In this document: piece by piece, positions 1 to 64,000 of the stretch | Layout: every line of letters begins with the position of its first letter | Numbering within the stretch: position 1 is the first letter of the stretch | Source of the DNA: Natronosalvus vescus | GTDB lineage: Archaea > Halobacteriota > Halobacteria > Halobacteriales > Natrialbaceae | DNA: 64,000 nt | Direction: 5' to 3' | Assembly (NCBI RefSeq): GCF_023973145.1 | Contig: NZ_CP099546.1 | Coordinates: 868,001 to 932,000, forward strand | The notes under the pieces: generated by a model | What the model saw: the letters and a program-made list of their open reading frames with translations, nothing else | What the model was told of the DNA's origin: nothing | Database searches by the model: none | Translations under genes and position numbers: made by a program

Positions 1-263
1 CGAGTTACGAAGGTGCCCTCGCCGAAGAGGAGATCCGCGGTGAAGCCGCAGCAGTCATCGACGAACACCAGGGACTCGTCCTGATGGACGTGACCGTCGA
101 ACAGAGCGACCATCCACTCCGTGGCACGCCGGAAACCGTCGTCCTCACGGTAGGCAAGGCTGAATCAGTCGATTCGCCGCCGATTGCACACGAACTGCAG
201 GAACGACTCGAGTCGGAGCCACGGGTGGAGGTGCACTTCGTCGAGGTGCAGGTCAGAGAATGA
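1..263 (+). CDS. C-terminal end of a probable DUF389 (TIGR00341-type) membrane protein, partial
   Basis: The reading frame is open from base 3 to the TGA at 261-263, so only the last 86 residues of a gene starting left of the window are visible. No membrane segment lies in this part. It reads as a soluble alpha/beta tail with PETVVLTVG, HELQERLES and RVEVHFVEVQV. Haloarchaeal TIGR00341/DUF389 membrane proteins end in a similar extracellular domain, with a 'PxxVxVTVG' strand, a helix and a final 'VxVxYVEV' strand, and the assignment rests on that resemblance. The function of DUF389 proteins is not established. The gene is followed 126 bp later by a cupredoxin lipoprotein on the same strand. 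Confidence 0.5.
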   Translation, partial: SYEGALAEEEIRGEAAAVIDEHQGLVLMDVTVEQSDHPLRGTPETVVLTVGKAESVDSPPIAHELQERLESEPRVEVHFVEVQVRE

Positions 264-389
264 GCGGTTGAGAGACGACACGCGGAAGCGAGTCGGTGTT
301 CAACCGCCCGCGTTCGAGGGGTGAACCGGAATTCCAACCTCGTGGGAACGAGCGACGGCCCCTACCCCCTTGGGCCCGAACGTGTTCAT

Positions 390-860
390 ATGAACTCGAC
401 CGACCGACTCTCTCGCCGACGAACGTTGCAACTGACTGGACTCGCCGGAACGGCGCTGCTCGCAGGCTGTCAGGCACCGGTTCAACAGACCGAACCCGAG
501 GCTGACGACGCAGAGGGCGACGAACCAGTGGGATGGGAGAACGTCGAGGAGATCGTTCTCGAGGGACACTTCGACCACTGGATCGGCGTCGAACCGCCGG
601 AGATCGCCGACGAGGAGAACCCCACGTTGGTGCTGTACGCCGGTCGCGAGTACGAACTGACCTGGGAGAACGGCGACGGTGACTTCCACAATCTCGTAAT
701 TTGGGACGAGGACGATAACGCCCTCGAGGAGACCGACTACACGGACGAGGAGGGTGCGACTGAGACGCTGACGTTCGAAGCCAGTGAGGAGATGGTTCGG
801 TTCGTCTGTGCACCACACGTGCCGACGATGGACGGAGCTATCGAGGTTCGAACCGAGTAA
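390..860 (+). CDS. Tat-exported lipoprotein cupredoxin (plastocyanin/halocyanin-like)
   Basis: A 156-residue blue-copper-type protein, probably an electron carrier anchored to the outer face of the membrane. The N-terminus has a twin-arginine motif (RRRTLQLTG) and a lipobox ending in Cys27 (LLAGC). An acidic linker follows, then a beta-sandwich cupredoxin fold. All four type-1 copper ligands can be placed: the His of DFHNL and the Cys, His and Met of VCAPHVPTM. The open frame extends to 321, but the ATG at 390 puts the Tat motif at the very N-terminus. A clear paralogue sits at 32911-33354, sharing the ENPTLVL, EYELTW and LTFEA(S/T)EEMV segments. The redox partner is not evident from the neighbours. 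Confidence 0.85.
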   Translation: MNSTDRLSRRRTLQLTGLAGTALLAGCQAPVQQTEPEADDAEGDEPVGWENVEEIVLEGHFDHWIGVEPPEIADEENPTLVLYAGREYELTWENGDGDFHNLVIWDEDDNALEETDYTDEEGATETLTFEASEEMVRFVCAPHVPTMDGAIEVRTE

Positions 861-910
861 CAGCGGTCGTGAAATGAGGCAGGTGCTACACTCGAGCGCC
901 AGCCTTGGCG

Positions 911-1327
911 TTACTCGTTGTCGTCGGTCTCCGGAACGGACAGCGCCACATCGGCCGGTGCATCGTGTGCACTCGAGGCCCGAACCCGGACGGTCGCATA
1001 CTCGAGGGCTTCCTCGAACGTCTCCGGGCCGTCGTACCGAGCGCCAAAGAGCGACATGAATCGCTGGGCGAGTTCGTTCGCCCGCTCGAACCGCAACACC
1101 GACCGGATCGTCTCGTGTTCGACGAAATCGAGTCCCGGGTAGGCCGTCGTCGTGATCGCGTACCCTGGTTGGTCGCCGCAGTCGATCGAGGCGGGTGCGA
1201 CCCTGAGGCGCAGGTCTCCGGCATCGTGACGGTAGGTCACGTACGCCATCTCCCGGTCGCGGTCGGCGGGCGTGTACTGGCGGGCGTGTTCGATCGTCCA
1301 GTCGGTGGCCACGTCCTCGTAAGCCAT
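911..1327 (-). CDS. Conserved haloarchaeal hypothetical protein
   Basis: A soluble acidic protein of 138 residues with no signal peptide or membrane segment. The chosen start is the ATG reading MAYEDVATDWT. The frame stays open to an ATG at 1378, which would add 17 poorly structured residues, so the start is uncertain. The sequence has strand-like stretches (MAYVTYRHDAGDLRLRV, GYAITTTAYPG) and then a helical C-terminal half. I do not recognise a named domain. Codon use matches its neighbours. It is convergent with the cupredoxin gene, leaving about 50 bp between the two stops, and divergent from the beta-propeller gene at 1759. Confidence 0.7.
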   Translation of the reverse strand: MAYEDVATDWTIEHARQYTPADRDREMAYVTYRHDAGDLRLRVAPASIDCGDQPGYAITTTAYPGLDFVEHETIRSVLRFERANELAQRFMSLFGARYDGPETFEEALEYATVRVRASSAHDAPADVALSVPETDDNE

Positions 1328-1378
1328 CGGAGGCGTTTCTTCGTGTTTCGTCTGGGGCACGTCCTCGCCGATCATCAC

Positions 1379-1758
1379 TCACGTGTAACTCGCCGAAGAC
1401 GACGTTCGTACCGACTCGAGCAATATTCACGACGGATTCCATCAATTTTGATCTAACGTTGGGTTCTTGCTCCCTCTTCCCTCATATGTCCGCACATTCG
1501 TACACTCGTGTTCTGCTCTGGTGGGTTGTGCCTGGTGAGACGATCCACTATCCCGTGTTGTGTGGGTGCTGTCGTTTCCTCGGCGTGTCGCGTTAGGGGC
1601 CATACCCGGTCATTTGGCTGGGAGCGAATCGACCGGTTTTCTGTTGCTTTCTTCGACCGTAGTTGTTCGCTGTGAAACGATTCCAGGTGCGTATTTCGTC
1701 ACCGAAACGATGCTACAGACTGCGTAGTAAACTGATATGAATCCGTTCAATCGGCCGT
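1379..1758. other. Intergenic region between divergent genes
   Basis: About 380 bp without a credible gene. It must hold the promoters of the hypothetical protein on the minus strand and the beta-propeller protein starting at 1759. AT-rich patches occur at 1421-1460 and 1715-1745, but I cannot fix a TATA box with confidence. No RNA gene or repeat is apparent. Confidence 0.5.
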
Positions 1759-3351
1759 ATGAATCGATCAAGTCGACGCCGATTCCTGCACCGAACTGGG
1801 CTGACGATCGCCGCCGGCAGCGTCCTGGCTGCGTCTGGCGGTGGAGCAACCGCGGTCGCATCGTCGGCGAGGGCGGATAGCCACGACTGGCCCTCACTCG
1901 GCGGGAACCCGGGCAACAATCCCCTGGTTCCAACCGACCCACACCCGGGTGAGACGGCCGACGTCGCCTGGTCGTACGAGCACGGAGAACCGGGTGGATA
2001 TTCGACGGATACGGGTGCACTCGCGGTCGCCGGCGGAACGGTGTTACTCACGACCGAAGACGGCGAGGTTCACGCGGTCGATACCGCCGACGGCTCCCTC
2101 GAGTGGCGCACCGATCCCATCGGCGCGACGGGAACGCCGGCGGTGATCGGCGACTTCGTTTACGTGGGCGGCGAACGCTTGTCGAAGATCGACGCCGACA
2201 CCGGCCAGATCTGTTGCCAGACCCGCCTGGGATACGACGAGGAGATTCCGTCGCCGACGGTCGCTGACGGCATCGTATTCGTCGTCGGCGACGGGGTTCT
2301 CTACGCCATCGAGGCCAGCGAGAACGCGGAACGGTGGCGCTTCGATCCGCCCGGTGACCCGCTGTACGAACAGCCGGTCGCCGTCGGCGACGGCGCGGTG
2401 ATCGCCACCAGCGAATCCCGTGCGTTCGCCCTCGAACTCGAGGACGGCACCGAGCGCTGGGTCGACGACGCGTCGGTAGGAGAGAGCGACGATGTCGTGT
2501 TCGCGGGGACGAACGACCGGCAGACCGTCTTCCCCGTCGCAACTGACGACTTGGTCGCGATCGGCAGCGTAGACCGGGAGCAATCCGGCATGTGGCCCAT
2601 CGGTTACACGACGCTCTATGACCTCGAAACCGGCGAGAAGCGCGTCGTCGGTGAGTCGCCGTCGTGGGATTCCGGGGCGATCACCGACGAACGATTCTAC
2701 GGACTCGATTCCCACAATCTCCGGGGATACGATCAGGGAACTGGAGAGGAGACATGGTCGACCGAGGTCAGCACCTACCACGTATCGTCGGTCGTCGTCA
2801 CCGAGGAGACCGTGTATGCGGGGCTGCTGATCGACGGTGAGGCCTACGCACCCGAGGATCAGCCCGAGCCGGAGGTCGGTGTCTACGCGTTCGACGCCGA
2901 GACGGGCGACGTCGAGTGGACTGTCTCCACAGATGGCGTCCCGGCGCTCGCGCTCGTGGACGGAACGCTCTATGCGGCCAGCACCAGGGACGTGGTCGCG
3001 ATTCGAGACGAATCAGAAACCGACGCCGGCGGCGACGATTCTGATGATGCTGACGACACTGATGACGAGCACGAAAGTGATGAGCACTCGAGTGACGACA
3101 CCGACACCGACTCCGACTCCGACTCCAACGACGCCGACGGCGATGACGATACAGACACTGGAACCGACGACGCGACGGACGACGATCAAACGACTACCTC
3201 GACGGACGACCCCGCGAGCGAAGGAACGGCGTCGGCCGGCGAAGAAACCGACGACCCGACGCCCGGATTCACGACGGGGGCCGGCATCGCCGGCGGGGCT
3301 CTCACCCTCGAGTGGCTCCGACGTCGGGTTAGCGGTGACGAACCCGAGTAA
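1759..3351 (+). CDS. Secreted PQQ-type beta-propeller protein with PGF-CTERM anchor
   Basis: A 530-residue exported protein. It starts with a Tat signal (SRRRFLHRTGLTIAAG), followed by a propeller of PQQ/YVTN-like blades. These carry recurrent W-x-Y/W-RTDPIGA, VYVGG, ALELEDGTERWVDD, AFDAETGDVEWTV and GTLYAAS strands from roughly residue 50 to 415. Residues 420-495 form a Ser/Thr/Asp-rich spacer (repeated DS, DDTD). The C-terminus has PGF followed by a hydrophobic segment and LRRR, the PGF-CTERM layout processed by archaeosortase A and replaced by a lipid. The propeller probably binds a ligand or organises surface proteins. PQQ binding or enzyme activity cannot be claimed, because no catalytic domain is present. 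Confidence 0.88.
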   Translation: MNRSSRRRFLHRTGLTIAAGSVLAASGGGATAVASSARADSHDWPSLGGNPGNNPLVPTDPHPGETADVAWSYEHGEPGGYSTDTGALAVAGGTVLLTTEDGEVHAVDTADGSLEWRTDPIGATGTPAVIGDFVYVGGERLSKIDADTGQICCQTRLGYDEEIPSPTVADGIVFVVGDGVLYAIEASENAERWRFDPPGDPLYEQPVAVGDGAVIATSESRAFALELEDGTERWVDDASVGESDDVVFAGTNDRQTVFPVATDDLVAIGSVDREQSGMWPIGYTTLYDLETGEKRVVGESPSWDSGAITDERFYGLDSHNLRGYDQGTGEETWSTEVSTYHVSSVVVTEETVYAGLLIDGEAYAPEDQPEPEVGVYAFDAETGDVEWTVSTDGVPALALVDGTLYAASTRDVVAIRDESETDAGGDDSDDADDTDDEHESDEHSSDDTDTDSDSDSNDADGDDDTDTGTDDATDDDQTTTSTDDPASEGTASAGEETDDPTPGFTTGAGIAGGALTLEWLRRRVSGDEPE

Positions 3352-3388
3352 GTCGCTACAAGGCGGTAGACTGGCACCATGACATCCT

Positions 3389-3408
3389 CCTCGCCGTGAA
3401 CGGCGAGG
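3389..3408. repeat. Perfect hairpin at the IS right end / possible omega-RNA region
   Basis: An 8-bp perfect stem (CCTCGCCG / CGGCGAGG) closes a TGAA tetraloop, just past the 3' end of the tnpB fragment. IS200/IS605 elements carry subterminal hairpins recognised by TnpA, and the guide (omega) RNA of TnpB is drawn from this 3' tnpB/right-end region. The position and shape match. Actual function is unlikely, since the nuclease is truncated. Confidence 0.55.
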
Positions 3409-3431
3409 TTTCCTCGCGCTGGGGGTATCGC

Positions 3432-4325
3432 TTACCGACCCACGGAGGCAACTTGCGGGTTCGTATGCTCCTCGTTGAGAACTGAGCGTGGTGACTCTGA
3501 CCAATCATCGTCGTCCCACTTGAGGCATACAGGCCGTGCCATCGACCGTGTTACCGTCGTCTGCCGTTGACGAGACGCTCCGCGTCTCGTTCGCCAACCA
3601 GAACTCGGAGAGTTCTGGTGACGTCTCAAGAACGATTCACTTGCCACGAGGTCGGCGTGCCCCTCGAAACTACACGAACACGTCAGCGTATCCTGATGCC
3701 GAATTGTGTCCTCTGTCGAACCACAGTTCGGACACGTCTGACTCGTCCACGCTTCCGACCGAACTTCTACCGACATGCCGTATTCTTCGGCGGTACACGC
3801 CAGTCGGTTCAAGAACGCTCTGAACGCCCAGAAGTTGTGTGTCTTCACGTTCGCCTCCACCGACCAGTGAGTTTCCAACACATCGGTCAAATCGCCAACG
3901 TACACCATTGAAACGCCTTCTTCGTACAGGCGTTCGATGAGGTTCCGAGCAAGCGCGTCCCGTGCGTGGTCACACCGCTTTGTACGTCGGTCGTACAGGC
4001 GTCGGATACGGTGACTACTGTATCGACTGTCCTTCAACAGTGATTGGAGGCGGGCGATTTCTCGCGTGGCTTCGCGGAATCTGTCGAACAGGTCACGTCC
4101 TTCGTACAGGTATTGCTTGCCGGTCGTTGTTGTGCAGGCAACGATGTTGTTCGCACCGATGTCCAGAGCGGCTTCTTCCGAAGCCAGTGGTTGTGCCAGT
4201 CGAGAATGATTTTCGCTGATTGTGACTGGCTGAAAGGCCCTGAACGTCTGTGCTTGCTCGTCGTAGAACAACTCTAAAGGGCGGGGACTCTCTCCTTGAT
4301 TCAGGTAGCTGAACGTCCGTTGCAA
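3432..4325 (-). pseudogene. tnpB: TnpB-like RNA-guided nuclease, 5'-truncated
   Basis: The open frame gives about 297 residues, against roughly 400 for intact TnpB. The RuvC-like core is present: DIGANN carries the first Asp, and a YVGDLTD stretch stands where most relatives read EDL. A zinc ribbon follows (CPNC about 14 residues before CSC), then FEGHADL with the last Asp. The N-terminal wedge/REC portion (about 100-130 residues) is absent. The nominal start is a TTG inside the [11 protein letters not shown] motif, and the frame runs on upstream without a stop into the larE 3' region in another frame. So no native start codon survives. No frameshift is visible in the remaining part. It is best regarded as a relic of transposition next to larE. 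Confidence 0.75.
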
Positions 4326-4380
4326 TTTTTCGTGGGTGAAAACGGACGCCTCGAACGCTCTCGAACACTCCCTCGACGGC

Positions 4381-5289
4381 TCAGTGGTCGGCTCGTGGGT
4401 ACTCCGCTGTGAACACGTCTTCCACGAGTGGCTCGCCCGTCCCTTCGACCGCCGTCTCGCCAGCTTCGACGCTCGAGTCCTCGCCGGCCGGACTCACGCT
4501 CCCCGTCCGGTAGCCGTGGAGGTCGAGCGTGACGTGGTCGAATCCGAGGTCTGTCAGGGGGTCACGGATCGACTCGACGAACGACGGATCGAGGGCTGCC
4601 TCGAGTTCTTCCGGGGCGATTTCTATGCGGGCGAGGCCGTCGTGGTCGCGCACGCGGAACTGTTCGAAGCCCCACTGGTGGACGAGCGCCTCGGCGCGTT
4701 CGATCCGGCTGAGGCGATCCTCAGTCACGGCCAGCCCCGTCGGGATGCGTGAGGAGAGACACGCCATCGATGGCTTGTCCGCGACCGAGAGACCGTACTG
4801 GTCGGCGACCTCGCGCACCTCGTCCTTCGAGAAGTCGTGGGTGAGCAGCGGGGAGTGCACCTCGAGTTCCTCGACGGCGCGGAGTCCCGGTCGGTGGCCC
4901 GCAACCGGATCGTCTGCGTTCGTCCCGTCACAGACCGTCTCGATACCGAGCTCGCGAGCGCGCTCGAGCATCTTCCCGAGTCGCATCGTCCGGCAGTGAT
5001 AACAGCGCTCGTCGTCGTTCGCGATGAAGGCGTCGCTGTCGAGTTCGGAGAATTCGACGATCTCGTGACGGATACCGATCTCCTCGGCGACGCGTCTGGC
5101 GTCCTCGAGTTCGGCCGCCGGGAGGGTCTCGCTCTTTGCCGTACACGCCACGGCGTTCTCGCCGAGGGCGTCGTGGGCGAGGGCGGCTACCGTACTCGAG
5201 TCGACGCCGCCGGAGAAGGCGACGAGGACGCCGTCGTGTGTTGCGAGGTCGGCGAGGGCGGCCTCGCGTTTGTCCTCGATGGTTGTCAT
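4381..5289 (-). CDS. larE: ATP-dependent sacrificial sulfur transferase LarE
   Basis: A PP-loop pyrophosphatase-type enzyme of 302 residues. LarE adenylates a nicotinic-acid-derived dicarboxylate and transfers sulfur to it while making the nickel-pincer cofactor. Visible features are the PP-loop SGGVDSS (residues 26-32), DERCYHCR (about 93-100), and [13 protein letters not shown], with Cys177 aligning with the sacrificial Cys176 described for the Lactiplantibacillus enzyme. The ATG at 5289 is preferred to an upstream in-frame ATG at 5343, because it starts directly before the conserved N-terminal helix. The last 40 residues form a variable acidic tail. No larB or larC is in this window, so the acceptor pathway here is not shown. 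A tnpB relic lies immediately downstream. Confidence 0.85.
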
Positions 5290-5427
5290 ACCCTTCGTTT
5301 GGTTCGAACGGCAAAAAGCGCGTTGTAACTGGCTTCTTCCCATTGGCTGCCCGACGTCGGTACAAACAGTTGTCGACTGCGCGACGAACAGCCTACATCA
5401 GTCGTCACGAACACTTGTCGACCGCCG

Positions 5428-6336
5428 TCACGAACACGTGTCGATCGCCGTCTCGAGCACGTCGAGATCGCTATCGAGCCTGACCCGCATGACGTCGCCG
5501 CCGACGGGCATCCGTACCTCGAGCCGATACGGATCGCGGCCGACGATTCTGGTGTACTCGTCGCTGACACACCACGGCAGCGTCCAGTATGGTCGCTCGT
5601 CGAGGCTGACGCCGCGCTCACGGTGAAAACTGACGACCTCGGAGTGATCGAGCAGGCGCAAACCGGCGGCTGAGCAGAGGGTGTGCCCACACTGGACGCA
5701 CTCGTGGTCGACGCGGACGTCGACGCCGAGACAGCACCCTTCCTCGCCCTCCTCGACGATGTGCGTCTCCATCCGGCCGCTACACTCCGGACAGACGCCG
5801 TCGGCGGCGAGGCAGTGGAGGTGGCGAACCCGATTGTCGAACGCCTCGGTCACCTCCTCGTGCGTCCGGTCGTTCAGTCCACCAGGCGGGAACGAGTACT
5901 CGCCGTGACGTTGCCCGCAGTCGGTGCACTCGATGGCCAGTCGTTCGTCCGAGTAGACGCCCTGGAGCGGGCCGCCGCAGGTGACACAGCCGCCCTGGAC
6001 GGGAAACGGATCGAGGCGGGGATGCTCGTTGAACGAGCCGGCGATCACGGCGTGGACGACCTTCTCGCCGGCGTGTTTGAAGTCGTACCCGCCGTCGACC
6101 TGGTCGATGAAATGACCCGAGAGCTTCTGGAGGTGGTAGTTGAACTGCGCCGAATCACGCATCTCGACGGCTCGACGCAGTTCGGAGAACGAAACCGGCC
6201 GCTCCTCGGCAGCCCACAGCGCCTCGAGAATCGAGAGTCGCGTCTCGTTGCTAATCAGCGCGAACGCCTCCGCCGGGTCGAGGCAGTCGGTACACTCGAG
6301 GATAGTCGACTCGCTCGAGGTGTCGGGGTGGCTCAT
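5428..6336 (-). CDS. HTH (ArsR-type) transcriptional regulator with zinc-ribbon modules
   Basis: A 302-residue protein. Residues 20-100 form a winged helix (SNETRLSILEALW, FSELRRAV, QFNYHLQKLSGHF), as in archaeal ArsR-like regulators. It is followed by Cys pairs CVTCGG and CTDCGQRH, then CPECSG, and finally CVQCGHTLC, which indicates two or more zinc ribbons. The C-terminal 100 residues look like a sensor or dimerisation domain (RPYWTLPWCVSDE). It is divergent from the secreted metalloprotease gene, with 122 bp between the starts, and a GCTTTAG box lies 27 nt upstream of this ATG. Regulation of the protease or of itself is plausible from the arrangement alone. The ligand is unknown. Confidence 0.8.
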   Translation of the reverse strand: MSHPDTSSESTILECTDCLDPAEAFALISNETRLSILEALWAAEERPVSFSELRRAVEMRDSAQFNYHLQKLSGHFIDQVDGGYDFKHAGEKVVHAVIAGSFNEHPRLDPFPVQGGCVTCGGPLQGVYSDERLAIECTDCGQRHGEYSFPPGGLNDRTHEEVTEAFDNRVRHLHCLAADGVCPECSGRMETHIVEEGEEGCCLGVDVRVDHECVQCGHTLCSAAGLRLLDHSEVVSFHRERGVSLDERPYWTLPWCVSDEYTRIVGRDPYRLEVRMPVGGDVMRVRLDSDLDVLETAIDTCS

Positions 6337-6428
6337 ACGTGATGCTCAATTGGCATCGACTAAAGCGTTCGCTGAAGCTCGTTTTTGTAAAATGTGTGAT
6401 GGGTCTGGATAGCAAGCGAGCCAGACGA

Positions 6429-6434
6429 TTTATC
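6429..6434 (+). promoter_or_regulatory. TATA box of the metalloprotease gene
   Basis: TTTATC lies 25-30 nt upstream of the GTG at 6459, the spacing of a leaderless haloarchaeal transcript. It would fall inside the coding region if the upstream ATG at 6339 or 6399 were used. That supports the GTG start. Confidence 0.6.
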
Positions 6435-6458
6435 GCTGGTTGTCACTTATCAATCCGC

Positions 6459-8120
6459 GTGAATCGATTCGGGACTCGAGCGAGCGTCTTCGCGCTTGTC
6501 TGCGTCGTCGTGATGCTCACGGTAGTCGGCGGCGGGGTCGACACCGGTGCCGTTGTCGGTGACGAGCATGGGAGTAACGACGACCGGATACCCGCCAGCG
6601 GTGTCGACCATCGAGACGGCCAGGCCTGGTCAGCCCACTCGAGTCACGTTCTCACTCACTCCGACCACGACGAGGCACCTGACCCAGCGGACGGCGAGGT
6701 GGCCGACGACGGCGAACTCGAGACCGCGTACTTCCTGATCAGGTACCACGCGGACTACGCGGACGAGGCGGAAACGATCGCCGCCGTCGCCGACGACCAC
6801 TACGTCGTCCTCCACCAGAAGTTCGGACTCGAGTTGCCCGAGCACCGGACGCAACTCATCGTCGGCCCTCGCGAGAATCAGCCCTGTGACGCCGTCGGCT
6901 GTGTCGACCCGCTCAACCGGGTATGGGTGTCGACGGACTCAAGGTCGCTGCTTCACCACGAACTGGTGCACACGATCCAGTTGCGCGAACACTGGTCACC
7001 GTTGAACCAGCTTTCCGACCCCGACCCGGGCGAGGGCATGTTCATCGAGGGTACCGCGAAGTACCTCGACGCCTCGGCTGCCCAGATCGAGCGCTCGGCC
7101 AGGTTTGATCCCGACGCGATCGACTTGACGTCGTATCCGGAGGGCAGCACCGAGTACGCCGAGCGGGCGCTGTTCGTCGAGTTCGTGATCGAGACCTACG
7201 GCCGCGAGGCGTTCGACGCGCTCTATCTCGAGGGCTCCGTCGCGGGGCTCGAAGCGGCGACGGGGGCGTCCTTCGCCGACCTTCGCGCAGACTTCGACGT
7301 CCACCTCGATGCCCAACAACAACGCCTGCGCGACGGCGGCGCACCGCTGCCGGCGTTCACCTACGACCCGATCGAACCCGAACCCGAGCAGGAGGTTACC
7401 CTCGACGCCCGGACGCCCGACGCAGTCGCCGCCATCGGCCGGACGTGGTACCCTACGGAGCCGGACGCGTTCGCCTGGGATCTCACCGGCGACGGCGAGG
7501 TCGACGCGACCGGGCCTACGGCGACGCTCGAGGTGCCGACGACCGGCGAGTGGCCAGCCGAGGTAACGCTCCTGGTCGAAATCGACGGGGAAACCCACGC
7601 GGCGACCCAGCGGATCGTCCTCTCTGGCGAGCCGTCGATCGGGGTCGCGGACGCGGCCGTTCCCGATCGCCTCGAGCCCGAGGAGACGGTGTCGGCGACG
7701 GTAACCGTCGTAAACGACGATCCCAGACCGACGAGTGACACGCTCGAACTCGTTGTGGGTGACGAACGGGTCGCCTCCACTACCGTGGAGCTGGCACCCG
7801 GCGAGGAGCGGACGGTCGAGCTCGAGGGCACCGTCTCCGGCCTCGAGGCGGGCACCTACAGCCTCCGGATCACCGGGTCGGACGAAGATGCCGGTCTCGA
7901 GGGGTCGATCGTCCTCGAGGATGGCGGCGATTCCGCGGCCGATACTGACGCGGACGTGGACGGTGACCTCGGTGACGAGGACGGTTCGGGCGTGGCCGAC
8001 TCGATTCCGGGATTCGGCGTCCTCATGGTGCTGAGTGCGCTCGCCAGCGTCGCTCTCGCGCATCGAGTGTTGGGTTGGTCGCTCGAGGGACGCGGCCGCT
8101 CGGCGGGAGCGGACGATTGA
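6459..8120 (+). CDS. Secreted zinc metalloprotease-like protein with PGF-CTERM anchor
   Basis: A surface protein of about 553 residues. From the GTG at 6459 it begins with a textbook Sec signal (NRFGTRASVFALVCVVVML). Upstream ATGs at 6339 and 6399 would bury this signal and the TATA box. The catalytic region has LLHHELVHTIQ, giving the HExxH zinc motif, and about 35 residues later GMFIEGTAKYLD, whose Glu is a candidate third ligand (gluzincin layout). Beta-rich domains follow: a PKD-like stretch around FAWDLTGDGEVDATGP and a CARDB-like domain (VNDDPRPTSDTLELVV). A short acidic spacer precedes SIPGFGVLMVLSALASVAL and a final Arg-containing tail, the PGF-CTERM signal for archaeosortase. Substrate unknown. 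Confidence 0.82.
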   Translation: MNRFGTRASVFALVCVVVMLTVVGGGVDTGAVVGDEHGSNDDRIPASGVDHRDGQAWSAHSSHVLTHSDHDEAPDPADGEVADDGELETAYFLIRYHADYADEAETIAAVADDHYVVLHQKFGLELPEHRTQLIVGPRENQPCDAVGCVDPLNRVWVSTDSRSLLHHELVHTIQLREHWSPLNQLSDPDPGEGMFIEGTAKYLDASAAQIERSARFDPDAIDLTSYPEGSTEYAERALFVEFVIETYGREAFDALYLEGSVAGLEAATGASFADLRADFDVHLDAQQQRLRDGGAPLPAFTYDPIEPEPEQEVTLDARTPDAVAAIGRTWYPTEPDAFAWDLTGDGEVDATGPTATLEVPTTGEWPAEVTLLVEIDGETHAATQRIVLSGEPSIGVADAAVPDRLEPEETVSATVTVVNDDPRPTSDTLELVVGDERVASTTVELAPGEERTVELEGTVSGLEAGTYSLRITGSDEDAGLEGSIVLEDGGDSAADTDADVDGDLGDEDGSGVADSIPGFGVLMVLSALASVALAHRVLGWSLEGRGRSAGADD

Positions 8121-8450
8121 CCTCGTGTCGCCGAGTGTGCTGTTGATAGGTCTGTGCCACACGGTAGGGCGGTGATCTGCCTCAAACTTCAGATATTGTA
8201 GTATTGCGTCGGATATGGCTTCAAAAACTGTAGTAAAATCTCGAGCCACCCGACAACGGGCGTCGTCACGGGTGAGAACTCGAGACCTGGTTGCGGTTCG
8301 GCACCCGGTCGCGGTTCGCACCGACGCACTAACCGTGCGCTCGCGTCTCGAACCCTGTGCAGCGCTCACACACGGTGTCGGCCCACACCTGCAGAACAGT
8401 AGGTTTATCAATCGCAGAGCGGAACCCCTAGTACAATTACTCACCGTCTT
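8121..8450. other. Intergenic region upstream of the aIF2-gamma operon
   Basis: A 330-bp stretch with AT-rich patches around 8185-8240 and no convincing coding frame. It holds the promoter of the translation/transcription operon (TATA at 8404). Nothing else is recognised. Confidence 0.5.
8404..8409 (+). promoter_or_regulatory. TATA box for the aIF2-gamma operon
   Basis: TTTATC is centred about 45 nt before the ATG at 8451. With the usual 25-nt offset this predicts a 5' leader of 15-20 nt. No Shine-Dalgarno sequence is visible before the ATG. Confidence 0.5.
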
Positions 8451-9683
8451 ATGGCAGGAAATGGACAACCGGAGGTGAACATCGGACTCGTCGGCCACGT
8501 CGATCACGGCAAGACGACGCTGGTGCAGGCCCTGAGCGGCTCGTGGACTGACCAGCACTCAGAGGAGATGAAACGCGGTATCTCCATCAGGCTCGGCTAC
8601 GCGGACGCGACGTTCCGTCGCTGTCCCGGGGTCGACGAACCCGAGTGTTTCACCGTCGAAGAGGAGTGTCCGGACGGCTCAGAGAGCGAGCCCGTCCGAA
8701 CCGTGTCGTTCGTCGACGCCCCGGGTCACGAGACCCTGATGGCGACGATGCTCTCGGGAGCATCGCTGATGGACGGAGCCGTGCTGGTCGTTTCAGCATC
8801 CGAGCCCGTCCCGCAGCCACAGACTGAAGAACACCTGATGGCGCTCGATATCATCGGTATCGAGAACATCGTTATCGCCCAGAACAAAGTCGACCTGGTC
8901 GACGCCGACCGGGCCCGCGAGAACTATCAGCAGATCACGGAGTTCGTCGAGGGCACCGTCGCCGAGGACGCACCCATCGTCCCCATCTCCGCCGGCCAGG
9001 AGGTCAACATCGACTACCTGATCGGCGCGATCGAATCGGAGATCCCGACGCCGGATCGCAATCCCGACGACGATCCCCGGATGCACGTCGCCCGCAGTTT
9101 CGACATCAACAAGCCGGGGACGACCCACGACAACCTCGCCGGGGGCGTCCTCGGCGGCAGCCTCGTCAAAGGCGAACTCGCCGCCGACGACGAAATCGAG
9201 ATCCGTCCGGGTCGCCAGGTCGAAGAGGGTGGCCAGACGGAGTACGTGCCGATCCAGACGTCGGTTCGATCGCTCCAGGCGGGGAGCCAGTCCGTCGATA
9301 CCGCCACGCCCGGCGGACTGCTCGGGGTCGGCACCGGCCTCGATCCCTCGTTGACGAAGGGTGACGCCCTCGCCGGCCGCATCGCCGGCCCGCCGGGGAC
9401 GCTCCCGCCGACGTGGGAGCAGTTCACCATGGACGTCGACTTGCTCGAGCGCGTCGTCGGCTCCGACGAGAGCGAGACCATCGACGACATCAGCACGGGC
9501 GAGCCGCTGATGATGACCGTCGGCACCTCGACGACCGTCGGTGCGGTCACCAGTGCTCGAGAGGGCGAGTGCGAGGTGTCGCTGCAGCGGCCGGTGTGTG
9601 CCGAACCCGGCGCGAAGATCGCCATCAACCGTCGAATCGGGGCTCGCTGGCGACTGATCGGCCTCGGTACGCTGCAGGAATAA
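8451..9683 (+). CDS. eif2g: Translation initiation factor aIF2 subunit gamma
   Basis: The 410-residue GTPase core of aIF2, which brings initiator Met-tRNA to the small ribosomal subunit in the cytoplasm. GTPase motifs are complete: G1 GHVDHGKT (residues 15-22), G3 DAPGHE, G4 NKVD and G5 SA. Domains II and III follow, as in EF-Tu. The zinc-knuckle region after switch I has three Cys (RRCPG, EPEC, EEECPDG) instead of the four of many archaea. It starts a tight same-strand cluster with a PIN-domain protein, Rpo7, Spt4 and a DUF359 protein, an arrangement conserved in many archaea. Confidence 0.97.
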
Positions 9684-9689
9684 GGGAGG
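9684..9689 (+). promoter_or_regulatory. Shine-Dalgarno site for the PIN-domain gene
   Basis: GGGAGG lies between the aIF2-gamma stop and the ATG at 9696, six bases before it. It is one of the few clear ribosome-binding sites in the window and fits an internal operon gene. Confidence 0.6.
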
Positions 9690-9695
9690 ACATCG

Positions 9696-10082
9696 ATGAC
9701 CACGCAGGTTGCACTCGATACGAGCGCGCTGATGATGCCGGTGGAACTCGACGTCCGCCTGTTCGACGAACTCGATCGGGTAGCTGGGTCGTACGAGCCG
9801 ACGACGCCCCAGCCCGTCCTCGAGGAACTGCGTCGCCTCTCGGAGAAGGGCGGCGAGGAGGGAACGGCGGCGAACGTCGGCCACGACCTCGCAACCGAGC
9901 GCTGTCTCGTGGTGGACACGGAAGCATCGTACGCGGACGACGCGCTGGTCGAACTCGCCCGGGAGGGCGTCGTCGACTACGTCGTCACGAACGACCTCGC
10001 GCTACGCGACCGGGTGCTCGAGACGAACATACCGGTAATTGCATTACGCGGGAGAAACAAGTTGGCAATCACTCAACCATAG
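9696..10082 (+). CDS. PIN-domain protein (Fcf1/Nob1-type fold)
   Basis: A 128-residue stand-alone PIN domain. The acidic residues of the metal-binding pocket can be placed in VALDTSALM (first Asp), PVLEEL (Glu), DDALVELA and VTNDLALRDRV (last Asps), consistent with an active ribonuclease fold. It sits between aIF2-gamma and Rpo7, 12 bp after the former, and its stop TAG abuts the Rpo7 ATG. This position, rather than pairing with a VapB-like antitoxin, argues for a housekeeping role in RNA or ribosome processing over a toxin. That role is inferred from context. Confidence 0.85.
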   Translation: MTTQVALDTSALMMPVELDVRLFDELDRVAGSYEPTTPQPVLEELRRLSEKGGEEGTAANVGHDLATERCLVVDTEASYADDALVELAREGVVDYVVTNDLALRDRVLETNIPVIALRGRNKLAITQP

Positions 10083-10655
10083 ATGTACAAACGGGTCAAA
10101 CTAAAGGATACGGTAGAAGTGCCCCCCGAGGAACTCGGCGACGTCTCGCCAGACCTCGTGAAGCGACTGCTCCAGGACAAACTCGAAGGCCGGATGGACG
10201 AGGAGGTCGGCAGCGTCGTCTCCATCACCACTGTTCACGACATCGGTGAGGGAACGGTGTTGCCGAACCGCCCCGGCGTCTACTACGAGGCGGAGTTCAA
10301 TGCGGTGACGTTCGATCCGCAGATGCAGGAAGTCGTCGACGGAACGATCGTCGAGGTCGTCGAGTTCGGTGCCTTCGTTGGCATCGGCCCCGTCGACGGC
10401 CTGCTCCACGTCTCCCAGATCTCCGACGAGTATCTGGCGTTCGATCGGGAGAACCAGCGACTGGCCTCGAGTGAGTCCGACCGCGCGATCGGCGTCGAAG
10501 ACGCCGTCCGGGCGCGCATCGTGACGAAAAGTATCGACGAACGCAACCCGCGCGATTCGAAGATCGGTCTGACGGCCAAACAGCCCGGACTGGGCAAACA
10601 CGGCTGGCTGGCCGAGGAGTTCGAAAAGCGCGAAGAAGCCACCGCAGGTGAGTGA
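10083..10655 (+). CDS. rpo7: DNA-directed RNA polymerase subunit Rpo7 (E')
   Basis: A 190-residue stalk subunit of archaeal RNA polymerase, homologous to eukaryotic Rpb7. The N-terminal RNP-like domain (KDTVEVPPEELG, then VGSVVSITTVHDIGEG) is followed by an S1 RNA-binding domain beginning at GTIVEVVEFGAFVGIGPVDG. The last 20 residues are a charged tail. It starts immediately after the PIN gene stop codon, with no spacer. Spt4 begins three bases after its own stop, so the three are surely cotranscribed. In archaea Rpo7 pairs with Rpo4 and helps open-complex formation and elongation. Confidence 0.97.
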   Translation: MYKRVKLKDTVEVPPEELGDVSPDLVKRLLQDKLEGRMDEEVGSVVSITTVHDIGEGTVLPNRPGVYYEAEFNAVTFDPQMQEVVDGTIVEVVEFGAFVGIGPVDGLLHVSQISDEYLAFDRENQRLASSESDRAIGVEDAVRARIVTKSIDERNPRDSKIGLTAKQPGLGKHGWLAEEFEKREEATAGE

Positions 10656-10657
10656 CC

Positions 10658-10855
10658 ATGGCATCGAATCGACTCGTCTGCCGGGAGTGTCACCTCGTTA
10701 ACCCGGCAGATGCCGAAACCTGTAACTCCTGTGCGTCGTCGTCGCTCACCGAAGACTGGGCGGGCTACGTCGTCATCGCTCACCCCGAAGAGAGCGAGAT
10801 TGCCACAGAGATGCAGGTGACCGAACCGGGCGCGTACGCGCTCAAAGTGCGTTAA
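10658..10855 (+). CDS. spt4: Transcription elongation factor subunit Spt4
   Basis: A 65-residue zinc-ribbon protein with the pairs CREC and CNSC, followed by LTEDWAGYVVIAHPEESEIA, typical of archaeal Spt4 (formerly RpoE''). It forms a heterodimer with Spt5 (NusG-like) that binds the polymerase clamp and promotes processive elongation. The ATG at 10658 is chosen. A GTG at 10652 would overlap the rpo7 stop and add two residues. Its place directly after rpo7 is the common archaeal order. Confidence 0.95.
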   Translation: MASNRLVCRECHLVNPADAETCNSCASSSLTEDWAGYVVIAHPEESEIATEMQVTEPGAYALKVR

Positions 10856-10869
10856 CCGTCCCGACAGTC

Positions 10870-11499
10870 GTGACTCGAGACGACGGCGACGAGCCCGAAC
10901 CTGAGCCAGACGCTGGATCAGAATCGGAGACCGACGGCGCGGACACATCGAGCAGTGAGCGCCAGCTTTCACTCCCGCAAGCACTTCGCCACGAACTCAA
11001 AGACCCGATGGGTCCGATCGAAACCGACGCACGGGTGCTGCTCGAGTCGATCGACGGCCCGCTGATCACCGTTGGCGACGTGGTCACCTACCACGTCCTC
11101 GAGGCCGGTCGCGAACCCGACGTGGCGCTCGTCGACGGACAGACCAAACGGGAGGCCGTCGACGACGAGATCGAGCGCGCGGTTACCGCCGACCCGGCAG
11201 CGACGATCACCGTCACGAACCCGCCCGCCGTCCTGACCGAGTCGCTGCTCGAGGCGCTGGTCACGGCGCTCGAGCGCGCGGAGCCGACGACGATTTTCGT
11301 CGAGGGCGAGGAGGATCTGGCGGTGTTGCCGGCGCTGTTGGCCGCCCCCGACGGCGCACACGTCGTTTACGGCCAACCTGACGAGGGGATGGTACACGTC
11401 CACGTGGACGAGTCTGCTCGAGCACGTGCACGGGCGTTGCTCGAGCGGTTCGAGGGTGATGCGGCTGTGTTGACCCACGTTATCGAGCGGAACGGATAA
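10870..11499 (+). CDS. DUF359 family protein, probable GTP-dependent dephospho-CoA kinase
   Basis: A 209-residue protein starting with GTG at 10870, 14 bp after spt4. Residues 1-35 are an acidic disordered tail. The DUF359 domain then runs from LPQALRHELKDPMGPI through TVGDVVTYHVLEAG, VDGQTKRE, VTNPPAVLT and FVEGEEDLAVLPA to GQPDEGMV. The archaeal family member studied in Thermococcus phosphorylates dephospho-CoA with GTP, the last step of coenzyme A synthesis. The motifs DGQTKR and GEEDL are retained here, so the same role is likely. It closes the conserved aIF2-gamma cluster. Confidence 0.88.
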   Translation: MTRDDGDEPEPEPDAGSESETDGADTSSSERQLSLPQALRHELKDPMGPIETDARVLLESIDGPLITVGDVVTYHVLEAGREPDVALVDGQTKREAVDDEIERAVTADPAATITVTNPPAVLTESLLEALVTALERAEPTTIFVEGEEDLAVLPALLAAPDGAHVVYGQPDEGMVHVHVDESARARARALLERFEGDAAVLTHVIERNG

Positions 11500-11916
11500 T
11501 CACTCTCCCCTGGTTCGTCGAGCAAAAATTCAAACTCGCGAGCGACAGCGTCTATTGTCTTCGTTTGAACTCGACCGACTCACCCGTGATCCTCGTCTGA
11601 ACTCGACTATATATTGGTCGCTGCGCTGACCGCTGCTGCCCTCCGGTCGCTATGCTGATCACTGCCACACTGGCCACTGCATCCCTTTAAGTACTTCTCG
11701 TCACAAGGTAAAGATACGAAGGGCTTTTCGAGGGGAATTTTCTGGTACGCAGCGATAGCGTTCTCGGTATGCTCGAGTCGTCAGCTGACCGTCTTCGAGT
11801 AAACACTCTCACTACGGAGCCGACGGTACACTCGAATTGGCAGTGTTCCAGACCTATCACGCGAGCACAATCCGAGCGAGGTTTTTTCACCATCTACGTA
11901 CCATCCCCACGGGAGG
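11500..11916. other. Intergenic region, 417 bp
   Basis: Less GC-rich than its surroundings and without a credible open frame. AT-rich boxes that could be TATA elements occur at 11609-11617 (TATATAT) and around 11685-11695. I see no RNA gene fold that I can support. A GGGAGG directly abuts the next ATG at 11917, which is too close for a normal Shine-Dalgarno interaction. Confidence 0.45.
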
Positions 11917-12708
11917 ATGAGCCCGAACGGTGTCTCGAGCGGGGCGGGAATCGATCGACCGGCAGGTCTCGAGCACGATCGCCAGCGCCAGGCCATCGAG
12001 CTCGAAACCCGGCCAGGGTCGGGCACGCTGTCGCGCGCCGACCACCAGCGCGACGCGACGGTTCGTCGCTGGGGTGTGATCACGCCGAGTGCGACCGTCA
12101 TCGGCCGCCCGGAATCCCCGGGAGACGATCTCTCCACAAGTATTCGGCGGCTCCACGACGAACAACACGGAGCGACGCCAGGATACAGCGAGCGCGCCCA
12201 TCGACTCGACCGGCTGCGCACCACCCAGGCGCTCTGTAATGCCCTCGAGGTCACCCCGTGGCAGCGCGACCTCGCGCTTGGCGTGATGGACGAGATCGAT
12301 CTCACCGAGTTCGGTAGCCAGCGCGCGATTCCGAAGGTCGCACTCGTGGTCATCCGTCACGTCGTCGACGTCGACCGACGATCGTACTTCGGGCTCGACG
12401 ACATCGACGTCAGTGCGCTCTCACCCGAACGGATGGAGGAACTCTTCGGACAATACCGGGCTCACGACATCACCGACGAGGCGACGTTCAAACGCCTCGC
12501 GGCCCAGCACGGGCTGGATACGACGAGTCTGAATCGCTTGCGTCGCGTGCTTAAGGGCCAACTCGAGGACGAGCTGCCTGCCTACGGACGGAACCCGTAT
12601 CGCGATCCGAATTTACCCCAGGTTACCGAGGACGACGATGCGGCAGACGGGGCAAGCAGTGGCGACGATGCGAACGGCGACGACGAGACTCCCGCCGAAC
12701 CCGAGTGA
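11917..12708 (+). CDS. Haloarchaeal DNA-directed RNA polymerase subunit epsilon-type protein (cyclin/TFB-like)
   Basis: A 263-residue protein. After 60 variable residues comes RRWGVITPSATVIGRPE, SIRRLHDEQHG and HRLDRLRTTQALCNAL, followed by a helical region (TPWQRDLALGVMDEIDL, RAIPKVALVVIRHVVDVDR, MEELFGQYRAHDI). The protein ends with LPAYGRNPYRDPNLP and an acidic tail. This pattern matches the protein annotated in haloarchaea as RNA polymerase subunit epsilon, whose helical part resembles the cyclin folds of TFB. Its biochemical role is not well characterised. It lies about 400 bp after the rpo7-spt4 cluster on the same strand. Confidence 0.7.
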   Translation: MSPNGVSSGAGIDRPAGLEHDRQRQAIELETRPGSGTLSRADHQRDATVRRWGVITPSATVIGRPESPGDDLSTSIRRLHDEQHGATPGYSERAHRLDRLRTTQALCNALEVTPWQRDLALGVMDEIDLTEFGSQRAIPKVALVVIRHVVDVDRRSYFGLDDIDVSALSPERMEELFGQYRAHDITDEATFKRLAAQHGLDTTSLNRLRRVLKGQLEDELPAYGRNPYRDPNLPQVTEDDDAADGASSGDDANGDDETPAEPE

Positions 12709-12857
12709 CCGACGGCCGCGAGTGGACGCACTCGAGGATTGTGGACGCCACTCGAAAATACGTGACTGATACATCAGTTCGGGCTCGAGGATCCGAAAAC
12801 GGCAGCCACCCCACACCAGCCGCCCGCTTTTGTCGCTGGCGTTCCAATCACCAGGCG

Positions 12858-13490
12858 ATGACGACCGACGCACCTCGTAAGCCGATCACCATCTACGCCG
12901 ACTACGTTTGCCCCTTCTGTTACCTCGGGCGACAGTCCCTCGAGCAGTATCGACGATCCCGTGACGCCCCACTCCCGATCGAGTGGCATCCGTTCGACCT
13001 TCGTCGCGGGAAGCGCGATTCGGAGGGAGCGATCGATCGCGACGTCGACGACGGGAAAGACGACGAGTACTTCGAGCAGGCGAAAGCGAACGTGCGCCGG
13101 CTGCAGGAGCGCTACGAGGTCGAGATGGCCCAGGAGCTGGCGATCGAAGTCGACTCCTACGACGCCCAGCTGGCATCGCTGTTCGTCGCGGAAACGGATC
13201 CCGAGCGGTGGGAGGCGTTCGACGAGGGGGTGTACGACGCGCTCTGGAAGGACGGGCGAGACATTAGCGACGGGGACGTTCTCGCTGCCATCGGCGACGA
13301 CATCGGCGTCGGGGCGCAGGACATTCGGACTGCCCTCGCGGACGAGGCGCTTCGCTCCCGGCTCGAGTCGCTGTTCGACGAGGCCGCCGTCGCCGGGATC
13401 TCGGGCGTTCCGACGTTCGTTTACGAGGGGTACGCGGCGCAGGGTGCGGTGCCGCCGGCACACCTCGAGCGGCTGGTCGAGGGCGAGTGA
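12858..13490 (+). CDS. DsbA family thiol oxidoreductase (FrnE-like)
   Basis: A 210-residue cytoplasmic thioredoxin-fold protein with no signal peptide. The redox motif CPFC is in ADYVCPFCYLG near residue 20. The helical insertion typical of the FrnE/HCCA branch follows, and the cis-proline loop is ISGVPTFV. Family members catalyse dithiol-disulfide exchange or isomerise aromatic acids, and the CxxC favours redox activity. The frame is open upstream to 12705, but the ATG at 12858 places the first beta strand at the N-terminus. It precedes, and is convergent with, NAD kinase. Confidence 0.85.
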   Translation: MTTDAPRKPITIYADYVCPFCYLGRQSLEQYRRSRDAPLPIEWHPFDLRRGKRDSEGAIDRDVDDGKDDEYFEQAKANVRRLQERYEVEMAQELAIEVDSYDAQLASLFVAETDPERWEAFDEGVYDALWKDGRDISDGDVLAAIGDDIGVGAQDIRTALADEALRSRLESLFDEAAVAGISGVPTFVYEGYAAQGAVPPAHLERLVEGE

Positions 13491-13566
13491 CCGGCCGTTC
13501 TCAGCCACGCATCTCCGCTCACCTGCGTTTCGTCGACAACACTAGTCTCGTCGGGCACTCGGGTCT

Positions 13567-13602
13567 CGCCAGTCACTCGAGTTACGCCAGTCACTCGAGT
13601 TT
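13567..13602. repeat. Two tandem 18-bp units at the 3' end of NAD kinase
   Basis: The sequence CGCCAGTCACTCGAGTT(A/T) occurs twice in direct succession. The second copy overlaps the NAD kinase stop codon (13591-13593). A third degenerate copy (GGGCACTCGGGTCTCG) precedes them. The units lie between two convergent genes. Confidence 0.6.
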
Positions 13603-14421
13603 CTCCAGCGCGTCGAAGAAGTGCACCTCCGGGCCGGCGAGGGTGATCGGGTCGTCGGCGACCGTCACGGTTACGGTTTCGGGTGGCTCGAGTTCCTGGC
13701 GCGTTCGGCCGTCGCTGATCGCCCAGGTGGGGCCCCGACCGGAGAGGGTGAGCGTCACCTCGCTGTCGGCACCCACGACCAGCGGCGGCATCGACTCCGC
13801 GGCACACATCTGGGTGACGACGAGGGCGTCGACGGTCGGGTGAACGAGCGGCCCGCCCTCGCTCAGGTTATAGGCCGTCGACCCCGTCGGCGTCGAGACG
13901 AGCGTGCCGTCGGCCCAGCTTCGGGCGTACGAGACGCCGTCGATCGCCACGTCGACCTCGACCCCGCCGGCCGGCCCGCGTCGCGGCCCGTGGACGACGA
14001 TCTCGTTGAGCGCTGGCTCGAGCGTCCACCCCTCGCCACTGGCCTGTAGCCGCGGGACGGATCGGCCCTCGATCGTGCTCGTCTCCTGGTGCTCCTCGAG
14101 CAGCCCTTCGACCGCGTCGACGGCGGCCGCCGGTGACACCGCGTTGAGAAACCCGACCTCGCCGAGGTTGATACCGATCAGGGGGACGCCGCCGGTTTCG
14201 CGGGCGACGAAGAGAAAGGTGCCGTCGCCGCCGATGCTGACGACGAAGGCACAGTCGCCCATCGCGGAGACGGGAACGGCGGGGGCGTCGACCGCATTAC
14301 CGGTGGCGTCGTCGACCACCGCGTCGGCACCGAATGCGGCGACCGTCCGGACGAGTTCCTCTGCGATGGCTCGAGCCCGCTCGTTGTCTCGCTGGGCGAC
14401 GATACCGACGTCGGCTACCAT
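13591..14421 (-). CDS. nadK: NAD kinase
   Basis: A 276-residue cytoplasmic enzyme that phosphorylates NAD to NADP. It has the family motifs in order: GGDGTFLFVAR (the Asp is the catalytic base), GINLGEVGFLNAV, ALNEIVVHG (NE motif) and DGTLVSTPTGSTAYNLSEGGP, followed by the C-terminal beta-sandwich. The ATG at 14421 gives the usual MVADVGIVAQRDN start. The frame extends to 14505 without a recognisable beginning. It is convergent with the DsbA-like gene, and a small tandem repeat lies between them. Confidence 0.93.
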   Translation of the reverse strand: MVADVGIVAQRDNERARAIAEELVRTVAAFGADAVVDDATGNAVDAPAVPVSAMGDCAFVVSIGGDGTFLFVARETGGVPLIGINLGEVGFLNAVSPAAAVDAVEGLLEEHQETSTIEGRSVPRLQASGEGWTLEPALNEIVVHGPRRGPAGGVEVDVAIDGVSYARSWADGTLVSTPTGSTAYNLSEGGPLVHPTVDALVVTQMCAAESMPPLVVGADSEVTLTLSGRGPTWAISDGRTRQELEPPETVTVTVADDPITLAGPEVHFFDALEKLE

Positions 14422-14619
14422 GTCCTCTGGTAGCGCACCCGTGCGCAAAAATCCACCTCTGTCTGGGTCGAGCGCTCGTACTCGAGGTGTCTGTGGCAAC
14501 AACATTCATCGTTGTGGGGCGTTACCTCGGAAGCAGACGCGACCCCAGAGACAGTATGGTGTACCTTACTGGCGGATCGAGATCGGCCGCCCCTGCCACT
14601 CGTGGTGGACGTGATAGCC

Positions 14620-15732
14620 ATGAGTGACGAACTCGAGGACGACTGGTTCGAGCGGGCCATCGATGAGCGAGCGGCGAGTGAAAACGAGGGCGCCGAACCG
14701 AAAGCTGACGAGCCAGATGGGGAGGGGATGGACGATGCGGACGATGCGGGAGCGGCGAACTCGAGACCGTCGAACGAGGACGACGACCGATCTGCCTCGA
14801 GGCCCAGTGACGGCGAGGGCGGCGATGGAGGTGATGGCACCGGCGGCGATAGCGAGGGTGGGACGCTGTTCGACACGGACTTCGCGAGTGCCCTCGAGGG
14901 CGTCGAGGTGCCAGAGATGGCCGGGCCTGACGTCGAGGATAACACGAGCGGCGGCGGGCCGACGGACTTCGACGAACTGGATTTCGAACTCGGCGGCCCG
15001 GAGACGCCGGACTTCGATGCCGAACTCGATAGCAACCTCGAGCGCATCGATCTCGGGATCGACGGCCTGGATCGAATGATTCAGGGCGGCGTCCCCGTCC
15101 GATCCCTGCTGGTCGTGATGGGGCCGGCCGGCACCGGCAAAACCACGTTCGGCCTCCAGTTTCTCTATCACGCCCTCGAGCAGGGGGAGAACGCGGTGTT
15201 CATCACGCTCGAGGAGAGCAAACAACGCGTCATCAACAGCGCGACGGAGAAGGGGTACGATTTCGACGAGTACGTCGAATCGGGACAGCTCGCCGTCGTC
15301 GACGTCGACCCGGTCGAGATGGCGAACAGTCTGACCTCGATCCGAAACGAGTTGCCCCGCCTGATCGAGAACTTCGGAGCGAGCAGGCTGGTACTCGATT
15401 CGGTTTCGCTGCTCGAAATGATGTACGAAAGCCGCGCGAAACGTCGCAACGAGATTTACGACTTCACACGCAGCCTGAAGGAGGCGGGCGTAACGGCCAT
15501 GTTGACCAGTGAGGCCGCAGAGGAGTCGGCGTACGTCTCCCGGTACGGCATCGTCGAGTACCTTACCGATGCGGTGTTCGTGTTGCAGTACGTCCGTCCC
15601 GACGATTTCCGCGAGACGCGGCTAGCGGTCGAGATCCAGAAGATCCGCGACGCGAACCACTCACGTGAGAAAAAGCCCTACGAGATTACGGACGAGGGGC
15701 TCTCGGTGTACCAGCAGGCGAATCTGTTTTAA
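14620..15732 (+). CDS. Single-domain KaiC/RadA-like ATPase with long acidic N-terminus
   Basis: A 370-residue protein. Residues 1-140 are low-complexity and acidic (Asp/Glu/Gly/Ser), probably disordered. A RecA-type domain follows with LGIDGLDRMIQGGVP, Walker A GPAGTGKT (168-175), the conserved TLEESKQRV, Walker B-like SRLVLDSVS, and a C-terminal EIQKIRDANHSREKKPYEI. This matches the one-domain archaeal KaiC-like family (also called RAD55-like). The ATG at 14620 is preferred to the upstream frame. No partner that reveals its role is adjacent, so signalling or motility-type regulation is only a possibility. Confidence 0.85.
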   Translation: MSDELEDDWFERAIDERAASENEGAEPKADEPDGEGMDDADDAGAANSRPSNEDDDRSASRPSDGEGGDGGDGTGGDSEGGTLFDTDFASALEGVEVPEMAGPDVEDNTSGGGPTDFDELDFELGGPETPDFDAELDSNLERIDLGIDGLDRMIQGGVPVRSLLVVMGPAGTGKTTFGLQFLYHALEQGENAVFITLEESKQRVINSATEKGYDFDEYVESGQLAVVDVDPVEMANSLTSIRNELPRLIENFGASRLVLDSVSLLEMMYESRAKRRNEIYDFTRSLKEAGVTAMLTSEAAEESAYVSRYGIVEYLTDAVFVLQYVRPDDFRETRLAVEIQKIRDANHSREKKPYEITDEGLSVYQQANLF

Positions 15733-16086
15733 GGGGCGATCACGGATCCGATCGGCTACCGGGGTCGTTCCGGCCAGCAACGAACGATCGTTCCCTGGCG
15801 TAAAGTCACACCGTCACCGTGGGAACGCACAGTTTGTGTCTCGAGTGTTGTGTGTTTCGTGATTCGGGACTGGAACTCGGGAACTCGTAACTGGAACTCA
15901 AACTGAAACTTGATCTCGAGGCGTGTCCGAATCGAGAATGGAACGATTCTCCAGAGCAATCCTCGACCGCTGGGGGTTGCAGTGTCGAGTTGCCGGACAC
16001 TCCTGAACAGGCGATCGCTGTCGCTCGAACGGCCGTGAAAACAAAACGAAAAAACGATTCACCGAACCGACTCGCGTCGAACCGGG
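15733..16086. other. Intergenic region, 354 bp
   Basis: Lies between the 3' ends of the convergent KaiC-like and DoxX genes. It has a run of GGAACTC-like units at 15868-15905 (short irregular direct repeats), but no open frame with haloarchaeal codon use and no RNA gene that I can support. Confidence 0.45.
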
Positions 16087-16644
16087 TTAGCCGAGGAGGT
16101 ACCGGAGTGGGGGGTAGCGCTCGACCAGCTTCTGACCGCCGACCTCGAGTCCCTCAATGTACTTGTCGGCGCCGAGGATCCGACCCGCGCCGAAGGCGGC
16201 GATCGCCATGAAGACGAACGCGTAGATCAGCGTCGAGTCGAACAGGGCCAGGAACTCGCCCTCCCAGCCGCCGAGGTAGAACGCGAGCATCTGGAGCGTG
16301 CCGCCGAGGGCCGCCAGGCGGACGAAGCCGCCGAAGATCAGCGCGACCCCGATCAGTACCTGCGTCGTCGGAATGACGACGTTCGTGACCTCCATCAACG
16401 CGGCGTTGCTGGCCATGGCGGCGTAGAGCCCGCTGACGGGGCTGACCGGGTCGACACCGTGGACGAGGAACCCGCTAGCGTCGAACGGCTCACCGGTGAA
16501 CTTGCTGATGCCCGCAAAGAGCATCATACCGCCCATGACGAAACGCAGGGCGACGACGAACCACGCGGTCAGCGCGTGGGGGTAGCCTTCGAGCGTGATG
16601 CCGCCGTAGCGGCTTTCGAGTCGGTTTTGAGTAGTTGTGGACAT
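16087..16644 (-). CDS. DoxX family membrane protein
   Basis: A 185-residue integral membrane protein with four hydrophobic segments: around LTAWFVVALRFVMGGMMLFAG, VVIPTTQVLIGVALIFGGF, LAALGGTLQMLAFYLGG and TLIYAFVFMAIAAFGAG. The RFVMGGMMLFAGISKFTG segment is the DoxX signature, related to the DoxD subunit of thiosulfate:quinone oxidoreductase. The role in haloarchaea is uncertain. No DoxA-like or other respiratory partner is adjacent. The start MSTTTQNRLE is well defined. Confidence 0.88.
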   Translation of the reverse strand: MSTTTQNRLESRYGGITLEGYPHALTAWFVVALRFVMGGMMLFAGISKFTGEPFDASGFLVHGVDPVSPVSGLYAAMASNAALMEVTNVVIPTTQVLIGVALIFGGFVRLAALGGTLQMLAFYLGGWEGEFLALFDSTLIYAFVFMAIAAFGAGRILGADKYIEGLEVGGQKLVERYPPLRYLLG

Positions 16645-16866
16645 GATCGGTCACCTTACATCCTATCCTTGGGGCTATGGGGTGATAACTCGAGGAGCGT
16701 ATTCCCGTCTGGCGGGAACGCGTTACAAAATAGCACACTTTCTCGAGAAAAAGTGACGTTTGCAGCCCAGGCGGCTCGAGTGGTGTGCAAACGGACATCG
16801 CCAATTCCCGGCGGGTGAGATCGAATAGGGACGTTCTTTTCCCTCGAACGACGACACCTAGTACCG

Positions 16867-17295
16867 ATGTACGAGCGGATCCTCTTTGCCACCGACGGAA
16901 GCGCACACGCCGAGACGGTCGCCGAGCACGCGATCGATATCGCCAGTACGCGAACTGCAGACCTCCACGTCATCTCCATCGTCGACGACCGCGCGTTTCT
17001 CGTTCTCGACGACGAGCGCGTCAAGGCCGTTCGAAACGATTTGCGCGTGAAAGCGCGCGAGGCCGCTGACGCGGCGGCCAGCCGGGCGGCCGCACACGAT
17101 GTTCCGGTCGAAACCGTCATCGACACCGGGAACCCGGCCGAATGCATCGTCGACTACGCTGCGGAGTACGACGCCGACCTGATCATCATGGGGACGAGCG
17201 GCGACGCCTACGAGCGAAACGTCGTGGGCAGCGTCTCCGAACGCGTCGTCAGAACGGCACCGGTACCGGTTCTTACGGTCGGGCCCGACGCCTGA
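16867..17295 (+). CDS. Universal stress protein (UspA family)
   Basis: A 142-residue single Usp domain. It begins MYERILFATDGSAHA (strand 1 and the Asp contacting adenine) and ends with IIMGTSGDAYERNVVGSVSERVVRTAPVPVLTV. The last stretch has the G-x2-G-x9-G-(S/T)-type ATP-binding motif in slightly altered form (GTSGD, VVGSVS). Such proteins are small ATP-binding stress regulators. It has its own promoter region and no linked genes. Confidence 0.93.
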   Translation: MYERILFATDGSAHAETVAEHAIDIASTRTADLHVISIVDDRAFLVLDDERVKAVRNDLRVKAREAADAAASRAAAHDVPVETVIDTGNPAECIVDYAAEYDADLIIMGTSGDAYERNVVGSVSERVVRTAPVPVLTVGPDA

Positions 17296-17387
17296 GTCGG
17301 ACGACGACACGTCATCGCAACCACGTCGACTAACCTGATTGTCAGGTAACCCTACATTGATACTATTGCTTCCGGTACAGTCGACGT

Positions 17388-18695
17388 ATGCGTCGCTCAC
17401 TGGTCATCGGACTCGCGCTCCTGGCGATCGCGTTCCTCTTTATGGGTGGCCCATCGCTCCTGTTCTCCCCGTCGACGGCCGACGTCGCCCCCGAGGAGAC
17501 CGACGAGCCGGAGCTTGAGCTCGTCGAGTTCGAGGATTCCGACAGCTCAATCTGGGCTTTCATGAGCGCCAGGGAGGCACACGACAAGCGAAGCCCGATC
17601 AACGTCTTCGTCCGTGGTGACACCGACAACGTCGTTAGAACCCTCACCGAGGAGGGCGACGGCGACTGGGAGGAACTCGACGAGGAAGAGCTAGACGCCG
17701 AGTCTGAGACGTTCGCGTTCATCGAGGACGAGGGCCACCACGCGACGGGGACGGAGTGGGGAGATGCTGCGGGGACGACCAGGTACGCTTGGGTCGATCC
17801 TGGCGACAGCGATCCCTACTGGATGACCGAGACGCTCCAGCTCGACGACGGCGACTACTACGGCGAGCGTATGCACATTCGCCTCTACGAGAGTCCGAAC
17901 GATGACGACCAGTGGGTCGCGATGCAGGGCCACACCGAACACTTCGACTGGTTTACGCTCCGCCATCGGGTCGACGGCGTCGAAGAGGCTCAGCTTCGGA
18001 TCGAACAGGAGTTCATGGAGCTTCCGGGGGTCGATCCCCAGCAGGACGTCGTTCGGATCAACGTCCAGAACTCCGGCCCGTCCGACGCCGACGGCTGGGC
18101 GACGAAAATCAACCTTCTCGGGATGACGTTCACGCCGTTCCTGCTGGGAATCGGTCTCGCAGCCGGGAAGACCGTCGCCAGGCAAACTCCCGAGAGCGTC
18201 GACCGCCACCTTACCGACGTCGACCGGAAGCGCCTGCAGGCCGCGAGAGATCGGCTCGAGGCCGATCACCTGCTCCTCGCGATGACAATCATCTCGCTGT
18301 TCCTCGGAGTTCGCATTGCGGGGGTCGCCCTCGAGCGCTGGACGGAGTTCCTCAGCATGCACATGATCGCGGCGCTCCTGTATCCTGTCATCGCGCTGGG
18401 AATTCCGGTCGCGACCTATCTGGTTGCGAGCCGGCTCGAGCGCCGACTCGATGCGGCCGTCGCCGCCTCGCTCTCGCTCGCAGCGGCGATCTGGATCGAC
18501 TACGGCCTGATGAACGTCGACTCCCTGCCAGTGGACGTCGTCCTTCAGCGGATGCTCGTCATCGTCGCCCTTGGCCTGATCGCGGGTGGTGCGGCTCGCC
18601 GGGCGACCCGCGAGAGCCGATTCAACGACATGCTCGTCGTCGGCGTTGCCACGTGGGCCATCGTGCTCGTCGGCACGTTGTTCGGGTACTTCTGA
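17388..18695 (+). CDS. Membrane protein with LssY_C-like extracytoplasmic domain
   Basis: A 435-residue protein. It has an N-terminal membrane segment (LVIGLALLAIAFLFMG), then a soluble domain of about 200 residues. The motifs SPINVFVRGDTDNVVRTLTEEGDGDW, HHATGTEWGD, YYGERMHIRLYES and VAMQGHTEHFDWFTLRHRVDG are in that domain. At least five further membrane segments follow (for example FTPFLLGIGLAAG, LLLAMTIISLFLGVRIAGV). The soluble part resembles the LssY C-terminal domain (PF14067-type), found in bacteria fused to or near phospholipid phosphatases. The match is from motif memory and moderate. It is convergent with the giant nuclease-containing gene, 28 bp away. Confidence 0.55.
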   Translation: MRRSLVIGLALLAIAFLFMGGPSLLFSPSTADVAPEETDEPELELVEFEDSDSSIWAFMSAREAHDKRSPINVFVRGDTDNVVRTLTEEGDGDWEELDEEELDAESETFAFIEDEGHHATGTEWGDAAGTTRYAWVDPGDSDPYWMTETLQLDDGDYYGERMHIRLYESPNDDDQWVAMQGHTEHFDWFTLRHRVDGVEEAQLRIEQEFMELPGVDPQQDVVRINVQNSGPSDADGWATKINLLGMTFTPFLLGIGLAAGKTVARQTPESVDRHLTDVDRKRLQAARDRLEADHLLLAMTIISLFLGVRIAGVALERWTEFLSMHMIAALLYPVIALGIPVATYLVASRLERRLDAAVAASLSLAAAIWIDYGLMNVDSLPVDVVLQRMLVIVALGLIAGGAARRATRESRFNDMLVVGVATWAIVLVGTLFGYF

Positions 18696-18723
18696 ACTGG
18701 AATTGGCGTCCCGGTTCGCCAGA

Positions 18724-21700
18724 TCACTCACCAGGCTCGTAGGCCCCGAACAGCGGGAACGAGTCGTTGAACGCCCCGGTCTCGAGGATCGCCGGGTCGT
18801 CCGCGAGGTGGCTGTCCTCGTCGATCACGCGGTCGTCGTTGAACCGGAGATCCGTGTTCAGCCCGCTCGCGAGCGCGTTCAGGTTCGCGAAGCCGTCGTC
18901 GTCGGTGTCGGCGCTGCCGAGGAGGATCACGGCACCGCCCTCGGTTCGGTATTTTCGGAGGGCGATGATCTCGCCCATCGTGAGTTCCCGCGCTGGTGCC
19001 GTCACGAGCACCGCACGCGGCGTCGTCTCCTCGCGAGGGAGCGTCCGCTCGAGGTCGTTGACCTGCCGGAGTCGCGTGCCGACCCCCTCGAGGTAGCGCA
19101 TGAAGTACTGACAGCGCTCGAGGGAGATCGAACCGGGGGCGTTGAACTGCCCCTGACCACCTGCGATCAGGACGTCCCCGTCGGTCTCCGACAGCGAGTC
19201 GATGAGGTTCGCGAGGAACGGGAAGTTGCCGTAGCCGCTCGTGTCGACGAACCCTTCGGCCCCCTCGTACTGTTCGTGGATCAAGAGCCCGCCGACAAGT
19301 GCGAGGTTCTTGCGTTCGTCGACGCCGACCAGTGGAACGTCGTCGTAGGCGACCCCGCTCGAGCCGCGTTCCTGGGTCGCTGTCTGACTCGCGTACACCG
19401 GGACACGCTCGGGGCGAAGGCGGCCACCGTCGCGGCCCCGGCGGCTTCGGACGCTGCGGGCCTCGGGAACGAACAGCGATTCGACCGGGTCGTTCCGGAT
19501 CTCCTCGAGAGCGTCGAAATCGGCCCCACTCCAGACGCCGATGCCGTCGGCGAGGGCGGCCTCTTCGATTTCGGCCCACGCGTCGTGTTTCGAGAAGCCC
19601 GAGGAGTAGATGCGGGCGTGGCCCGTCTCGATCATCTCGCGGTTGTAGTTCACCGTGTACTGGCCGGCGGGGCCGGCGTCGAAGTCGTCTGGGTCGTAGT
19701 ACATGTACATCAACAGCCGACCGTAGTTACCCCGTTTCGGCTCGACGGGATCGAACGTGAGCTTGACGCGCCGACCCTCGACGTCGCTCTCGCCGGCTTG
19801 CGCGTCGGGTGCCAGCCGCTCGAGCGAGTACGCGGTGGCGTTCGCCCCCCAGGCGTCGAGGTGCTCGAGGTCGTCGATGCCGAACCACTCCTCGGGATCG
19901 TTCGTTGCCGTTCCCGTTTCCGGCGTGTCGATGCCGATGTGCCGGACGACGTCCCGGTAGTCGAACTCGCTGTCGAACTCCACCTCGGCGGTATCGCCGT
20001 CGAACACTCGAACGACCCGGCCGTAGTACTCGCCGCCCTGTTCGAAGGGGATGGCGATCGACTTCTCCCGGGTTTCGAAGTACGGGAAGTCCGTATTGAG
20101 GTTCGACGTGGCGATGTTGAAATCACCCTCGTCGTTGACCTGATCGGAATTGAAGCGGAACGCGAGATCGAGCGCGTCGGCGATCTCGTTCAGGTTCTCC
20201 GTCTCGTCGAAGCCGACGGCCTCGTTGCCCTGGCCACCGAAGTCAGACTGATCGAACAGGAAGAGTGCGCCTCCGTCGTCGACGTACGCGGAGAGGGCAT
20301 CGCGCTCGGCCTGGGTGAACGCCTCCTCGGGGGTCATGACGACCAGGCCGTCGCCGTCCTCGAGTGTTGGGCCGTCTACCTCGCCGAAGTAGTCGAAGCC
20401 GGTGTTGAAGTTCCCGCTCGTCGGCACGAAACTGGTTCCGGCATTGTTCGTCCCGTCTTCGACCTGGTCGGCGTTGAACCGGAACGGGAGGGTGAGGTGC
20501 TCGGCGATCGCGTTCAGATTGTCGGTCTCCTCGTTGATGTGCTCGGACTCGTCGAACAGCAAGAGCCCGCCGCCGTCGTCGACGAACGTGGAGAGGGCGT
20601 CGAGTTCGGCTGATGTAAACGCCTTGCTCGGGGACGCCGTCGCCAGCACGGCCGCCGTCTCGAGCGCCCCGCCGCCTGCAAAGAAGTCGAACGCCTCGTT
20701 GACGTTCGTCGTCTGTGGGATGAAGGGTGCCCAGGCGCTGTTGTCGTCGTCGACGACCTGATCGGAATTGAAGCGGAACGCGAGGTCGAGCGCGTCGGCG
20801 ATGGCGTTGAGTTCTGGTGTCGAGTCGCCGCCGAAGTTCGCCTCGTCGTGGAGGAACACCGCGCCGCCGTCGGTGACGAACGCAGAGAGGGCGTCGAGGG
20901 TGTCGTCGGTGAAGTCCTCTCCGGGCGAGGTGATCACCACCAGGTCGGCGTCCGCGAGGCCGCTCTCGAGGTCGCTCGTAGCCTCGACGGTAAAGCCGCG
21001 CGATTCGGCGAGGGTGCGGAGCTGACTGTAGTCCTCGAGGCCCAGTGCCTGGCCGTGGCCCTCGTCGTACAGTACGGTTCCCGTCCCGCCGAGTCGATCT
21101 TCCCAGGCGTTGACGAGGAACCGTCGGTTGGCGTCGACGTCACTCTCGTCGGTGGCGAAGTCGGCACCGACGCCGACCACGGAGCCGTCGACGGCGACCA
21201 GCGGAATGTCGACGTCGTCGGGGTAGGCCACGAAGCCGTTCGGGTCGTGAGCGACCTCGGACTCGATCGTGACGGCGTTCTCGTCGCTGGTGAACGTGAT
21301 AGTCGCCGTATACTCCTCCTGTGGCGGGTTCTGGAGGCCTTCGATCGTCACGCTCGAATCGCCGACGATGGACGTCGTGAAGATACCGCTGAGGTCGAAG
21401 GTGGCACTCGAGCCGCTATAGCTTCCGCTGTTGACGCTGATCTCGCTCGTGTCCGGGCCGCTGCTCAGTTCCCGCGTGAGGACGACCGTCACGTCGTCGT
21501 TGGTCAGCCCGTCGAGGCTCGTTCCCTCGGGGTACTCGACGGTAATCGTGTCGACCTCGCCCTCGCCCTCGACGTCGACGTCGTCGAACGACCAGGTGTG
21601 CGTCGCCGTGGCCGACGGCGTCGAGGGGACGGCGGCGAGCGTCTGCTCTCCGGCACCGTCGCTCGCATCCTCGTTCTCGGCCGTCGGCTCGGCCCAGACG

Positions 21701-22782
21701 GCGACCAGGGAGTCGTCGGTCAACGGTGTTCGGTCGGCGGCCAGGAGACTCGCCGTCGAGAAGAACTCGAGTTCCGGCACGGAGCCGTCGCCCTCGAGCA
21801 GGTCGTCGGTCGTGGCGAACGCGTAGCCCGCGTCCTCGACGGTCGACGCGAAGTCGGTGAACTTACCAGCGTTCCAGAAGGTGTCGTGTGCCTCGTCCCA
21901 GAGGATCGTCGGCGTGTCCGCGGGACTCGACGCCGTGAGGTCGTCGAGGACGTTCACGATGAATTCGGCGTTGGCATCGCTGAAGTTGTCGAAATCGCTG
22001 TCGGCGGCGAAGCCGGCGCCGCCGAAGCCGACGACCTGGCCCGCTTTCGCGATGAGCGGAATCGGGTCGTCGTCGTACAGGTACGCGCCGTCGTCCTCGC
22101 CGTCAATGTTCTCGGCCGTCGGCTCGGCCCAGACGACGACGTACGCCGGGTTGGTCAGGGCGGTGCCGTCGACGTCGACCAAGCTCGCCGTCGAGTCGAA
22201 CGTCAGTTCCGAGAGGTCGGTCTCGAGCAACGACTTGGTCGCTTTCAGCTCGTAGCCCGAGTCGGCGGCGTACTGGCGGAACGACTCGTAGTTCTCGAGG
22301 GCCAGCCCGTGGAACTGGTCGTGGCCCTCGTCCCACAGCACCGTCCCCTCGCCGCCGATTTTGTCGTCGAAGCAGTTCAGGAGGAAGTGTTCGTTCCCGA
22401 AACGAAAGCCGCCCTGGTCGTCGCTGACGAAGTCGACCGAGCCAAAGCCAAGGACGTTCCCGTCCTCGGAGACCAGCGGAATGTCGTTGTCCTCGTAGAC
22501 GACCGTCTCCGGGCCGTCGGCCGTCGTCTCGAAGTTCTCCGCAGTAGGTTCGGCCCAGACGACCACGACGTCGTCGTCCGCGAGTTCGCTCTCGCCGTCG
22601 GCGGCGATTTGGCTCGCCGTCGAGTAAAACGAGAGGTGAGTGAGCTGGCCGTCCTCTGCGGGTACCGTCGACGACTCGAGTGCACCGGCCTGGGGGCTTC
22701 CGAGTGCGAGACCGCCGGCTGTGGCCCCGAGCATCGACAGAAACGATCGCCGCCTGAGATTTTCGACCCCGTTGGGTTCCAT
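18724..22782 (-). CDS. Giant Tat-exported protein: repeated DUF4350/GATase-like modules plus staphylococcal-nuclease domain
   Basis: A 1352-residue secreted protein. Residues 1-35 are a Tat signal (RRRSFLSMLGATAGG). Three N-terminal units carry DxxVVVWAEPTAEN (about 70-83, 213-225, 357-370) with VLGFG / VVGFG strands and (V/I)LWDE(G/A)H. An Ig-like beta domain spans about 400-510. From 560, class-I-glutamine-amidotransferase-like (DUF4350-type) units repeat, each ending FRFN(S/A)DQV (about 668, 764, 871), with a fourth at the C-terminus (LRFNDDRV, about 1312). Residues 918-1085 are a complete SNase domain: D930 in FDGDT, R947, D952 and E955 in RHIGIDTPE, and R1022 in NYGR. The spacing equals that of staphylococcal nuclease D21, R35, D40, E43 and R87. 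There is no membrane anchor. Extracellular nucleic-acid degradation is a sound inference. The roles of the other modules are unknown. Confidence 0.85.
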   Translation of the reverse strand: MEPNGVENLRRRSFLSMLGATAGGLALGSPQAGALESSTVPAEDGQLTHLSFYSTASQIAADGESELADDDVVVVWAEPTAENFETTADGPETVVYEDNDIPLVSEDGNVLGFGSVDFVSDDQGGFRFGNEHFLLNCFDDKIGGEGTVLWDEGHDQFHGLALENYESFRQYAADSGYELKATKSLLETDLSELTFDSTASLVDVDGTALTNPAYVVVWAEPTAENIDGEDDGAYLYDDDPIPLIAKAGQVVGFGGAGFAADSDFDNFSDANAEFIVNVLDDLTASSPADTPTILWDEAHDTFWNAGKFTDFASTVEDAGYAFATTDDLLEGDGSVPELEFFSTASLLAADRTPLTDDSLVAVWAEPTAENEDASDGAGEQTLAAVPSTPSATATHTWSFDDVDVEGEGEVDTITVEYPEGTSLDGLTNDDVTVVLTRELSSGPDTSEISVNSGSYSGSSATFDLSGIFTTSIVGDSSVTIEGLQNPPQEEYTATITFTSDENAVTIESEVAHDPNGFVAYPDDVDIPLVAVDGSVVGVGADFATDESDVDANRRFLVNAWEDRLGGTGTVLYDEGHGQALGLEDYSQLRTLAESRGFTVEATSDLESGLADADLVVITSPGEDFTDDTLDALSAFVTDGGAVFLHDEANFGGDSTPELNAIADALDLAFRFNSDQVVDDDNSAWAPFIPQTTNVNEAFDFFAGGGALETAAVLATASPSKAFTSAELDALSTFVDDGGGLLLFDESEHINEETDNLNAIAEHLTLPFRFNADQVEDGTNNAGTSFVPTSGNFNTGFDYFGEVDGPTLEDGDGLVVMTPEEAFTQAERDALSAYVDDGGALFLFDQSDFGGQGNEAVGFDETENLNEIADALDLAFRFNSDQVNDEGDFNIATSNLNTDFPYFETREKSIAIPFEQGGEYYGRVVRVFDGDTAEVEFDSEFDYRDVVRHIGIDTPETGTATNDPEEWFGIDDLEHLDAWGANATAYSLERLAPDAQAGESDVEGRRVKLTFDPVEPKRGNYGRLLMYMYYDPDDFDAGPAGQYTVNYNREMIETGHARIYSSGFSKHDAWAEIEEAALADGIGVWSGADFDALEEIRNDPVESLFVPEARSVRSRRGRDGGRLRPERVPVYASQTATQERGSSGVAYDDVPLVGVDERKNLALVGGLLIHEQYEGAEGFVDTSGYGNFPFLANLIDSLSETDGDVLIAGGQGQFNAPGSISLERCQYFMRYLEGVGTRLRQVNDLERTLPREETTPRAVLVTAPARELTMGEIIALRKYRTEGGAVILLGSADTDDDGFANLNALASGLNTDLRFNDDRVIDEDSHLADDPAILETGAFNDSFPLFGAYEPGE

Positions 22783-23609
22783 GGGTCTACATTTTGGTTT
22801 TCGGATAAAAACGTTATTAATACTTTTTCAAGTATGGTTGTAGTTCGTCGATTCCCGACCTATTTCTTGGGTGATGAGGGTGAGACTATAGGAACCTCGG
22901 ACTGAAAGAAGGTGTCGATACCTCGAGCGTCGACGGTGGTCGGGGGTACGTGCCGGGTCGGCGCTGGCAGGGGTGCGTGAAGGCGAGTCCGACGGGAGTG
23001 ATGAGCGACCGCTCGAGAGGCATTCGAGTAGCACGGTGGACGTAACCAAACGGGACGAAGCCGACGCTCACGACCGATGAGAGCGCGGGGAATATCAATG
23101 ATGTGGTGGCTGATAAGTCACGAGGTCAGCGTTGGCAACGACAGACCCCACCCCCGCGCGTATAGGGGAACGCCCTCGGTGAAGGTAATCTTGTTGGCTC
23201 CGTTCTCGTATCCTACACATCAGGTCTCTCGCCTGCAGTTAGAGGTGGCACGTGTCGTCAATTATGCCGCTGCAGGCGACATCGATACCGTTCGCCTCGA
23301 GCGGACTGCCGTCACGTGCAGGCAACCCGGTCGGATTACGCTGTCTCCGACGCCGATGGGAAGCACTCCGCTCGCGACTTTCTGGGGAGCGCGTGCTGAG
23401 ACGAGAACGCCCACTCCGGTTGCGTGTTTCGCGAGCGGACGCGGAACCTATCGGAGCCACTGCACGTCACTGCACAGTTGATCGCCAGCCGTGTCGGCGA
23501 TCAGTGTGTAACTCGTTGCAGTTGTCACTATCTCTTGCTGGGATTCGGTCTCGAGGTCGTTCGCGAGCGATGTAGTTTCCCACTCGTATCGATCGACTCG
23601 AGATGGCGG
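22783..23609. other. Gene-poor region, 827 bp
   Basis: No frame has a convincing start, codon bias and protein composition. Short frames on both strands look like random translations of GC-rich DNA. The left edge holds the promoter of the giant nuclease gene. The rest may be decayed coding sequence, but I cannot match any piece to a family. Confidence 0.5.
22805..22811 (-). promoter_or_regulatory. TATA box of the giant nuclease gene
   Basis: On the minus strand TTTTTAT lies 23-29 nt upstream of the ATG at 22782, inside an AT-rich block (22795-22835) that contrasts with the GC-rich surroundings. The spacing predicts a leaderless transcript. Confidence 0.55.
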
Positions 23610-23837
23610 CTACAACTCGCCCCCAGTTCGCTTGAATCGCATTATGATGGCAAACACGAATGCGAGTGTGAACAGTATGCCACCGCCGACCCTGAGGACG
23701 CCCGCAAGCGATGGGAGATAGTACATCGGGTCGATCCCCTCAAACGCCAGCTGTATACGCTGGCGAGCCCCAAACGCAATGACGATACCGTGTACAGCGA
23801 CGAGAGCCAGCATCCACCGAGTCGTCTTTTGATCCAT
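23610..23837 (-). CDS. Small two-helix membrane protein
   Basis: A 75-residue protein with two hydrophobic segments (WMLALVAVHGIVIAFGA and LRVGGGILFTLAFVFAIIM), separated by a short loop with IDPMYYLPSL and ending RFKRTGGEL. The composition and the clean topology suggest a real small gene. An AT-rich TATA-like stretch (TATATGAG on the minus strand) lies about 23-30 nt upstream. Function unknown. It stands alone in a gene-poor stretch. Confidence 0.6.
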   Translation of the reverse strand: MDQKTTRWMLALVAVHGIVIAFGARQRIQLAFEGIDPMYYLPSLAGVLRVGGGILFTLAFVFAIIMRFKRTGGEL

Positions 23838-24161
23838 AGGTGGTGCTGCAAGACGAACTCATATAGATCTACTACCATTTCGATGTGGGATTGCAGGGAT
23901 AGGTACTGAACGAGTTTCGTTTCACAGGGCTGACGTGGATGGGTGGATACGGATACCGGCTCCACGTTACTCGAGATTCTGGTTCATCGCTCGCTCAAAA
24001 CGGAGTGACGCGACCGGTGGGTGGCCGTCCAGACAGATGGGGGAGTTGTTATATATCGGCGCGTGATGTGCGTGGTGTGCGTGAATCGCTCGAAGCGAGC
24101 GAACCACTTCGGCACGATCTGTGAGAAACGGATGGCTCGAAAGCGACGGTTCGAACTCGAG
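23838..24161. other. Intergenic region, 324 bp
   Basis: Contains a probable TATA element for the small membrane protein at its left edge and another AT-rich box (TTATATAT) near 24047-24056. No gene, RNA or clear repeat is seen. Confidence 0.4.
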
Positions 24162-24419
24162 TTAGGCACCGTGCTCGGCCAGCCACTTCTGGAACGGGGA
24201 ACAGTCTTCGATGTGATCCGCGAGGCCCATCAGATGGTGAATTCGATTGGCGTAACTCTCGATGCCGTACTCAGCGCTCCCGACGAGCGCACTGATTTCC
24301 TCCCGATACTTCCTGGCACGGTAAGAGGCGTTCCCGTTCTCGAGGTCGAGAATCTCGCCTAGATCCTTGCTCGCTCGATAGGTCGTCGCCGGGTGGGTGC
24401 CCAAGTGAGGGGAGGTCAT
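24162..24419 (-). CDS. Small hypothetical protein
   Basis: An 85-residue, mostly helical protein (TTYRASKDLGEILDLE, YRARKYREEISALVG, YANRIHHLMGLADHIED). It has no membrane segment, Cys pair or recognised motif. The amino acid composition is natural for a haloarchaeal protein, and the frame is free of the Arg/Pro-rich look of shadow frames, so it is probably real. It lies between a gene-poor stretch and the tRNA-Arg region and could be a leftover of an integrated element, but nothing in the sequence proves that. Confidence 0.5.
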   Translation of the reverse strand: MTSPHLGTHPATTYRASKDLGEILDLENGNASYRARKYREEISALVGSAEYGIESYANRIHHLMGLADHIEDCSPFQKWLAEHGA

Positions 24420-24586
24420 CGATCACCCTACCCGACTCGCTCGGCAACGTTCTTCGGCGTCTCTCTGATCCCCGACTCAGCACGTTCGCTCGTCGCCTCG
24501 AGGCCACGGTTTGAAACGGCCTGGTTTTGGGGGCGCTTCCAGGGCTGGTCGTCGACGTCGGCAGCTCGAGGCGTCCGTCCACGGAT

Positions 24587-24640
24587 ACAATTGTTCGCCG
24601 TCGCCCAAGCAAAGGCACGATGGGATTCGAACCACGGTCG
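24587..24640 (-). repeat. Partial copy of the tRNA-Arg 3' half and its downstream flank
   Basis: Bases 24614-24633 are identical to 24715-24734, the T-arm and acceptor end of the tRNA-Arg gene. The next bases match again after a one-base deletion. The similarity continues into the flank (24587-24603 against 24693-24709) with two mismatches and a 5-base length difference between the blocks. The copy has no 5' half and cannot form a tRNA. It may be an attachment-site scar of an integrated element or a decayed tandem duplicate. Confidence 0.65.
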
Positions 24641-24712
24641 CAGACAAGCTGCTCTCTGATTCGAATCCCACGAGAGCCGCTAAGCACGGCTCACAATCGT
24701 TCGCCGGCGTAG

Positions 24713-24816
24713 CGGGCACGATGGGATTCGAACCCACGACCGTCGGATGTCTTCCCCTCTCGCACCCGCGACAGGGATAGAAGTCCGACGCTCTATCCAG
24801 ACTGAGCTACGTGCCC
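24713..24816 (-). tRNA. tRNA-Arg (anticodon TCT) with a 29-nt intron
   Basis: Read on the minus strand, the acceptor stem GGGCACG/CGTGCCC, D stem GCTC/GAGC, anticodon stem TCGGA/TCCGA and T arm with TTCGAAT all pair. The discriminator is G, and CCA is not encoded. The anticodon loop becomes CTTCTAA after removal of bases 24749-24777. The splice region forms a canonical bulge-helix-bulge: CTTC pairs with GAAG (4 bp), flanked by three-base bulges TAT and ACA, each cut after its second base, with CCC/GGG as the inner helix. The intron is at position 37/38, as usual in archaea. This tRNA reads AGA (and AGG by wobble). Confidence 0.95.
24749..24777 (-). other. Bulge-helix-bulge intron of tRNA-Arg(TCT)
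   Basis: A 29-nt intron lies between nucleotides 37 and 38 of the mature tRNA. Its 3' end GAAG pairs with the exon CTTC, forming the 4-bp central helix recognised by the archaeal splicing endonuclease. Both bulges are three bases long. Confidence 0.9.
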
Positions 24817-24883
24817 TCGCCCTCGTATCGTCGGGCAACCGGTATAAGCAGTGGGGATTTCGCCCTCCCACCGACCAGGGTTG

Positions 24884-25666
24884 CTACCCCGGCAGCAATC
24901 CATTCAGATCCGGATGCGCTCCCATATCCCCGCCCGTCAACGCAACACGATCACGCCGACGTTGCCACTGCTCGTGGCGCACGTAAACGTGAACGGGAAC
25001 CGACTCGAGCCCCAGCAGAGATGCCAGGGCCAGCCGTTCGTGGCCACTGTGGAGAATACACCGCCCGTCGCGGCCAACGTTCACCCGGATCTCCCCTTTC
25101 GCGGCCGGCAGATGTGGATACGGGTCGGCGATCGTCGGATCCGTCACGGTTCGATACTGTCGCCGATCCGTGATCGACACCGCACCCCGCGTCGCGATAT
25201 CAGTGAGATACCACTCGAGGGCGTTGCGATAGCCAGCTCCCTCGTCTCGCCCACCATCGGCCGTGACAGTCGCTCGAGTCGGGTCGTCTGCCACTTCCAC
25301 GTGTGACGCACGTCGAACGAGTCGCGCAACCGCTCGATAGCGCTCGGTCTCGAGAAACCGTTCGGTCTCGAGATCCCAGCGACCACGTTCGACGGCCTGG
25401 ACGTGTGGCGGCGAGGCCGCCTCCAGCGCTCGCCTGCGGGGCTCCGGCAGGGCGTGTCTGATCGCCCCCGGTGATAGCTCGAGAACCCGAAACGGCTCGA
25501 TCGACCCGGCGTGGTGACGCCCGCAGTGCCACCACGTCTGCCAGCGCAGTCGCTGACGGTGATACCAGCGAGCGAGGGCGATACCCGAGTCGGGGACGTC
25601 CGCCTTCCGCTCCGTCTCGGGCTCCGACTCCTCGAGGGTGGGCACTGACGCTTCGACGGTTCCCAT
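24884..25666 (-). CDS. ParB-like nuclease-fold domain protein
   Basis: A 260-residue protein. The N-terminal half is Arg/Trp-rich (ALARWYHRQRLRWQTWWHCGRHHAG). The C-terminal half ends with GEIRVNVGRDGRCILHSGHERLALASLLGLESVPVHVYVRH, which matches the ParB/sulfiredoxin-like core: a strand, then the G-(x)-HR/HERL-type motif, a helix and a final strand. In related haloarchaeal proteins this domain appears outside chromosome partitioning, and there is no parA here. The frame continues upstream past 25666, but its sequence there is shadow-like, so the ATG reading MGTVEASVPTLEE is chosen. It lies 67 bp from the tRNA-Arg gene on the same strand. Confidence 0.7.
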   Translation of the reverse strand: MGTVEASVPTLEESEPETERKADVPDSGIALARWYHRQRLRWQTWWHCGRHHAGSIEPFRVLELSPGAIRHALPEPRRRALEAASPPHVQAVERGRWDLETERFLETERYRAVARLVRRASHVEVADDPTRATVTADGGRDEGAGYRNALEWYLTDIATRGAVSITDRRQYRTVTDPTIADPYPHLPAAKGEIRVNVGRDGRCILHSGHERLALASLLGLESVPVHVYVRHEQWQRRRDRVALTGGDMGAHPDLNGLLPG

Positions 25667-25778
25667 CTTCCCTTCGAGACACCCTCGAGACGACCGTAAG
25701 TAACCACCGCGTAGGAACGGGTACGCTCGCCGATCCGAATCGAACGGGGACGTTACCGGTGCGCTGGACGCTACAATT

Positions 25779-26060
25779 TCACAGTTCGTCGTCCGGGTCG
25801 TGCTGGCTCGCGACGCGACTGGCTTCGCTGGCGTAGCGTTCCCGGGTCTCCGCGTCGGGAACCGGTTCGAGGTTCTCCACCTGGATAGCGGTGGCGGCGG
25901 TAACGGGTGCCCCGTTCTGGAGTGCCGTCGCCGACCGTTCGCGCTGGCGATACCGGCTGCCGTCGGGTGTGGCGTACACGGTCGTGACCAGATTCCGATC
26001 GTCGAAGGTTCGTTCGACGAGCCAGCATCGAACCGTGTCGGCGTTCTGGTCTTCGGACAT
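25779..26060 (-). CDS. Conserved haloarchaeal hypothetical protein
   Basis: A 93-residue protein reading MSEDQNADTVRCWLVERTFDDRNLVTTVYATPDGSR and continuing with a helix-forming, Ala/Glu-rich C-terminus. The first 70 residues are probably a small beta sheet (RCWLVERTF, LVTTVYATPDG, YRQRER). No named family is recognised. The ATG at 26060 is preferred to 26177, because the upstream part has no protein-like pattern and would overlap serB's promoter. Divergent from serB, about 105 bp away. Confidence 0.65.
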   Translation of the reverse strand: MSEDQNADTVRCWLVERTFDDRNLVTTVYATPDGSRYRQRERSATALQNGAPVTAATAIQVENLEPVPDAETRERYASEASRVASQHDPDDEL

Positions 26061-26135
26061 ACCAGTACCAACGACGGTGGCGATTGTAGTCGTTGTGCCG
26101 CGAACAGTGACCAGTCTCGCACGAACCTGAACTGG

Positions 26136-26141
26136 TTTATC
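26136..26141 (+). promoter_or_regulatory. TATA box of serB
   Basis: TTTATC lies 24-29 nt upstream of the ATG at 26165, the standard spacing for a leaderless haloarchaeal mRNA. Confidence 0.6.
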
Positions 26142-26164
26142 CGAGGGCTCGCAACCGAGGGGTA

Positions 26165-26815
26165 ATGAGTGAGACACTCGTTGCGTTCGATTTCGACGGC
26201 ACGCTGTCGGATTCGGAGATGACGGTGCTGCTCGGCGACCGTCTCGACGTCGCCGACGAGATGGCTGCGATCACCGAGCGGGCGATGAACGACGAGATTG
26301 GCTACGCCGAGAGCCTCCGCTCCCGGGCGGCCTTGCTCGAGGGACTCTCCAGCGACGATGCCGACGCGGCCTACGGTAACGTCGAACTCCGTCCCGGTGC
26401 GGCGGCCCTGCTCGAGACGCTCTCCGAGAACGGGATTACGACGGCCATCCTCACTGGCGGCTTCGAGCGTGGGGTAGAAGCCGCACTCGAGCGCGAGGGT
26501 GCCTCGGTCGACCACATCGTCTCGAACTGGCTGCCGTTCGACGACGCAGGGACGTCACTCACTGGCGATGTCGAGGGCCCGCTCATCGAGGGAACCAAAG
26601 ACGACGCCCTGACGGAACTTGCGGTGGAGACTGGCGTCGACCTCCAGGACACCGTTGCCATCGGTGACGGCGCGAACGACCTGCCCATGCTTCGAGTCGC
26701 CGGCCTCGCGATCGGATTCGATCCGAAACCTGCCGTCGAACCTCACTGTGACGTCGTCGTCACCTCGATGGCTGACGTTCGTGAAGAACTGCGTAAGTCA
26801 GGCATACTCGAGTAA
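26165..26815 (+). CDS. serB: Phosphoserine phosphatase (HAD superfamily)
   Basis: A 216-residue enzyme that hydrolyses O-phosphoserine to serine, the last step of serine synthesis. HAD motifs are complete: motif I DFDGTLSDSE (nucleophile Asp9, acid Asp11), motif II LTGG, motif III Lys in EGTKDDAL, and motif IV IGDGANDLPML with the metal-binding Asps. The helical cap follows motif I (MTVLLGDRLDVADEMAAIT). Other small HAD phosphatases share this layout, but the SerB-like GDGANDLPM and cap favour phosphoserine. Confidence 0.85.
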   Translation: MSETLVAFDFDGTLSDSEMTVLLGDRLDVADEMAAITERAMNDEIGYAESLRSRAALLEGLSSDDADAAYGNVELRPGAAALLETLSENGITTAILTGGFERGVEAALEREGASVDHIVSNWLPFDDAGTSLTGDVEGPLIEGTKDDALTELAVETGVDLQDTVAIGDGANDLPMLRVAGLAIGFDPKPAVEPHCDVVVTSMADVREELRKSGILE

Positions 26816-26971
26816 TCCCTTCCTGTCGCCCGCGATTTCACCGGGTACGCGTTTTGTCCCAGTGCTTGCCACATATTTGCCTGCCCGAGAGTCAGGCACT
26901 GGCGAAAATAATTTCAACGATTAGTTTATGATACCAATGCCCTTTTACGCACCACCCCAGTAGAACCGCCG

Positions 26972-27406
26972 ATGATGTGGCAAGATATGATCTTCATGAT
27001 TGGGAGCGGACTCTCGATTTTCTTCCTCGCACCGACCCTCCGTGATGCGGCGGCGCGCGTTCCGCTCGGCACCAGTATCCCCTCGATGGCGATCGGTGTC
27101 GTCTACGGCGTCACGTTCGCGACGATGGATATGACGTTCTCGGCACTCGGTGCGCTCGCAGCTGGGTCGATGTGGGCGTTGATCGCCGTGTTTCGATCGC
27201 CCGGTCGACAATCGGCGACGCTCACGCGCACCGATGGGCTCGTGCTATTCGTTCAGGACTGCCGTCGCTGGGTCGACCGATCGATTGCGGGTAACGACCC
27301 GTTAACGCAGTTCGTGACTGATTCGACAGGCCAGTCGGAATACACTCATACCACGACCGGCCAGCAACACGGAACCCGCTTCGGAACGTCGCACGCAGAC
27401 GACTGA
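26972..27406 (+). CDS. Small membrane protein of unknown function
   Basis: A 144-residue protein with two or three hydrophobic segments (MIFMIGSGLSIFFLAPTL, SMAIGVVYGVTFATMDMTF, LGALAAGSMWALIAVF) and a hydrophilic Thr/His-rich C-terminal 60 residues. The first segment and its MGSGLSIFFLAPTL-like sequence are typical of small haloarchaeal membrane proteins that I cannot name. No operon partners. An AT-rich block at 26895-26935 probably contains its promoter. Confidence 0.6.
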   Translation: MMWQDMIFMIGSGLSIFFLAPTLRDAAARVPLGTSIPSMAIGVVYGVTFATMDMTFSALGALAAGSMWALIAVFRSPGRQSATLTRTDGLVLFVQDCRRWVDRSIAGNDPLTQFVTDSTGQSEYTHTTTGQQHGTRFGTSHADD

Positions 27407-27520
27407 TTTTCACGACCATTCTGGAAGGCAGTGATTGCACCTGTTCAGCGACTGGCGAGGGTCGCGCCGCGCAAGTGGTGGCCGAGAGAAGTTACCCGAT
27501 TCGCGTTCCGTGACCGTGGC

Positions 27521-28483
27521 TCACTCCCTCGAGGGACGATACCGGTCGTGATCCGTCTCGTCCGTCGACCGATTTGTGGCTGGCCGGTACCGGTCGTGAT
27601 CCGTCTCGTCTCCCGATGTGTTAGTCTCCGAAGCGTCCTCCTGGGGGCGATCCGCATGCCCACGAGTAGCGTTCACGCCGCTTTCGAACTCGTCTCTACC
27701 GGCCGGTGGCGATCTGTCGACGGGACTCGAGGCGGCGTCACCGCCCGTGGCGAGCGGCGCCTCGCCGGGTTCGGTCGATCCGTCGGCCCGATTCCCGCTG
27801 CCGATTCCGAGGAGTGTCGACCAGCGTGAAAGGACGACGCCGATACAGGCGAACGCAAAGACGATGACGATCGTCGAGCCGATGAGCGTCCCGTCGAGGC
27901 TAATCGCGATGGTTTCTCCCTCTAAGTTCGACCAGCCGGGACCACCAGTCGTGCCGGTCTCGTCGATCTCGGTTGGGGTGAACCTGGTCACTTGCGCCGT
28001 GACCACGACCATCATTAGGTAGCTCGGCACGATCGACGCCGCACAGAGCCCGATCGATTTCGGTGACGACGGTTCGAGCGTTCGCCCGAGCAGGTAGCCC
28101 GCGCTAACGAGGGCGAGAACGATAAGTGGGATCAAGAAAACTGTACCGAGCTGGCCGGCCATCGTGTATCGGAGTTCATCTTGCTCGCTCACGTACGTTC
28201 CGCCGTGGCTCATGAGCGTGGTAAAGCCGGCCAGTACCCAGGTTGGGGGTGCGCCTTCGGGGATTTCGAATCCGCCTCTGGAAGCCAGGGACAGCTGATA
28301 AGCTACCAGATAGATGGTGGCGAACGCGGCCGTCCCAAGTACCGATCCAGGTTTCAGGAACGACCACGGGTCGATGTCGTCGCCTTCGCCACCCTCGTTT
28401 ATCGGTGGCTCGTTCGGTTCGCCCGGTGTCTCCTTTTGCTCCTCGGGCGGTGTCTCGTACTCGAGTTGTCGCTGGGGGGTCAT
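27521..28483 (-). CDS. Multi-pass membrane protein with repeated hydrophilic tail
   Basis: A 320-residue protein. The N-terminal 45 residues are acidic and Pro-rich. About five membrane segments follow (SVLGTAAFATIYLVAYQL, GTVFLIPLIVLALVSAGYL, SIGLCAASIVPSYLMMVVV, LIGSTIVIVFAFACIGVVL). The last 90 residues are hydrophilic and end with two copies of DETDHDRYRP (near 27541 and 27590 in DNA). No domain name can be given. Divergent from no neighbour of known role. Confidence 0.6.
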   Translation of the reverse strand: MTPQRQLEYETPPEEQKETPGEPNEPPINEGGEGDDIDPWSFLKPGSVLGTAAFATIYLVAYQLSLASRGGFEIPEGAPPTWVLAGFTTLMSHGGTYVSEQDELRYTMAGQLGTVFLIPLIVLALVSAGYLLGRTLEPSSPKSIGLCAASIVPSYLMMVVVTAQVTRFTPTEIDETGTTGGPGWSNLEGETIAISLDGTLIGSTIVIVFAFACIGVVLSRWSTLLGIGSGNRADGSTEPGEAPLATGGDAASSPVDRSPPAGRDEFESGVNATRGHADRPQEDASETNTSGDETDHDRYRPATNRSTDETDHDRYRPSRE

Positions 28484-28673
28484 ACGTCACCATCCAAGTA
28501 ATTTCAAATTATTCTTTCGATCAGTTGACGAGTATTCGAGTGTCATAGCAGGTGCGACGTGACTGGCGCTCTATCGCAACTCGAGTAGCTGGCAAAAAGG
28601 GGATGTCAGCCGTCTCGTTTCGCCATCCCTTATTCGACCAGATCCGACCAACGGGGACTGAAATCACCACCGT

Positions 28674-30014
28674 TCACTTCGAGAACAGACTCGTGTGAAC
28701 CGGTGCGAACGTCTCGTTCTCGGGCACCGCCGAGTGGACGGTATCGGTGATCGACCGGGCTTGTAAGCCGTCCTCGAGCAGTCCGGCGAGCGGCGGGCCG
28801 ACGGTTTCTGGTTCGACCAGAAAGGCGTCGTGGCCGTGGTCGGACTCGATGACGTGGTGGGAGACCGGAACCCCCGTCTCGCGACACGCCGCGGCGAGCG
28901 CCTCCGCCTGTTCGACGGTGAAGTGCCAGTCGCCGGTAAACGACAGCAAGAGGAGTTCACCCTCGAAGGCGGCGAGCGCGTCGCCGTCGGAGCCATACCC
29001 CGACGAGAGGTCGAAGTCGTCCATCGCTCGCGTTAGATAAAGGTAGCTGTTGGCGTCGAACCGGTCGACGAAGCGCTCGGCCTGGTAGTCGAGGTAGGAT
29101 TCGACCTCGCGATAGGGGAAAAACCCACCTGCAGGATCCGGTGGGCCGTCACGTGTCGCCTCTCGGCCGGCCGCTCGTCGGCCGAACTTCCGATCCATCG
29201 AGGACTTCGAGAGATACATGATGTGACCGAGCTGTCTCGCTCGAGCGAGCCCGTCAGTTGGACCGACGGCGTGGCCTGGCTCGTCCGTATCGCCATAATC
29301 GTCATTATTATCATCGCCATCATCGCCATCATCGCCGTCACAGTTGGCCCCGCTGTCGTAGTAGTGACCGCCGTTCCAGTCCGGATCGCTCGTGATGGCC
29401 CGCCGGGCGACCGCATCGAGGGCGAGACACTGCGGGTCGAGTCTGGGGGCTGTTGCAACGGCGGCAGCGACCTCGACGTCGTCGGGGTACCGCCGAAGCC
29501 AGTCGAGGACGTTCATCCCGCCGACCGATCCGCCGACGACTGCTCGCAGGCGGCCGACGCCGAGTTCGTCGAGCAGCCGTCGCTGGGCGCGCGTCCAGTC
29601 GCCGACGGTGACGGGCGGGAAGTCGGTGCCGTAGGGCTCGCCGGTCTCCGGGTTACTGCTCGAGGGTCCCGTCGTCCCGTAACACGAGCCCGGAACGTTC
29701 GCGCAGACGACGTAGTACTCCGTGGTGTCGATCGCTTTCCCTGGGCCGACGACGTCGCCCCACCAGGCGCGAGCCTGCCCGGCCGTTTCGTCACCGACGT
29801 CGGGTCGGCGCGCAACGTGTGCACTTCCCGTGAGGGCGTGACAGACGAGAACGGCGTTACTTGCGGGAACCTCCCGCTCGCCCATGGCGGATCCCGGCCC
29901 CGCTCGCCCTCCGTCGAACTCGCCGTACGTCTCGTAGGCGATCTCGAGGCTGGGGATCGACTCCCCGCATTCGAACGTGAACGATCCGATGTCGACGGTG
30001 TCTCTGGTCGTCAT
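28674..30014 (-). CDS. metX: Homoserine O-acetyltransferase
   Basis: A 446-residue alpha/beta hydrolase that makes O-acetylhomoserine for methionine synthesis. It has the nucleophile elbow GGSVGG, with the Ser in [18 protein letters not shown], and family motifs [21 protein letters not shown], and [14 protein letters not shown] near the oxyanion hole. The catalytic Asp is in FTGDWHFT and the His in [10 protein letters not shown] poly-Asp insertion (about residues 222-245, [11 protein letters not shown]...) interrupts the region between the core and the lid, and its DNA is a trinucleotide-like microsatellite (29290-29341). The ATG at 30014 is used. A GTG at 30023 overlapping the metY stop as GTGA is an alternative. 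Cotranscribed with metY. Confidence 0.93.
29290..29341. repeat. CATCGC-type microsatellite inside metX
   Basis: An imperfect run of GCC/ATC triplets (cat-cgc units) in the plus strand codes for the poly-Asp/Gly insertion of MetX. It is an in-frame low-complexity tract that could change length by slippage. Confidence 0.7.
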
Positions 30015-30019
30015 GGGCG

Positions 30020-31354
30020 TCACTCCTCTCCCAGGGCAGCCATCGCCGCGTCGATGGCCCCCTCGAGATCGGCCAGCAAATCTGCGGGGTCTTCGATCCC
30101 GACCGAAAGACGCACGAGGTCGGAGGTAACACCGGCCTCTGCCTGTTCCTTCGGGGTGAGCTGGCCGTGGGTCGTGCTTGCGGGGTGGATGACCAGCGTC
30201 TTTGCGTCGCCGATGTTCGCGAGGAACTGGGCGAGATCGACCGATTCACAGAACGTCTTGCCAGCGTGGTAGCCACCTCGCTCGCGGTCGCCACCCTCGA
30301 GACCGAAGGCGATCATCCCGCCGTAGTCAGACAGGTAGCGGGCGGCGTTGCCGTGGGTCGGATGGCTCTCGTGTCCGGGATAGGTGACCCAGGCGACGTC
30401 GTCGTGATCACGGAGGTAGTCAGCGACGATGGCGGCGTTCTCACAGTGTTTCTCGATCCGGAGGGGCAGGGTCTCGAGCCCCTGTATTGTCTGCCACGCA
30501 TCGTGGGGTGATTGCTGGTTGCCGAGGCTGCGCGTCGAGCGGTAGCGGACGGCCGCTGCCAGCGGCGCGTCGGCGAAATCCCGGGCGAAATCGACGTCGT
30601 GATAGGCGTGGTTCGGCCCGGCCACTTCGTCGTAGCCGTTGGCACCCCAGTCGAACGTGCCGGCGTCGACGACGACCCCGCCAACCGTCGTTCCAGAGCC
30701 GTGGATCCACTTCGTCGTCGACTCCCAGACGACGTCAGCGCCGTGCTCGCAGGGCCGACACAGCGCAGGGGTAGCAAAGGTGTTGTCGACGACCAGTGGG
30801 ACGCCGTTGTCGTGGGCGATGTCGACCAGTCGATCGAAGTCTGGCGTCACCAGGGAGGGGTTGCCGATCGTCTCGACGTGCACGAACGCGGTGTCCTCGT
30901 CGATCGCCTCGGCGTAGGCGTCGTACTCGAGCGTCGGGACGAACTGGGTGTCGATCCCTCGTTTGGTAGCGGTCTTCGCGAAGTAGGCAGTCGTCCCGCC
31001 GTAGGTGTCCGTCGAGCAGACGACGTTGTCGCCCGACTCGGCGAGGACGAGGACGATCGAGTCCAGCGCTGCCATCCCGCTGGCTGTCCCGACGGCACCG
31101 GCCCCGCTCTCGAGCGACGCCAGCCGATTCTCTAGTGCCTCGACCGTGGGGTTGCTGATCCGGGAGTAGATGTGCCCCTCGCGCTCGAGGGCGTACAGTT
31201 CGGCAGCGGTGTCGGCGTCGTCGAAGGTGTAGGAGGTCGTCTGATAGATCGGCACCACCGGCGCGCCGGTCGTCGGATCGCCGTCGTACCCCCCGTGGAT
31301 GCTCTGGGTGGCAAATCCCGGCGTCGATGGCCCGTCGCTCCCGTCGTCACTCAT
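30020..31354 (-). CDS. metY: O-acetylhomoserine sulfhydrylase / trans-sulfuration PLP enzyme
   Basis: A 444-residue Cys/Met-metabolism PLP enzyme that converts O-acetylhomoserine plus sulfide to homocysteine. Key motifs: [20 protein letters not shown] near the PLP site, YGGTTAYF, the Schiff-base Lys in [12 protein letters not shown], and a C-terminal [19 protein letters not shown]. The long insertion after residue 220 ([28 protein letters not shown]) is characteristic of MetY/MetZ rather than short cystathionine synthases. Its stop codon lies 5 bp before the metX ATG (or overlaps its GTG), so the pair is one operon. An inverted repeat at its promoter may be a regulatory site. Confidence 0.92.
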
Positions 31355-31362
31355 GTTTTGTA

Positions 31363-31388
31363 TGCATAATCCTGTGGAGACTTATGCA
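31363..31388 (-). promoter_or_regulatory. Inverted repeat overlapping the metY promoter
   Basis: TGCATAA (31363-31369) and TTATGCA (31382-31388) form a perfect 7-bp inverted repeat with a 12-bp spacer. The distal arm lies about 28-34 nt upstream of the metY ATG, where a TATA box is expected. It is a plausible operator, but no binding protein is identified. Confidence 0.5.
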
Positions 31389-31539
31389 CAGCAGTAACGG
31401 CAAATACCGTGAGCGACCCGCTCGAGTGGCACACGAGAGACGGGAACACGCCACAGCACTGGTTTCCTATCGTCCGGGGTGGGTACTCGAATAATCACCG
31501 ATCCTGGCGCGGCTGGCGTCGAAAACGGACGCTTTCATA

Positions 31540-32793
31540 GTGTCGCCACCCCAACTGGCGTCCGTGCACTCGAGTGACCGGGATCGAGTCGTTCTCGCCG
31601 CCGTCGTTTTCGCGGTGCTGTTCTCGCAGCTATTACTCTATCCGGGCATCGGCGACCTCGTCACCGCACTCGGCGCCGACGCTGCGACCTCACCGATTAC
31701 CGAGACGACCCTCGATGCGAGCATGTGGTTCCTGGTAGCCGAGTTCGGAGCCTACGTCGTTTTCGTCGGAATCTGGGGACTTGCCAGCGATTACACCGCT
31801 CGTCGAACCCCGTTTATCGTCGCCAGCGCCCTCGCCGGAGCGGCCGGTTACGCAGGCCTCGCCGTCATCGCCGTGGCCACCACGATCCCCTTCGAGGGCG
31901 TCCTCCTCGTCCGGGCCTTTCAGGGCGCGATGACGGTCGGTGCGCTCTCGCTGACGATGACCATGCTCATGGATCTCGAGGGCGGCCACGGCCGGAATAT
32001 GGGTGCCGCCGGCATCGCCATCGGGCTGGGGGCAGCGACGGGTGCCCCTGTCGGTGGCCAGCTGACCGGCATCGACCCGCTCGCACCACTCGTCGCCGCC
32101 GCCGCGTTGCTGTGTCTCGTCGGCCTACTGGTCATCCTCGCCGACGACCGCGCCCCAACCTCGAGCAGAGGGGTGGCGGCTATCCTCGACGGCGTTCGCC
32201 GCCGACCGACGCTCTCGATTCCGTACGCCTTTGGCTTCGTCGACCGCCTCACCGCTGGATTCTTTGCCCTCGTCGGCACGCTGTACTTCCAGGACACGTT
32301 CGCCGTCGACGCCGCCACGACCGGTCTGTTGCTGGCGTGCTTTTTCGCTCCGTTCGCCCTGTTCCAGTACCCGATGGGCATGCTCTCGGATCGGATCGGA
32401 CGCACCGTTCCGATCGTCGCCGGCTCGATCAGTTACGGCGTCGGCATCCTGGCAGTTGGGGCGGCACCGAGCGTGACGATTGCGGCCATCACGATGGTAC
32501 TCGTTGGAGTTCTGGGTGCACTCATCTCCCCGGCGACGATGGCACTCGTGACCGACCTGGCCGACGACGAGGAGCGTGGCCTCGCTATGGCTGGCTTCAA
32601 TTTGGCAGGTAGTCTCGGCTTCCTCGGCGGGTTCCTCATCGGCGGTACCGTCGCCAGCACTTGGGGGTACGACCTGGCGTTTCTCGTCGTCGGCGGCCTC
32701 GAGATTCTGATCGCTCTCGTCGCCGTCCCGGCGTTTCTTCGCTGTTCGATCGGCGCTAGCCCACAGCTCTCACTCGACGAACGGGAGGCGTGA
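31540..32793 (+). CDS. MFS transporter
   Basis: A 417-residue transporter with about twelve membrane segments in two halves, separated by a cytoplasmic stretch near residue 205-220 (TSSRGVAAILDGVRRRPTLSI). MFS loop motifs are recognisable after segment 2 (GLASDYTARRTPF) and segment 8 (GMLSDRIGRTVPI). The substrate cannot be told. Drug or sugar efflux types share this pattern. The GTG at 31540 is the start. It has 185 bp of upstream DNA shared with the divergent metY promoter. Confidence 0.88.
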   Translation: MSPPQLASVHSSDRDRVVLAAVVFAVLFSQLLLYPGIGDLVTALGADAATSPITETTLDASMWFLVAEFGAYVVFVGIWGLASDYTARRTPFIVASALAGAAGYAGLAVIAVATTIPFEGVLLVRAFQGAMTVGALSLTMTMLMDLEGGHGRNMGAAGIAIGLGAATGAPVGGQLTGIDPLAPLVAAAALLCLVGLLVILADDRAPTSSRGVAAILDGVRRRPTLSIPYAFGFVDRLTAGFFALVGTLYFQDTFAVDAATTGLLLACFFAPFALFQYPMGMLSDRIGRTVPIVAGSISYGVGILAVGAAPSVTIAAITMVLVGVLGALISPATMALVTDLADDEERGLAMAGFNLAGSLGFLGGFLIGGTVASTWGYDLAFLVVGGLEILIALVAVPAFLRCSIGASPQLSLDEREA

Positions 32794-32910
32794 GCGGTTT
32801 CGGTCAGTCTGGACTGACGCATCTGCTGGCGAGGAACGCAGCGCATTTCGCTGTCGACCGTGGGATAGTAGGGCTGGCGCTTATTCCGCTCGAGCGCCCA
32901 TCTATGGCCA

Positions 32911-33354
32911 ATGCGCTCATTCGATTCGCTCTCGCGACGGACGATGATGGCCCTCGCCGGGACTGGCGTGACTGTGGCAGTTGCGGGCTGTGTCGGAAAC
33001 GGGGACGACGGTGACAGCGGGGATCCGGAGGAGTGGGAGGATGTCTCCGAAATCGAACTCGACGGGCAGGTCGAACAGTGGACGGGCGTCTCACCCGATC
33101 CGATCGACGGCGTCGAGAACCCGACGCTCGTGTTGTTCGACGGGAACGAGTACGAACTCACCTGGTACAACCAGGACGGGCAAGAACACAACATCGCATT
33201 CGTCGACGACGGTGGCGACATCGTCGTCGACACCGAGTGGACGGACGACGACGAGCAGTCGCTCACGTTCGAAGCGACCGAGGAGATGGTCGAGTATCAC
33301 TGTGAACCCCATCAGACGTCGATGGTCGGCGACGTCGAGGTACACACGGGCTGA
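32911..33354 (+). CDS. Tat-exported lipoprotein cupredoxin (paralogue)
   Basis: A 147-residue blue-copper-like protein. The export signal has SRRTMMALAG and a lipobox with Cys27 (AVAGC). The copper ligands are the His of QEHNIAF, and the Cys, His and Met of YHCEPHQTSM. It closely parallels the protein at 390-860 in domain order and in sequence (ENPTLVLF, EYELTWYN, LTFEATEEMVE). Another ATG at 32905 is also possible. It is followed 127 bp downstream by an unrelated acidic lipoprotein on the same strand. Confidence 0.85.
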   Translation: MRSFDSLSRRTMMALAGTGVTVAVAGCVGNGDDGDSGDPEEWEDVSEIELDGQVEQWTGVSPDPIDGVENPTLVLFDGNEYELTWYNQDGQEHNIAFVDDGGDIVVDTEWTDDDEQSLTFEATEEMVEYHCEPHQTSMVGDVEVHTG

Positions 33355-33481
33355 TGTGGACTATCGTTAGGCGTTACTGAATCACACCGACGGCCACGAG
33401 GGGACTCGTATACCGGTTTCTCGAGGGTAACCTGCACGTGCAAGTCGTCACTCTATTTGACCGTCCATCAAACGAGGAGGT

Positions 33482-33772
33482 ATGGTTCCCAAACCGGCGT
33501 ATTCGCGACGACGAGTACTTGGATTGACGGGAGTGACACTGACAGCGCTCATTGCGGGTTGTGGCGGCCCCGGTGAAGAAGAAGGCGCTGACGATCCGGC
33601 AGAGGATCCAATCGATGAGGAAGAGCCGGCGGAAGAGGAAGAAGAGGAGGAAGAAGAGGAGGAAGAGCCGGCGGAAGAGGAAGAAGAGGAGGAAGAGCCG
33701 GCGGAAGAGGAAGAAGAGGAGGAAGATCCGGCGGAAGAAGAGGAAGAAGAGGAGGACGAGGAGGACGCATAA
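33482..33772 (+). CDS. Polyglutamate-repeat Tat lipoprotein
   Basis: A 96-residue protein. The first 27 residues form a Tat signal with a lipobox (YSRRRVLGLTG ... IAGC, Cys27), the same length and layout as both cupredoxin lipoproteins. The mature protein is almost only Glu, Asp, Ala and Pro: four blocks of P-A-E then a run of Glu, in near-identical 30-bp DNA units (33660-33735). With no other domain, it probably forms a highly charged tether on the cell surface, perhaps binding cations. The repeat length may vary by slippage. Function unknown. Confidence 0.75.
   Translation: MVPKPAYSRRRVLGLTGVTLTALIAGCGGPGEEEGADDPAEDPIDEEEPAEEEEEEEEEEEEPAEEEEEEEEPAEEEEEEEDPAEEEEEEEDEEDA
33600..33745 (+). 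repeat. Tandem PAE(E)n repeat coding DNA
   Basis: Four imperfect 30-42-bp units beginning GCCGGCGGAAGAGGAAGAAG encode the Glu-rich repeats. They are in frame with the lipoprotein and made of GAA/GAG triplets. Confidence 0.7.
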
Positions 33773-34192
33773 GCCACCGCGGCTCACACTCACAATCGAT
33801 CCAACTGACCGAATAGCTGTTTCTACACGCATCGAGCGATGCGCACACCGTTGTGTCCTTCCCGGTCAATTACTTGATGCTCGAGGCATTGGAACCTCAA
33901 CTCGTACCAGTACCGCCTGTGCGTAAACTACCGAGCAGCTTGGCCGCTGCGCTGAACGGGATCAGCCCCTGGATGTGGTGCGATCCCTGCTCGAGTTTCA
34001 CTCTTCGGCCCCATCAGGGTCTCCTGTCCATCTGGGTCTCCAGCTGACTCGGCCAAAATTTATCACGTTATGGACTAACATGCCAAATTACCATTGTGTG
34101 GTGTGGTACCAACCATCTGTGAATATTGGGGTTTCAGACCTCGAAACGTCCGGATAGCAACATAGATATACCTCCGAGCCATTCGAACGATA
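33773..34192. other. Intergenic region, 420 bp
   Basis: Lower in GC toward 34060-34170 and without a credible frame. An AT-rich box (CATAGATATA, 34161-34170) lies 23-32 nt before the DMT transporter ATG and is the likely TATA element. No RNA gene or clear repeat is seen. Confidence 0.5.
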
Positions 34193-35218
34193 ATGACTGG
34201 AAGAAGAGATATCTTGCTCTTTGGCGGGCTGGCACTCGTCTGGGGCACCTCGTTTGCAGCGATCGAGGTCGGACTGGCAACCTTGCCGCCGATCCTCTTC
34301 GCTGCGCTCCGTTTCGACGTCGCGGCCCTCCTGTTTGCCGTCGCGGTCGCCCTTACCGGTGCATCCTGGCGGCCGCAAACTCGAGCGGACTGGCTGTTGA
34401 TCGCCGTCGGCGGTGGCCTCCTGATCGGTGCCCACTTCGCCCTGCTCTTTCTCGGGCAGTCGTACGTCTCGAGTGGGGTTGCCGCGGTCGTCCTGAGTTT
34501 GACGCCGATCGTGACGCCGCCACTGGCACTCGCGTTACTCCCGCAGGCGCGAATCCGGCCGCCAGCCGTTCTCGGCATTCTCCTCGGGCTGGTCGGCGTC
34601 ACCGTGATCGCCATCGGCGGCGGCTCGCTCGACGGCCAGGCAGCCGGCGTCGCCCTCCTCTTCGGGTCGGCAATCGTGTTCGCGCTCGGCTCGGTGTTGA
34701 CCGAACGGACGAACGGCACGCTCCCCATCGTCTCCTTGCAGGCCTGGGCGATGGGGCTCGGAGCCGTCGTCCTTCACACGCTGAGTGGACTCCACCCCGC
34801 GGAGACGATAACGGGTCTCGAGATCAACTTCGCTGCACTTGCCGCCCTGGCGTACCTCGCTATCGTGGCGACGGGCGGGGGCTTTTTCGCCTACTTCGTA
34901 TTGCTCGAGCGCATCGGTTCGACGGAACTCAGCCTCGTCAACTATGCCGTCCCCGTGGTCGCCGCCGTGGTCGGGTGGCTGGCGCTGGGCGAGTCGATTA
35001 CCATTGGCACTCTCGCTGGGTTCACACTGATCCTGCTCGGATTCGCGCTGTGTAAACTCGGTGCCCTCTGGCAGACGGCCGCTCCTGCGGTGGGCTATGG
35101 CCCGTACCGGCCAAGCGACCCCGATGGCGTCGTCGTTGGCGGCAACGTCTACGTGACGACCGAGGACGAACGACGGCACGGAACGGGGGTTCGAGGAAAC
35201 GTCGTCGCCGCGGATTGA
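34193..35218 (+). CDS. DMT superfamily (EamA) transporter
   Basis: A 341-residue membrane protein with ten membrane segments in two EamA domains. The first spans about residues 10-140 (LLFGGLALVWGTSFAAIEVG, VLSLTPIVTPPLALALL) and the second about 150-285 (ALGSVLTERTNGTLPIVSLQAW, NYAVPVVAAVVGWLALGESIT). This is the drug/metabolite efflux fold, and the substrate is unknown. The hydrophilic C-terminal 55 residues are unusual for the family. It stands alone. Confidence 0.88.
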   Translation: MTGRRDILLFGGLALVWGTSFAAIEVGLATLPPILFAALRFDVAALLFAVAVALTGASWRPQTRADWLLIAVGGGLLIGAHFALLFLGQSYVSSGVAAVVLSLTPIVTPPLALALLPQARIRPPAVLGILLGLVGVTVIAIGGGSLDGQAAGVALLFGSAIVFALGSVLTERTNGTLPIVSLQAWAMGLGAVVLHTLSGLHPAETITGLEINFAALAALAYLAIVATGGGFFAYFVLLERIGSTELSLVNYAVPVVAAVVGWLALGESITIGTLAGFTLILLGFALCKLGALWQTAAPAVGYGPYRPSDPDGVVVGGNVYVTTEDERRHGTGVRGNVVAAD

Positions 35219-35356
35219 TGCGGCTTCGCCGTTCGTTTCTCGAGTGACGATTTGCGGAGGTGGGTCATTGTTCTATTCTCCGACCGGGCCGCTACTGCAC
35301 CATTCCAAAGTACCATACCGTCCCCCGACGCAGTAGCACGTACTCAGGTGGTTTGC

Positions 35357-36469
35357 GTGACCAACGAACGCGAATACAAAGCCGACTATCCCGACAAAAC
35401 GTTGTATATCCCGGGGCCGACCGAGGTTCGTGAGGACGTCATCGAGGCGATGTGCGAGCCGATGTTCGGCCACCGCATGGATCGCATGACGGATCTGTAC
35501 ACGACCATCATCGAGGACACGAAGACGTTCCTCGGCACCGACAACGACGTGATCGTCCTCACGGGGTCGGGCACGGGCTTCATGGAGCACTCGATCCTCA
35601 ACCTCGTCGACGAGAACGTCCTCTGTACGACCTGTGGGAGTTTCAGCGAACGCCAGGCCAACATCACCGAGCGCCTCGGCAAGACCGTCGACACCCTCGA
35701 GTACGAGTGGGGCCAGGCGGTCAAACCCGAGGACGTCCGCGCATATCTCGAAGAGAGCGACACCGACTACGATGTCGTCACCTGCGTGATGAACGAGAGT
35801 TCGACTGGCGTCCGCAACCCCGTCGAGGAGATCGGCGACGTCGTGGCGGAGTACCCGGATACGTACTTTGTCGTCGATGCGGTTTCCGCCCTGGGCGGCG
35901 ATTACGTCGACATCGACGAGCACAACATTGACGTCATCTTCACGTCGGTACAGAAGGCCTTCGCTATGCCCCCCGGACTTGCCGTCTGCGTCGTCAGCGA
36001 GGACGCCTACGAGCGCGAACTCGAGCGCGAGTCGGCGTCGTGGTACGGGGGCTTCCAGCGGACGATAGACTACTACGACCGGAAGGGGCAGACCCACTCG
36101 ACGCCCGCCATTCCGATCATGCTCGCCTACCGCAAGCAGATGAAATATATGCTCGAGGAAGGCCACGATGCCCGCGACGAGCGTCATCGAGAGATGGCCG
36201 AGTACACCCGCGAGTGGGCACACGAGCACTTCGATATGTTCCCCGAGGCGGGCTACGAATCACAGACCGTCAGTTGCATCGAAAACACCCGAGAGATCGA
36301 CGTCGCCGCAACCATCGAGGCCGTAAGCGAGGAGTACGACATGGTCTTTTCGAACGGCTATGGGTCGGCACTCGGCGAGAAGACGTTCCGGATCGGCCAC
36401 ATGGGCGAACACGACCGCGAGTCGATCGAAGCCTTGACCGACGCCATCGAAGACGTGGCCGGGTTGTAG
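35357..36469 (+). CDS. Class V aminotransferase (alanine/serine-glyoxylate type)
   Basis: A 370-residue PLP enzyme. The GTG at 35357 starts at VTNEREYKADYPDKTLYIPGPTEV. The upstream frame is not protein-like. Motifs include IPGPTEVREDVIEAM, the LTGSGTGFMEHSILNLV loop, HIETSTGVRNP-equivalent MNESSTGVRNP, VDAVSALGG, and the Schiff-base Lys in FTSVQKAFAMPPG. It resembles serine-pyruvate/alanine-glyoxylate aminotransferases and 2-aminoethylphosphonate-type enzymes. The exact donor cannot be settled. No pathway genes are linked. Confidence 0.85.
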   Translation: MTNEREYKADYPDKTLYIPGPTEVREDVIEAMCEPMFGHRMDRMTDLYTTIIEDTKTFLGTDNDVIVLTGSGTGFMEHSILNLVDENVLCTTCGSFSERQANITERLGKTVDTLEYEWGQAVKPEDVRAYLEESDTDYDVVTCVMNESSTGVRNPVEEIGDVVAEYPDTYFVVDAVSALGGDYVDIDEHNIDVIFTSVQKAFAMPPGLAVCVVSEDAYERELERESASWYGGFQRTIDYYDRKGQTHSTPAIPIMLAYRKQMKYMLEEGHDARDERHREMAEYTREWAHEHFDMFPEAGYESQTVSCIENTREIDVAATIEAVSEEYDMVFSNGYGSALGEKTFRIGHMGEHDRESIEALTDAIEDVAGL

Positions 36470-36779
36470 GATTACAAATCGCTCGAGACGAATTGCACGG
36501 CCCGTCTGAAAGGTAATCGCTGTGCTATTCCGTTCAGTGGCCGGGAACACGACTCGAGCATCGCGAGAGGCGTGTGACTCGGGGGAGGGCAGGTGTGTTT
36601 CCGACATTGACCGCGAGCGAGGCGACGCCGAGCGAGCGGGCCGACGACTGACCCGAAGCGAACGCAGTGAGTGGAGGGAAAGGAGGAGTGCTTTTGGCCG
36701 AGCTTTTGCCGAGTCTCAACGCGATGTGGAGCGCCACTGGCGCTCCCGTCGTGATACGAACGCAGCGTAAAAGGTCGTA
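36470..36779. other. Intergenic region with repeat-like purine-rich sequence
   Basis: A 310-bp stretch. The part at 36595-36720 has alternating GCGAGCGAG and GAACGCAGTGAGTG motifs, then GGAGTGCTTTT and AGCTTTTGCC. This looks like the repeat-type intergenic DNA seen in many haloarchaea. Frames on both strands are Arg/Ser-rich and look like shadows. Confidence 0.5.
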
Positions 36780-37067
36780 TTATTGGATGTGGCCTTCTCG
36801 CCGCAATTGGTCAGCGTCGGCTTTCTCGTAGCGCCAGGTGATGTCGGCTTTTTCGTCCTGCCAGTCCCAGGGTTCGACGAGGACGACGTCATCCTCACGA
36901 ATCCAGATTCGCTTTTGCATCTTCCCGGGGATGCGAGCGGTTCGCTCTTTCCCATCAGCACACCGTACCTTCACCCGGTTCGCGCCGAGCATGTTCGTGA
37001 CGGTCGCGAAGACCTCGTCCTCGTCTGGCATTCGGAGGTTCTTGCGACCACCCTCGTCGTCGCTCAT
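36780..37067 (-). CDS. eif1a: Translation initiation factor aIF1A
   Basis: A 95-residue OB-fold protein. It has [28 protein letters not shown], then [23 protein letters not shown], and ends in a basic/acidic tail. Like eIF1A it sits in the ribosomal A site and helps subunit joining and start selection. The family length is about 95-110 residues. It is transcribed toward the aminotransferase with no operon partner. The neighbour upstream is a small membrane protein. Confidence 0.95.
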
Positions 37068-37235
37068 ATGGCGGCGTTTACTCTCGGTACGGTTAAGGGT
37101 TTATCGTTCCACGCTGATAGAAATCGGGTGCCCCAAACCGTTCGTCGCTATATTTCGGTCTCGAGAGATCGAGACCAACTCCGATAGGATCGGTGAACGA
37201 GCGTCCTCAAGGACGACCCACTACGACTCCCCCGA

Positions 37236-37478
37236 TCACTGGCGGCGTTCGGCGGCCACGGCCGTCCTGATGAGACGAGCCAGTCCCAGCGTGAGTACGA
37301 AACAGCCGACGAAAACGAGTCCGATGAAGAGGACGAACCCGAGGGCTCGAGCCCCGAGGTCGGAGTAGCCCAGAAACGGCGCTGTAAACCAGTAGCCGAC
37401 GACGAGGACGAGCACACCGACGGCGATGCGGGCGGACGCTTGCCAGTAGGCGCCGTACTCCTCGGGGGTGAGTTCCAT
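37236..37478 (-). CDS. Small two-helix membrane protein
   Basis: An 80-residue protein with two hydrophobic segments (ARIAVGVLVLVVGYWFTAPFL and LGFVLFIGLVFVGCFVLTLGLARL) and a short basic tail (TAVAAERRQ). Likely real, since the N-terminal MELTPEEYGAYWQASA is natural and the topology is clean. The function is unknown. It ends 168 bp from the start of eif1a on the same strand, so cotranscription is possible. Confidence 0.65.
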   Translation of the reverse strand: MELTPEEYGAYWQASARIAVGVLVLVVGYWFTAPFLGYSDLGARALGFVLFIGLVFVGCFVLTLGLARLIRTAVAAERRQ

Positions 37479-37694
37479 GCTTCGAGGTGTCGAGTGAGGG
37501 GTACTAAACCCTGGTGCTCGCCGCTGGTATGCGCTGAAACTCGAGCCCGAGCGAATCCGTCCCTCTCGATGAACCCGACTATCTCGGAACCGAGATGTGA
37601 GCCGGTTCCCGTCGATGACAGTAGTCGGCGCTGTGATGAGGGAGCGCCACGCCGTGTCGACACCGTCAAATCACTCGAGTGGCACCTGGCGAGT

Positions 37695-38195
37695 GTGAGT
37701 CCGACCGCTCCCGTCTCCATTCGCCCGGCAACGCTCGCGGACGCCCCAACGCTGGCCCGCCTCTACCGGGACGCCTACGCGTTGAACGTCGAACTGGGGT
37801 TTCCATCACGTGCTGCGGAGGCTGATCGAGGAGCCCTCGATAACTGGATCCGAGGCGCCCGGCTGTTCGTCGCCGTCGACGGCGGCAAACTCGTTGGCAG
37901 CATTCGCTATCGTGATCACGGGTACTACCACCCCGACGATCCCGAGTTCGGACGACTGGCGGTGCCACCGCGGGCTCGAGGCGCTGGCATCGGAGACGCG
38001 TTGATCGATCACGTCGAAGGAGTGGCTCGGCGAGACGGCCACGATCGACTGCGACTGCGAACGTTCGCTGGCCACCCCTTCCTGCCGGAGATGTACCACC
38101 GGCGGGGGTATCGAGACGTGCGCGTCCGCGAACTCGAGGGCGCACCGTTCGACGTGTTGCATATGTGTAAACCGCTGTCGGATGCTGGACGATAG
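37695..38195 (+). CDS. GNAT family N-acetyltransferase
   Basis: A 166-residue acetyltransferase. It begins VSIRPATLADAPTLARLYRDAY and carries the acetyl-CoA-binding stretch LAVPPRARGAGIGDALIDHVE (motif A). A C-terminal YHRRGYRDVRV strand completes the domain. The GTG at 37695 fits the start. Upstream residues in the same frame (from 37440) are shadow-like. The substrate is not predictable. Confidence 0.82.
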   Translation: MSPTAPVSIRPATLADAPTLARLYRDAYALNVELGFPSRAAEADRGALDNWIRGARLFVAVDGGKLVGSIRYRDHGYYHPDDPEFGRLAVPPRARGAGIGDALIDHVEGVARRDGHDRLRLRTFAGHPFLPEMYHRRGYRDVRVRELEGAPFDVLHMCKPLSDAGR

Positions 38196-38254
38196 CGAGC
38201 CACCGCGGGCGGCAACTACAGTTAAGCCATCCCTGTTGCAACGTACAGGTGTTG

Positions 38255-40012
38255 ATGAACGTTCTGTTCGTGGGCTATCTCCTCCTTTTTGGACTCAGCG
38301 CACTCGTCTGCGTGCTGAGCGTGAGGCGCTCTCAACACATCCCGAACCGCGAAACGCGGCGGGGACTGACCTGGCTATTGTGGCTCAGCGGCGGCTGGGC
38401 AACGGCCCACGTGGGCTACCTGATCGCCCCTACGGCGGGACTGGCCGAGCTGTTCTACCTCGTCGGTCTCGTGATCGGGATCGCAACCGTCGGGCCCTGG
38501 CTGTATTTCTGCTCTGCGTTCACCGGGCGGTCGTTGCATCTCGACACCGGCGTGCGTCGGGCGGCGGTCGTGGTCTTTCTCGGTATCGTCGCCGTGAAAC
38601 TCACCAACCCGATCCACGGCTGGTACTACACGGCCGAACTGGCGACGACGCCGTTCCCCCACCTCGAGATCGGGCACCTCCCGTTGCACTGGGTCGTCAT
38701 GGGGCTGGCCTATGCCCTCTCGTTCGTCGGCTTTTTCATACTCCTCGAACTGTTCTCACAACTCAGCCACGATACACGCCCGCTCGTGGTGGTACTTGCG
38801 CTCACCGGCGCACCGGTCGCCCTCGATTTGTACGCGACGACGACCCCAATACTCGTCGAAACCACCCACTCCGCGGTCGGGGTTGCGTTCTTCGCCGTGG
38901 GAATGTTGTACGTCTACCTCGATTCCTTCGAGACGATCCGACTGGCGGCAGCACACGACGACCCGATCGTCGTCATCGACAGCGCCGGCCGCATTGCCGA
39001 TTACAACGACGATGCCGAATTGCTCTTCTCGGAACTTCATCAGAACGCCATTAACGAACCGCTCGAGGCGATACTCCCCGCGGTGGGGTCGGTGCTCGAC
39101 ACGGAGCGTGCGATTCTCGAACGCGGGTCGCCACGGCGGTACTACCGGATTACCGCCAGCCCGTTCGGTGCCGGCTCGGCCGAAGGGGGACGGATTCTCA
39201 CCGTCGACGACGTCACGGATCAGGAACAGTACCGTCAGAAACTCGAGCGCCAGAACGATCGATTGGAGAGCTTCGCCAGCATGATTTCACACGATCTCAG
39301 GAATCCGCTGTCGGTCGCGAAGGGACACCTCGAGCTGGCTCGGGCTGAACCCGAGGAGGCAACCGAACACCTCGAAATCGTCGCCGAATCACACGACCGA
39401 ATGGAGGCACTCATCGAGGACGTCCTCGCGTTGGCCCGGCAGGGGCAGCCGATCGACGACAAAACGACGGTCTCACTCGAGGTGGTTGCCAACGACTGCT
39501 GGTCGATGGTGTCGACGGCAGGGGCTTCCCTCGAGCTGGACGTCGATAGCGTGGATCGGGTATCCGGTCGACTGTTCGCTGATCCCGACCGCCTCCAGCA
39601 ACTGCTCGAGAACCTGTTTCGTAACGCCGTGGAACACGGTTCCACGAGCGATTCGCTCGCTGGCGCTCGCAAAGAGACGACCGAACGTGAGCATGGGAAC
39701 GAGTTGGATACACATTCGACAGCGAGTGTCGAGGTGACAAACGAGAATACCTCTGCGAGCGGGCTAACGATTCGCGTCGGCCTGCTCGAGGACGGACGCG
39801 GCTTCTACGTCGAGGACGACGGTGTGGGTATTCCCGAATCGAATCGCCAGTTGGTGTTCGACTCGGGCTACTCCACTGCACAGGATGGTACCGGATTCGG
39901 TCTCGCTATCGCCTCTGAAATAGTCGACGCCCACGAGTGGAGTATCGAGGTAACGGCGGGGACAGACGGCGGAGCGCGCTTCGAGATCAGTGGTGTCGAG
40001 TTCGCGTCCTGA
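38255..40012 (+). CDS. Membrane-bound sensor histidine kinase (7TM-PAS-HisKA-HATPase)
   Basis: A 585-residue kinase. Residues 1-220 hold about seven membrane segments (histidine-kinase N-terminal 7TM type). A PAS domain follows (VVIDSAGRIADYNDDAELLF), then a HisKA dimerisation helix with the phosphorylated His346 in FASMISHDLRNPLS. The HATPase domain carries the N box NLFRNAVEH and G boxes YVEDDGVGIP and GTGFGLAIA. A variable insert (GARKETTEREHGNELDT) splits the ATPase domain. GTG and TTG codons just before the ATG at 38255 are alternatives. No response regulator is adjacent. Confidence 0.9.
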   Translation: MNVLFVGYLLLFGLSALVCVLSVRRSQHIPNRETRRGLTWLLWLSGGWATAHVGYLIAPTAGLAELFYLVGLVIGIATVGPWLYFCSAFTGRSLHLDTGVRRAAVVVFLGIVAVKLTNPIHGWYYTAELATTPFPHLEIGHLPLHWVVMGLAYALSFVGFFILLELFSQLSHDTRPLVVVLALTGAPVALDLYATTTPILVETTHSAVGVAFFAVGMLYVYLDSFETIRLAAAHDDPIVVIDSAGRIADYNDDAELLFSELHQNAINEPLEAILPAVGSVLDTERAILERGSPRRYYRITASPFGAGSAEGGRILTVDDVTDQEQYRQKLERQNDRLESFASMISHDLRNPLSVAKGHLELARAEPEEATEHLEIVAESHDRMEALIEDVLALARQGQPIDDKTTVSLEVVANDCWSMVSTAGASLELDVDSVDRVSGRLFADPDRLQQLLENLFRNAVEHGSTSDSLAGARKETTEREHGNELDTHSTASVEVTNENTSASGLTIRVGLLEDGRGFYVEDDGVGIPESNRQLVFDSGYSTAQDGTGFGLAIASEIVDAHEWSIEVTAGTDGGARFEISGVEFAS

Positions 40013-40060
40013 TAGGGAGAGAGCGTTGGGTATCCGCCAGCCCGGTTTTAGACAAAGCGG

Positions 40061-41854
40061 TTACTCGAGCAGTGCATCGAGTTCGTCGAGGCGCTCGCGA
40101 TACGTCGAGAGCGCCCGGTCGACCGGTTCGGGCGACCGCATGTCGACGCCGGCGACGTCGAGCAACTCGAGTGGGTACTCTCGCGAACCGCGGCGGAGGA
40201 ACTCGAGGTAGTCTTCGGCAGCCTCCTCGCCGTTCTCGATGATGTCGTCGGCGATGGCGAGGGCGGCCGAGATCCCCGTCGAGTACTGGTAGACGTAGAA
40301 CGCCCGGTAGAAGTGCGGGATGCGCATCCACTCGCGAGCGATATTGTCGTCGGTGGCCGCCGGCTCGTAGTACCGATCCTTGAGGTCGCCGTAGACCTCG
40401 TCGAGTCGGTCGGCCGTCAGCGGTTCTCCTCCTTCCTCCATGGCGTGGGCCTCGTGTTCGAACTCCGCGAAGAGCGTCTGGCGGTAGAGCGTCGAGCGCA
40501 CCCGCTCGAGGAACTCGTTGAGGATGGCCTTGCGGAACGCCGGCTCCTCGACGGTCTCGAGTAAGTGGTGGGTCAGGAGGGCCTCGTTGACCGTGCTCGC
40601 GACCTCGGCAACGAAGATTTCGTAGCTCGAGTAGACGTAGGGCTGTTCGTCCTTCGTCAGTTCGGAGTGCATCGAGTGGCCGAGTTCGTGGGCCAGGGTG
40701 TACATCGAGGCGACGTCGTCCTGATAGTTCATCAGGATATACGGCTGAGTGTCGTACGTGCCGCCGGAGTACGCTCCCGAGCGTTTGCCCTCGTTCTCGT
40801 AGACGTCGACCCAGCGCGAGTCGAGCCCGTCGGCCACGCGGGACTGGTACTCCTTGCCCAGGGGCGCGACGGCGTCGACGACGTACTGGGCCGCGTCGTC
40901 GTACTCGACGTCCGGCCCTTCGTCGCCGGTGAGGGGCATGTACAGATCCCACATCTGCAGTTCGTCGACCTCGAGGGCTTGGCGTTTGAGTTCGGCGTGA
41001 CGATGCAGGTGCTCGAGGTTGTCGTTGACGGTCTCGACGAGCGTGTCGTAGACCTCGACGGGGACGTTAGGGCCGTCGAGGGCGGCCTCTCGTGCGGTGT
41101 CGTAGCTGCGCGCCTGGGCGAGTTTGACGTCGGTCTTGACGCTGTTTTTGTAGGTCGATGCGACGGTGTTGCGCACGCTCTCCCACTCGTCGAAGTAGGC
41201 TTCGTAGACGCGCTGGCGGAAGTCGCGGTCGGGTCGCTTGAGCAAGTTGACGAAGTTGCTCTGGGTGATCTCGACTACCTCTCCGTCGGGATCCTCGACC
41301 GTCGGGAACGTCATATCGGCGTTCGAGAGCATGCCGTACACCTCGCCGGGGGAGCCGGTGACCTCACCCAGGTCGGCCAGCAGTGCTTCGATCTCCGCCG
41401 ACCTGGTGTGCGGTTTCATTCGCAACACGTCGTCGACGTAGTGGTCGTAGGTCTCGAGGTCGGGTTCGTTCTCGACCATGGCATCAAATGCCTCGCGGGT
41501 GAGCTCTTGGAGTTCGGGGTCGATGAACGAGGCGGCCGACTGTGCCTCAGCGACCAGCGCTTGTGCTCGCGCACTCAGTGCCTGATACTCCTGATCCGTC
41601 GTGTCCTCGTCGCTTCGCATCCGGGCGTAGGAGGCGATCATCGAAATCTCGCGCATGAGCGAATCGCGCAGTTCGAACACCTCGAGCAGCGTCGCTGCGT
41701 CCTCGGTCGCTTCTCCCTCGTAGGCGGCGAGTTCGTCGATCAGTTCGCTTGCGTCCTCGTTTGCGTTCTCCCAGTCGTCGTCCGTGGCGTATATGCTCTC
41801 GAGATCCCAGGTGTACTCCTCCTCGATCTCCGATCGTGTGGGAACGGAACTCAT
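40061..41854 (-). CDS. pepF: Oligoendopeptidase F (M3 metallopeptidase)
   Basis: A 597-residue cytoplasmic zinc peptidase that degrades short peptides. The zinc site is HELGHSMH around residue 388 (HExxH), with the third ligand Glu in the following EIFVAEVASTVNE. The N-terminal helical domain (LESIYATDDDWENANEDA) and the C-terminal helical core agree with PepF length (about 600 residues). It is monocistronic, with its start 85 bp from the neighbouring small membrane protein. Confidence 0.95.
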   Translation of the reverse strand: MSSVPTRSEIEEEYTWDLESIYATDDDWENANEDASELIDELAAYEGEATEDAATLLEVFELRDSLMREISMIASYARMRSDEDTTDQEYQALSARAQALVAEAQSAASFIDPELQELTREAFDAMVENEPDLETYDHYVDDVLRMKPHTRSAEIEALLADLGEVTGSPGEVYGMLSNADMTFPTVEDPDGEVVEITQSNFVNLLKRPDRDFRQRVYEAYFDEWESVRNTVASTYKNSVKTDVKLAQARSYDTAREAALDGPNVPVEVYDTLVETVNDNLEHLHRHAELKRQALEVDELQMWDLYMPLTGDEGPDVEYDDAAQYVVDAVAPLGKEYQSRVADGLDSRWVDVYENEGKRSGAYSGGTYDTQPYILMNYQDDVASMYTLAHELGHSMHSELTKDEQPYVYSSYEIFVAEVASTVNEALLTHHLLETVEEPAFRKAILNEFLERVRSTLYRQTLFAEFEHEAHAMEEGGEPLTADRLDEVYGDLKDRYYEPAATDDNIAREWMRIPHFYRAFYVYQYSTGISAALAIADDIIENGEEAAEDYLEFLRRGSREYPLELLDVAGVDMRSPEPVDRALSTYRERLDELDALLE

Positions 41855-41938
41855 AGAACCTATTGCGAAACGAAGGTGGTAAAGGGTATCGAAGCGCGAT
41901 GGCGATCGTCAATCGGTGGTACGATCGGGTGTGTCGAG

Positions 41939-42298
41939 TCACTCCGCTTGTGTCGATTTTTCGGTCTCGGGTTCGGTCTCACTCGAGTAGCGTTTCGTCC
42001 CGTACCGGGTCGCGAGCACGCCGAGGGCGATCAGGACGGCCGTCGGCACTGCAGCCGTCTGAATCAGGTCGTCCCAGAGCGAGAAGACGAAGAGGGTACC
42101 TGCGGCGAGATACCCAAGTCGCGTCCGGCCCGTGACGACCGCGACACCGCCGGCCCAGGCGGCCAACACGAGGATCGAAAGGAGGAGAAACCGCTCGTGC
42201 GTGTACCCGAACTCGAGTAACAGGACGGGAACCAGCAGGGTGAGGCCGACGATCGCGAGGATCGCACTCCCTCTGAGGATCTCGTGCCAGAGCGCCAT
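41939..42298 (-). CDS. Small membrane protein (four predicted helices)
   Basis: A 119-residue protein with about four hydrophobic segments (LRGSAILAIVGLTLLVPVLLL, FLLLSILVLAAWAGGVAVV, LGYLAAGTLFVFSLWDDL, AVPTAVLIALGVLATRYG) and an acidic tail. It has no named domain. Same-strand neighbours are pepF (downstream) and tgtA (upstream, about 105 bp away). Its role is unknown. Confidence 0.7.
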   Translation of the reverse strand: MALWHEILRGSAILAIVGLTLLVPVLLLEFGYTHERFLLLSILVLAAWAGGVAVVTGRTRLGYLAAGTLFVFSLWDDLIQTAAVPTAVLIALGVLATRYGTKRYSSETEPETEKSTQAE

Positions 42299-42403
42299 TG
42301 GTCGTCTCGAGGAGAGGGAGTCCCATAACGGTTGAGATGTCCGACGATCACTGTCTCGGTTCGCCTACAGCCCGAACTCTGGCGAGAATTCGTCGCGAAC
42401 GGC

Positions 42404-43894
42404 TCACTCGAGCGACTCGAAATCGGTCGTCAGATCCAGCACTCGCACGCGGTCGGGAACGTCCTCGAGCACGGCCGCGGGCCAGTCGCGATGGCCCAGC
42501 GTGAACGAACTGTCGGGATTCGCCTCGACCAGCCGTCGGACGCCGGTGGCGGCCGCTTCGAGCGCCGACCGATCCTGGTGCTGTGGCACTTCCGCAGAGA
42601 GCGGATACGTTCGCGAGAGCGCTCGTGGAAACGGCCCGAACGGGGGACGGACGCGCCAGGAGGCGTCGTAGCGCTCGTCGCTCGAGGCGTCGCCCTCCGT
42701 GAGAAACACCGAGTCGGGAACGGCGAGGCGCGCGAGGCGCTCGTGGTGGCGCACCACCTCCGGCCGGTTGGCGCTCTCGTGAGAGGTGTAAAAGAACGCA
42801 CCCTTCGAGACGGGGTCGGTGCGCTCGAGCTGGTCGGCGTGGGCGAGCAGGGCGCGGTAGCCGTCGAGCATCGTCGGGTGCGAACGGGCGCGCTGTTCGA
42901 CGAGTTCGAGGAGGCGGCCGGCACGAATAGCCTGTTTGATCCGGCGGATTTCGGCGAAGCTGACGTGGAGGTTGTGCCGGGCGAGAGCGGTTTCGCGGGC
43001 GTCGTCTGGCATCGCACGGATGTCGTCGACGTCGTGGCTGGTACAGACCGGACACGGGCACGGGAGATACTCCAGGTCTGCGAGATGCTGGGTACCGCTG
43101 ACGGTCAGATACCGGTCGTCGCGGGCGTACAGCGCGTAGGCTGCCGAGTCGAAGAGGTCACAGCCCATCGCGACCGCCAGCGCGAACATCATGGGGTGGC
43201 CCGCCCCAAAGAGGTGGACGGGCGCATCGGCGCCGAGCCCGCGTTTTGCGGCCGCGACCGCGTCGACCATGTCGTCGTAGCGGTAGTCGTTCATCATGGG
43301 AACGACGGCGCCAATCGGGAACACGTCCAGCCCGGTGGCGTCGGCGTGGCGGCCGGCTTGCTCGCGCAGATCGGGGTACGTCGACCCCTGAACCGGCGCG
43401 TTGACCAGCATCTCACCCGTGTCGACGGTCTCGGCGATTTCGAGGCGTTCCTGGGTGGTCTCGAGGTCGGCTTCTGCGCGCTCGCGGTCGATGTCTGGCG
43501 GGGTTGGGATGTCGACGGGGGTGCCGATGTCCGAACCGATATCGCGCTGGAACTCGAGGATCTCTTCGGTGGTGACGCTGATCTCACCGTATTCGGAGAG
43601 CTGGAACGAGCCGGAGTCGGTCATGATCGCCCCGTCGAAGCCGAGCAGGTCGTGGAGACCGTCCTCGAGGGCGCGCTCGCGGACGTCGCTGCTGTTGTAG
43701 ATGATGTAGGCGTTCGTGATCAGGATCTCCGCGCCGAACTCCTCGCCGAGTTGCCCGGGTTCGATCGTATCGAGGTGGGGGTTGATCACGGGCAGGAGGG
43801 CGGGCGTTTCGACGGTGGTGTCGGCGCTGGGGACGGTGAGGTCACCGAGGCGGCCGGCGGCGTCTGTCGCCCGGATTTCGAAGCACTCGCGCAT
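42404..43894 (-). CDS. tgtA: tRNA-guanine(15) transglycosylase (archaeosine pathway)
   Basis: A 496-residue enzyme that exchanges guanine-15 of tRNA for preQ0, the first step to archaeosine. The TIM-barrel domain has [26 protein letters not shown], the substrate-binding [36 protein letters not shown], and the zinc-binding [13 protein letters not shown] with His downstream. After about residue 340 there is an additional C-terminal domain, but the PUA part of some archaeal enzymes is not clearly present. It may lie in a separate gene. Codon use is typical. Confidence 0.95.
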
Positions 43895-44147
43895 CGCTCG
43901 AGTGTTAGTGAGCGTGGCGGTAAACGTTCCGTTCCCAGCTGTCAGAAACGCAATCTTGGAATATGCAAGCGACGAACGGATCCGTCGGTGGCGGCACCTA
44001 CGTCCGCTGTGTCCGCCGGTTTATTCAAAAGCAAACTCGTGAATCTGGCATTATCGGCCGTTTCAGGTCTCAAACCTGTGGTTTTGTCCAAGAAATACTG
44101 AAACAGTCGGCTTCATTTACCCCTGTTCCCGGGATAGCTTCGGAGGC

Positions 44148-45794
44148 ATGGTTTCACGACCGCACAAGCTTAGCGTCATATTCGTTGCCCTGGTAGTCGC
44201 CCTCGCTGGCGGCCCTGCACTGGCGGGTGCAGCGGCGGGCACAAGTGCGAACGATGACACTGAGTTCGGAGACGTGAGCGTAACGATTGAAAATGTACAG
44301 GTCGAGTCCCTCGAACTCGAAAACGTCACACTCGAGAACGTGACGATTGAGGAGCTCAACGTCGAAGAGCTGAACATCGAAGACGATGAGCTCGAGGATG
44401 AACTCGACGAAGACGACACCGATGACGACGAGAACGGTGTCGACACCGACGATGATGAGAACGGCGTCGATACGGACGATGACGACAATGGCGTCGACAC
44501 CGACGATGACGACAATGGCGTCGACACCGACGATGACGACAATGGCGTCGACACCGACGATGACGACAATGGCGTTGGTGACGACGACAATGGCGTTGAC
44601 ACCGACGATGACGAGAACGGCGTCGACGAGCACGAAGACGAGGTAACCATCTCCGACATCGAGATCGAGTCACTCGAACTCGAGAACGTCACCATCGACG
44701 ACATCAGCTTCGAAGAAGACGAGATGGACGAGAACGGCGTTGGCACCGACGATGACGAGAACGGCGTCGACACCGACGATGACGAGAACGGCGTCGACAC
44801 CGACGACGACAATGGCGTTGGTGACGACGACGAGAACGGCGTTGACACCGACGATGATGAGAACGGCGTCGACACCGATGACGACGAGATGGACGATGAC
44901 GAACACGACGTCATCGACGAGGATGCTGACGAAGTCGTCATCGAGAACGTCACCATCGAAGAGATGAACGTCGATCGACTCACGATCGAAGAGCTGGAAA
45001 TCGAGGACGATGACGGTATCCTCGACCGAATCACCGGCTTCTTCAATGGTCTGTTCGGTGACGACGAAGAGGAAGAAGATGACAACGGTGTCACCGACGA
45101 CGATGAGAACGACGTCGACACCGATGATGACGAGATGGACGATGACGAGAACGGCGTCGACACCGACGATGACGAGATGGACGATGACGAGAACGGCGTC
45201 GACACCGACGATGACAACGATGTCACTGACGACGACGAGATGGACGACGATACTGAAACCCAGGAGATTGAAGAACTCACCATCGAAACCTTCGACATCG
45301 AAGAGTTGACCATCGAGTCGATGACCATCGAGTCACTCGAGAGCGCTGAAGACGACGAGATGGATGACGACGAGATGGATGACGACGACGGCGCCGACAC
45401 GGACACAGACGATACTGAAACCGACGATGACGAGAACGGCGTCGACACCGACGATGACGACAATGGCGTTGGTGACGACGACGACAATGGCGTTGACACC
45501 GAAGACGACGAAAACGGCGTCGACACCGACGATGACGACAACGGCGTCACTGACGACGACGAGATGGACGAGATGGACAACGGTGAGACCATCGAGTACA
45601 TCTCAGCTGGCGAGATGACCGTCGAGGACGGAACCGCTGAAACCGTCACCCTCGGTGATGCGAGCGAACTCGAGGAAGAACTCGACGATGACGACGAGGA
45701 AGACGACGATACCACCGACGACGAAAACGACACGACTGATGACGACACCACCGACGACGAAGACGATCAGGCCTCCCTGCCGTTCCTCGGCTAA
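44148..45794 (+). CDS. Secreted acidic protein alternating pentad beta repeats and DxDxNG calcium-type repeats
   Basis: A 548-residue protein with a Sec signal (LSVIFVALVVALAGGPALAGA). Two module types alternate. The first type has strands with five-residue periodicity, such as VTIEN VQVES LELEN VTLEN VTIEE LNVEE LNIED. It recurs at about residues 42-80, 166-195, 265-290, 368-398 and 480-505. Between them lie blocks of a nine-residue unit DDD(D/E)NGVDT, with 22 NGV copies in total, each containing a DxDx(N)G calcium-loop pattern as in thrombospondin type-3 repeats. The pentads resemble pentapeptide-repeat beta helices. The protein ends DDQASLPFLG with no anchor. Binding of calcium and a surface or matrix role are inferences. 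No known family name is given. Confidence 0.8.
   Translation: MVSRPHKLSVIFVALVVALAGGPALAGAAAGTSANDDTEFGDVSVTIENVQVESLELENVTLENVTIEELNVEELNIEDDELEDELDEDDTDDDENGVDTDDDENGVDTDDDDNGVDTDDDDNGVDTDDDDNGVDTDDDDNGVGDDDNGVDTDDDENGVDEHEDEVTISDIEIESLELENVTIDDISFEEDEMDENGVGTDDDENGVDTDDDENGVDTDDDNGVGDDDENGVDTDDDENGVDTDDDEMDDDEHDVIDEDADEVVIENVTIEEMNVDRLTIEELEIEDDDGILDRITGFFNGLFGDDEEEEDDNGVTDDDENDVDTDDDEMDDDENGVDTDDDEMDDDENGVDTDDDNDVTDDDEMDDDTETQEIEELTIETFDIEELTIESMTIESLESAEDDEMDDDEMDDDDGADTDTDDTETDDDENGVDTDDDDNGVGDDDDNGVDTEDDENGVDTDDDDNGVTDDDEMDEMDNGETIEYISAGEMTVEDGTAETVTLGDASELEEELDDDDEEDDDTTDDENDTTDDDTTDDEDDQASLPFLG
44412..44640 (+). repeat. 27-bp tandem repeats coding DDD(D/E)NGVDT units
   Basis: Direct repeats of a 27-bp unit (GACACCGACGATGACGACAA type) give eight nearly identical copies here. 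Similar blocks occur at 44742-44880, 45080-45240 and 45430-45560. They stay in frame throughout. Confidence 0.8.
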
Positions 45795-45834
45795 CTAACG
45801 AGGAGGCGGCTGTCGCCGTCCCCTGTTCCCGCAG

Positions 45835-45840
45835 TTTTTT
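45835..45840 (+). terminator. Oligo-T terminator after the pentad-repeat gene
   Basis: A run of six T in the coding strand 41 bp after the stop codon. Archaeal RNA polymerase terminates at such tracts without a hairpin. Confidence 0.45.
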
Positions 45841-46090
45841 GACCCGCTAACCCGGTGAGAGACATCGTTGGCGGTGTCAGCAGATCTCTCACACCCACTG
45901 ATCGCCACGCGATGGATGTGGGCAGCACGAACGGAGCAACCTACTCTGTGGTGGATCGAGGTGTGGGTCACGCTCGAAACGCGCGATCACTGCCCCACCA
46001 CGGACGACGATCGAACACGTGATCGCCACCACGGCGACTCCCGTGTGCATACACACCACCGGTCACTGCCGGCATAGTTTGGCGAAGACA

Positions 46091-46097
46091 TTTATAA
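46091..46097 (+). promoter_or_regulatory. TATA box of the DUF5828 gene
   Basis: TTTATAA, a near-consensus haloarchaeal TATA box, lies 31-37 nt upstream of the ATG at 46128. It predicts a leader of roughly 10 nt or less. Confidence 0.65.
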
Positions 46098-46127
46098 CCA
46101 CTGAGGGCATACAGCCTGCTCAACTGA

Positions 46128-46844
46128 ATGGAAGAGAGCATCTCGGGATTCAAAGTGCGCGGCGACTGGGGCGACGTCGTCGAACACGGCGAACGGATCA
46201 CGCAGGCGTTGCGCGAGACGGGCGTCGACGATCCCGATCTCGACGCAGGGGCACGCTTCGCTCGCGCGTTCGACGAATGGGAGGAGTGGCGACCGAAAGC
46301 ACACGAGCGCCTCGAGACCGACGTCAGCGAAAAGACCGCCGACCAGGCGAGCGTCGAAGAAGGCAAAGGCGAAAAGGCCGGGAAAGAGCCCGACGAGGAT
46401 CTCAAAACGGCTGGTGAGAAACTCTCCGAGTCCTACGAGGCGCTCGAGGCCGACGACGCCGACGACGCCGTCGATAGCTGGCGTGAGTCGGTCGATTACG
46501 TCGCTCGAGCGGCGGACACGGCAGGCCGGAAGGCGATTCGGCGCGTCGAGGACACGGTCTACAAGAAGGTGATGACCCAGATGGCCCCGTACTACTTCGA
46601 CAACGCGCTCATCAGCGCCAACATCCAGCAGACCGGTCGGTCGAACGGCACCAAGTTCGTCTTCGAGGTGAACGTCAACGACGACGTACTCAAAGAAGAC
46701 GTCTCCGGCCTGCTCGCGGCATACGACGACGAGTTCGACCGCTGGCACGTCGAAACCGAGAAGGACACTGAGACGGCCGAGGCGATCGAAGGCGTCGAGC
46801 CACCACCGGAGCCGAGCGACAACTCTCGGTCGACGACGAACTGA
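46128..46844 (+). CDS. DUF5828 family haloarchaeal protein
   Basis: A 238-residue soluble protein starting MEESISGFKVRGDWGDVVEHGERITQAL, which matches the start of the DUF5828 family found in haloarchaea. Highly charged helices follow (coiled-coil tendency about residues 75-150). The last 80 residues contain YYFDNALISANIQQTGRSNGTKFVFEVNVNDDVLKEDVS. The C-terminal tail is Glu/Pro/Ser-rich. The role is unknown. Confidence 0.65.
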   Translation: MEESISGFKVRGDWGDVVEHGERITQALRETGVDDPDLDAGARFARAFDEWEEWRPKAHERLETDVSEKTADQASVEEGKGEKAGKEPDEDLKTAGEKLSESYEALEADDADDAVDSWRESVDYVARAADTAGRKAIRRVEDTVYKKVMTQMAPYYFDNALISANIQQTGRSNGTKFVFEVNVNDDVLKEDVSGLLAAYDDEFDRWHVETEKDTETAEAIEGVEPPPEPSDNSRSTTN

Positions 46845-47069
46845 GCCCGGAGCCTTCTCCGTAGTTCAAAACGCGACGTTTCCAGCTGTCGAAACGCCGT
46901 TATCCGAATCCACTCATCGGTCGCTACGAGCCGACACCGAGAGCGCTCGAGGACAACAACGGTTCGAGAACGTTGGTGGTGCACCGACGTGACCGTTTCG
47001 TGTCGGCCAGTCCAGTCACTGCAGGTCGGCACACACTTGTATCGGCCGCGAGAAGGGAGGCGGTAGGTA

Positions 47070-48254
47070 ATGGTCGAGCTCGTCACGATCCTGACGTTCG
47101 CGCTGGCCGCCCTCGCGAGCCTCTTTATGGCCTGGGCCATCGGCGCTGGCTCGAGCGGTTCGACCCCCTTCGCACCGGCAGTCGGGGCCAACGCCATCTC
47201 GGTGATGCGAGCAGGGTTTCTGGTCGGCCTGCTCGGCTTTTTGGGGGCCGTCTTGCAGGGGGCGAACGTCTCCGAAGCGGTCGGGACGGAGCTGATAGAC
47301 GGTGTCGTCCTCTCACCGGTTGCGGCAACGCTCGGACTGACGATCGCAGCCGTCCTGGTCGCAATCGGCGTCTTCGCTGGCTACCCGATCGCGACCGCGT
47401 TTACTGTGACGGGCTCGGTGATCGGCGTCGGCCTCGCGATGGGTGGTGACCCGGCCTGGGCGAAGTACCAGGAGATCGGAGCCCTCTGGATTCTCACGCC
47501 GTTCGTCGGCGGCGGGAGCGCCTACGCTATTGCCAGAATCCTCCGTGAGGAGCTGTTCTCCGAACGTGTGCTCATCGTTGGACTCGCGGCGCTCGTCGGC
47601 GTCATCGTCGCGAACATCGAGTTCGCCGTCCTCGGATCCAACGGCGGCGCATCGATCGCCGTCGCCGCCGCTCGCGAACTCCCCGGCTCCCTGTTGGTCG
47701 GCATCGTCGCTATCACGGCACTGCTGGCTACCCTCTGGGGGCTCGTCTTCTGGTTCGACACGCGAGCGGACGTCGAACGCGGCGAACGTCACTTTCTGCT
47801 CGTTCTCGGCGGACTGGTCGCCTTCTCGGCTGGTGGCAGTCAAGTCGGACTCGCCATCGGCCCGCTCATCCCGTTATCCGGCGACCTCGAGATTCCGCTA
47901 CTCGCGTTGCTCGTCGGTGGTGGCTTCGGCTTGCTCCTTGGCTCCTGGACCGGTGCGCCACGGATGATCAAAGCGATCGCTCAGGATTATTCCTCGCTCG
48001 GCCCGAGACGCTCGATCGCTGCGTTGATCCCGTCGTTCGCCATCGCCCAGGTAGCCGTCTTCTACGGAATTCCGGTCTCGTTCAACGAAATCATCGTGAG
48101 TTCGATCATCGGCAGCGGATACGCTGCCTCGACTGGCGGCGGCGTGAGTGCCCGGAAGATGGGCTACACCGTTCTCGCGTGGGTCGGGTCGCTCGCAGGT
48201 TCGGTCGTCCTGTCGTACACTGGCTATCTGCTCGTGAGTTGGCTGTTGCTGTGA
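47070..48254 (+). CDS. PiT-family inorganic phosphate transporter
   Basis: A 394-residue membrane protein with about ten segments. It shows the two PiT repeats: WAIGAGSSGSTPFAPAVGANAIS near the N-terminus and FNEIIVSSIIGSGYAASTGGGVSARKM near the C-terminus. These correspond to the GANDVAN-type signatures. PiT carriers are low-affinity phosphate (Na+- or H+-coupled) transporters. No PhoU-like regulator is linked. The gene has its own upstream region after the DUF5828 gene. Confidence 0.9.
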   Translation: MVELVTILTFALAALASLFMAWAIGAGSSGSTPFAPAVGANAISVMRAGFLVGLLGFLGAVLQGANVSEAVGTELIDGVVLSPVAATLGLTIAAVLVAIGVFAGYPIATAFTVTGSVIGVGLAMGGDPAWAKYQEIGALWILTPFVGGGSAYAIARILREELFSERVLIVGLAALVGVIVANIEFAVLGSNGGASIAVAAARELPGSLLVGIVAITALLATLWGLVFWFDTRADVERGERHFLLVLGGLVAFSAGGSQVGLAIGPLIPLSGDLEIPLLALLVGGGFGLLLGSWTGAPRMIKAIAQDYSSLGPRRSIAALIPSFAIAQVAVFYGIPVSFNEIIVSSIIGSGYAASTGGGVSARKMGYTVLAWVGSLAGSVVLSYTGYLLVSWLLL

Positions 48255-48304
48255 TGACGGTTCGAACCCGTCTGCCGGAGTCGAGACCGGGAGATCGAAC
48301 AGTC

Positions 48305-48310
48305 TTTATC
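48305..48310 (+). promoter_or_regulatory. TATA box of the gene at 48332
   Basis: TTTATC lies 22-27 nt upstream of the ATG at 48332, a leaderless spacing. It supports this ATG over upstream in-frame starts. Confidence 0.6.
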
Positions 48311-48331
48311 GTCACAGAAGCGAGCACGAGT

Positions 48332-49096
48332 ATGGCAGAGGCCCAGCGGATCCAGTGGCGACGGGATACGAGTACCTCCCGGACGGTTCGGACGCTCTGG
48401 TCGCTCGGCGTCGGGACGTTTTTCGCGACCATTACGATCATCGTTTTCTGGCGGCTGTTCATGTTGACTGGCCAGGCCGGCACGCAGGTGCTCTCGATCA
48501 CGGTCATCGAGGGGGTATCACTCACGCTCACCACCTGGCAGGTGCTGGTAGTCGGTGTGACACTCGGCGTCACCGTAACGATTCTCGCACTCGGCGTGAG
48601 TCGCCATCCCGGTGCACACCTTCGTGGTCTTGCCTCCCGTCTCTCGCTCCCGTCACCTGGTGAGGGAGCTCTCCAGCGGGCGGTCGACGCCGCCGTCGGC
48701 ACCGTCGTCATGATGGCCATCCTCGGGGGATTGATCGGTGCCGCACGGGTCGTCTCACAGGGTGATTTGCTCGCCGTCGGTGCCGGCCCGTTCACGTTCG
48801 TCGCTGCGCTCTCGATCCCACTCGCATTGCTCGCGCTCGTCCTCGCTTCGTTCCTGAGCTCCGTCGGTACGATCGACGAAGACGACGGTGCCCTCTACCT
48901 CTTCGACCCCGAGGAGCGAATCGCCCTCGAGCATCTCGAGGCCGTGTCCGTCCGTGCAATCGGCGAGACGGCCATCGTCAGCCTCGAGTACGCCCAGCCG
49001 GATGGCCAGTACGTGCCAGGGCCGCGTCGACTGGTCGTTCCCCTCCCCGTGGCTCGGGAGCTAGAAGGGGTCGTTTCCACGTCGTCGCAGATGTAG
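48332..49096 (+). CDS. Membrane protein of unknown function
   Basis: A 254-residue protein. Four hydrophobic segments (LGVGTFFATITIIVFWRLFML, LTTWQVLVVGVTLGVTVTILAL, VVMMAILGGLIGAARVV, FTFVAALSIPLALLALVLASFLSS) precede a soluble C-terminal 70 residues with LFDPEERIALEHLEAVSVRAIGETAIVSLEYAQPDGQYVPGPRR. The soluble part looks like a small beta domain. No family name is recognised. An upstream frame (from 48179) would overlap the phosphate transporter and is rejected because of the TATA position. Confidence 0.65.
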   Translation: MAEAQRIQWRRDTSTSRTVRTLWSLGVGTFFATITIIVFWRLFMLTGQAGTQVLSITVIEGVSLTLTTWQVLVVGVTLGVTVTILALGVSRHPGAHLRGLASRLSLPSPGEGALQRAVDAAVGTVVMMAILGGLIGAARVVSQGDLLAVGAGPFTFVAALSIPLALLALVLASFLSSVGTIDEDDGALYLFDPEERIALEHLEAVSVRAIGETAIVSLEYAQPDGQYVPGPRRLVVPLPVARELEGVVSTSSQM

Positions 49097-49191
49097 GTAT
49101 GCGGTGACACGGTTACAGGGGTGGAACGTCGAGCATAGATTCGTCGCCGAAACAGCCAGGCGTGCTCGAACGGTGCTCACCTGTTTCCGGT

Positions 49192-50601
49192 TCACCCGTC
49201 GTCGTTTCCGTTGTCGTTCTCGCCGCCCTCGTCGCTCTCGTCTCCGTTCTCGAGGTCGTCCTCGTCCTCGGTTGGCGCCTTCTCGAGTCTGGCTTTCATG
49301 ATCCGGGTGTTCTCGACCTCTTCGACCGTGATGTCGACGCCGTCTTCTTCGTAGTGCATCTCTTCACCCTCCTCGACCAGCCGTCCGGCGCGGTTGAAGA
49401 TGAAGCCGGCAATGGTCTCGAACTCCTCGCCTTCGGGCAACTCGATGTCGAGGGCTTCGTTGACGTCCTCGATGTTGACTTCGCCGCGCACGATGACGGT
49501 GAAGTCGTCGAGGTACTCGATTGGCTCTTCCTCGCCGCCCTCGAGAATTTCGCCGACGATCTCCTCGACCAGATCCTCCATGGTGACCAGCCCCTCGGTC
49601 GTTCCGAATTCGTCGATGACGATGGCCATGTGCGTCCGGTTTTCGCGCATCTCCCGGAGCAACTCGTCGACGTTTTTCGATTCAGGCACGTGCAACGTCG
49701 GCCGGAGGACATCGTCCATTTTCAGATCGGTCGACTCGCCGTAGTTGAGGTCGCGAACGAGGTCGCGAATGTGGACGACGCCCTGGATGTTGTCGAGACT
49801 TCCTTCGTACACCGGAATTCGGGCGTGTCCGCTCTGGATGCTCGTTTCGATCGCCTCGTCGATCCCTGCCTCTCGCGGCACCGCCGTCATGTCGAGTCGG
49901 GGGGTCATCACCTCCTTGACGATGGTCTGGTTGAACCGGAAGATCCGGGTCAACATCTCGTGTTCTTCCTCCTCGAGGACGCCCTCGCGTTCGCCTGATT
50001 CGATCATCTCCTGGATCTCGTCCCGGGTCACGTAGGGTGTCTCGATGGCGCCGGTCGAGCCAGTAACTTGGTTGACCAGGCGGGTGAGGTAATCGAAGAG
50101 GACGACCAGCGGGTACAGCAGGTACTCGGTTGCCTTCAGCGGTTTGGCGATCCGAACCGACCAGGTTTCGGTATTCTCGACGGCGTAGGATTTGGGCGCG
50201 CTCTCGCCGAACAGTAATACGATGGCCGTAATGCCCAACGTCGCGAAGATGACGCCGTACAGGCCGCCGAGGTGGATCGAGATGACGGCCGTCGCGATCG
50301 AAGACATAGCGATGTTGACGATGTTGTTCCCGACGAGAATCGTCACCAGCAACCGATGTGGGTCGTCCTTGAGCGCTTTCACGCGGTCGGCACCGGGAAC
50401 TTCCTCCTCGACCATTCCCTCGACGCGGTGTTTCGGTAGTGAGAACATCGCGATCTCGGACGAGGAGAAAAACCCGGACAATCCGATGAGAATAACGACT
50501 GCCAGTGCACCGAGAAGCGTCACTGTCGACTCATCGATTTCCCCGCCAACGAGTGGCACCTCGTACGCGAGCACCACGGCCTCGAACAACGAATACGGCA
50601 T
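49192..50601 (-). CDS. CNNM/CorC-type transporter protein (DUF21 + CBS pair + CorC_HlyC)
   Basis: A 469-residue membrane protein. The DUF21/CNNM domain has about four membrane segments (VTLLGALAVVILIGLSGFFSSSEIAMFSLP, LLVTILVGNNIVNIAMSSIATAVIS). A CBS pair follows (VMTPRLDMTAVPREAGIDEAIE, ARIPVYEGSLDNIQGVVHIRDLV), and then the CorC_HlyC domain (FTVIVRGEVNIEDVNEALDI, ETIAGFIFNRAGRLVEEGEE). The last 40 residues are acidic. CNNM proteins export magnesium or other ions, with CBS domains sensing nucleotides. The ATG at 50601 is chosen over 50622. Confidence 0.92.
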   Translation of the reverse strand: MPYSLFEAVVLAYEVPLVGGEIDESTVTLLGALAVVILIGLSGFFSSSEIAMFSLPKHRVEGMVEEEVPGADRVKALKDDPHRLLVTILVGNNIVNIAMSSIATAVISIHLGGLYGVIFATLGITAIVLLFGESAPKSYAVENTETWSVRIAKPLKATEYLLYPLVVLFDYLTRLVNQVTGSTGAIETPYVTRDEIQEMIESGEREGVLEEEEHEMLTRIFRFNQTIVKEVMTPRLDMTAVPREAGIDEAIETSIQSGHARIPVYEGSLDNIQGVVHIRDLVRDLNYGESTDLKMDDVLRPTLHVPESKNVDELLREMRENRTHMAIVIDEFGTTEGLVTMEDLVEEIVGEILEGGEEEPIEYLDDFTVIVRGEVNIEDVNEALDIELPEGEEFETIAGFIFNRAGRLVEEGEEMHYEEDGVDITVEEVENTRIMKARLEKAPTEDEDDLENGDESDEGGENDNGNDDG

Positions 50602-50694
50602 TGACTCCCTGACCTTTCTCACGCGACTGATTAACCCTTTGCCCTTTTCGTCCCGGATCGCCGCCGACGATACCGTTTTCGGGCTCCTCTCCCA

Positions 50695-51033
50695 ATGGCT
50701 GGCATGGCCACGTCCACAGACCCACCGCGAACCCTGTACCGACTACAGGCCTGTCCCTACTGCGAACGCGTCGCTCGACGCCTGCAGGAGTACGATCTCG
50801 AGTATCGATCACGATTCGTCGAACCGCTGCACTCGAAGCGAGACGTCGTCAAACGGGTCGCTGGTGTCCGAACCGTTCCCGTCCTCGTCGACGAGGAAAC
50901 CGGCGCGACGATGGCTGAAAGCGCGAACATCGTCGACTACCTGGATGCGACCTATGGCGACGGCTCGCGGACGGACGGCGATGATCTGCGGACGGACGAA
51001 GATGACCCGACCACGGACGGAGGCGATGCCTGA
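50695..51033 (+). CDS. Glutaredoxin/GST-N-type thioredoxin-fold protein
   Basis: A 112-residue protein with the redox motif CPYC (YRLQACPYCERVARRL), a cis-Pro loop VRTVPVLVDEETGATMAESANIVDYL, and an acidic tail. This is the glutaredoxin / glutathione-S-transferase N-terminal type. Haloarchaea use gamma-glutamylcysteine, so that thiol could be the reductant (inference). Its TGA overlaps the ATG of the peroxiredoxin by one base, indicating a coupled operon. Confidence 0.9.
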   Translation: MAGMATSTDPPRTLYRLQACPYCERVARRLQEYDLEYRSRFVEPLHSKRDVVKRVAGVRTVPVLVDEETGATMAESANIVDYLDATYGDGSRTDGDDLRTDEDDPTTDGGDA

Positions 51034-51545
51034 TGCCCGACTTCGACGTGGTCGAACTCGAGCCACCAGCGAACCCCGACGTCGGCGAGGAGGCTCCCGA
51101 CTTCACCCGACCGCTCGTCTCCCGGGAGTTCTGGGCTGATCGGGCGCTGACGTCGCTGCTCGAGGACGACGAGCGCGTCGTGGTAGTGTTCACTCCGATG
51201 ATCGGCTCGTTTGTCTGCCAGTACGTCTGGGACGAACTCGCCGAACGCGGCTGGGACGAGCGGGGCGTCCGTATCGTCGGCGTCACGGCGTCGACGCCCT
51301 ATTCGATATCGGGTTTCCTCGAGGAACGTGATCTCCCGTTCGAGATCGTTGCGGATCCGGCGAACGGGGTCGCCGAGAAATACGGGATCGCTCACGACCT
51401 CGACGACATGGCCGGCATCGCCGAACCCAGACTCGCCTTCTTTACGATCGACTCGGATCGACGCGTCGAGGCCGCGTGGGTCGCTACCGAGTGGCCTGAG
51501 TTCCCCGACTACGACGACCTCGAGGCGATGCTTGGGCTCGAGTAG
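51033..51545 (+). CDS. Peroxiredoxin-type (AhpC/TSA) redox protein
   Basis: A 170-residue peroxiredoxin fold. It has VGEEAPDFTRPLVSREFW at the N-terminus and the active-site region VVVVFTPMIGSFVCQYVWDELAERG, in which a Cys follows S-F-V. The canonical peroxidatic motif P-x3-(T/S)-x2-C is slightly altered (PMIGSFVC). Later YGIAHDLDDMAGIAEPRLAFFTID fits the family. The overlap with the glutaredoxin-like gene suggests that this pair reduces peroxides together. Only one Cys is present in this protein, so a partner resolving thiol is needed. Confidence 0.85.
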   Translation: MPDFDVVELEPPANPDVGEEAPDFTRPLVSREFWADRALTSLLEDDERVVVVFTPMIGSFVCQYVWDELAERGWDERGVRIVGVTASTPYSISGFLEERDLPFEIVADPANGVAEKYGIAHDLDDMAGIAEPRLAFFTIDSDRRVEAAWVATEWPEFPDYDDLEAMLGLE

Positions 51546-51606
51546 CCACTGGGACGAAGACCGTCTCGAGAGCGGTAGTCTCCCACCCGGAATTATACTG
51601 AACGGT

Positions 51607-52458
51607 TCACGAGTCGAGACTCGAGTCACTGCCTCCGGCATCGAGGCCGGGATAGTCGACGATGATCCCGTCGACGCCGGCCACCCGTAGCTGTTCGAAC
51701 TGCACCCAGGTGTCGATCGTCCAGACGTTCACGAGCCGACCCTCGCCGTGGGCGATCTCGAGGACGTCGATCGACGGCTCGTCATCGCCCAACCCAGCGT
51801 ACGATTGACCTGCTAGCCCTGTTCCCGTGATCGCGTTTCGCGGCAGATTGATCGCTTCACAGTCGTATCGTCGGGCGATCTCGACCCCGGCTTCGAGATC
51901 ACCCCAGACGAGCGTAGCCGCCGGGTATTCGTGGGCGACGTTTCTGGCCGCTGCCAGCGCCCCCTCACAGAACGACGAGAATATCACCTCGCCGTCGAAT
52001 CGGTCGCAGTCGGCGACGACCCGCTCGACGAACGGCTCCCACAGCGCGCGCTGGTCGTCCCTGGCGGCTTCCTCGAGGTTGACGCCCGGCTGAATCGACG
52101 ACGAGCCCGGGTTTTTGAGTTCTACGTTGACCCCTATACTCGAGGGGAGGGCATCGAACACCGCCTCGAGCGTCGGCACCGACTCCTCTGTGGCGAGCAC
52201 GCGCGTCTTCGAGAGCGTCTCGAGTGACGTCTCCCAGAGCACCCCTTCGCCGTCCGTAATCGGCTGCCCGTCACGGGTTCCCTCGAGACGATTGTCGTGA
52301 AAGACCACCGGCGTCCCGCAGGCGGCGGGCTGGACGTCGAGTTCGATCATGGTCGTTTCGGATTGGCTGGCGCTCGAGCGGAACGCGGTGAGCGTGTTCT
52401 CGGGATATACTCCGGCGAATCCACGGTGGGCGATAACTGCTGGCTTTGGCGTAGTCAT
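51607..52458 (-). CDS. Glycerophosphodiester phosphodiesterase
   Basis: A 283-residue TIM-barrel enzyme that hydrolyses glycerophosphodiesters to glycerol-3-phosphate and an alcohol. Catalytic motifs: IAHRGFAGVYPENTLTAFRS (general base His and metal Glu), IELDVQPA, VVFHDNRLEGTRDG (second His), VNVELKNPG, VNVWTIDTWVQFEQLRVAGVDGIIVDYPGL. The ATG at 52458 places the first strand at the N-terminus. In haloarchaea it may act on archaeal glycerophosphate lipids' head groups, an inference. Confidence 0.92.
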   Translation of the reverse strand: MTTPKPAVIAHRGFAGVYPENTLTAFRSSASQSETTMIELDVQPAACGTPVVFHDNRLEGTRDGQPITDGEGVLWETSLETLSKTRVLATEESVPTLEAVFDALPSSIGVNVELKNPGSSSIQPGVNLEEAARDDQRALWEPFVERVVADCDRFDGEVIFSSFCEGALAAARNVAHEYPAATLVWGDLEAGVEIARRYDCEAINLPRNAITGTGLAGQSYAGLGDDEPSIDVLEIAHGEGRLVNVWTIDTWVQFEQLRVAGVDGIIVDYPGLDAGGSDSSLDS

Positions 52459-52587
52459 AACTGGAGGCAACGCGGGAGTGTGAGTTGTATGTTCTGGCGT
52501 GGCGGCCGCTCGGCGGATTCGACCACTCCCGAATCACGAGGGCTGTCAGGGGTCTCGAAGTCCCTCGAAAAGTGCGTCTGGGACGTG

Positions 52588-53262
52588 CTACTGGCGTAGC
52601 GTCCCCAGCGTCTCCGCTGCCTCGTGGGCCGCCTCGAGACACTCCTTCGCGTACCGCGGATCGTCGGCCTCGGCTGCCGCCGCCGCAAAGCGCTCGAGGG
52701 CGGCCACGAGTGCGTCGGTGGCGGTCTCGAGGTCGCCGTCGACTGGCGGGGATGCACTCGTTCCGTGTGGTGTCGGATACTGTGGTGATCGTTCCCCGGC
52801 CGCTGGTGATGGTGACGCTGTCGGCGACGATGTTGCCTGGTGTTCGGGACTGGCGCGTTCCACTCGCCCCGATTCGGGGGCTGTCACGTCGGTACGTCCA
52901 TCGGAACCACCAATTGTCGAGTCGGCTGGAGCGGTGGTGTCTGCAGCACCTGTCCCACCGTCGTTGCTCCGCTCGCTTGCGTCGGAAACTGCCGTCTCGG
53001 TGGATTGCTGGTCACTTGCTTCCCGTTGTTGGTCACCAACGGAGGCCTCGACGCCCTCCGGCCCCCCGTGACAGCTCGGACAGAACGTCGTCCCCTGCTG
53101 ACGGAAGAGTGGATCGCCACAGACGTCACAGTGTGTGTTCGTCATCGTCGCCCCCTTCAACAGGAGGTCACTCATCCGCTGGGTCGCCTCGCGGTCTTGC
53201 TGATCGCGCTCGTACTTCTTCCGAAGCTTTTCGCGTTCGGCTTCCTTGTCGAAATCGCTCAT
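52588..53262 (-). CDS. Sjogren's syndrome/scleroderma autoantigen 1 (p27) family zinc-ribbon protein
   Basis: A 224-residue protein starting MSDFDKEAEREKLRKKYERDQQDREATQRMSDLLLKGATMTNTHCDVCGDPLF, with the second pair FCPSC a few residues on. This is the archaeal p27 autoantigen-type arrangement: a charged helix followed by a C4 zinc ribbon (Cys 45, 48, 62, 65 roughly). The middle is Ser/Thr/Asp-rich and disordered. The C-terminus has an Ala-rich helical tail (ATDALVAALERFAAAAAEA). Its function is undefined. Confidence 0.85.
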   Translation of the reverse strand: MSDFDKEAEREKLRKKYERDQQDREATQRMSDLLLKGATMTNTHCDVCGDPLFRQQGTTFCPSCHGGPEGVEASVGDQQREASDQQSTETAVSDASERSNDGGTGAADTTAPADSTIGGSDGRTDVTAPESGRVERASPEHQATSSPTASPSPAAGERSPQYPTPHGTSASPPVDGDLETATDALVAALERFAAAAAEADDPRYAKECLEAAHEAAETLGTLRQ

Positions 53263-53388
53263 ATCGGGTCTATTGCGCTCCGATGTCGAAAAAGCTGCGC
53301 CCCATCGTCGTCGTTTTTATCGCGAGGTGGTCTCGGATCTATCTAAACAGTGTCACGATCGACCGAACTCCCACCCACGCACCCCGCA

Positions 53389-53844
53389 TCACTCCACCCG
53401 GTGATACATCCCTTTCGAGGCGGGCCGGGTCTCTTCGAACCCGAATCGCTCGTAGAAGCCGTCGACGTCGGCGATCAGGTTCACGTAGGCAGTCTCGGGG
53501 GCGGTCTCCTCGATGTACGCCCACAGGCTTTCCATGATCCGCGTTCCCAGTCCTGTCCCCTGGTGGTCGGGGTGGACTGCCATATCCGAAATGTGGTAGA
53601 CTGCACCGTCGTCGCCGACGATACGACCCATGCCGACGATGTCACCTGTCGGCTCGTGGATTACGTGGACGGCGAACACCGAGTTCGGCAACCCGCGTTC
53701 GACCGCCTCGAGCGACCGCGGGGCCATCCCGGCGGCCTTCCGGAGCGCGAGAAACGCATCGGGAGTCGGTGCGGTGGGCTCGAGTCGGTAGCTGCCGTCT
53801 GCTGTGGGTGTCTCGGTCGGTGTGCTATCAGCACCATCGCTCAT
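53389..53844 (-). CDS. GNAT family N-acetyltransferase
   Basis: A 151-residue acetyltransferase. It has the acetyl-CoA-binding stretch DMAVHPDHQGTGLGTRIMESL, with R/Q-x-x-G-x-G replaced by Q-G-T-G-L-G. Preceding strands are VFAVHVIHEPTGDIVGMGRIVGDDGAVYHI, and the C-terminal NLIADVDGFYERFGFEETRPASKGMYHRVE fits the family's final strands. The first 30 residues are Thr/Ser-rich. Substrate unknown. A longer upstream frame to 53940 has no protein-like features. Confidence 0.85.
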   Translation of the reverse strand: MSDGADSTPTETPTADGSYRLEPTAPTPDAFLALRKAAGMAPRSLEAVERGLPNSVFAVHVIHEPTGDIVGMGRIVGDDGAVYHISDMAVHPDHQGTGLGTRIMESLWAYIEETAPETAYVNLIADVDGFYERFGFEETRPASKGMYHRVE

Positions 53845-53911
53845 GGATACTGTGAGATCGCACGCGGTGAAGGCGGTGTCGACTCGGTTAGACCAACGGC
53901 ACTGGTCGCTT

Positions 53912-54358
53912 TCAGTCGCTGACGGCTCGTTCGACGGCATCGATGGCTCTGGCGGCCGTCTCGACGCCCTCGATCTCGGGCACGTCGTGGGTCTCGAGGC
54001 CGACGACCGGTCGCCCGTAGATCAACGCGAACCCGATCTCGGTGAGCGTTCCCGGCCCGCCCGTGAGTGCGATGACGGCGTCGCCATTGAGCGGTACCAT
54101 CGCGTTTCGGGCGTGGCCGAGCCCCGTGGCGATCGCCACGTCGACGTACGGATTCGCCTCCGAGCGCTGGCTCGAGGGAAGGATCCCGATGGTCTCCCCG
54201 CCTTCGGCTTTCGCTCCCTCGCATACCGCTTCCATCGTTCCGCCGCGGCCGCCACAGACGACCGTGTGATTCCGGCGACCCAACTCACGACCAACCGCCA
54301 TTGCCCGTTCACGCTGTTCGTCCGTGATCGTGCCGCCGCCGATGACGCTAACGCGCAT
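53912..54358 (-). CDS. LOG/SLOG family protein (TIGR00725-type)
   Basis: A 148-residue Rossmann-fold protein. It starts MRVSVIGGGTITDEQRERAMAVGRELGRR and has VVCGGRGGTMEAVCEGAKAEGGETIGILP and ALTGGPGTLTEIGFALIYGRPVVGL. These correspond to the GGGxxGxM and PGGxGTxxE motifs of nucleotide-phosphoribohydrolase-like proteins, but the second reads TGGPGTLTE. The family includes cytokinin-activating enzymes and ligand-binding SLOG domains, so catalysis is not certain. The ATG at 54358 gives the conserved N-terminus. Confidence 0.85.
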   Translation of the reverse strand: MRVSVIGGGTITDEQRERAMAVGRELGRRNHTVVCGGRGGTMEAVCEGAKAEGGETIGILPSSQRSEANPYVDVAIATGLGHARNAMVPLNGDAVIALTGGPGTLTEIGFALIYGRPVVGLETHDVPEIEGVETAARAIDAVERAVSD

Positions 54359-54540
54359 ACTCGAGGTGGCACCGCGAGGGGGCAAGGAGGATTCGATTCG
54401 CTCGAGCGCCGTTGGTGGAGTCCGCTCGACTCGAGACACTTCGCCGGCCAGGGAGCGCCAGGCCGTTCGGTGGATGTGGATGCTGCGGGTGTCCGCCACC
54501 GTGACAGGATTATCTCCCTGGTAGGCGTGCGTTCTCTGTC

Positions 54541-55353
54541 ATGCCGATCATCCAGTGTAACGGGGCCGACCTTTACTACGAAGCGCACGGATCGGGCCAC
54601 TCTATCGTCTTCCTCCACGGCGCGTGGGCCGGGTGTCGGTACTTCGAATCGCAGCTGACTGGGCTGTCCACCGAGTATCACACCGTTGCGTTCGATTTTC
54701 GTGGACACGGCAGATCCGAACCGACCGATACCGGACACACCCTGGCGCAGTACGCTCGAGACCTCCAGGCCGTTCTCGATCAGCTCTCGCTCGAGGACGT
54801 CGTCCTCGTCGGCTGGTCGCTGGGAGCGATCGTCTCCTGGGAATACGTCGATCAGTTCGGTACCGACCGTGTCTCCGGTCTCGTCGACGTCGATATGGAA
54901 CCGTGCCCGATGGAACGGGACGACTACGAGTATGGTTCCTACAGCGTCGACGGCCTCAAAGCACTCAACAGGCGTATCCAGTCCGATCAGGCGGCGGTCA
55001 TCGACGAAACGATCGACCTCCTGCTCAAAGACGTACCGTCCCGAGAACGTCGTATCATGATGTACGATGAAATGTCTCGAACGCCGCCACCGATCAAGAG
55101 TGCGATGCTCCTGGAACTGGTCTGTGATTACCGGGCAGTCTTGCCCGATATCGACGTCCCGACGCTCGTCTGCGCCGGTGCGGACGAGACGTGGCGGAGT
55201 GTCCCGGCCGTCGAGTACGCGGCCGAACTCGTCCCCGATGCTCGAGTCGAATTGTTCGAAGAAAGTGGGCACTGTCTCACCATCGAGGAACCGGAACGGT
55301 TCAATCGCGTGGTGAGCGAGTTTGTCGACGCTCGCTGCTATCGTCGTCACTGA
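54541..55353 (+). CDS. Alpha/beta hydrolase
   Basis: A 270-residue hydrolase of the esterase/epoxide-hydrolase-like type. It has HG in [10 protein letters not shown] (oxyanion hole), [11 protein letters not shown], the nucleophile elbow [13 protein letters not shown] (GxSxG), a helical cap, [14 protein letters not shown] with the acidic residue, and the final His in [14 protein letters not shown]. The substrate is unknown. The start ATG is clear. It is monocistronic, with a short gap to mdh. Confidence 0.9.
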
Positions 55354-55511
55354 TATCTGCGCGTATGTCATCTCCAACCTCCATCGATTACGCCCGCTCG
55401 ATTCGTCGTTGTGCCTCTGACCGCTACGATCGCTACCGCTTTCTCGAGCGGTATTCGTCAATTGACGTTCAACACATCGTCACATCACGCGAACATGCCG
55501 TTTTCGACGGA

Positions 55512-55516
55512 TTTAA
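55512..55516 (+). promoter_or_regulatory. TATA-like box of mdh
   Basis: TTTAA within GGATTTAACG lies 29-33 nt upstream of the ATG at 55545. The spacing fits a leaderless or near-leaderless transcript. Confidence 0.5.
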
Positions 55517-55544
55517 CGCCAGGGCGGGTGGATTTTCACGTGGT

Positions 55545-56459
55545 ATGACGAAAGTTAGCGTGATCGGCGCGGCCGGCACCGTCGGTGCCGCGGCGGGCTA
55601 CAACATCGCACTGCGGGGGATCGCGGACGAACTCGTCTTCGTGGACATTCCGGACATGGAAGACGACACGATCGGCCAGGCAGCCGACGTCAACCACGGC
55701 GCTGCCTACGATTCGAACACGGTCGTTCGCCAGGGCGACTATTCGGCCACCGAGGGGTCTGACGTCGTGGTCATCACCGCGGGCATCCCGCGTCAGCCAG
55801 GACAGACTCGAATCGACCTCGCGGGGGACAACGCGCCGATCATGGAGGATATCGGCTCCTCGCTCGCCGAGTACAACGACGACTTCGTGACGATCACGAC
55901 GTCGAACCCGGTTGACCTGCTCAACCGCCACCTCTACGAGGTCGGCGACCGCTCCCGGGAGAAAGTGATCGGCTTCGGCGGGCGTCTCGACTCCGCCCGC
56001 TTCCGGTACGTCCTCTCCCAGCGCTACGACGCTCCGGTCGGAAACGTCGACGCGACCATCCTGGGCGAACACGGCGATGCCCAGGTACCGGCGTTCTCGA
56101 AGGTTCGCGTCAACGGCGAGGATCTCGGGTTCACCGACGACGAGAAAGACGAAATTCTGACCGAACTCCAGACCTCGGCGATGAACGTCATCGAGAAGAA
56201 AGGCGCGACCGAGTGGGGGCCAGCGACCGGCGTCGCTCACATGGTCGAAGCCGTCATCCGCGACACCGGCGAAGTCCTGCCCGCGAGCGTCAAACTCGAG
56301 GGCGAGTTCGGGCACGAGGACACCGCCTTCGGCGTCCCCTGCAAGCTGGGTGCCAACGGCGTCGAGGAAATCGTCGAGTGGGAGCTCTCGGCGTACGAGC
56401 GCGAACAACTCGGCGAGGCGGCCGAAAAGCTCGAAGAGCAGTACGAGAAGATCGCGTAA
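55545..56459 (+). CDS. mdh: Malate dehydrogenase (LDH-like tetrameric type)
   Basis: A 304-residue TCA-cycle enzyme that oxidises malate to oxaloacetate with NAD. It has the dinucleotide-binding [18 protein letters not shown], followed by [21 protein letters not shown]. The substrate loop [20 protein letters not shown] carries the Arg residues (the loop Arg next to Gln-Pro-Gly-Gln marks malate rather than lactate). [17 protein letters not shown] and the catalytic His in [16 protein letters not shown] are present. The length is the same as the well-studied Haloarcula enzyme family. Confidence 0.97.
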
Positions 56460-56482
56460 ACGGCGACTCGAGTCCGTTCCGG

Positions 56483-56487
56483 TTTTT
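56483..56487 (+). terminator. Oligo-T tract after mdh
   Basis: Five T in the mdh coding strand 24 bp after its stop codon, a candidate archaeal terminator. Evidence is limited to the tract and its position. Confidence 0.35.
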
Positions 56488-56667
56488 GTGTCGACGCAGT
56501 ACACCCAGGAGCGCTCCGTAGCCGTTGCTCGACCGTTCGATGATTCTCGAGGGGAGTGTGTCTCCACCATGTCAGTACCGAACTCGAGAAGCGGCCACTC
56601 TCGGGTCGAGCAACTCGAAACCGTGAGCGAACTAGTCTGCAGAACCGATCTCGGAGACGAGCGCCTC

Positions 56668-58047
56668 TCAGAACGGGCCGCCGCCCATCCCGCCACCGCC
56701 CTGCTGTTGCATCTGTTGCATCATCCGCTGCATCTCCTTGTCCGACCCCATCCCCTGGAACTGCTTGATGGTGCGCTCCATCATCTTGAACTGCTGGAGG
56801 AGTTCCCGGACGCTCTCCTCGGAGGTACCCGATCCGCGGGCGATGCGCCGAATCTGACTCGCGCCGATGGCGCGCGGATACTCCTTTTCGGCGTCAGTCA
56901 TCGAGTCCATGATGACCGAGAACGTGTGCATCCGATCCTGGGTGACGTCCATCGCGTCGTCGGGCAGCTGGTCTTTGATTCCGCCGCCGAAGCCGGGGAT
57001 CATGTCGAGCACCTGGTCGAGCGGCCCCATGTTGTTCATCGCCTCCATCTGCTTTTGCATGTCGTTGAGCGTGAACTGCCCCTCGAGCATGTTCTCCGGA
57101 TCCCAGTCGTCTTCGTCCTCGCCGGTCTGTTCCATCGCGCGCTCGACGCGTTCGGCGAGCTGACCCAGGTCACCCATCCCGAGCAGTCGGGAGATGAAGC
57201 CGTTGGGCTCGAAGCGTTCGATGTCCTGAACCTCCTCACCGGTACCGAGGAACGCGATCGAGGAGTCGGTCTGATCGACGGCAGTCAGGGCACCCCCACC
57301 CTTCGCCGTCCCGTCAAGTTTCGTGATGACGACGCCGTCGATGCCGACCGACTCGTCGAACTGTTGAGCCTGGTCTTTCGCGCCCTGCCCAATCGCCGCG
57401 TCGAGGACGAGCAATCCGACGTCGGGATCGACGACGTCCTCGATGTCCTCGATCTCGTCGATCAGGTCGTCCTCGAGGGCGTGGCGACCGGCGGTGTCCA
57501 CGATGTGGACGTCGGCCTCGCTCGTCGCTTCAAGGCCGTCGCGGGCGATCTGGACGGGGTCGTCGGCGTCGGGGTCGCCGTAGAAGTCGACCTCCGCACG
57601 GCGGCACATCTCCTTTGCCTGGTCGTAGGCACCGGGGCGGAACGTGTCCGTCTGGATCACAGCCGGACGCAGCCCCTTCGTCGAGAACCACCACGCCATC
57701 TTCGCGGACGTGGTCGTCTTCCCCGACCCCTGGAGGCCGGCCAGCAGGATCGTCTGCTCTTCGAGTGGTAGTTCGGTCGACTCCCCGATGAGGCCGACGA
57801 GTTCTTCGTAGACGATACGGAGGACGAAGTCGCGTGCCGGCGTGCCGGCGGGTGGCTCTTCCTCGAGTGAGCGCGTCTTGATGTTGTCCGAGAGCTCCAT
57901 CACCAGGGAGACGTCAACGTCGGCCGAGAGCAGCGAGCGCTGGATCTCCTTGACGACCTCCTCGACGTCCTCCTCGGAGATACGGGATTTGCCGCGGAGT
58001 TTGTCGAGGGTGCCCCGGAGGGAGCTCCCGAGATCGTCGAGTACCAT
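56668..58047 (-). CDS. srp54: Signal recognition particle protein SRP54
   Basis: A 459-residue GTPase that recognises signal peptides and with 7S RNA targets ribosomes to the membrane. The N domain comes first ([14 protein letters not shown]), then the G domain with GLQGSGKT (104-111), [28 protein letters not shown] and [13 protein letters not shown]. The Met-rich M domain follows ([30 protein letters not shown]). The extreme C-terminus is Met/Gln/Gly-rich. The signal receptor FtsY gene is not in this window. It is convergent with mdh, with about 200 bp in between. Confidence 0.97.
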
Positions 58048-58240
58048 TTGTCCCTTGATAGGCGACGATGCGGTTAAAGCCTTGTCCGTTGGGCTGGCCG
58101 TCGGGGGGCATCCTTCTCCTGGGTGCTCGAGCGTCGCCTCTTTGCTCTTGGAACGTCCCCGATGCTCGCTCTAGCGTCGGTCGCCGGTACCGTTTACCCC
58201 GATCAGAACGGTCAAATGCTCGAGTCCTCTGGTGGTTGCT

Positions 58241-59155
58241 ATGGAGGTGGCGTTCCGGCTGTTGGCACTGCTTGCGGTGTTGCTCGCCGGAACCGGATTG
58301 CGAACGATCGGTGTCTTGAACGCGACCCGAACGGAGCGGCTGAACGCGGTCGCCTACTACGGAGCGCTCCCGGCACTGATTTTCGTCGCAACGTACGATC
58401 AGGCGATCGGCTCGCTGGTGTCGCCGGCGCTGTTCGCAGGCGTGCTTCTCGTTTTGCTCTCGACGGCGATTCTCGCCTGGCTCGTCCATCGGAACCGTAC
58501 CACGGACGAGCGCCGGGGCGTCGCCATCATCCAGTCCTATCACACCAATCTGGCGTATCTCGGGGTTCCGCTCGTCGCGGCGACGTTCGACGCGAACGTC
58601 ACGGCCATCGCTATCGTGGTTCTCGGCATCGCGTCCCTGATCCAGATCCCGTTGACGATCGTTCTCCTCGTGGCGCTTAACGGCGCTGACACCGACCTGC
58701 GTTACCAACTGTCGCGGCTGGCGACGAACCCAATTCTGTTGGCGCTGGTGGCCGGCGCGCTCGTCGGGTCGATCGCCGTCCCCATCCCGGGAACGGTCGT
58801 CGTCTGTCTCGACGCTCTCGCCGCACTTGCCCTGCCGCTCGCCTTGCTCTGTGTGGGGGCATCCCTCGAGATCGATCTCCCGGACGTCGACCCCGTCGCA
58901 ACTGGCGCGGTTACCGCCGTCAAAGTCGCCGCAATGCCCGCCATCGCGTGGCTCGTCTTCTCCGCACTGGCGGTCGACGACGACACGTTCACCGCCGCCG
59001 TGGTCATGCTGGCGATGCCGACGGCCGTCTCGACGTACGTCTTCTCGAGCGAACTCGGCGGTGACGAGCAGTTCGCCTCCCTGAACGTGTTCGTCACGAC
59101 CGTAGTCGGCGTCGCGACGGTGCTGATCGTCGTAATGCTGCTCGGTGGCACCTGA
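58241..59155 (+). CDS. Auxin efflux carrier (AEC) family permease
   Basis: A 304-residue transporter with about ten membrane segments and the AEC pattern: LRTIGVLNATRTERLNAVAYYGALPALIF, SYHTNLAYLGVPLVAATF, and the later ALPLALLCVGASLEIDLP and MPTAVSTYVFSSELGGDEQFAS. AEC proteins in prokaryotes export small organic anions, but the substrate is unknown here. The ATG at 58241 is favoured over 58232, since it begins directly at the first helix. Confidence 0.9.
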   Translation: MEVAFRLLALLAVLLAGTGLRTIGVLNATRTERLNAVAYYGALPALIFVATYDQAIGSLVSPALFAGVLLVLLSTAILAWLVHRNRTTDERRGVAIIQSYHTNLAYLGVPLVAATFDANVTAIAIVVLGIASLIQIPLTIVLLVALNGADTDLRYQLSRLATNPILLALVAGALVGSIAVPIPGTVVVCLDALAALALPLALLCVGASLEIDLPDVDPVATGAVTAVKVAAMPAIAWLVFSALAVDDDTFTAAVVMLAMPTAVSTYVFSSELGGDEQFASLNVFVTTVVGVATVLIVVMLLGGT

Positions 59156-59232
59156 GTGTTACATCCCCTCGGTGGTGTTCAACGTACACGAAGGCCGAAC
59201 TGCAACCGATCTAACCCCACGAACACCTCCCG

Positions 59233-59287
59233 CTTTCATTCCATCCGTGTCGGCTGCCCGAACAGCCACTGTGGGCGGGAATGAAAG
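59233..59287. repeat. Interrupted inverted repeat upstream of the phosphodiesterase
   Basis: CTTTCATTCC (59233-59242) and GGAATGAAAG (59278-59287) are perfect inverted copies. A smaller hairpin (GGCTG/CAGCC) sits in the 35-bp spacer. The element lies in the 275-bp gap between the AEC permease stop and the phosphodiesterase start. Confidence 0.55.
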
Positions 59288-59430
59288 GGGCTGGCACGAT
59301 CGATTCCCTGAGTCGAGCGTGCCGGGAGCTTTCGTCGTGGTTGCACCGCGATCCGAGTACGTGCGGTGGTTTCTGAACCCGCCCCACACTCGTACAAACG
59401 TTCTTGTACGTGCCGACAGCCACCTCGAGT

Positions 59431-59934
59431 ATGCACGTCGGACTCGTCGCCGATACACACGACAACCTCGAGGCTATCGACCGGGCAACCGACATCTTCG
59501 AACAGGAGGGCGTCGACGTGATCGTCCACTGTGGGGACTTCGTCGCCCCGCCCGCGCTCGCTCCGTTCGAGGGTTTCGAACTGCACGGCGTCCTGGGAAA
59601 CAACGACGGCGAAGTGCTGGGGCTCGCGGCGGCCTTCGATTCGCTGGGGAACCAGAGCGAACTCCACGGCCGCTTCGCCAGCCTCGAGTTCGATGGCCTC
59701 TCGATAGCCGCCCTCCACGGCGAGTCATTCGAGACGGTCGACGCGGTAGCTGCCTCAGAAACCTACGATCTCGTCTGTTACGGGCATCACCACGAACGGG
59801 AGCACCGCGAATCGGGTCGAGCGACGATCGTCAACCCGGGTGCTCACTTCCCGACGGTACCCGACGAACACCGGACGGTAGCCATTCTCGATACACTCAC
59901 GGAGACGGTGCGATTCCGGTCGGTGCTCGAGTGA
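59431..59934 (+). CDS. YfcE/MJ0936-type metallophosphoesterase
   Basis: A 167-residue phosphodiesterase-type metal enzyme. Motifs are in order: LVADTHDN (metal Asp and His), VHCGDF, VLGNNDGE, ALHGES, YGHHHE, then a C-terminal strand IVNPGAHFP. The binuclear metal ligands are thus complete. MJ0936 and YfcE hydrolyse phosphodiester bonds of small substrates. The ATG at 59431 fits MHVGLVADTHD as the beginning of the first strand. Confidence 0.9.
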   Translation: MHVGLVADTHDNLEAIDRATDIFEQEGVDVIVHCGDFVAPPALAPFEGFELHGVLGNNDGEVLGLAAAFDSLGNQSELHGRFASLEFDGLSIAALHGESFETVDAVAASETYDLVCYGHHHEREHRESGRATIVNPGAHFPTVPDEHRTVAILDTLTETVRFRSVLE

Positions 59935-60240
59935 GTGTGGCGTCTTCGCGCGTTATCGTTGCAGTGACTGACTTCACGGCGAACTCGTCTTTATACTGGG
60001 CCGCGTCCGCCCAAAAGCTTCAAAATAGGACACATTTTGGTTCGGAAACTATAGTATTATGCTCCACATACTGTAGTTCAGACTGATCTCGAGCCCATCA
60101 CCTTTACTGGCCACTTGTCGACGAACGTGATAGCAGTAGCCCACCAGGTGGTGAATGCCACCCCTGATTTCGAAGTTCCACACCACAGAGCAACCGCTGT
60201 CCGTCGCGTTACTCGTCAAAAAACCGACCGCGTATGGTCG
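59935..60240. other. Intergenic region with an AT-rich dyad
   Basis: A 306-bp region between two convergent genes. It holds a 10-bp inverted repeat at 60048-60057 and 60068-60077 (ACTATAGTAT / ATACTGTAGT, one T-G pair). No frame is credible. Confidence 0.5.
60048..60077. repeat. AT-rich inverted repeat between convergent genes
   Basis: Ten-base arms with a 10-base loop, one T-G wobble; the A-T next to the arms extends the stem to 11 bp. It could be a termination hairpin or a remnant of a promoter. Confidence 0.5.
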
Positions 60241-62166
60241 TCAGTAGAACTTTCGGTACGCCACGAACAGGCCACCGACCACGGCGACGCCGATGAGGGC
60301 AGTCGTCGTATCGACAGGCAGCAGGGAGGAGTCATCCCCGGTCGCATCCTCGAGATAGGAGCGCACCTCGTCTTCGTCGATCGATGGGAACTCACGATCC
60401 CACTCGCCGGGCAGGTGGACGTCCGTGTCCTCGCCGACGTGACGTTTCTCACGCACTTCGGACTCGTCTGCGTTCGCACCGACGTAGCCCTCGGCAGTGA
60501 TGTAGAACGTCGTGGTTCCGTCTTCGGTTTCGGCGTGGACGGCCGACACGGTCAGTTCGTCGTCGACCTCGAAGGGAACACCTTCGAGTTCGGTCATGTC
60601 TTCGAACGCCATCGCCGCCTCGAACTCTGCTTCTTCTTCGGTCACGGACATGGTCGCTCGTGCGATTTCGAACTCGGCTTCGCGGAAGCTCTGAATCGCT
60701 TCGAGCACCTCGTCGTCGATCATCGGATCGTTTTCGATGGCTGTCTCGTACTCGTCGAGGACTTGCTCGAGCATCGCGTCCTCGGTGGACTCGAAGTCGT
60801 AGGTGACGTGGAGTTCGTCGCCAACGGTTTCCGCGTCGAAGGTCAACTCGGTCTCGGCGGCGAACTGCTCGACGCCGCGGTCTTCGAGTTCGGAGACGTA
60901 GTCAGCCCAGTTCTCGGCGTCAGAAGTCATGCTGAACTCGAGGGTCGTCTGGTCGGGCGTCTCGCTCGTGTAGAACTCGATCTCGTTCGTCTGGACGAGA
61001 TCCGACGCTTGCTGGGCTTCGAGCATCGCCCGCACTTCGTCGAACTGGTCGGCCATCTCGTCGTCGACGTCGTCGATCGATTCGGCGACCTCGACGACGC
61101 CTAGAACGACCTCGTCGTAGTTGTCGAGCTCGACGTTCCAGTCGACGGTCACCTGCGACCCATCTGGCTGAACCGAGACGTGCATCTCATCGATTTCGAG
61201 GGCGACGAGTCGGTCAGCGATCGCGCGTGCTTCGGTCTCATCGAAGTCGAACTCCGGATCCTGCTGGAGGTTCATCGCGATCATCTCGCTCAGCTGGTCG
61301 TTGATCCCGGTGAACTCTACCGTGTACTCGAGTTCGACCATGTCCCCGCTGTAGGCGTAGGATTCGAGGGTCACGTCAGCCTGGCCACCGAGACCCATGG
61401 CGACGCCCCGGTACTCGTTCTCGAGGGTGGTTCGGGCGTCCGCTTCACTCTCCCAGTTCCCTTCCGCGTAGGACGGAACCGATCGGATCTCGCTCACGGA
61501 CAGGTCGTACTGGTCGCCATCCTGGGTGAGCGTGAGGTCGATTGCCTCGTCGTTAGTCGGTCCGGGTTCAGCACCCATCTCCATCGTCATCATGCCGGTG
61601 GAACTGAACGTCGTGGCGGTGGTCTCGGTGGTTGCTTCGAACTCGACCCACTGTTCGTCCTCGACCCAGTTATCCTCGACGACAGTCATCGCGAAGTCGA
61701 TGTCGGAGTGATAGTTCGTCGACGACTGCTCAAGGTCGACGCTGGCCTCGAATTCCTCGAGATCCTCGGTGTCGGTGAACGTCAGATCGGCCGAACTGGC
61801 GACCGTTTCCGGCGTCATGTACATCGACATGTCGCCGGTCATCCCGAGTTCGTCCTGGGCGTCCTCGTCCATCTCGCTAAAGTTAGCGTTGTAGAGGACG
61901 TGCATCAGTCCGGTCTGGGTCTCGAGTCCGAACGACCCGGCGACTGCTTGCGCCTCGGGGTCGTCGCTCGTTTCCTCGTAGACGAGGACGGCGTCACCGT
62001 CCTCGGTTACGTACACTTCGTCCGCTTCGTCGGCACCATCGACGTTCTCTGGGGCTTCTTGGGTGGACGCGAGCGAAGACGATCCGGCCGCCATCGCCGT
62101 TGCACCCAGGCTCGCGACGAGCAGGAGCGCCAGAAGGAGGGCACCAATTTGTTTCCCACGATTCAT
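60241..62166 (-). CDS. Large secreted acidic surface protein with C-terminal membrane anchor
   Basis: A 641-residue protein. It has a Sec signal (MNRGKQIGALLLALLLVASLG, then ATAMAA), a long acidic mature part, and a C-terminal hydrophobic segment (TTTALIGVAVVGGLFVAYRKFY) that anchors it. The mature part is mainly beta strands and charged helices (for example SSADLTFTDTEDLEEF, WVEFEATTETTATTF, ESYAYSGDMVELEYTVEF). It has no Cys and no recognised domain, and it lacks a PGF motif. The start at 62166 is supported by the signal peptide and a TATA box 27 nt upstream. Function unknown. Confidence 0.75.
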   Translation of the reverse strand: MNRGKQIGALLLALLLVASLGATAMAAGSSSLASTQEAPENVDGADEADEVYVTEDGDAVLVYEETSDDPEAQAVAGSFGLETQTGLMHVLYNANFSEMDEDAQDELGMTGDMSMYMTPETVASSADLTFTDTEDLEEFEASVDLEQSSTNYHSDIDFAMTVVEDNWVEDEQWVEFEATTETTATTFSSTGMMTMEMGAEPGPTNDEAIDLTLTQDGDQYDLSVSEIRSVPSYAEGNWESEADARTTLENEYRGVAMGLGGQADVTLESYAYSGDMVELEYTVEFTGINDQLSEMIAMNLQQDPEFDFDETEARAIADRLVALEIDEMHVSVQPDGSQVTVDWNVELDNYDEVVLGVVEVAESIDDVDDEMADQFDEVRAMLEAQQASDLVQTNEIEFYTSETPDQTTLEFSMTSDAENWADYVSELEDRGVEQFAAETELTFDAETVGDELHVTYDFESTEDAMLEQVLDEYETAIENDPMIDDEVLEAIQSFREAEFEIARATMSVTEEEAEFEAAMAFEDMTELEGVPFEVDDELTVSAVHAETEDGTTTFYITAEGYVGANADESEVREKRHVGEDTDVHLPGEWDREFPSIDEDEVRSYLEDATGDDSSLLPVDTTTALIGVAVVGGLFVAYRKFY

Positions 62167-62190
62167 ACACTGGAATATGAAATCTTGGAA

Positions 62191-62200
62191 GTATAATACT
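62191..62200 (-). promoter_or_regulatory. TATA box of the surface protein gene
   Basis: On the minus strand AGTATTATAC lies 25-34 nt upstream of the ATG at 62166, a leaderless layout. Confidence 0.6.
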
Positions 62201-62333
62201 TTCTGTAGGGTCGTGCTGTCACCTCGCATGGTTCCGGCGGTGAACGTGGGACGAGCTAGCAAGATGGGGCGTTCACAGGCCGCAGCAATCCGTCGGGCTT
62301 TTGACCGCGGACGCCCCAGACGGTACCAGACGA

Positions 62334-63581
62334 ATGGCCCGCTATCACATCGAAACGTACGGCTGTACGTCGAATCGCGGCGAGAGCCGCGAGATCGAGC
62401 GACGGCTTCGCGATGCGGGTCACTATCGCGTCGACGGTCCCAGGGCCGCCGACGTGGCAATCTTGAACACCTGTACCGTCGTCGAGAAGACCGAGCGAAA
62501 CATGCTCGAGCGCGCGGCAGAACTCAGCGAGGAGACTGCCGACCTGTTCGTCACGGGCTGCATGGCGCTCGCCCAGGGCGAGGAGTTCGCGGGCGTCGAC
62601 GCCGAGGTACTCCACTGGGACGAGGTACCGACGGCGATCACAAACGGCGAGTGTCCGACGACGACCCCCGACGCCGAACCGATCCTGGACGGCGTCGTCG
62701 GCATTCTCCCGATCGCTCGTGGCTGTATGTCCGACTGTTCGTACTGCATCACCAAGCAGGCGACGGGCAAGATAGAGTCACCGCCGGTCGAGGAGAACGT
62801 CGAGAAAGCGCGCGCGCTCGTTCACGCCGGAGCGAAAGAGATCCGAATCACCGGCCAGGACACCGGCGTCTACGGCTGGGATACGGGCGAACGCAAGCTC
62901 CACGAACTCCTCGAGCGAATCTGCGCCATCGAGGGCGACTTCCGTGTCCGCGTGGGCATGGCGAACCCGAAGGGTGTCCACGGCATCCGCGAGGAACTCG
63001 CCGCGGTGTTCGTCGAAAACGACGAACTGTACAACTTCTTGCACGCCCCCGTCCAGTCCGGGAGTGACGACGTCCTCGGTGACATGCGCCGGCAACACCA
63101 GGTTCGTGAATACCTCGAGATCGTCGAGACGTTCGACGCATCCCTCGAGTACTGGACGCTGTCGACCGACTTCATCGTCGGCTTCCCGACCGAAACCGAC
63201 CATGATCACGAGCAGTCGATGGCCCTCCTGCGCGAAACGCGACCGGAGAAGATCAACGTCACCCGGTTCTCGAAGCGACCCGGCACCGACGCCGCCGGGA
63301 TGAAGGGGCTGGGCGGGACGATCAAGAAGGAACGCTCGAAGGCCATGTCCGAACTCAAGATGGAGATTGTCGGGGCGGCCTACGAGGAGATGGTCGGCGA
63401 AACCCGGGAAAACGTCCTGGTCGTCGAGGAGGGCACCGGCGACTCCGTGAAGTGTCGGGACGAGGCCTATCGACAGCTCATCGTCCAGCACGCCAGCGAA
63501 TACGACCTCGTGCCCGGTGACTTCGTCGACCTCGAGGTGACGAGCGCGAACACAGTGTACGCGTTCGCCGAGCCGTTCTAA
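62334..63581 (+). CDS. tRNA (threonylcarbamoyladenosine-37-C2) methylthiotransferase, archaeal e-MtaB type
   Basis: A 415-residue radical-SAM enzyme that adds a methylthio group to t6A37 of tRNA. Three domains are visible. The N-terminal methylthiotransferase domain has IETYGCTSN, ILNTCTVVE and VTGCMA (three Cys for one cluster). The radical-SAM domain has RGCMSDCSYCITK (CxxxCxxC). A C-terminal TRAM part follows (VLVVEEGTGDSVKCRDEAYRQLIV). The ATG at 62334 directly precedes YHIETYGCTSN. It is divergent from the surface protein gene. Confidence 0.93.
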   Translation: MARYHIETYGCTSNRGESREIERRLRDAGHYRVDGPRAADVAILNTCTVVEKTERNMLERAAELSEETADLFVTGCMALAQGEEFAGVDAEVLHWDEVPTAITNGECPTTTPDAEPILDGVVGILPIARGCMSDCSYCITKQATGKIESPPVEENVEKARALVHAGAKEIRITGQDTGVYGWDTGERKLHELLERICAIEGDFRVRVGMANPKGVHGIREELAAVFVENDELYNFLHAPVQSGSDDVLGDMRRQHQVREYLEIVETFDASLEYWTLSTDFIVGFPTETDHDHEQSMALLRETRPEKINVTRFSKRPGTDAAGMKGLGGTIKKERSKAMSELKMEIVGAAYEEMVGETRENVLVVEEGTGDSVKCRDEAYRQLIVQHASEYDLVPGDFVDLEVTSANTVYAFAEPF

Positions 63582-63625
63582 CTCGCTTTTTATCGCCTGC
63601 CAGGGCCGACAGTCGATGGATGCGC

Positions 63626-64000
63626 TCACTCGCCGTCGAACCTGAACCTGACGGCGCTATCTTCGTCCGGAACGATCGCCCCGTCCTGTGCGGCGAACGC
63701 CTCGTGCAGCAGGTCGTAGGTGTCCTCGAGCGCTTCGACGATCACCGTCGTCTCGCTGAGCACCGGCATGAAGTTCGTGTCGCCCTCCCAGCGTGGGACG
63801 ACGTGGGTGTGGAGGTGATCGTCGATCGAGCCACCAGCGCCCTCGCCGAGGTTCAGCCCGGTGTTGAATCCATCCGGCGAGAGCCCAGCCTCGAGCGCGT
63901 CGAACGTGCGCTGTTTGAGGCGGGCGTGATCGAGCAGTTGCTCGTTGGTGAGGTCGGTGTACTCGCCCGTGTGTGCGTGCGGGATCACCATCACGTGTCC
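63626..64000 (-). CDS. HIT family protein, partial (N-terminus outside the window)
   Basis: At least 124 residues are visible, and the frame remains open at the window edge with GHVMVIPHAH. The nucleotide-hydrolase motif HLHTHVVPRW (H-x-H-x-H-xx) is in GGSIDDHLHTHVVPRWEGDT. Helices and strands of the Fhit/HINT-type fold precede it (LDHARLKQRTFDALEAGLSPDGFNTGLNLGEGAGG). It probably hydrolyses nucleotide phosphoramidates or dinucleoside polyphosphates. The substrate is not resolved. Confidence 0.88.
   Translation of the reverse strand, partial: GHVMVIPHAHTGEYTDLTNEQLLDHARLKQRTFDALEAGLSPDGFNTGLNLGEGAGGSIDDHLHTHVVPRWEGDTNFMPVLSETTVIVEALEDTYDLLHEAFAAQDGAIVPDEDSAVRFRFDGE

Follow-up and report, generated by a model that had tools for sequence, protein, structure and literature searches.

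One open reading frame of Natronosalvus vescus encodes a nuclease of the staphylococcal nuclease (SNase) type in which, on balance, a single GIFT-like domain appears to have been inserted recursively into copies of itself, always at the same loop, so that three shells result. The nested core seems to have moved as a unit between nuclease genes by recombination, as indicated by a chimeric relative (L045), and in other lineages a module of this type sits inside the nuclease domain. Taken as a whole, the protein is probably a Tat-exported extracellular nuclease with self-nested modules and a role connected with extracellular DNA (eDNA). The gene lies in a stretch of 64,000 nucleotides (contig NZ_CP099546.1, positions 868,001 to 932,000), hereafter the window, and its product, counted from the ATG, is called the window protein. 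Its parts follow in the order N1 N2 (N3 C1) C2 C3, SNase and complete module, where N and C denote the two halves of a module and an Ig-like domain splits N3 (Table 1).

Table 1 Features of the window protein; nucleotide positions refer to the window
Feature	Residues	Position	Strand	Basis
Whole ORF, putatively exported multidomain SNase protein, 1352 aa		18724..22782	-	open reading frame and translation
Tat-type signal region (RRRSFL, hydrophobic stretch, QAGA)	~1-36	22675..22782	-	extent by eye
N1, N-terminal half of outermost module	53-191	22210..22626	-	module HMM 1-137
N2, N-terminal half of middle module	196-329	21796..22197	-	module HMM 1-133
N3, first part (innermost module)	342-376	21655..21759	-	module HMM 2-36
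Ig-like beta insert in N3	392-514	21241..21609	-	domain search; low pLDDT; no Pfam family over cut-off
N3, second part	515-604	20971..21240	-	module HMM; AF2 pLDDT ~88-97
C1, C-terminal half of innermost module	605-701	20680..20970	-	module HMM to 229
C2, C-terminal half of middle module	707-799	20386..20664	-	module HMM 136-229
C3, C-terminal half of outermost module	806-902	20077..20367	-	module HMM 135-229
SNase domain (D930, R947, D952, E955, R1022)	913-1095	19498..20046	-	Pfam, PDB profile, AF2, alignment
C-terminal complete module	1117-1345	18748..19434	-	module HMM 9-229, AF2

Export, as claimed in the first-pass annotation, is supported by a predicted twin-arginine signal: read from the translation, the N-terminus carries the motif RRRSFL and, behind it, a hydrophobic stretch. 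The pattern RRx[FLMV] was present in 76 of 88 module-bearing ORFs, counted without L071-L073 (duplicates of L044, L036 and L039), and several of the 12 ORFs lacking it are partial or begin inside a gene. The only cysteines of the window protein are at positions 137 and 1224; with none before 137, there is no lipobox. Its composition is strongly acidic (270 D+E versus 63 K+R).

The nuclease itself has a known fold, of which it is an ordinary representative. Family PF00565 matched residues 946-1085 (E 9.9e-7; 29.6 bits, cut-off 21), and this was the sole match in the genome (3.84 Mb, one contig), scoring 34.8 bits in the whole-genome search; no second gene like it was found in this genome. A PDB profile search retrieved staphylococcal nuclease at E 3e-12. 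The AF2 model of residues 913-1352 (pLDDT 95, pTM 0.92), computed from a 33-row alignment of the window protein and 32 of 45 core references, exhibited the OB-type nuclease fold and superposed with its residues 4-173 (916-1085 of the protein) on 1snc (Z 17.4, 132 residues, 2.1 Å). Since SNase chains fill the structural rows of this model, the C-terminal module was barely probed by them. The intact domain with D, R, D, E and R that had been noticed at the outset was thus borne out, and the alignment with haloarchaeal homologues proposed at that time showed all five residues conserved in 32 of the 33 rows; the exception is a 478-aa ORF (L113) without SNase domain. We take the five residues to be equivalent to D21, R35, D40, E43 and R87 of Nuc. 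The window protein thus has fold and catalytic residues in common with staphylococcal nuclease, which in 1snc is a single-domain protein. The model of the likewise single-domain calcium-activated nuclease EcnA (NF047969) covers residues 918-1085; membership in this group was rejected, as the score of 86.3 bits stayed below the curated cut-off of 180.

The remainder of the protein was resolved with an HMM of 229 positions, which was made from single-copy relatives and describes one unit of an N half and a C half. The N half contains VVWAEPTAEN and closes after TVLWDEGHGQF...GYTVEATNDL, the C half reaches from ADAVVVTSP to FRFNDDQV...F. Applied to the window protein, this HMM recognised two complete copies, of which one is interrupted by an insert, besides two N-only and two C-only copies, so that the repeats exceed chance. 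The sequence VWAEPTAEN is located at residues 75, 217 and 362. For these units no named family had been recognised at first; by the module HMM they are the N-terminal halves of a DUF4350/GIFT-type module. The fourfold FRFNxDQV motif described earlier holds for three exact copies (669, 767 and 875), the fourth, in the C-terminal module, being degenerate (LRFNDDRV).

Pfam searches with the whole window protein placed ABC_transp_aux (92.2 bits, cut-off 34.7), DUF4350 (72.2, cut-off 30.4) and IFT52_GIFT (66.2, cut-off 27.2) in its middle part. The C-terminal module alone remained under the cut-offs (DUF4350 25.2 versus 30.4), and the best Pfam match of N1 and N2 had an E value of only 0.23. In 30 modules no conserved cysteine was detected, any column having a cysteine in at most one of them, which makes amidotransferase chemistry unlikely; membership in the class I glutamine amidotransferases was rejected for want of this nucleophile. 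Of the proposal that the SNase domain lies between amidotransferase-like modules, the GATase-superfamily-like flanks could be retained, but not the amidotransferase machinery. The modules are of the DUF4350/GIFT type and look non-catalytic. The innermost module resembled IFT52 GIFT (5fmr) by structure in the model of residues 38-905 (Z 8.7), and IFT52 was also matched by sequence (E 7e-4). Its whole length was like residues 89-298 of IMPa from Pseudomonas aeruginosa (5kdv; Z 13.2, 183 residues, 3.4 Å) at 12% identity. IMPa has one copy joined to an M60 metallopeptidase, whereas the window protein combines several with an SNase. With IFT52 GIFT, GldG and DUF4350 the modules share the beta-alpha core of the C-terminal half and the lack of a catalytic triad; those proteins are single-copy, belong to a cilia or gliding context and the VVWAEPTAEN extension was not found in them, in contrast to the multi-copy window modules. 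The name of the GIFT domain in IFT52 derives from GldG and intraflagellar transport (PMC10191852).

The arrangement of the halves is balanced across relatives. Among 30 multi-copy relatives, 29 (15 with three levels and 14 with two) have equal numbers of N and C halves with one split point, as expected of a self-nested domain; the proportion is inflated by relatedness, many of these proteins being close relatives. The count includes L040 (G043) over two overlapping ORFs and only the upstream part of L046 (G115), which is split in the SNase; L004 (G117) stems from a partial contig. The single unbalanced relative, L041 (G096), has an apparent in-frame deletion. With one protein per genome, the numbers agreed in 27 of 28 multi-copy genomes of the same family and in both outside it. 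The 28 family genomes comprise 12 with three levels in one ORF, one with three levels over two overlapping ORFs (G043), 13 with the two-level form N (N C) C and one with N N C C around a central Ig-like domain (G120); G318 and G397, which do not belong to this family, contribute two additional three-level proteins. The end of the N-only copies falls at HMM positions 132-143 (n=43, median 133) and the start of the C-only copies at 119-139 (n=44, median 135.5), the extremes 143 and 119 being pieces of one frameshifted gene. Repeats usually grow as tandem complete copies; no tandem complete modules were present upstream of the SNase among these 30 proteins.

The pairing of the halves was deduced from an empty and a filled form of one gene, from a variant that has lost a shell and from the AF2 model. 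L048 (931 aa) has one module before the SNase; L045 (1515 aa) has N N F C C, with F the complete module. From the C half through the SNase and the C-terminal module to the tail, a length of 693 residues, both are 79% identical; their signals and the beginning of N1 match closely, and the ~590 extra residues of L045 fall within the one pre-SNase module of L048. Its N1 is L048-like over the first ~105 columns and then window-type, its C3 window-type over the first ~60 columns and then L048-like. These mosaics indicate that recombination within the outer halves brought the nested core into a gene with a single module. The identities between window-type proteins and L045/L046 were 0.52 for N1 and 0.60 for C3, against 0.77 and 0.75 within the window type; the corresponding values for N2, N3, C1 and C2 were 0.58, 0.67, 0.62 and 0.65, against 0.63, 0.67, 0.63 and 0.69. 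Thus, N1 and C3 change together. In L042, precisely N3 and C1 are missing and the Ig-like domain stands in their place, while N1, N2, C2 and C3 are kept (identities 0.76, 0.64, 0.64 and 0.77).

The AF2 model of residues 38-905 reached a pLDDT of 80.7 and a pTM of 0.58. Its alignment consisted of 30 of 41 first modules, the window protein, L072 and L073; as full single modules can be aligned only with the innermost one, the outer shells were informed by L072 and L073 alone. Fragment rows for a deeper alignment of these shells were rejected, as MAFFT misplaced them. Of 50 structural rows, seven extended from model residues 151-179 to 759-768, that is from the start of N2 to the end of C2, with 126-164 residues aligned, and none reached C3; the rows give first and last aligned residues only, and the N2-C2 pairing is read from these ranges. 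A Foldseek search with this model gave no match at E <= 0.001. The model thus supports, short of proof, a pairing of N2 with C2, and by exclusion we infer N1 and C3 to be the outermost pair. The inferred pairs N3-C1, N2-C2 and N1-C3 fit a domain inserted into itself twice.

The same DUF4350/GIFT-like domain would accordingly be found three deep, inserted in itself each time at the same loop, which connects beta2 to the following helix, and the Ig-like domain would have been inserted additionally into N3. Domain-insertion proteins carry one domain in a loop of another; in the window protein, host and insert belong to the same family, and insertion is repeated at a constant site to give as many as three levels. 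The Tat system transports protein that has already folded; this agrees well with nesting, in which an outer shell can be completed only when the parts inside it have been made.

Extracellular nucleic-acid processing, suggested by the first-pass annotation, is the likely role by analogy with Hvo_1477 of Haloferax volcanii. The enzyme would hydrolyse DNA or RNA outside the cell, probably in a Ca2+-dependent manner, and extracellular DNA would serve as phosphorus source via the exported nuclease. The non-catalytic modules would hold the nuclease to a polymer, the cell surface or DNA, and the number of shells may tune its reach or ligand binding. Deletion of Hvo_1477 lowers growth on DNA, which is mainly a phosphorus source (PMC3929857). 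Both are haloarchaeal SNase-family proteins with an export signal, a predicted one in the window protein. However, Hvo_1477 is a putative lipoprotein of 327 aa with a lipobox and a lamin-tail region, whereas the window protein has neither (no lamin-tail family was among its Pfam matches), and its DUF4350/GIFT modules have no counterpart for Hvo_1477 in Table 5 of that article.

The order N N F C C alone would allow the halves to pair otherwise (N1-C2 and N2-C3) or to be swapped between molecules, which would give dimers or fibres, and the pTM of the 38-905 model leaves room for this. We consider it unlikely in view of the N2-to-C2 ranges of the structural rows and the joint absence of N3 and C1 in L042; moreover, if insertion proceeds stepwise at one site, nesting results and each intermediate can fold, and proteins with one, two and three levels do exist. 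It is somewhat less probable still that an ordinary secreted nuclease merely bears decorative slippage repeats and that its halves are equal in number by accident, through common descent. The close relationship of many of the 30 proteins, which do not represent 30 independent events, speaks for such an accident, but the three balanced forms NNFCC, NFC and NNCC point to repeated insertion, as do the L045/L048 pair, the split point common to forms with two and three levels and the whole modules that were inserted separately into the SNase of other lineages.

That the modules are enzymes, either class I amidotransferases or sugar-processing, and the protein a machine of several activities is highly improbable. 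The matches in the GATase-like group of Pfam (DUF4350, ABC_transp_aux, DUF4159 and ThuA) and the folds of peptidase E and cyanophycinase, which match the 38-905 model at Z 7-8, would be in line with it, but no cysteine is conserved and the closest relatives are the non-catalytic IFT52 GIFT domain and the N-terminal region of IMPa. Possible, if doubtful, is a matrix or biofilm protein which binds extracellular DNA and whose nuclease trims the matrix instead of feeding the cell. In four relatives, surface proteins encoded nearby have Ig-like domains as well, and for SslE, which like IMPa is an M60 protein, DNA binding and co-localisation with eDNA in biofilms are reported (PMC8881592); its DNA-binding region may not be the one matched here. 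The acidic charge of the window protein does not speak for charge-driven DNA binding.

The Ig-like insert of N3 is present in a single copy in this genome; in relatives the domain also forms protein tails and occurs in surface proteins encoded nearby, and the product of the next ORF in L034, L035, L039 and L041 is a surface-type protein that contains it twice. Neither this domain nor the PKD-type tail domains of L045/L048 had Pfam support in the window protein. The SNase of L049, L050, L055-L057, L068, L100 and L101 contains a module behind an EEWEGL stretch, a position read directly for L049 and L050 and from domain positions for the others. In staphylococcal nuclease this site would be near the loop after E43. 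Apart from reading-frame shadows, the ORFs around the window gene had no relatives beside its homologues in L032-L070, and this comparison gave no hint to a pathway.

PF00565 was matched in 51 of 125 genomes of the family and absent from 74, which indicates a dispensable function that is not universal in the family. A GTDB pattern scan returned 47 loci, all with haloarchaeal titles where an organism was named. An N1-N2 query matched in 102 of 391 genomes of the class; among the matches listed, the tandem N1-N2 was confined to the same family, G318 and G397. Abstract openings on nested domains and on haloarchaeal secreted nucleases contained nothing on this architecture, and no literature linking DUF4350 with haloarchaea was found; as far as the searched literature shows, the arrangement around the window nuclease is new. 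If the nesting is true, it offers a series of one, two and three shells with an empty/filled pair and a shell-loss variant, and it raises the questions of how a domain folds whose closure must wait until two inner copies have folded, and why the Tat route is used for a protein of this kind. Nesting also misleads the annotation of repeats and domains, as Pfam does not see the outer N halves. For haloarchaeal ecology, these proteins would add a large and variable class of putative exported nucleases beside Hvo_1477. In the family core, the complete C-terminal module directly follows the SNase.

The SNase domain of some relatives is itself interrupted by a whole GIFT-like module, as seen in loci L049, L050, L055-L057, L068, L100 and L101. 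The insertion point lies past the EEWEGL stretch, where L050 carries two such modules and the other loci only one. This module within the SNase domain is a second type of nested insertion within the same protein family.

Three-level nested proteins were also found in two other haloarchaeal families (L124 in genome G318 and L125 in genome G397). The L124 protein shares 64-67% identity with proteins from the Natrialbaceae, a sequence similarity which suggests gene transfer. In two loci the nuclease gene consists of two overlapping ORFs, with the break in the module region (L040, genome G043) or in the SNase domain (L046, genome G115); these splits are due to a frameshift or a sequencing error.

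In four loci the nuclease gene is directly followed by an ORF for a surface-type protein in which the Ig-like insert domain occurs twice. In a Pfam search with the L034 protein, its repeats matched CarboxypepD_reg.

Surface-type protein ORFs immediately after the nuclease gene
Locus	Coordinates
L034	11259-13988
L035	10956-13565
L039	11037-13844
L041	10942-13752

Upstream of the nuclease gene, window positions 22783-24900 have a lower G+C content, and no convincing gene was found there among the ORFs listed. Genes for a MetX-type homoserine acetyltransferase and an O-acetylhomoserine sulfhydrylase, which lie next to each other (window 28674-31354, minus strand), are an ordinary methionine pair.

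Follow-up and report, generated by a model that had tools for sequence, protein, structure and literature searches.

A gene at 33482-33772 on the forward strand of the window (the whole 64,000-nucleotide stretch of Natronosalvus vescus DNA analyzed here, from a genome that is one contig of 3.84 Mb) encodes a polyanionic repeat lipoprotein of 96 amino acids. Judging from sequence comparisons, its product may be a lipid-anchored, probably unstructured polyanionic bristle standing between the membrane and the S-layer and served by its own promoter, a reading on which our confidence and our doubt are about evenly balanced. In relatives of this gene the repeat is rewritten, yet anchor, negative charge and gene switch are all retained, which probably indicates a charged surface bristle rather than a folded enzyme.

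The open reading frame, its coordinates and its stop codon all proved correct. Residues 1-27 of the predicted protein constitute a Tat-type lipoprotein signal, SRRRVLGLTGVTLTALIAGC (SRRRVLG...LIAGC), in which both the arginines at positions 9-11 and the lipobox L-I-A-G-C27 are found, in agreement with the first-pass annotation, which had proposed a protein tethered by a lipobox cysteine. In an alignment of 8 orthologues the signal peptide (33482-33559, forward strand) comprises the RRRVLG motif and a hydrophobic stretch that runs up to the lipobox Cys27, whose codon (33560-33562, forward strand) is invariant in all 8 and marks the predicted site of lipid attachment. The mature chain, counted from Cys27, has 70 residues, of which 43 are Glu (61%; the chain is Glu-rich as had been claimed, but the earlier figure of about 65% was too high) and 7 are Asp, so that 71% of it is acidic, and it has neither Lys nor Arg. 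It begins with CGGPGEEEGADD and PAEDPIDEEE and continues with the four PAE blocks that had been recognized previously, PAE occurring five times in all and opening a long Glu block in four of these cases. No Pfam or NCBIfam family reached its cut-off for the window protein and the 8 orthologues in the tables shown, which for 7 of the 8 orthologues give only the best E-value per family. AlphaFold, run on the single sequence with no alignment, placed helices at residues 47-79 and 83-95 (mean pLDDT 66.5, pTM 0.32), and as these lie over the Glu blocks the model would allow poly-Glu to be a helical rod. We give these helices little weight because no alignment was used and because a helix would be disfavored in the relatives, whose arrays are rich in Asp, Gly and Asn; it is unlikely that the NETD and DDM forms described below share such a rod. 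An antisense ORF of 152 aa (33374-33832) was set aside as reflecting no more than the coding strand opposite; the antisense reading is quite different in the NETD species.

One clear best relative was found per genome in 8 of 8 Natronosalvus genomes. The mature chains of these 8 orthologues are 49-93 residues long, which corresponds to 18-33 nm when stretched at 0.36 nm per residue, and their net charge ranges from -32 to -51. Together they amount to 557 residues, which include 342 Asp or Glu and not a single Lys, Arg, His, Phe, Trp or Tyr, and the lipobox Cys is the sole cysteine of each. The lack of Lys and Arg in the 325 residues of 5 clade representatives has a chance of 2.7e-9 at a Lys/Arg background of 5.9%, taken from five neighbor proteins. 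As the other species have Asp-rich or Asn-Glu-Thr repeats, what is kept is the net charge, the exclusion of Lys, Arg and aromatic residues, and the anchor motif; the original description hence stands with regard to acidic repeats, but not with regard to poly-Glu as such. The alignment has 14 invariant columns, of which 12 fall in the stretch spanning signal, lipobox and CGGP (R9, R10, R11, L13, G14, G17, A25, G26, C27, G28, G29 and P30, each invariant in 8 of 8). Across the N-terminal codons of the window gene pN is lower than pS: over 22 such codons pN is 0.15-0.27 between clades, versus a pS of 0.29-0.73, and it is zero inside both clades having several members. This low pN relative to pS points to selection at the level of the protein.

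The array of the window gene consists of four units on the forward strand, the first of which (33626-33667) encodes PA followed by 12 Glu and is a 30-bp unit with a 12-bp internal duplication, whereas the second (33668-33697) encodes PAEEEEEEEE, the third (33698-33727) PAEEEEEEED and the fourth (33728-33769) the diverged PAEEEEEEEDEEDA. With the 12-bp internal duplication omitted, unit 1 shows no differences from unit 2, while unit 3 differs from unit 2 at 1 of 30 nucleotides and unit 4 at 5 of 30; near-identical 30-bp units, as reported earlier, are therefore three in number and do not include the fourth. TRF recovered overlapping arrays over the repeat region, with periods from 9 to 42. The unit changes within this array are of 12 or 30 bp and in frame, so that the length of the protein would vary and not an on/off state. 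Glu codons in the gene are mixed (22 GAA to 21 GAG, as against 28 to 91 in five neighbor genes; Fisher P 0.002), which may be a limit on slippage or the mark of the founding unit. Purine runs of 24-37 occur in the array DNA; a DNA-level role of this purine-rich tract was rejected, the arrays of other species being written with GAC, AAC and ACC codons.

Comparison of one genome per species revealed clade-specific repeats, namely PAEEEEEEEE in the window genome (G000), PEDEEEE in G001 and G004, EEMED in G006, DDM(D/E)D in G007, and NETD(V/I)GDD with EEED or NETDD in G002, G003 and G005. G001 has 6 units of the PEDEEEE type versus 4 in G004, and four 39-bp units in G005 compare with two 54-bp units in G002 and mixed NETD units in G003, the species so compared having MFS-gene DNA that is 92.7-93.8% identical. 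The first-pass annotation had anticipated an array that changes length, and between species unit number or length indeed differs at about 93% identity of the MFS-gene DNA. Variable columns over all arrays number 2, 0 and 27 (of 62 each) at codon positions 1, 2 and 3, and in 84 of 90 comparisons between units a third-position change in a GAN codon still gives Glu or Asp, counts in which the collection of units by peptide pattern favors a third-position excess; in G000, G001 and G004 the pattern units make up approximately the whole array, and there we take the effect as real. In the PEDEEEE pair units differ by 2.7 and 2.5 of 18 nucleotides within species and by 2.75 between them, and in part of the NETD set the differences within species are likewise about equal to those between species, so that recent homogenization is clear only in some species, such as G005 with its four identical units. 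General concerted evolution was rejected, being unsupported in the G001/G004 pair and mixed in the NETD species.

We regard it as unlikely that diversifying selection drives these changes and that the protein is a variable surface decoy or self-marker, acting against haloviruses or in cell recognition. Such selection would account for a presumably exposed repeat that is replaced while anchor and promoter are retained, and for the Asn-X-Thr sequons of some species, but the unit peptide is nearly constant in a genome and the charge is alike across species, as neutral turnover under a charge constraint explains. A further count, weak either way, is that 32 viral-contig stretches fit the single peptide pattern used and yielded 0 relatives.

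In three species Asn-Glu-Thr sequons stand where the others have Glu runs. N-X-S/T sequons number 7 in G003, 11 in G005 and 11 in G002, against 0 in the reversed reading, and the window protein and four other orthologues have 0; the acidic fraction of the sequon forms is 0.50-0.56, versus 0.65-0.72 in the other forms. The oligosaccharyltransferase AglB (TIGR04154) scored above its cut-off in 6 of the 8 genus genomes, G000 among them; in G006 it is a fragment at a contig end, and it was not found in G007, a genome that is 66% complete. A report on Haloferax volcanii describes AglB-dependent N-glycans on lipobox proteins and a tetrasaccharide that includes uronic acids (PMC8241124). By analogy with these glycans, the sequon repeats of Natronosalvus could hold their charge in sugars and not in side chains, and we infer that the sequon forms may be glycosylated.

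The S-layer of Haloferax volcanii, as described in another report, encloses a pseudo-periplasmic space and has Ca or Mg at its interfaces (PMC8640222). The latter observation, together with the 32-51 net negative charges per chain, would suit a specific role in ion handling, with the protein as a low-affinity store of Ca/Mg (or Na) that supplies an S-layer lattice in need of divalent cations. We consider such a role improbable: no family with an ion-binding motif was matched, the acidic fraction drops in the sequon forms, and binding would be weak in molar salt. Of the two functions named in the first-pass annotation, that of a surface spacer fits the data, whereas that of a cation buffer, though conceivable, has gained no specific support.

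Within the genus the gene occupies a recurrent neighborhood (locus A), with an MFS gene 0.2-3.6 kb upstream in 7 of 8 genomes and a gene for an EamA-family transporter (34193-35218 in the window, forward strand) downstream in 6 of 8; on the short piece of G007 the sole shared neighbor is eIF1A. A gene for a halocyanin-like lipoprotein (32911-33354, forward strand; Pfam Copper-bind) lies 127 bp upstream of the lipoprotein gene in the window and is not a constant partner. It stands between the MFS and lipoprotein genes in 4 of the 8 genomes, additional ORFs also intervening in G001 and G004, and is missing at L033, L034 and L036 (from G002, G003 and G005), which represent one clade of the genus. 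Scanning genomes with the MFS protein recovered this lipoprotein gene from Natronosalvus hydrolyticus AArc-curdl1 (L071) as well as from a Natrialbaceae MAG that is a member of the genus (L098). Locus A was not found outside the genus, the filter having kept only L071, L098 and L104 from among 52 MFS-anchored loci of the family, some of which end early, and L104 being a halocyanin with an acidic tail. This halocyanin-like lipoprotein (L104:4110-4928) has a long C-terminal (ENGADD)n tail, and acidic repeats can hence follow the copper domain and not only precede it.

With a profile built from the 8 orthologues, acidic lipoproteins of the stand-alone kind were retrieved from other genera of the family together with some longer, halocyanin-like proteins, the profile matching 27 of 125 family genomes at 1e-12 (the genus counted) and 48 of 392 genomes of the order at 1e-10, 46 of the latter being from the same family. 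The same architecture, for which a search in other haloarchaea had been suggested, thus exists there, mostly inside this family. We designate a second set of such proteins group B, a grouping made in this analysis without Pfam or NCBIfam runs; its profile has matches in 79 of the 125 genomes, spread over 20 of 29 genera, and these too are mixed with longer proteins. With the Met nearest the twin Arg taken as the start, 28 of 29 group B loci read encode a stand-alone protein of 73-120 aa, G106 having given no protein. They have in common with the window protein the signal, the CGGPG start (AGCGGPG), an acidic or NET-repeat tail and the lack of a domain, and upstream of their genes, as of the window gene, lie a GCA-NN-TG box near -48 and TTAT near -29. 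Unlike the window protein, many of them have EEGTGNGQ[DE]; TGNGQ is present in 15 of 25 stand-alone group B-like proteins (L022 and 24 members of a separate set of 28 loci, from which the halocyanin-like L054 and L139 were left out, as were L057 and L063 for being nearly identical to L055) and in 0 of 8 locus A orthologues. The split between sequon and acidic forms recurs here: in the loci read, genus g16 has repeats of the NET/NES type that bear 5-16 sequons, and other genera have acidic tails that are mostly sequon-free. The 25 proteins contain 186 sequons versus 44 in the reversed reading, counts drawn from related sequences and hence from non-independent events.

In 6 of the 7 loci read outside the window genome, the group B lipoprotein gene has a PadR gene nearby. 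In the Natronosalvus genomes such a lipoprotein was found at 0 of 8 PadR loci (about 4 kb around PadR in seven genomes and a 4.6-kb piece in the eighth), while the same scan recovered it from all 6 group B stretches and from both locus A stretches used as controls; in the window genome the best PadR match lies at G000:C1:665394 and the window gene at 901482. Positional orthology between locus A and the PadR locus is accordingly unsupported. The window genome also encodes a TGNGQ paralogue (L123:5288-5554; G000:C1:2576302) whose gene lacks the -48 box and adjoins genes that, from their N-termini, may encode Mrp antiporter subunits. A further acidic protein is encoded in the window at 44148-45794 (forward strand), a secreted-type product of 548 aa with 48% Asp+Glu, no Pfam match and blocks such as VTIENVQVESLELENVTLENVTIEELNVEELNIED that are separated by many repeats of DTDDDENGV and DDDEMDDD. 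Similar to it are proteins whose genes lie near the group B lipoprotein gene in other genera (29-44% identity, E 4e-41 to 3e-13 with the low-complexity filter off; with the filter on there were no matches at 1e-10).

The upstream region of the window gene contains a putative promoter, in which a conserved palindrome-like box, ACCTGCACGTGCAAGTC (33430-33446, forward strand; core GCACGTG at 33434-33440, starting at -48 from the ATG), is followed by a TATA-like element, TCTATTT (33452-33458, forward strand; about -30 to -24 from the ATG). This element is A/T-rich and aligned in the 8 orthologues, and its position is compatible with a leaderless transcript. Of 13 invariant columns in the upstream alignment of the orthologues 10 fall between -51 and -30, and the core, GCA-NN-TG, starts at -48 in 7 of the 8 and at -47 in the remaining one. 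Of the 25 group B-like genes 20 also have it, at -47 to -50, and it is present in 8 of 12 further group B genes kept out of its discovery (the four misses being three cases of GCG-NN-TG and one of GCA-NN-CG), these 12 coming largely from genera already sampled and hence not being independent lineages. It is missing from L004, the TGNGQ-bearing paralogue of the window genome, as well as from L022 and L049. Among control genes the core occurs at -50 to -47 in 1 of 676 and anywhere in 60 nucleotides in 32 of 676, these controls being products of a crude gene caller that used the first start codon, with related loci included and about 3 that are possibly genes of locus A or B read in a longer frame; it was found at that place in 0 of 84 longer Tat-lipoprotein-like ORFs. 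The 17-base pattern has one exact copy in the window genome, and with up to one mismatch ACCNGCANNTGCARGTC was found there at 2 places versus 14 for a reversed control, the second place preceding a protein with a weak TAT_signal match and having no evident TATA. The 17-base box of group B, sought in 9 genomes, gave one place, at the lipoprotein gene, in each of the 6 genomes with group B, and its other occurrences did not exceed those of the control. As the longer forms of the box do not exceed their controls, no wider regulon was found at that stringency.

A box shared in its position and an N-terminus in common suggest one family that comprises locus A and group B. We put forward tentatively, and with a good deal more doubt than belief, that this is a co-regulated family of lipid-anchored polyelectrolyte bristles, in which a conserved promoter core would accompany a rewritten chain whose charge comes interchangeably from Glu/Asp or from N-glycans on Asn-Glu-Thr repeats, Natronosalvus and one or more other genera having made the swap independently of each other. 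Against the bristle reading, the conserved promoter box hints at a regulated and perhaps specific duty, for which a passive bristle would have no need.

It is very unlikely that the gene is a relic, in which a longer lipoprotein (a halocyanin, for example) would have lost its domain and been reduced to the signal and an acidic linker, with repeats drifting without function. Such an origin would agree with the similar acidic stretch behind the lipobox of the halocyanin-like L002 of the window genome and with the halocyanin gene just upstream, but all 8 orthologues are domain-free, have invariant signal residues and show pN below pS, no halocyanin remnant was found downstream of the stop (best E 1.5), the promoter core is conserved, and a second stand-alone group in other genera has the same box. 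The two lipoproteins are encoded on the same strand, with the halocyanin immediately upstream in 4 of 8 genus genomes, but we give scant credence to a role as its partner or metal feeder (a docking tail or cation store), as the gene lies within 0.2 kb of the MFS gene with no halocyanin in G002, G003 and G005, none was found on the 7.7-kb piece of G007, the mature chains have no His and only the lipobox Cys, the lipoprotein gene has its own promoter box, and the second group stands beside a PadR gene in most loci read.

Returning to the polyanionic bristle, we infer that the gene would be expressed and its product exported, probably by the Tat pathway, with the lipid on Cys27 anchoring the chain at the outer face of the membrane. 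The mature chain, presumably disordered in the cell and carrying about 50 negative charges, would then be a single bristle in a layer of polyelectrolyte that fills the gap separating membrane from S-layer. There its charge could retain counter-ions and water, and its length (about 25 nm when stretched) could set a soft spacing. Selection would act on the charge, on the exclusion of Lys, Arg and aromatic residues, on the anchor and on the promoter; the repeat sequence itself would be unselected, so that its units would be free to be duplicated, lost or replaced. In some species Asn-Glu-Thr sequons, which could bear N-glycans instead, would have replaced part of the acidic chain.

Characterized haloarchaeal Tat lipoproteins generally have a folded domain, whereas in the window protein the entire mature part is an acidic repeat chain. 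The twin-arginine signal, hydrophobic stretch and lipobox Cys are common to the window protein and haloarchaeal Tat lipoproteins (PMC2945643), the latter treated in a report in whose main text we did not find the terms acidic, repeat, low complexity, disordered or linker. Halocyanin-like lipoproteins (PF00127) have the same type of signal and a similar Asp/Glu-rich stretch after the Cys, as in L002, but their copper-binding domain (PF00127) has no match in the window protein or the 8 orthologues. Some haloarchaea produce polymers of poly-gamma-glutamate, a polyanion outside the cell; both this polymer and the window protein are extracellular-type polyglutamates, the latter being a gene-coded peptide with Pro-Ala breaks. 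Halomucin of Haloquadratum is also of the secreted type and has been proposed to protect the cell (PMC4378361), but it has 9159 aa as against a chain of 70 residues. In the open-access literature, judged by title or the start of the abstract among the matches listed for a few terms, no description of such a lipoprotein family was found. By its motifs the window protein is a Tat lipoprotein of a known kind, and its novelty lies in the stand-alone, domain-free, charge-conserved repeat chain with a promoter box of its own. If the bristle reading is true, it would be a natural surface polymer selected for charge and length and not for sequence, its Glu, Asp and sequon variants in different species would offer a ready test set for polyanions at a membrane in saturated brine, and a low-complexity ORF that is easily overlooked would stand for a conserved gene family with a recognizable promoter.

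Follow-up and report, generated by a model that had tools for sequence, protein, structure and literature searches.

Five conserved blocks and variable linkers in a probably secreted haloarchaeal protein family

What kind of protein results when short segments with a five-residue period are separated by long runs of acidic repeats, and which of the two parts is kept by selection? The question is raised by a gene of Natronosalvus vescus at 44148..45794 (+) of the window, as the whole analysed stretch of 64,000 nucleotides is called here. The reading favoured below is that of a secreted solenoid that displays a hydrated brush at the cell surface or in a matrix. We put this architecture and role, taken jointly, at a probability of about 0.55, and the function is a matter of inference.

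Gene, blocks and linkers

The gene is complete, has an ATG start and codes for a hyperacidic five-block protein of 548 aa. Its putative Sec-type signal peptide (44148..44228, +; residues 1-27, MVSRPHKLSVIFVALVVALAGGPALAG) has no lipobox Cys and is conserved in the family, and the protein is probably secreted, as the sequence-only reading had proposed. If cleavage after residue 27 is assumed, the mature chain contains 261 D+E residues versus 2 K+R and is free of Cys. Core dN/dS of 0.09-0.21 between the window gene and four homologues corresponds to purifying selection on the block cores, and the gene is therefore real. A 544-aa antisense ORF (44117-45751, -) is a Ser-rich shadow of the Asp repeats.

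Block 1 (44277..44417, +; residues 44-90) consists of about six pentads followed by a short acidic helix in the AlphaFold2 (AF2) model. It is separated by the Asp-rich linker 1 (44418..44642, +), with DDD(D/E)NGVDT units and no conserved sequence, from block 2 (44643..44717, +; residues 166-190). Linker 2 (44718..44918, +) leads to block 3 (44919..45059, +; residues 258-304), where pentads are followed by the amphipathic segment GILDRITGFFNGLFGD, and linker 3 (45060..45254, +) leads to block 4 (45255..45347, +; residues 370-400). Linker 4 (45348..45578, +) precedes block 5 (45579..45689, +; residues 478-514), which has a short helix at its end in the AF2 model. The last part, at 45690..45791 (+), comprises linker 5 and the hydrophobic C-terminus ASLPFLG; in 32 of 44 aligned family members the end is similar, with at least four of the last six residues from AVILMFG.

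Hydrophobic periodicity of 5/2.5 residues was tested against composition shuffles and gave p of about 1e-4 for blocks 1, 2 and 4, about 1e-3 for block 3, and a weaker 0.02 for block 5. The linkers contain 17 DxDx[DN]G motifs, while 3.5 are expected from shuffled linkers. The alternation of five pentad blocks with acidic linkers, described before from the letters alone, was thus confirmed by ORF reading, periodicity test and motif count. On the DNA level, the linkers are encoded by a tandem array of a 27-bp unit in near-identical copies. Elsewhere in the window, at 33617-33765, there are tandem repeats of GAAGAG/GGAAGA type with periods of 9-42, which probably represent Glu-rich coding sequence.

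The family and the fold of its blocks

By sequence comparison, the five blocks define a haloarchaeal family without an earlier description. Presence of the blocks in conserved order is its defining feature, and the window protein has them in this order. Homologues were found in 50 of 100 sampled related genomes, and in 47 of 61 within Natrialbaceae, the family of the window itself, with Natrinema, Natronococcus, Natronorubrum, Haloterrigena, and Halovivax among the named matches. Of the 293 genomes in the order, 89 had the family by profile search, which also detected weaker forms in four further families. Pfam gave zero matches above cut-off for the window protein and its relatives, with sub-threshold or scattered weak scores only. 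There was no match to the window protein in NCBIfam, no significant similarity among PDB sequences, and no description of the family in the searched literature; the sequence-only reading, too, knew of no described family with such alternation, and none came up in these four sources.

In the 44 aligned Natrialbaceae members, block lengths are nearly constant (CV 0-0.07) and linker lengths vary (CV 0.23-0.38; range 14-118 aa). The mean frequency of the majority residue is 0.68 in block columns and 0.33 in linker columns. Leave-one-out profiles placed every block correctly in 44/44 members, and the order 1-2-3-4-5 was the top of 120 permutations in 16 of 23 further relatives, 22 of which come from outside Natrialbaceae. 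Relatives outside Natrialbaceae have NET- or ETTT-type linkers. Some loci from other families (L033, L034, L104-L116) have a CARDB-like domain after block 5, with CARDB at sub-threshold level (E 0.024 in L108). Block 4 is apparently duplicated in two long paralogues of the 800-aa class (L056:10663-13107 and L057:11181-13487).

A linker-poor sister family, with ORFs of about 240-330 aa (L128-L147), is present in another haloarchaeal family (f17) and was matched to window block 1 with E 2.6e-7. Its blocks were assigned to the five by visual reading, and the permutation test does not support the assignment: the order 1-2-3-4-5 ranked 57/120 in L118.

The AF2 model of the window protein has moderate confidence for all five blocks and a pTM of 0.41, and that of a 360-aa relative has pLDDT of about 76-84 in all blocks and a pTM of 0.52. 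Strands were predicted in the blocks (pLDDT about 71-87), and linkers have low pLDDT. Residues with pLDDT of at least 50 number about 170/360 in the relative and 192/548 in the window protein. Both pTM values are near the ceiling for this number of ordered residues, and the blocks are therefore positioned relative to each other in the models; read from this pTM arithmetic, joint packing of the blocks into one discontinuous unit is suggested. AF2 is known to over-predict beta-solenoids for repeats (PMC11795689), although the repeats in the window protein's blocks have diverged and are not perfect. In Foldseek searches neither AF2 model had a PDB match, for which the long inserts could be the reason. 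The beta-helix proposed earlier is plausible, with AF2 strands and weak Pentapeptide_4 scores in its favour; the family comparison suggests one discontinuous unit in place of five separate beta-helices with stiff calcium rods between them.

The blocks could instead be independent short elements, such as interaction motifs or small beta-sheets, carried on a disordered string that has no single fold and, for example, polymerises with other copies. Blocks of merely 25-47 aa, long linkers, no known fold found by Foldseek, and tandem paralogues as possible partners agree with this explanation. Independent elements should be shuffled or lost more freely, but block number, order and identity are conserved. 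The near-ceiling pTM and the existence of the linker-poor sister family also speak against it, and we consider it rather unlikely.

Linker chemistry

Across the family, the linkers are acidic, of NxT/S-sequon type, or of ETTT type, and both their length and their chemistry are variable. Acid content and sequon density are anticorrelated (rho -0.86), in part for compositional reasons. In 16 sequon-rich members, 363 linker sequons were counted versus 70 expected from composition, an excess of about five-fold, although such counts overstate the number of independent events, since slippage can copy one unit many times. When the chemistry label was mapped on the core tree, eight changes were needed by parsimony, and at least four of these are forced by well-supported branches. 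Tandem copies fall into two old groups, and tandem paralogue pairs match in linker chemistry in 11/11 genomes, with a permutation p of 8e-4 that is somewhat optimistic, as some of the genomes are close relatives.

Two candidate causes were rejected. Gene conversion behind the paralogue concordance is unsupported, as sharing of linker 5-mers within a genome is not above that between genomes of the same class (p 0.17). Loss of oligosaccharyltransferase as the cause of acidic linkers was also rejected: archaeo_STT3 was above cut-off in 32/32 genomes, and with the N-glycosylation enzyme present in all of them, its loss does not explain the choice of linker chemistry.

Linkers could also have no selected role, being low-complexity inserts made by slippage and tolerated as halophile proteins must be acidic, with the core alone of importance. 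The almost identical 27-bp tandem units and the free variation in linker length and sequence point in this direction. Nevertheless, linkers are kept in all 44 aligned members (the shortest being 14-16 aa) and in the other families that were read. Their chemistry is concordant between ancient paralogues without significantly shared linker words, and sequons exceed composition in the sequon-rich members, all of which makes this explanation improbable.

The least probable explanation, with very little chance of being correct, is the calcium-stiffened protein suggested by the sequence-only reading. In this explanation, DDD(D/E)NGVDT units would bind Ca2+ in the manner of thrombospondin type-3 repeats or EF loops and the linkers would be rods between small beta-helices. 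The excess of DxDx[DN]G over the shuffled expectation and the bias of such motifs towards secreted proteins (PMC3123361) favour it, but 43 homologues with conserved blocks have no more than 0-6 such motifs apiece, the TSP_3 profile (PF02412) has no match in the whole genome at E<=10, loop positions 8 and 9 of the unit are D and T where an EF-hand-type loop needs a hydrophobic residue at 8, and relatives have sequon or ETTT arrays in place of acidic linkers. As far as its distribution among the sequences goes, DxDx[DN]G appears to be a repeat word of one lineage, not a family trait. Low-affinity condensation of divalent ions on the linker polyanion is possible.

Promoter element and proposed role

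A promoter element, AAACAGTC-N7-TTTAC, is located at 44101..44120 (+), with its AAC 46 nt before the ATG; the family consensus is GTAACAGTCgnctCGTTTTAgcC. In all 44 aligned Natrialbaceae members (loci L039-L071 included), AACAGTC-N7-TTTA lies 46-47 nt ahead of the start codon, with a spacing of 7 in 43 of them. The window's own genome holds one match to NWAACARTCNNNNNNNTTTAC. The exact pattern WAACAGTC-N7-TTTAS has 34 matches in 30 genomes, and comparison of each position with the listed family gene starts placed all 34 at five-block family genes; a control pattern had 2 matches. Columns flanking the element have low information, and remote families have an upstream element that looks similar and is not identical. 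Judged by its position, TTTTA may be the TATA box in front of a leaderless transcript, and the AACAGTC box would be an activator site. Weaker boxes are seen farther upstream: an AAC at a further distance of about 29 nt, a TTT, and a GAnAA.

The divergent neighbour at 42404..43894 (-) is a tRNA-guanine transglycosylase gene, which we take to be of the archaeosine type, and it is present at 29 of the 34 Natrialbaceae loci compared, as context only. A Nudix-like gene lies near 27 loci; none was noticed next to the gene at 44148..45794. Operon logic was considered and set aside, as no functional link to the tRNA-guanine transglycosylase or Nudix-like neighbours was seen.

In the solenoid-and-brush reading, the five blocks would follow one another as turns of a single, discontinuous beta-solenoid akin to pentapeptide-repeat helices, four long linkers would loop outward, and the fifth would form a tail. 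The linkers would form a hydrated brush that tolerates salt, with charge from Asp/Glu or, in sequon-rich relatives, probably from N-glycans. As neither a lipobox nor a C-terminal membrane segment is visible, the protein is probably part of a cell coat or matrix to which it is not covalently anchored. Expression would be driven by the promoter element, near-private as judged from its conservation, and read by a dedicated regulator. A brush agrees best with a secreted, extremely acidic protein whose core is kept and whose acidic or glycosylatable linkers are interchangeable. The more detailed version, in which the scaffold of a discontinuous beta-solenoid is re-coated per lineage with interchangeable brushes between its turns (polyanion, N-glycan array or Thr-rich), under a private promoter with its dedicated regulator, is more tentative and in our estimate slightly short of even odds.

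If the solenoid-and-brush reading is true, this is a widespread haloarchaeal secreted scaffold in which the core is kept and the exposed chemistry toggles between acidic and glycosylatable, a natural experiment on cell coating in brine. Through the near-exclusive promoter, the regulator and the growth condition could be sought directly.

Comparison with known systems

Thrombospondin type-3 repeats share with the window linkers Asp-rich units that contain DxDx[DN]G, but differ in that PF02412 has no profile match in the genome and the motif is not conserved in the five-block family. Head_GIN/DUF4097-type adhesin folds (e.g., PDB 3pet) have non-significant similarity (E 0.06 for the pentad core and E 1.1 for the full protein), and Foldseek matched neither the window-protein model nor that of the relative to them. 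Halomucin of Haloquadratum walsbyi is also haloarchaeal and secreted, and a water-retaining coat was proposed for it; compared by its published description, it is unlike the window protein in its 9159 aa and mucin-like organisation (PMC4378361).

Pentapeptide-repeat proteins (PF00805 / PF13599), which form a right-handed quadrilateral beta-helix, resemble the window blocks in the five-residue period, the inward-type hydrophobic positions i-2 and i, and the predicted strands. Pentapeptide_4 similarity is weak and sub-threshold (E down to 8e-4 in relatives), and a linker-poor relative matched designed PDB entries with pentapeptide-repeat sequences at E 0.03. The PF00805/PF13599 cut-off of 38 bits is not reached, the best scores being 12.2 bits for the window protein, 19.9 for a remote relative, and 18 for the concatenated core. 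At least eight contiguous repeats are usual in pentapeptide-repeat proteins (PMC8145042), whereas the longest block of the window protein has about 6-7 pentads. Position i is mainly I/V in the family blocks, with L/F at about 1-32% depending on the block, in contrast to L/F in the pentapeptide-repeat consensus. A true PF00805 protein, above cut-off and in a 517-codon open frame, is coded elsewhere in the same genome, outside the window (G000:C1:2365477-2366652). The pentapeptide helix of QnrB1 has loops of 8 and 12 residues, while the inserts of the five-block family have 14-118, so that, if the blocks do stack as proposed, the solenoid would be an unusual one, its inserts much longer than the loops on record for pentapeptide helices.
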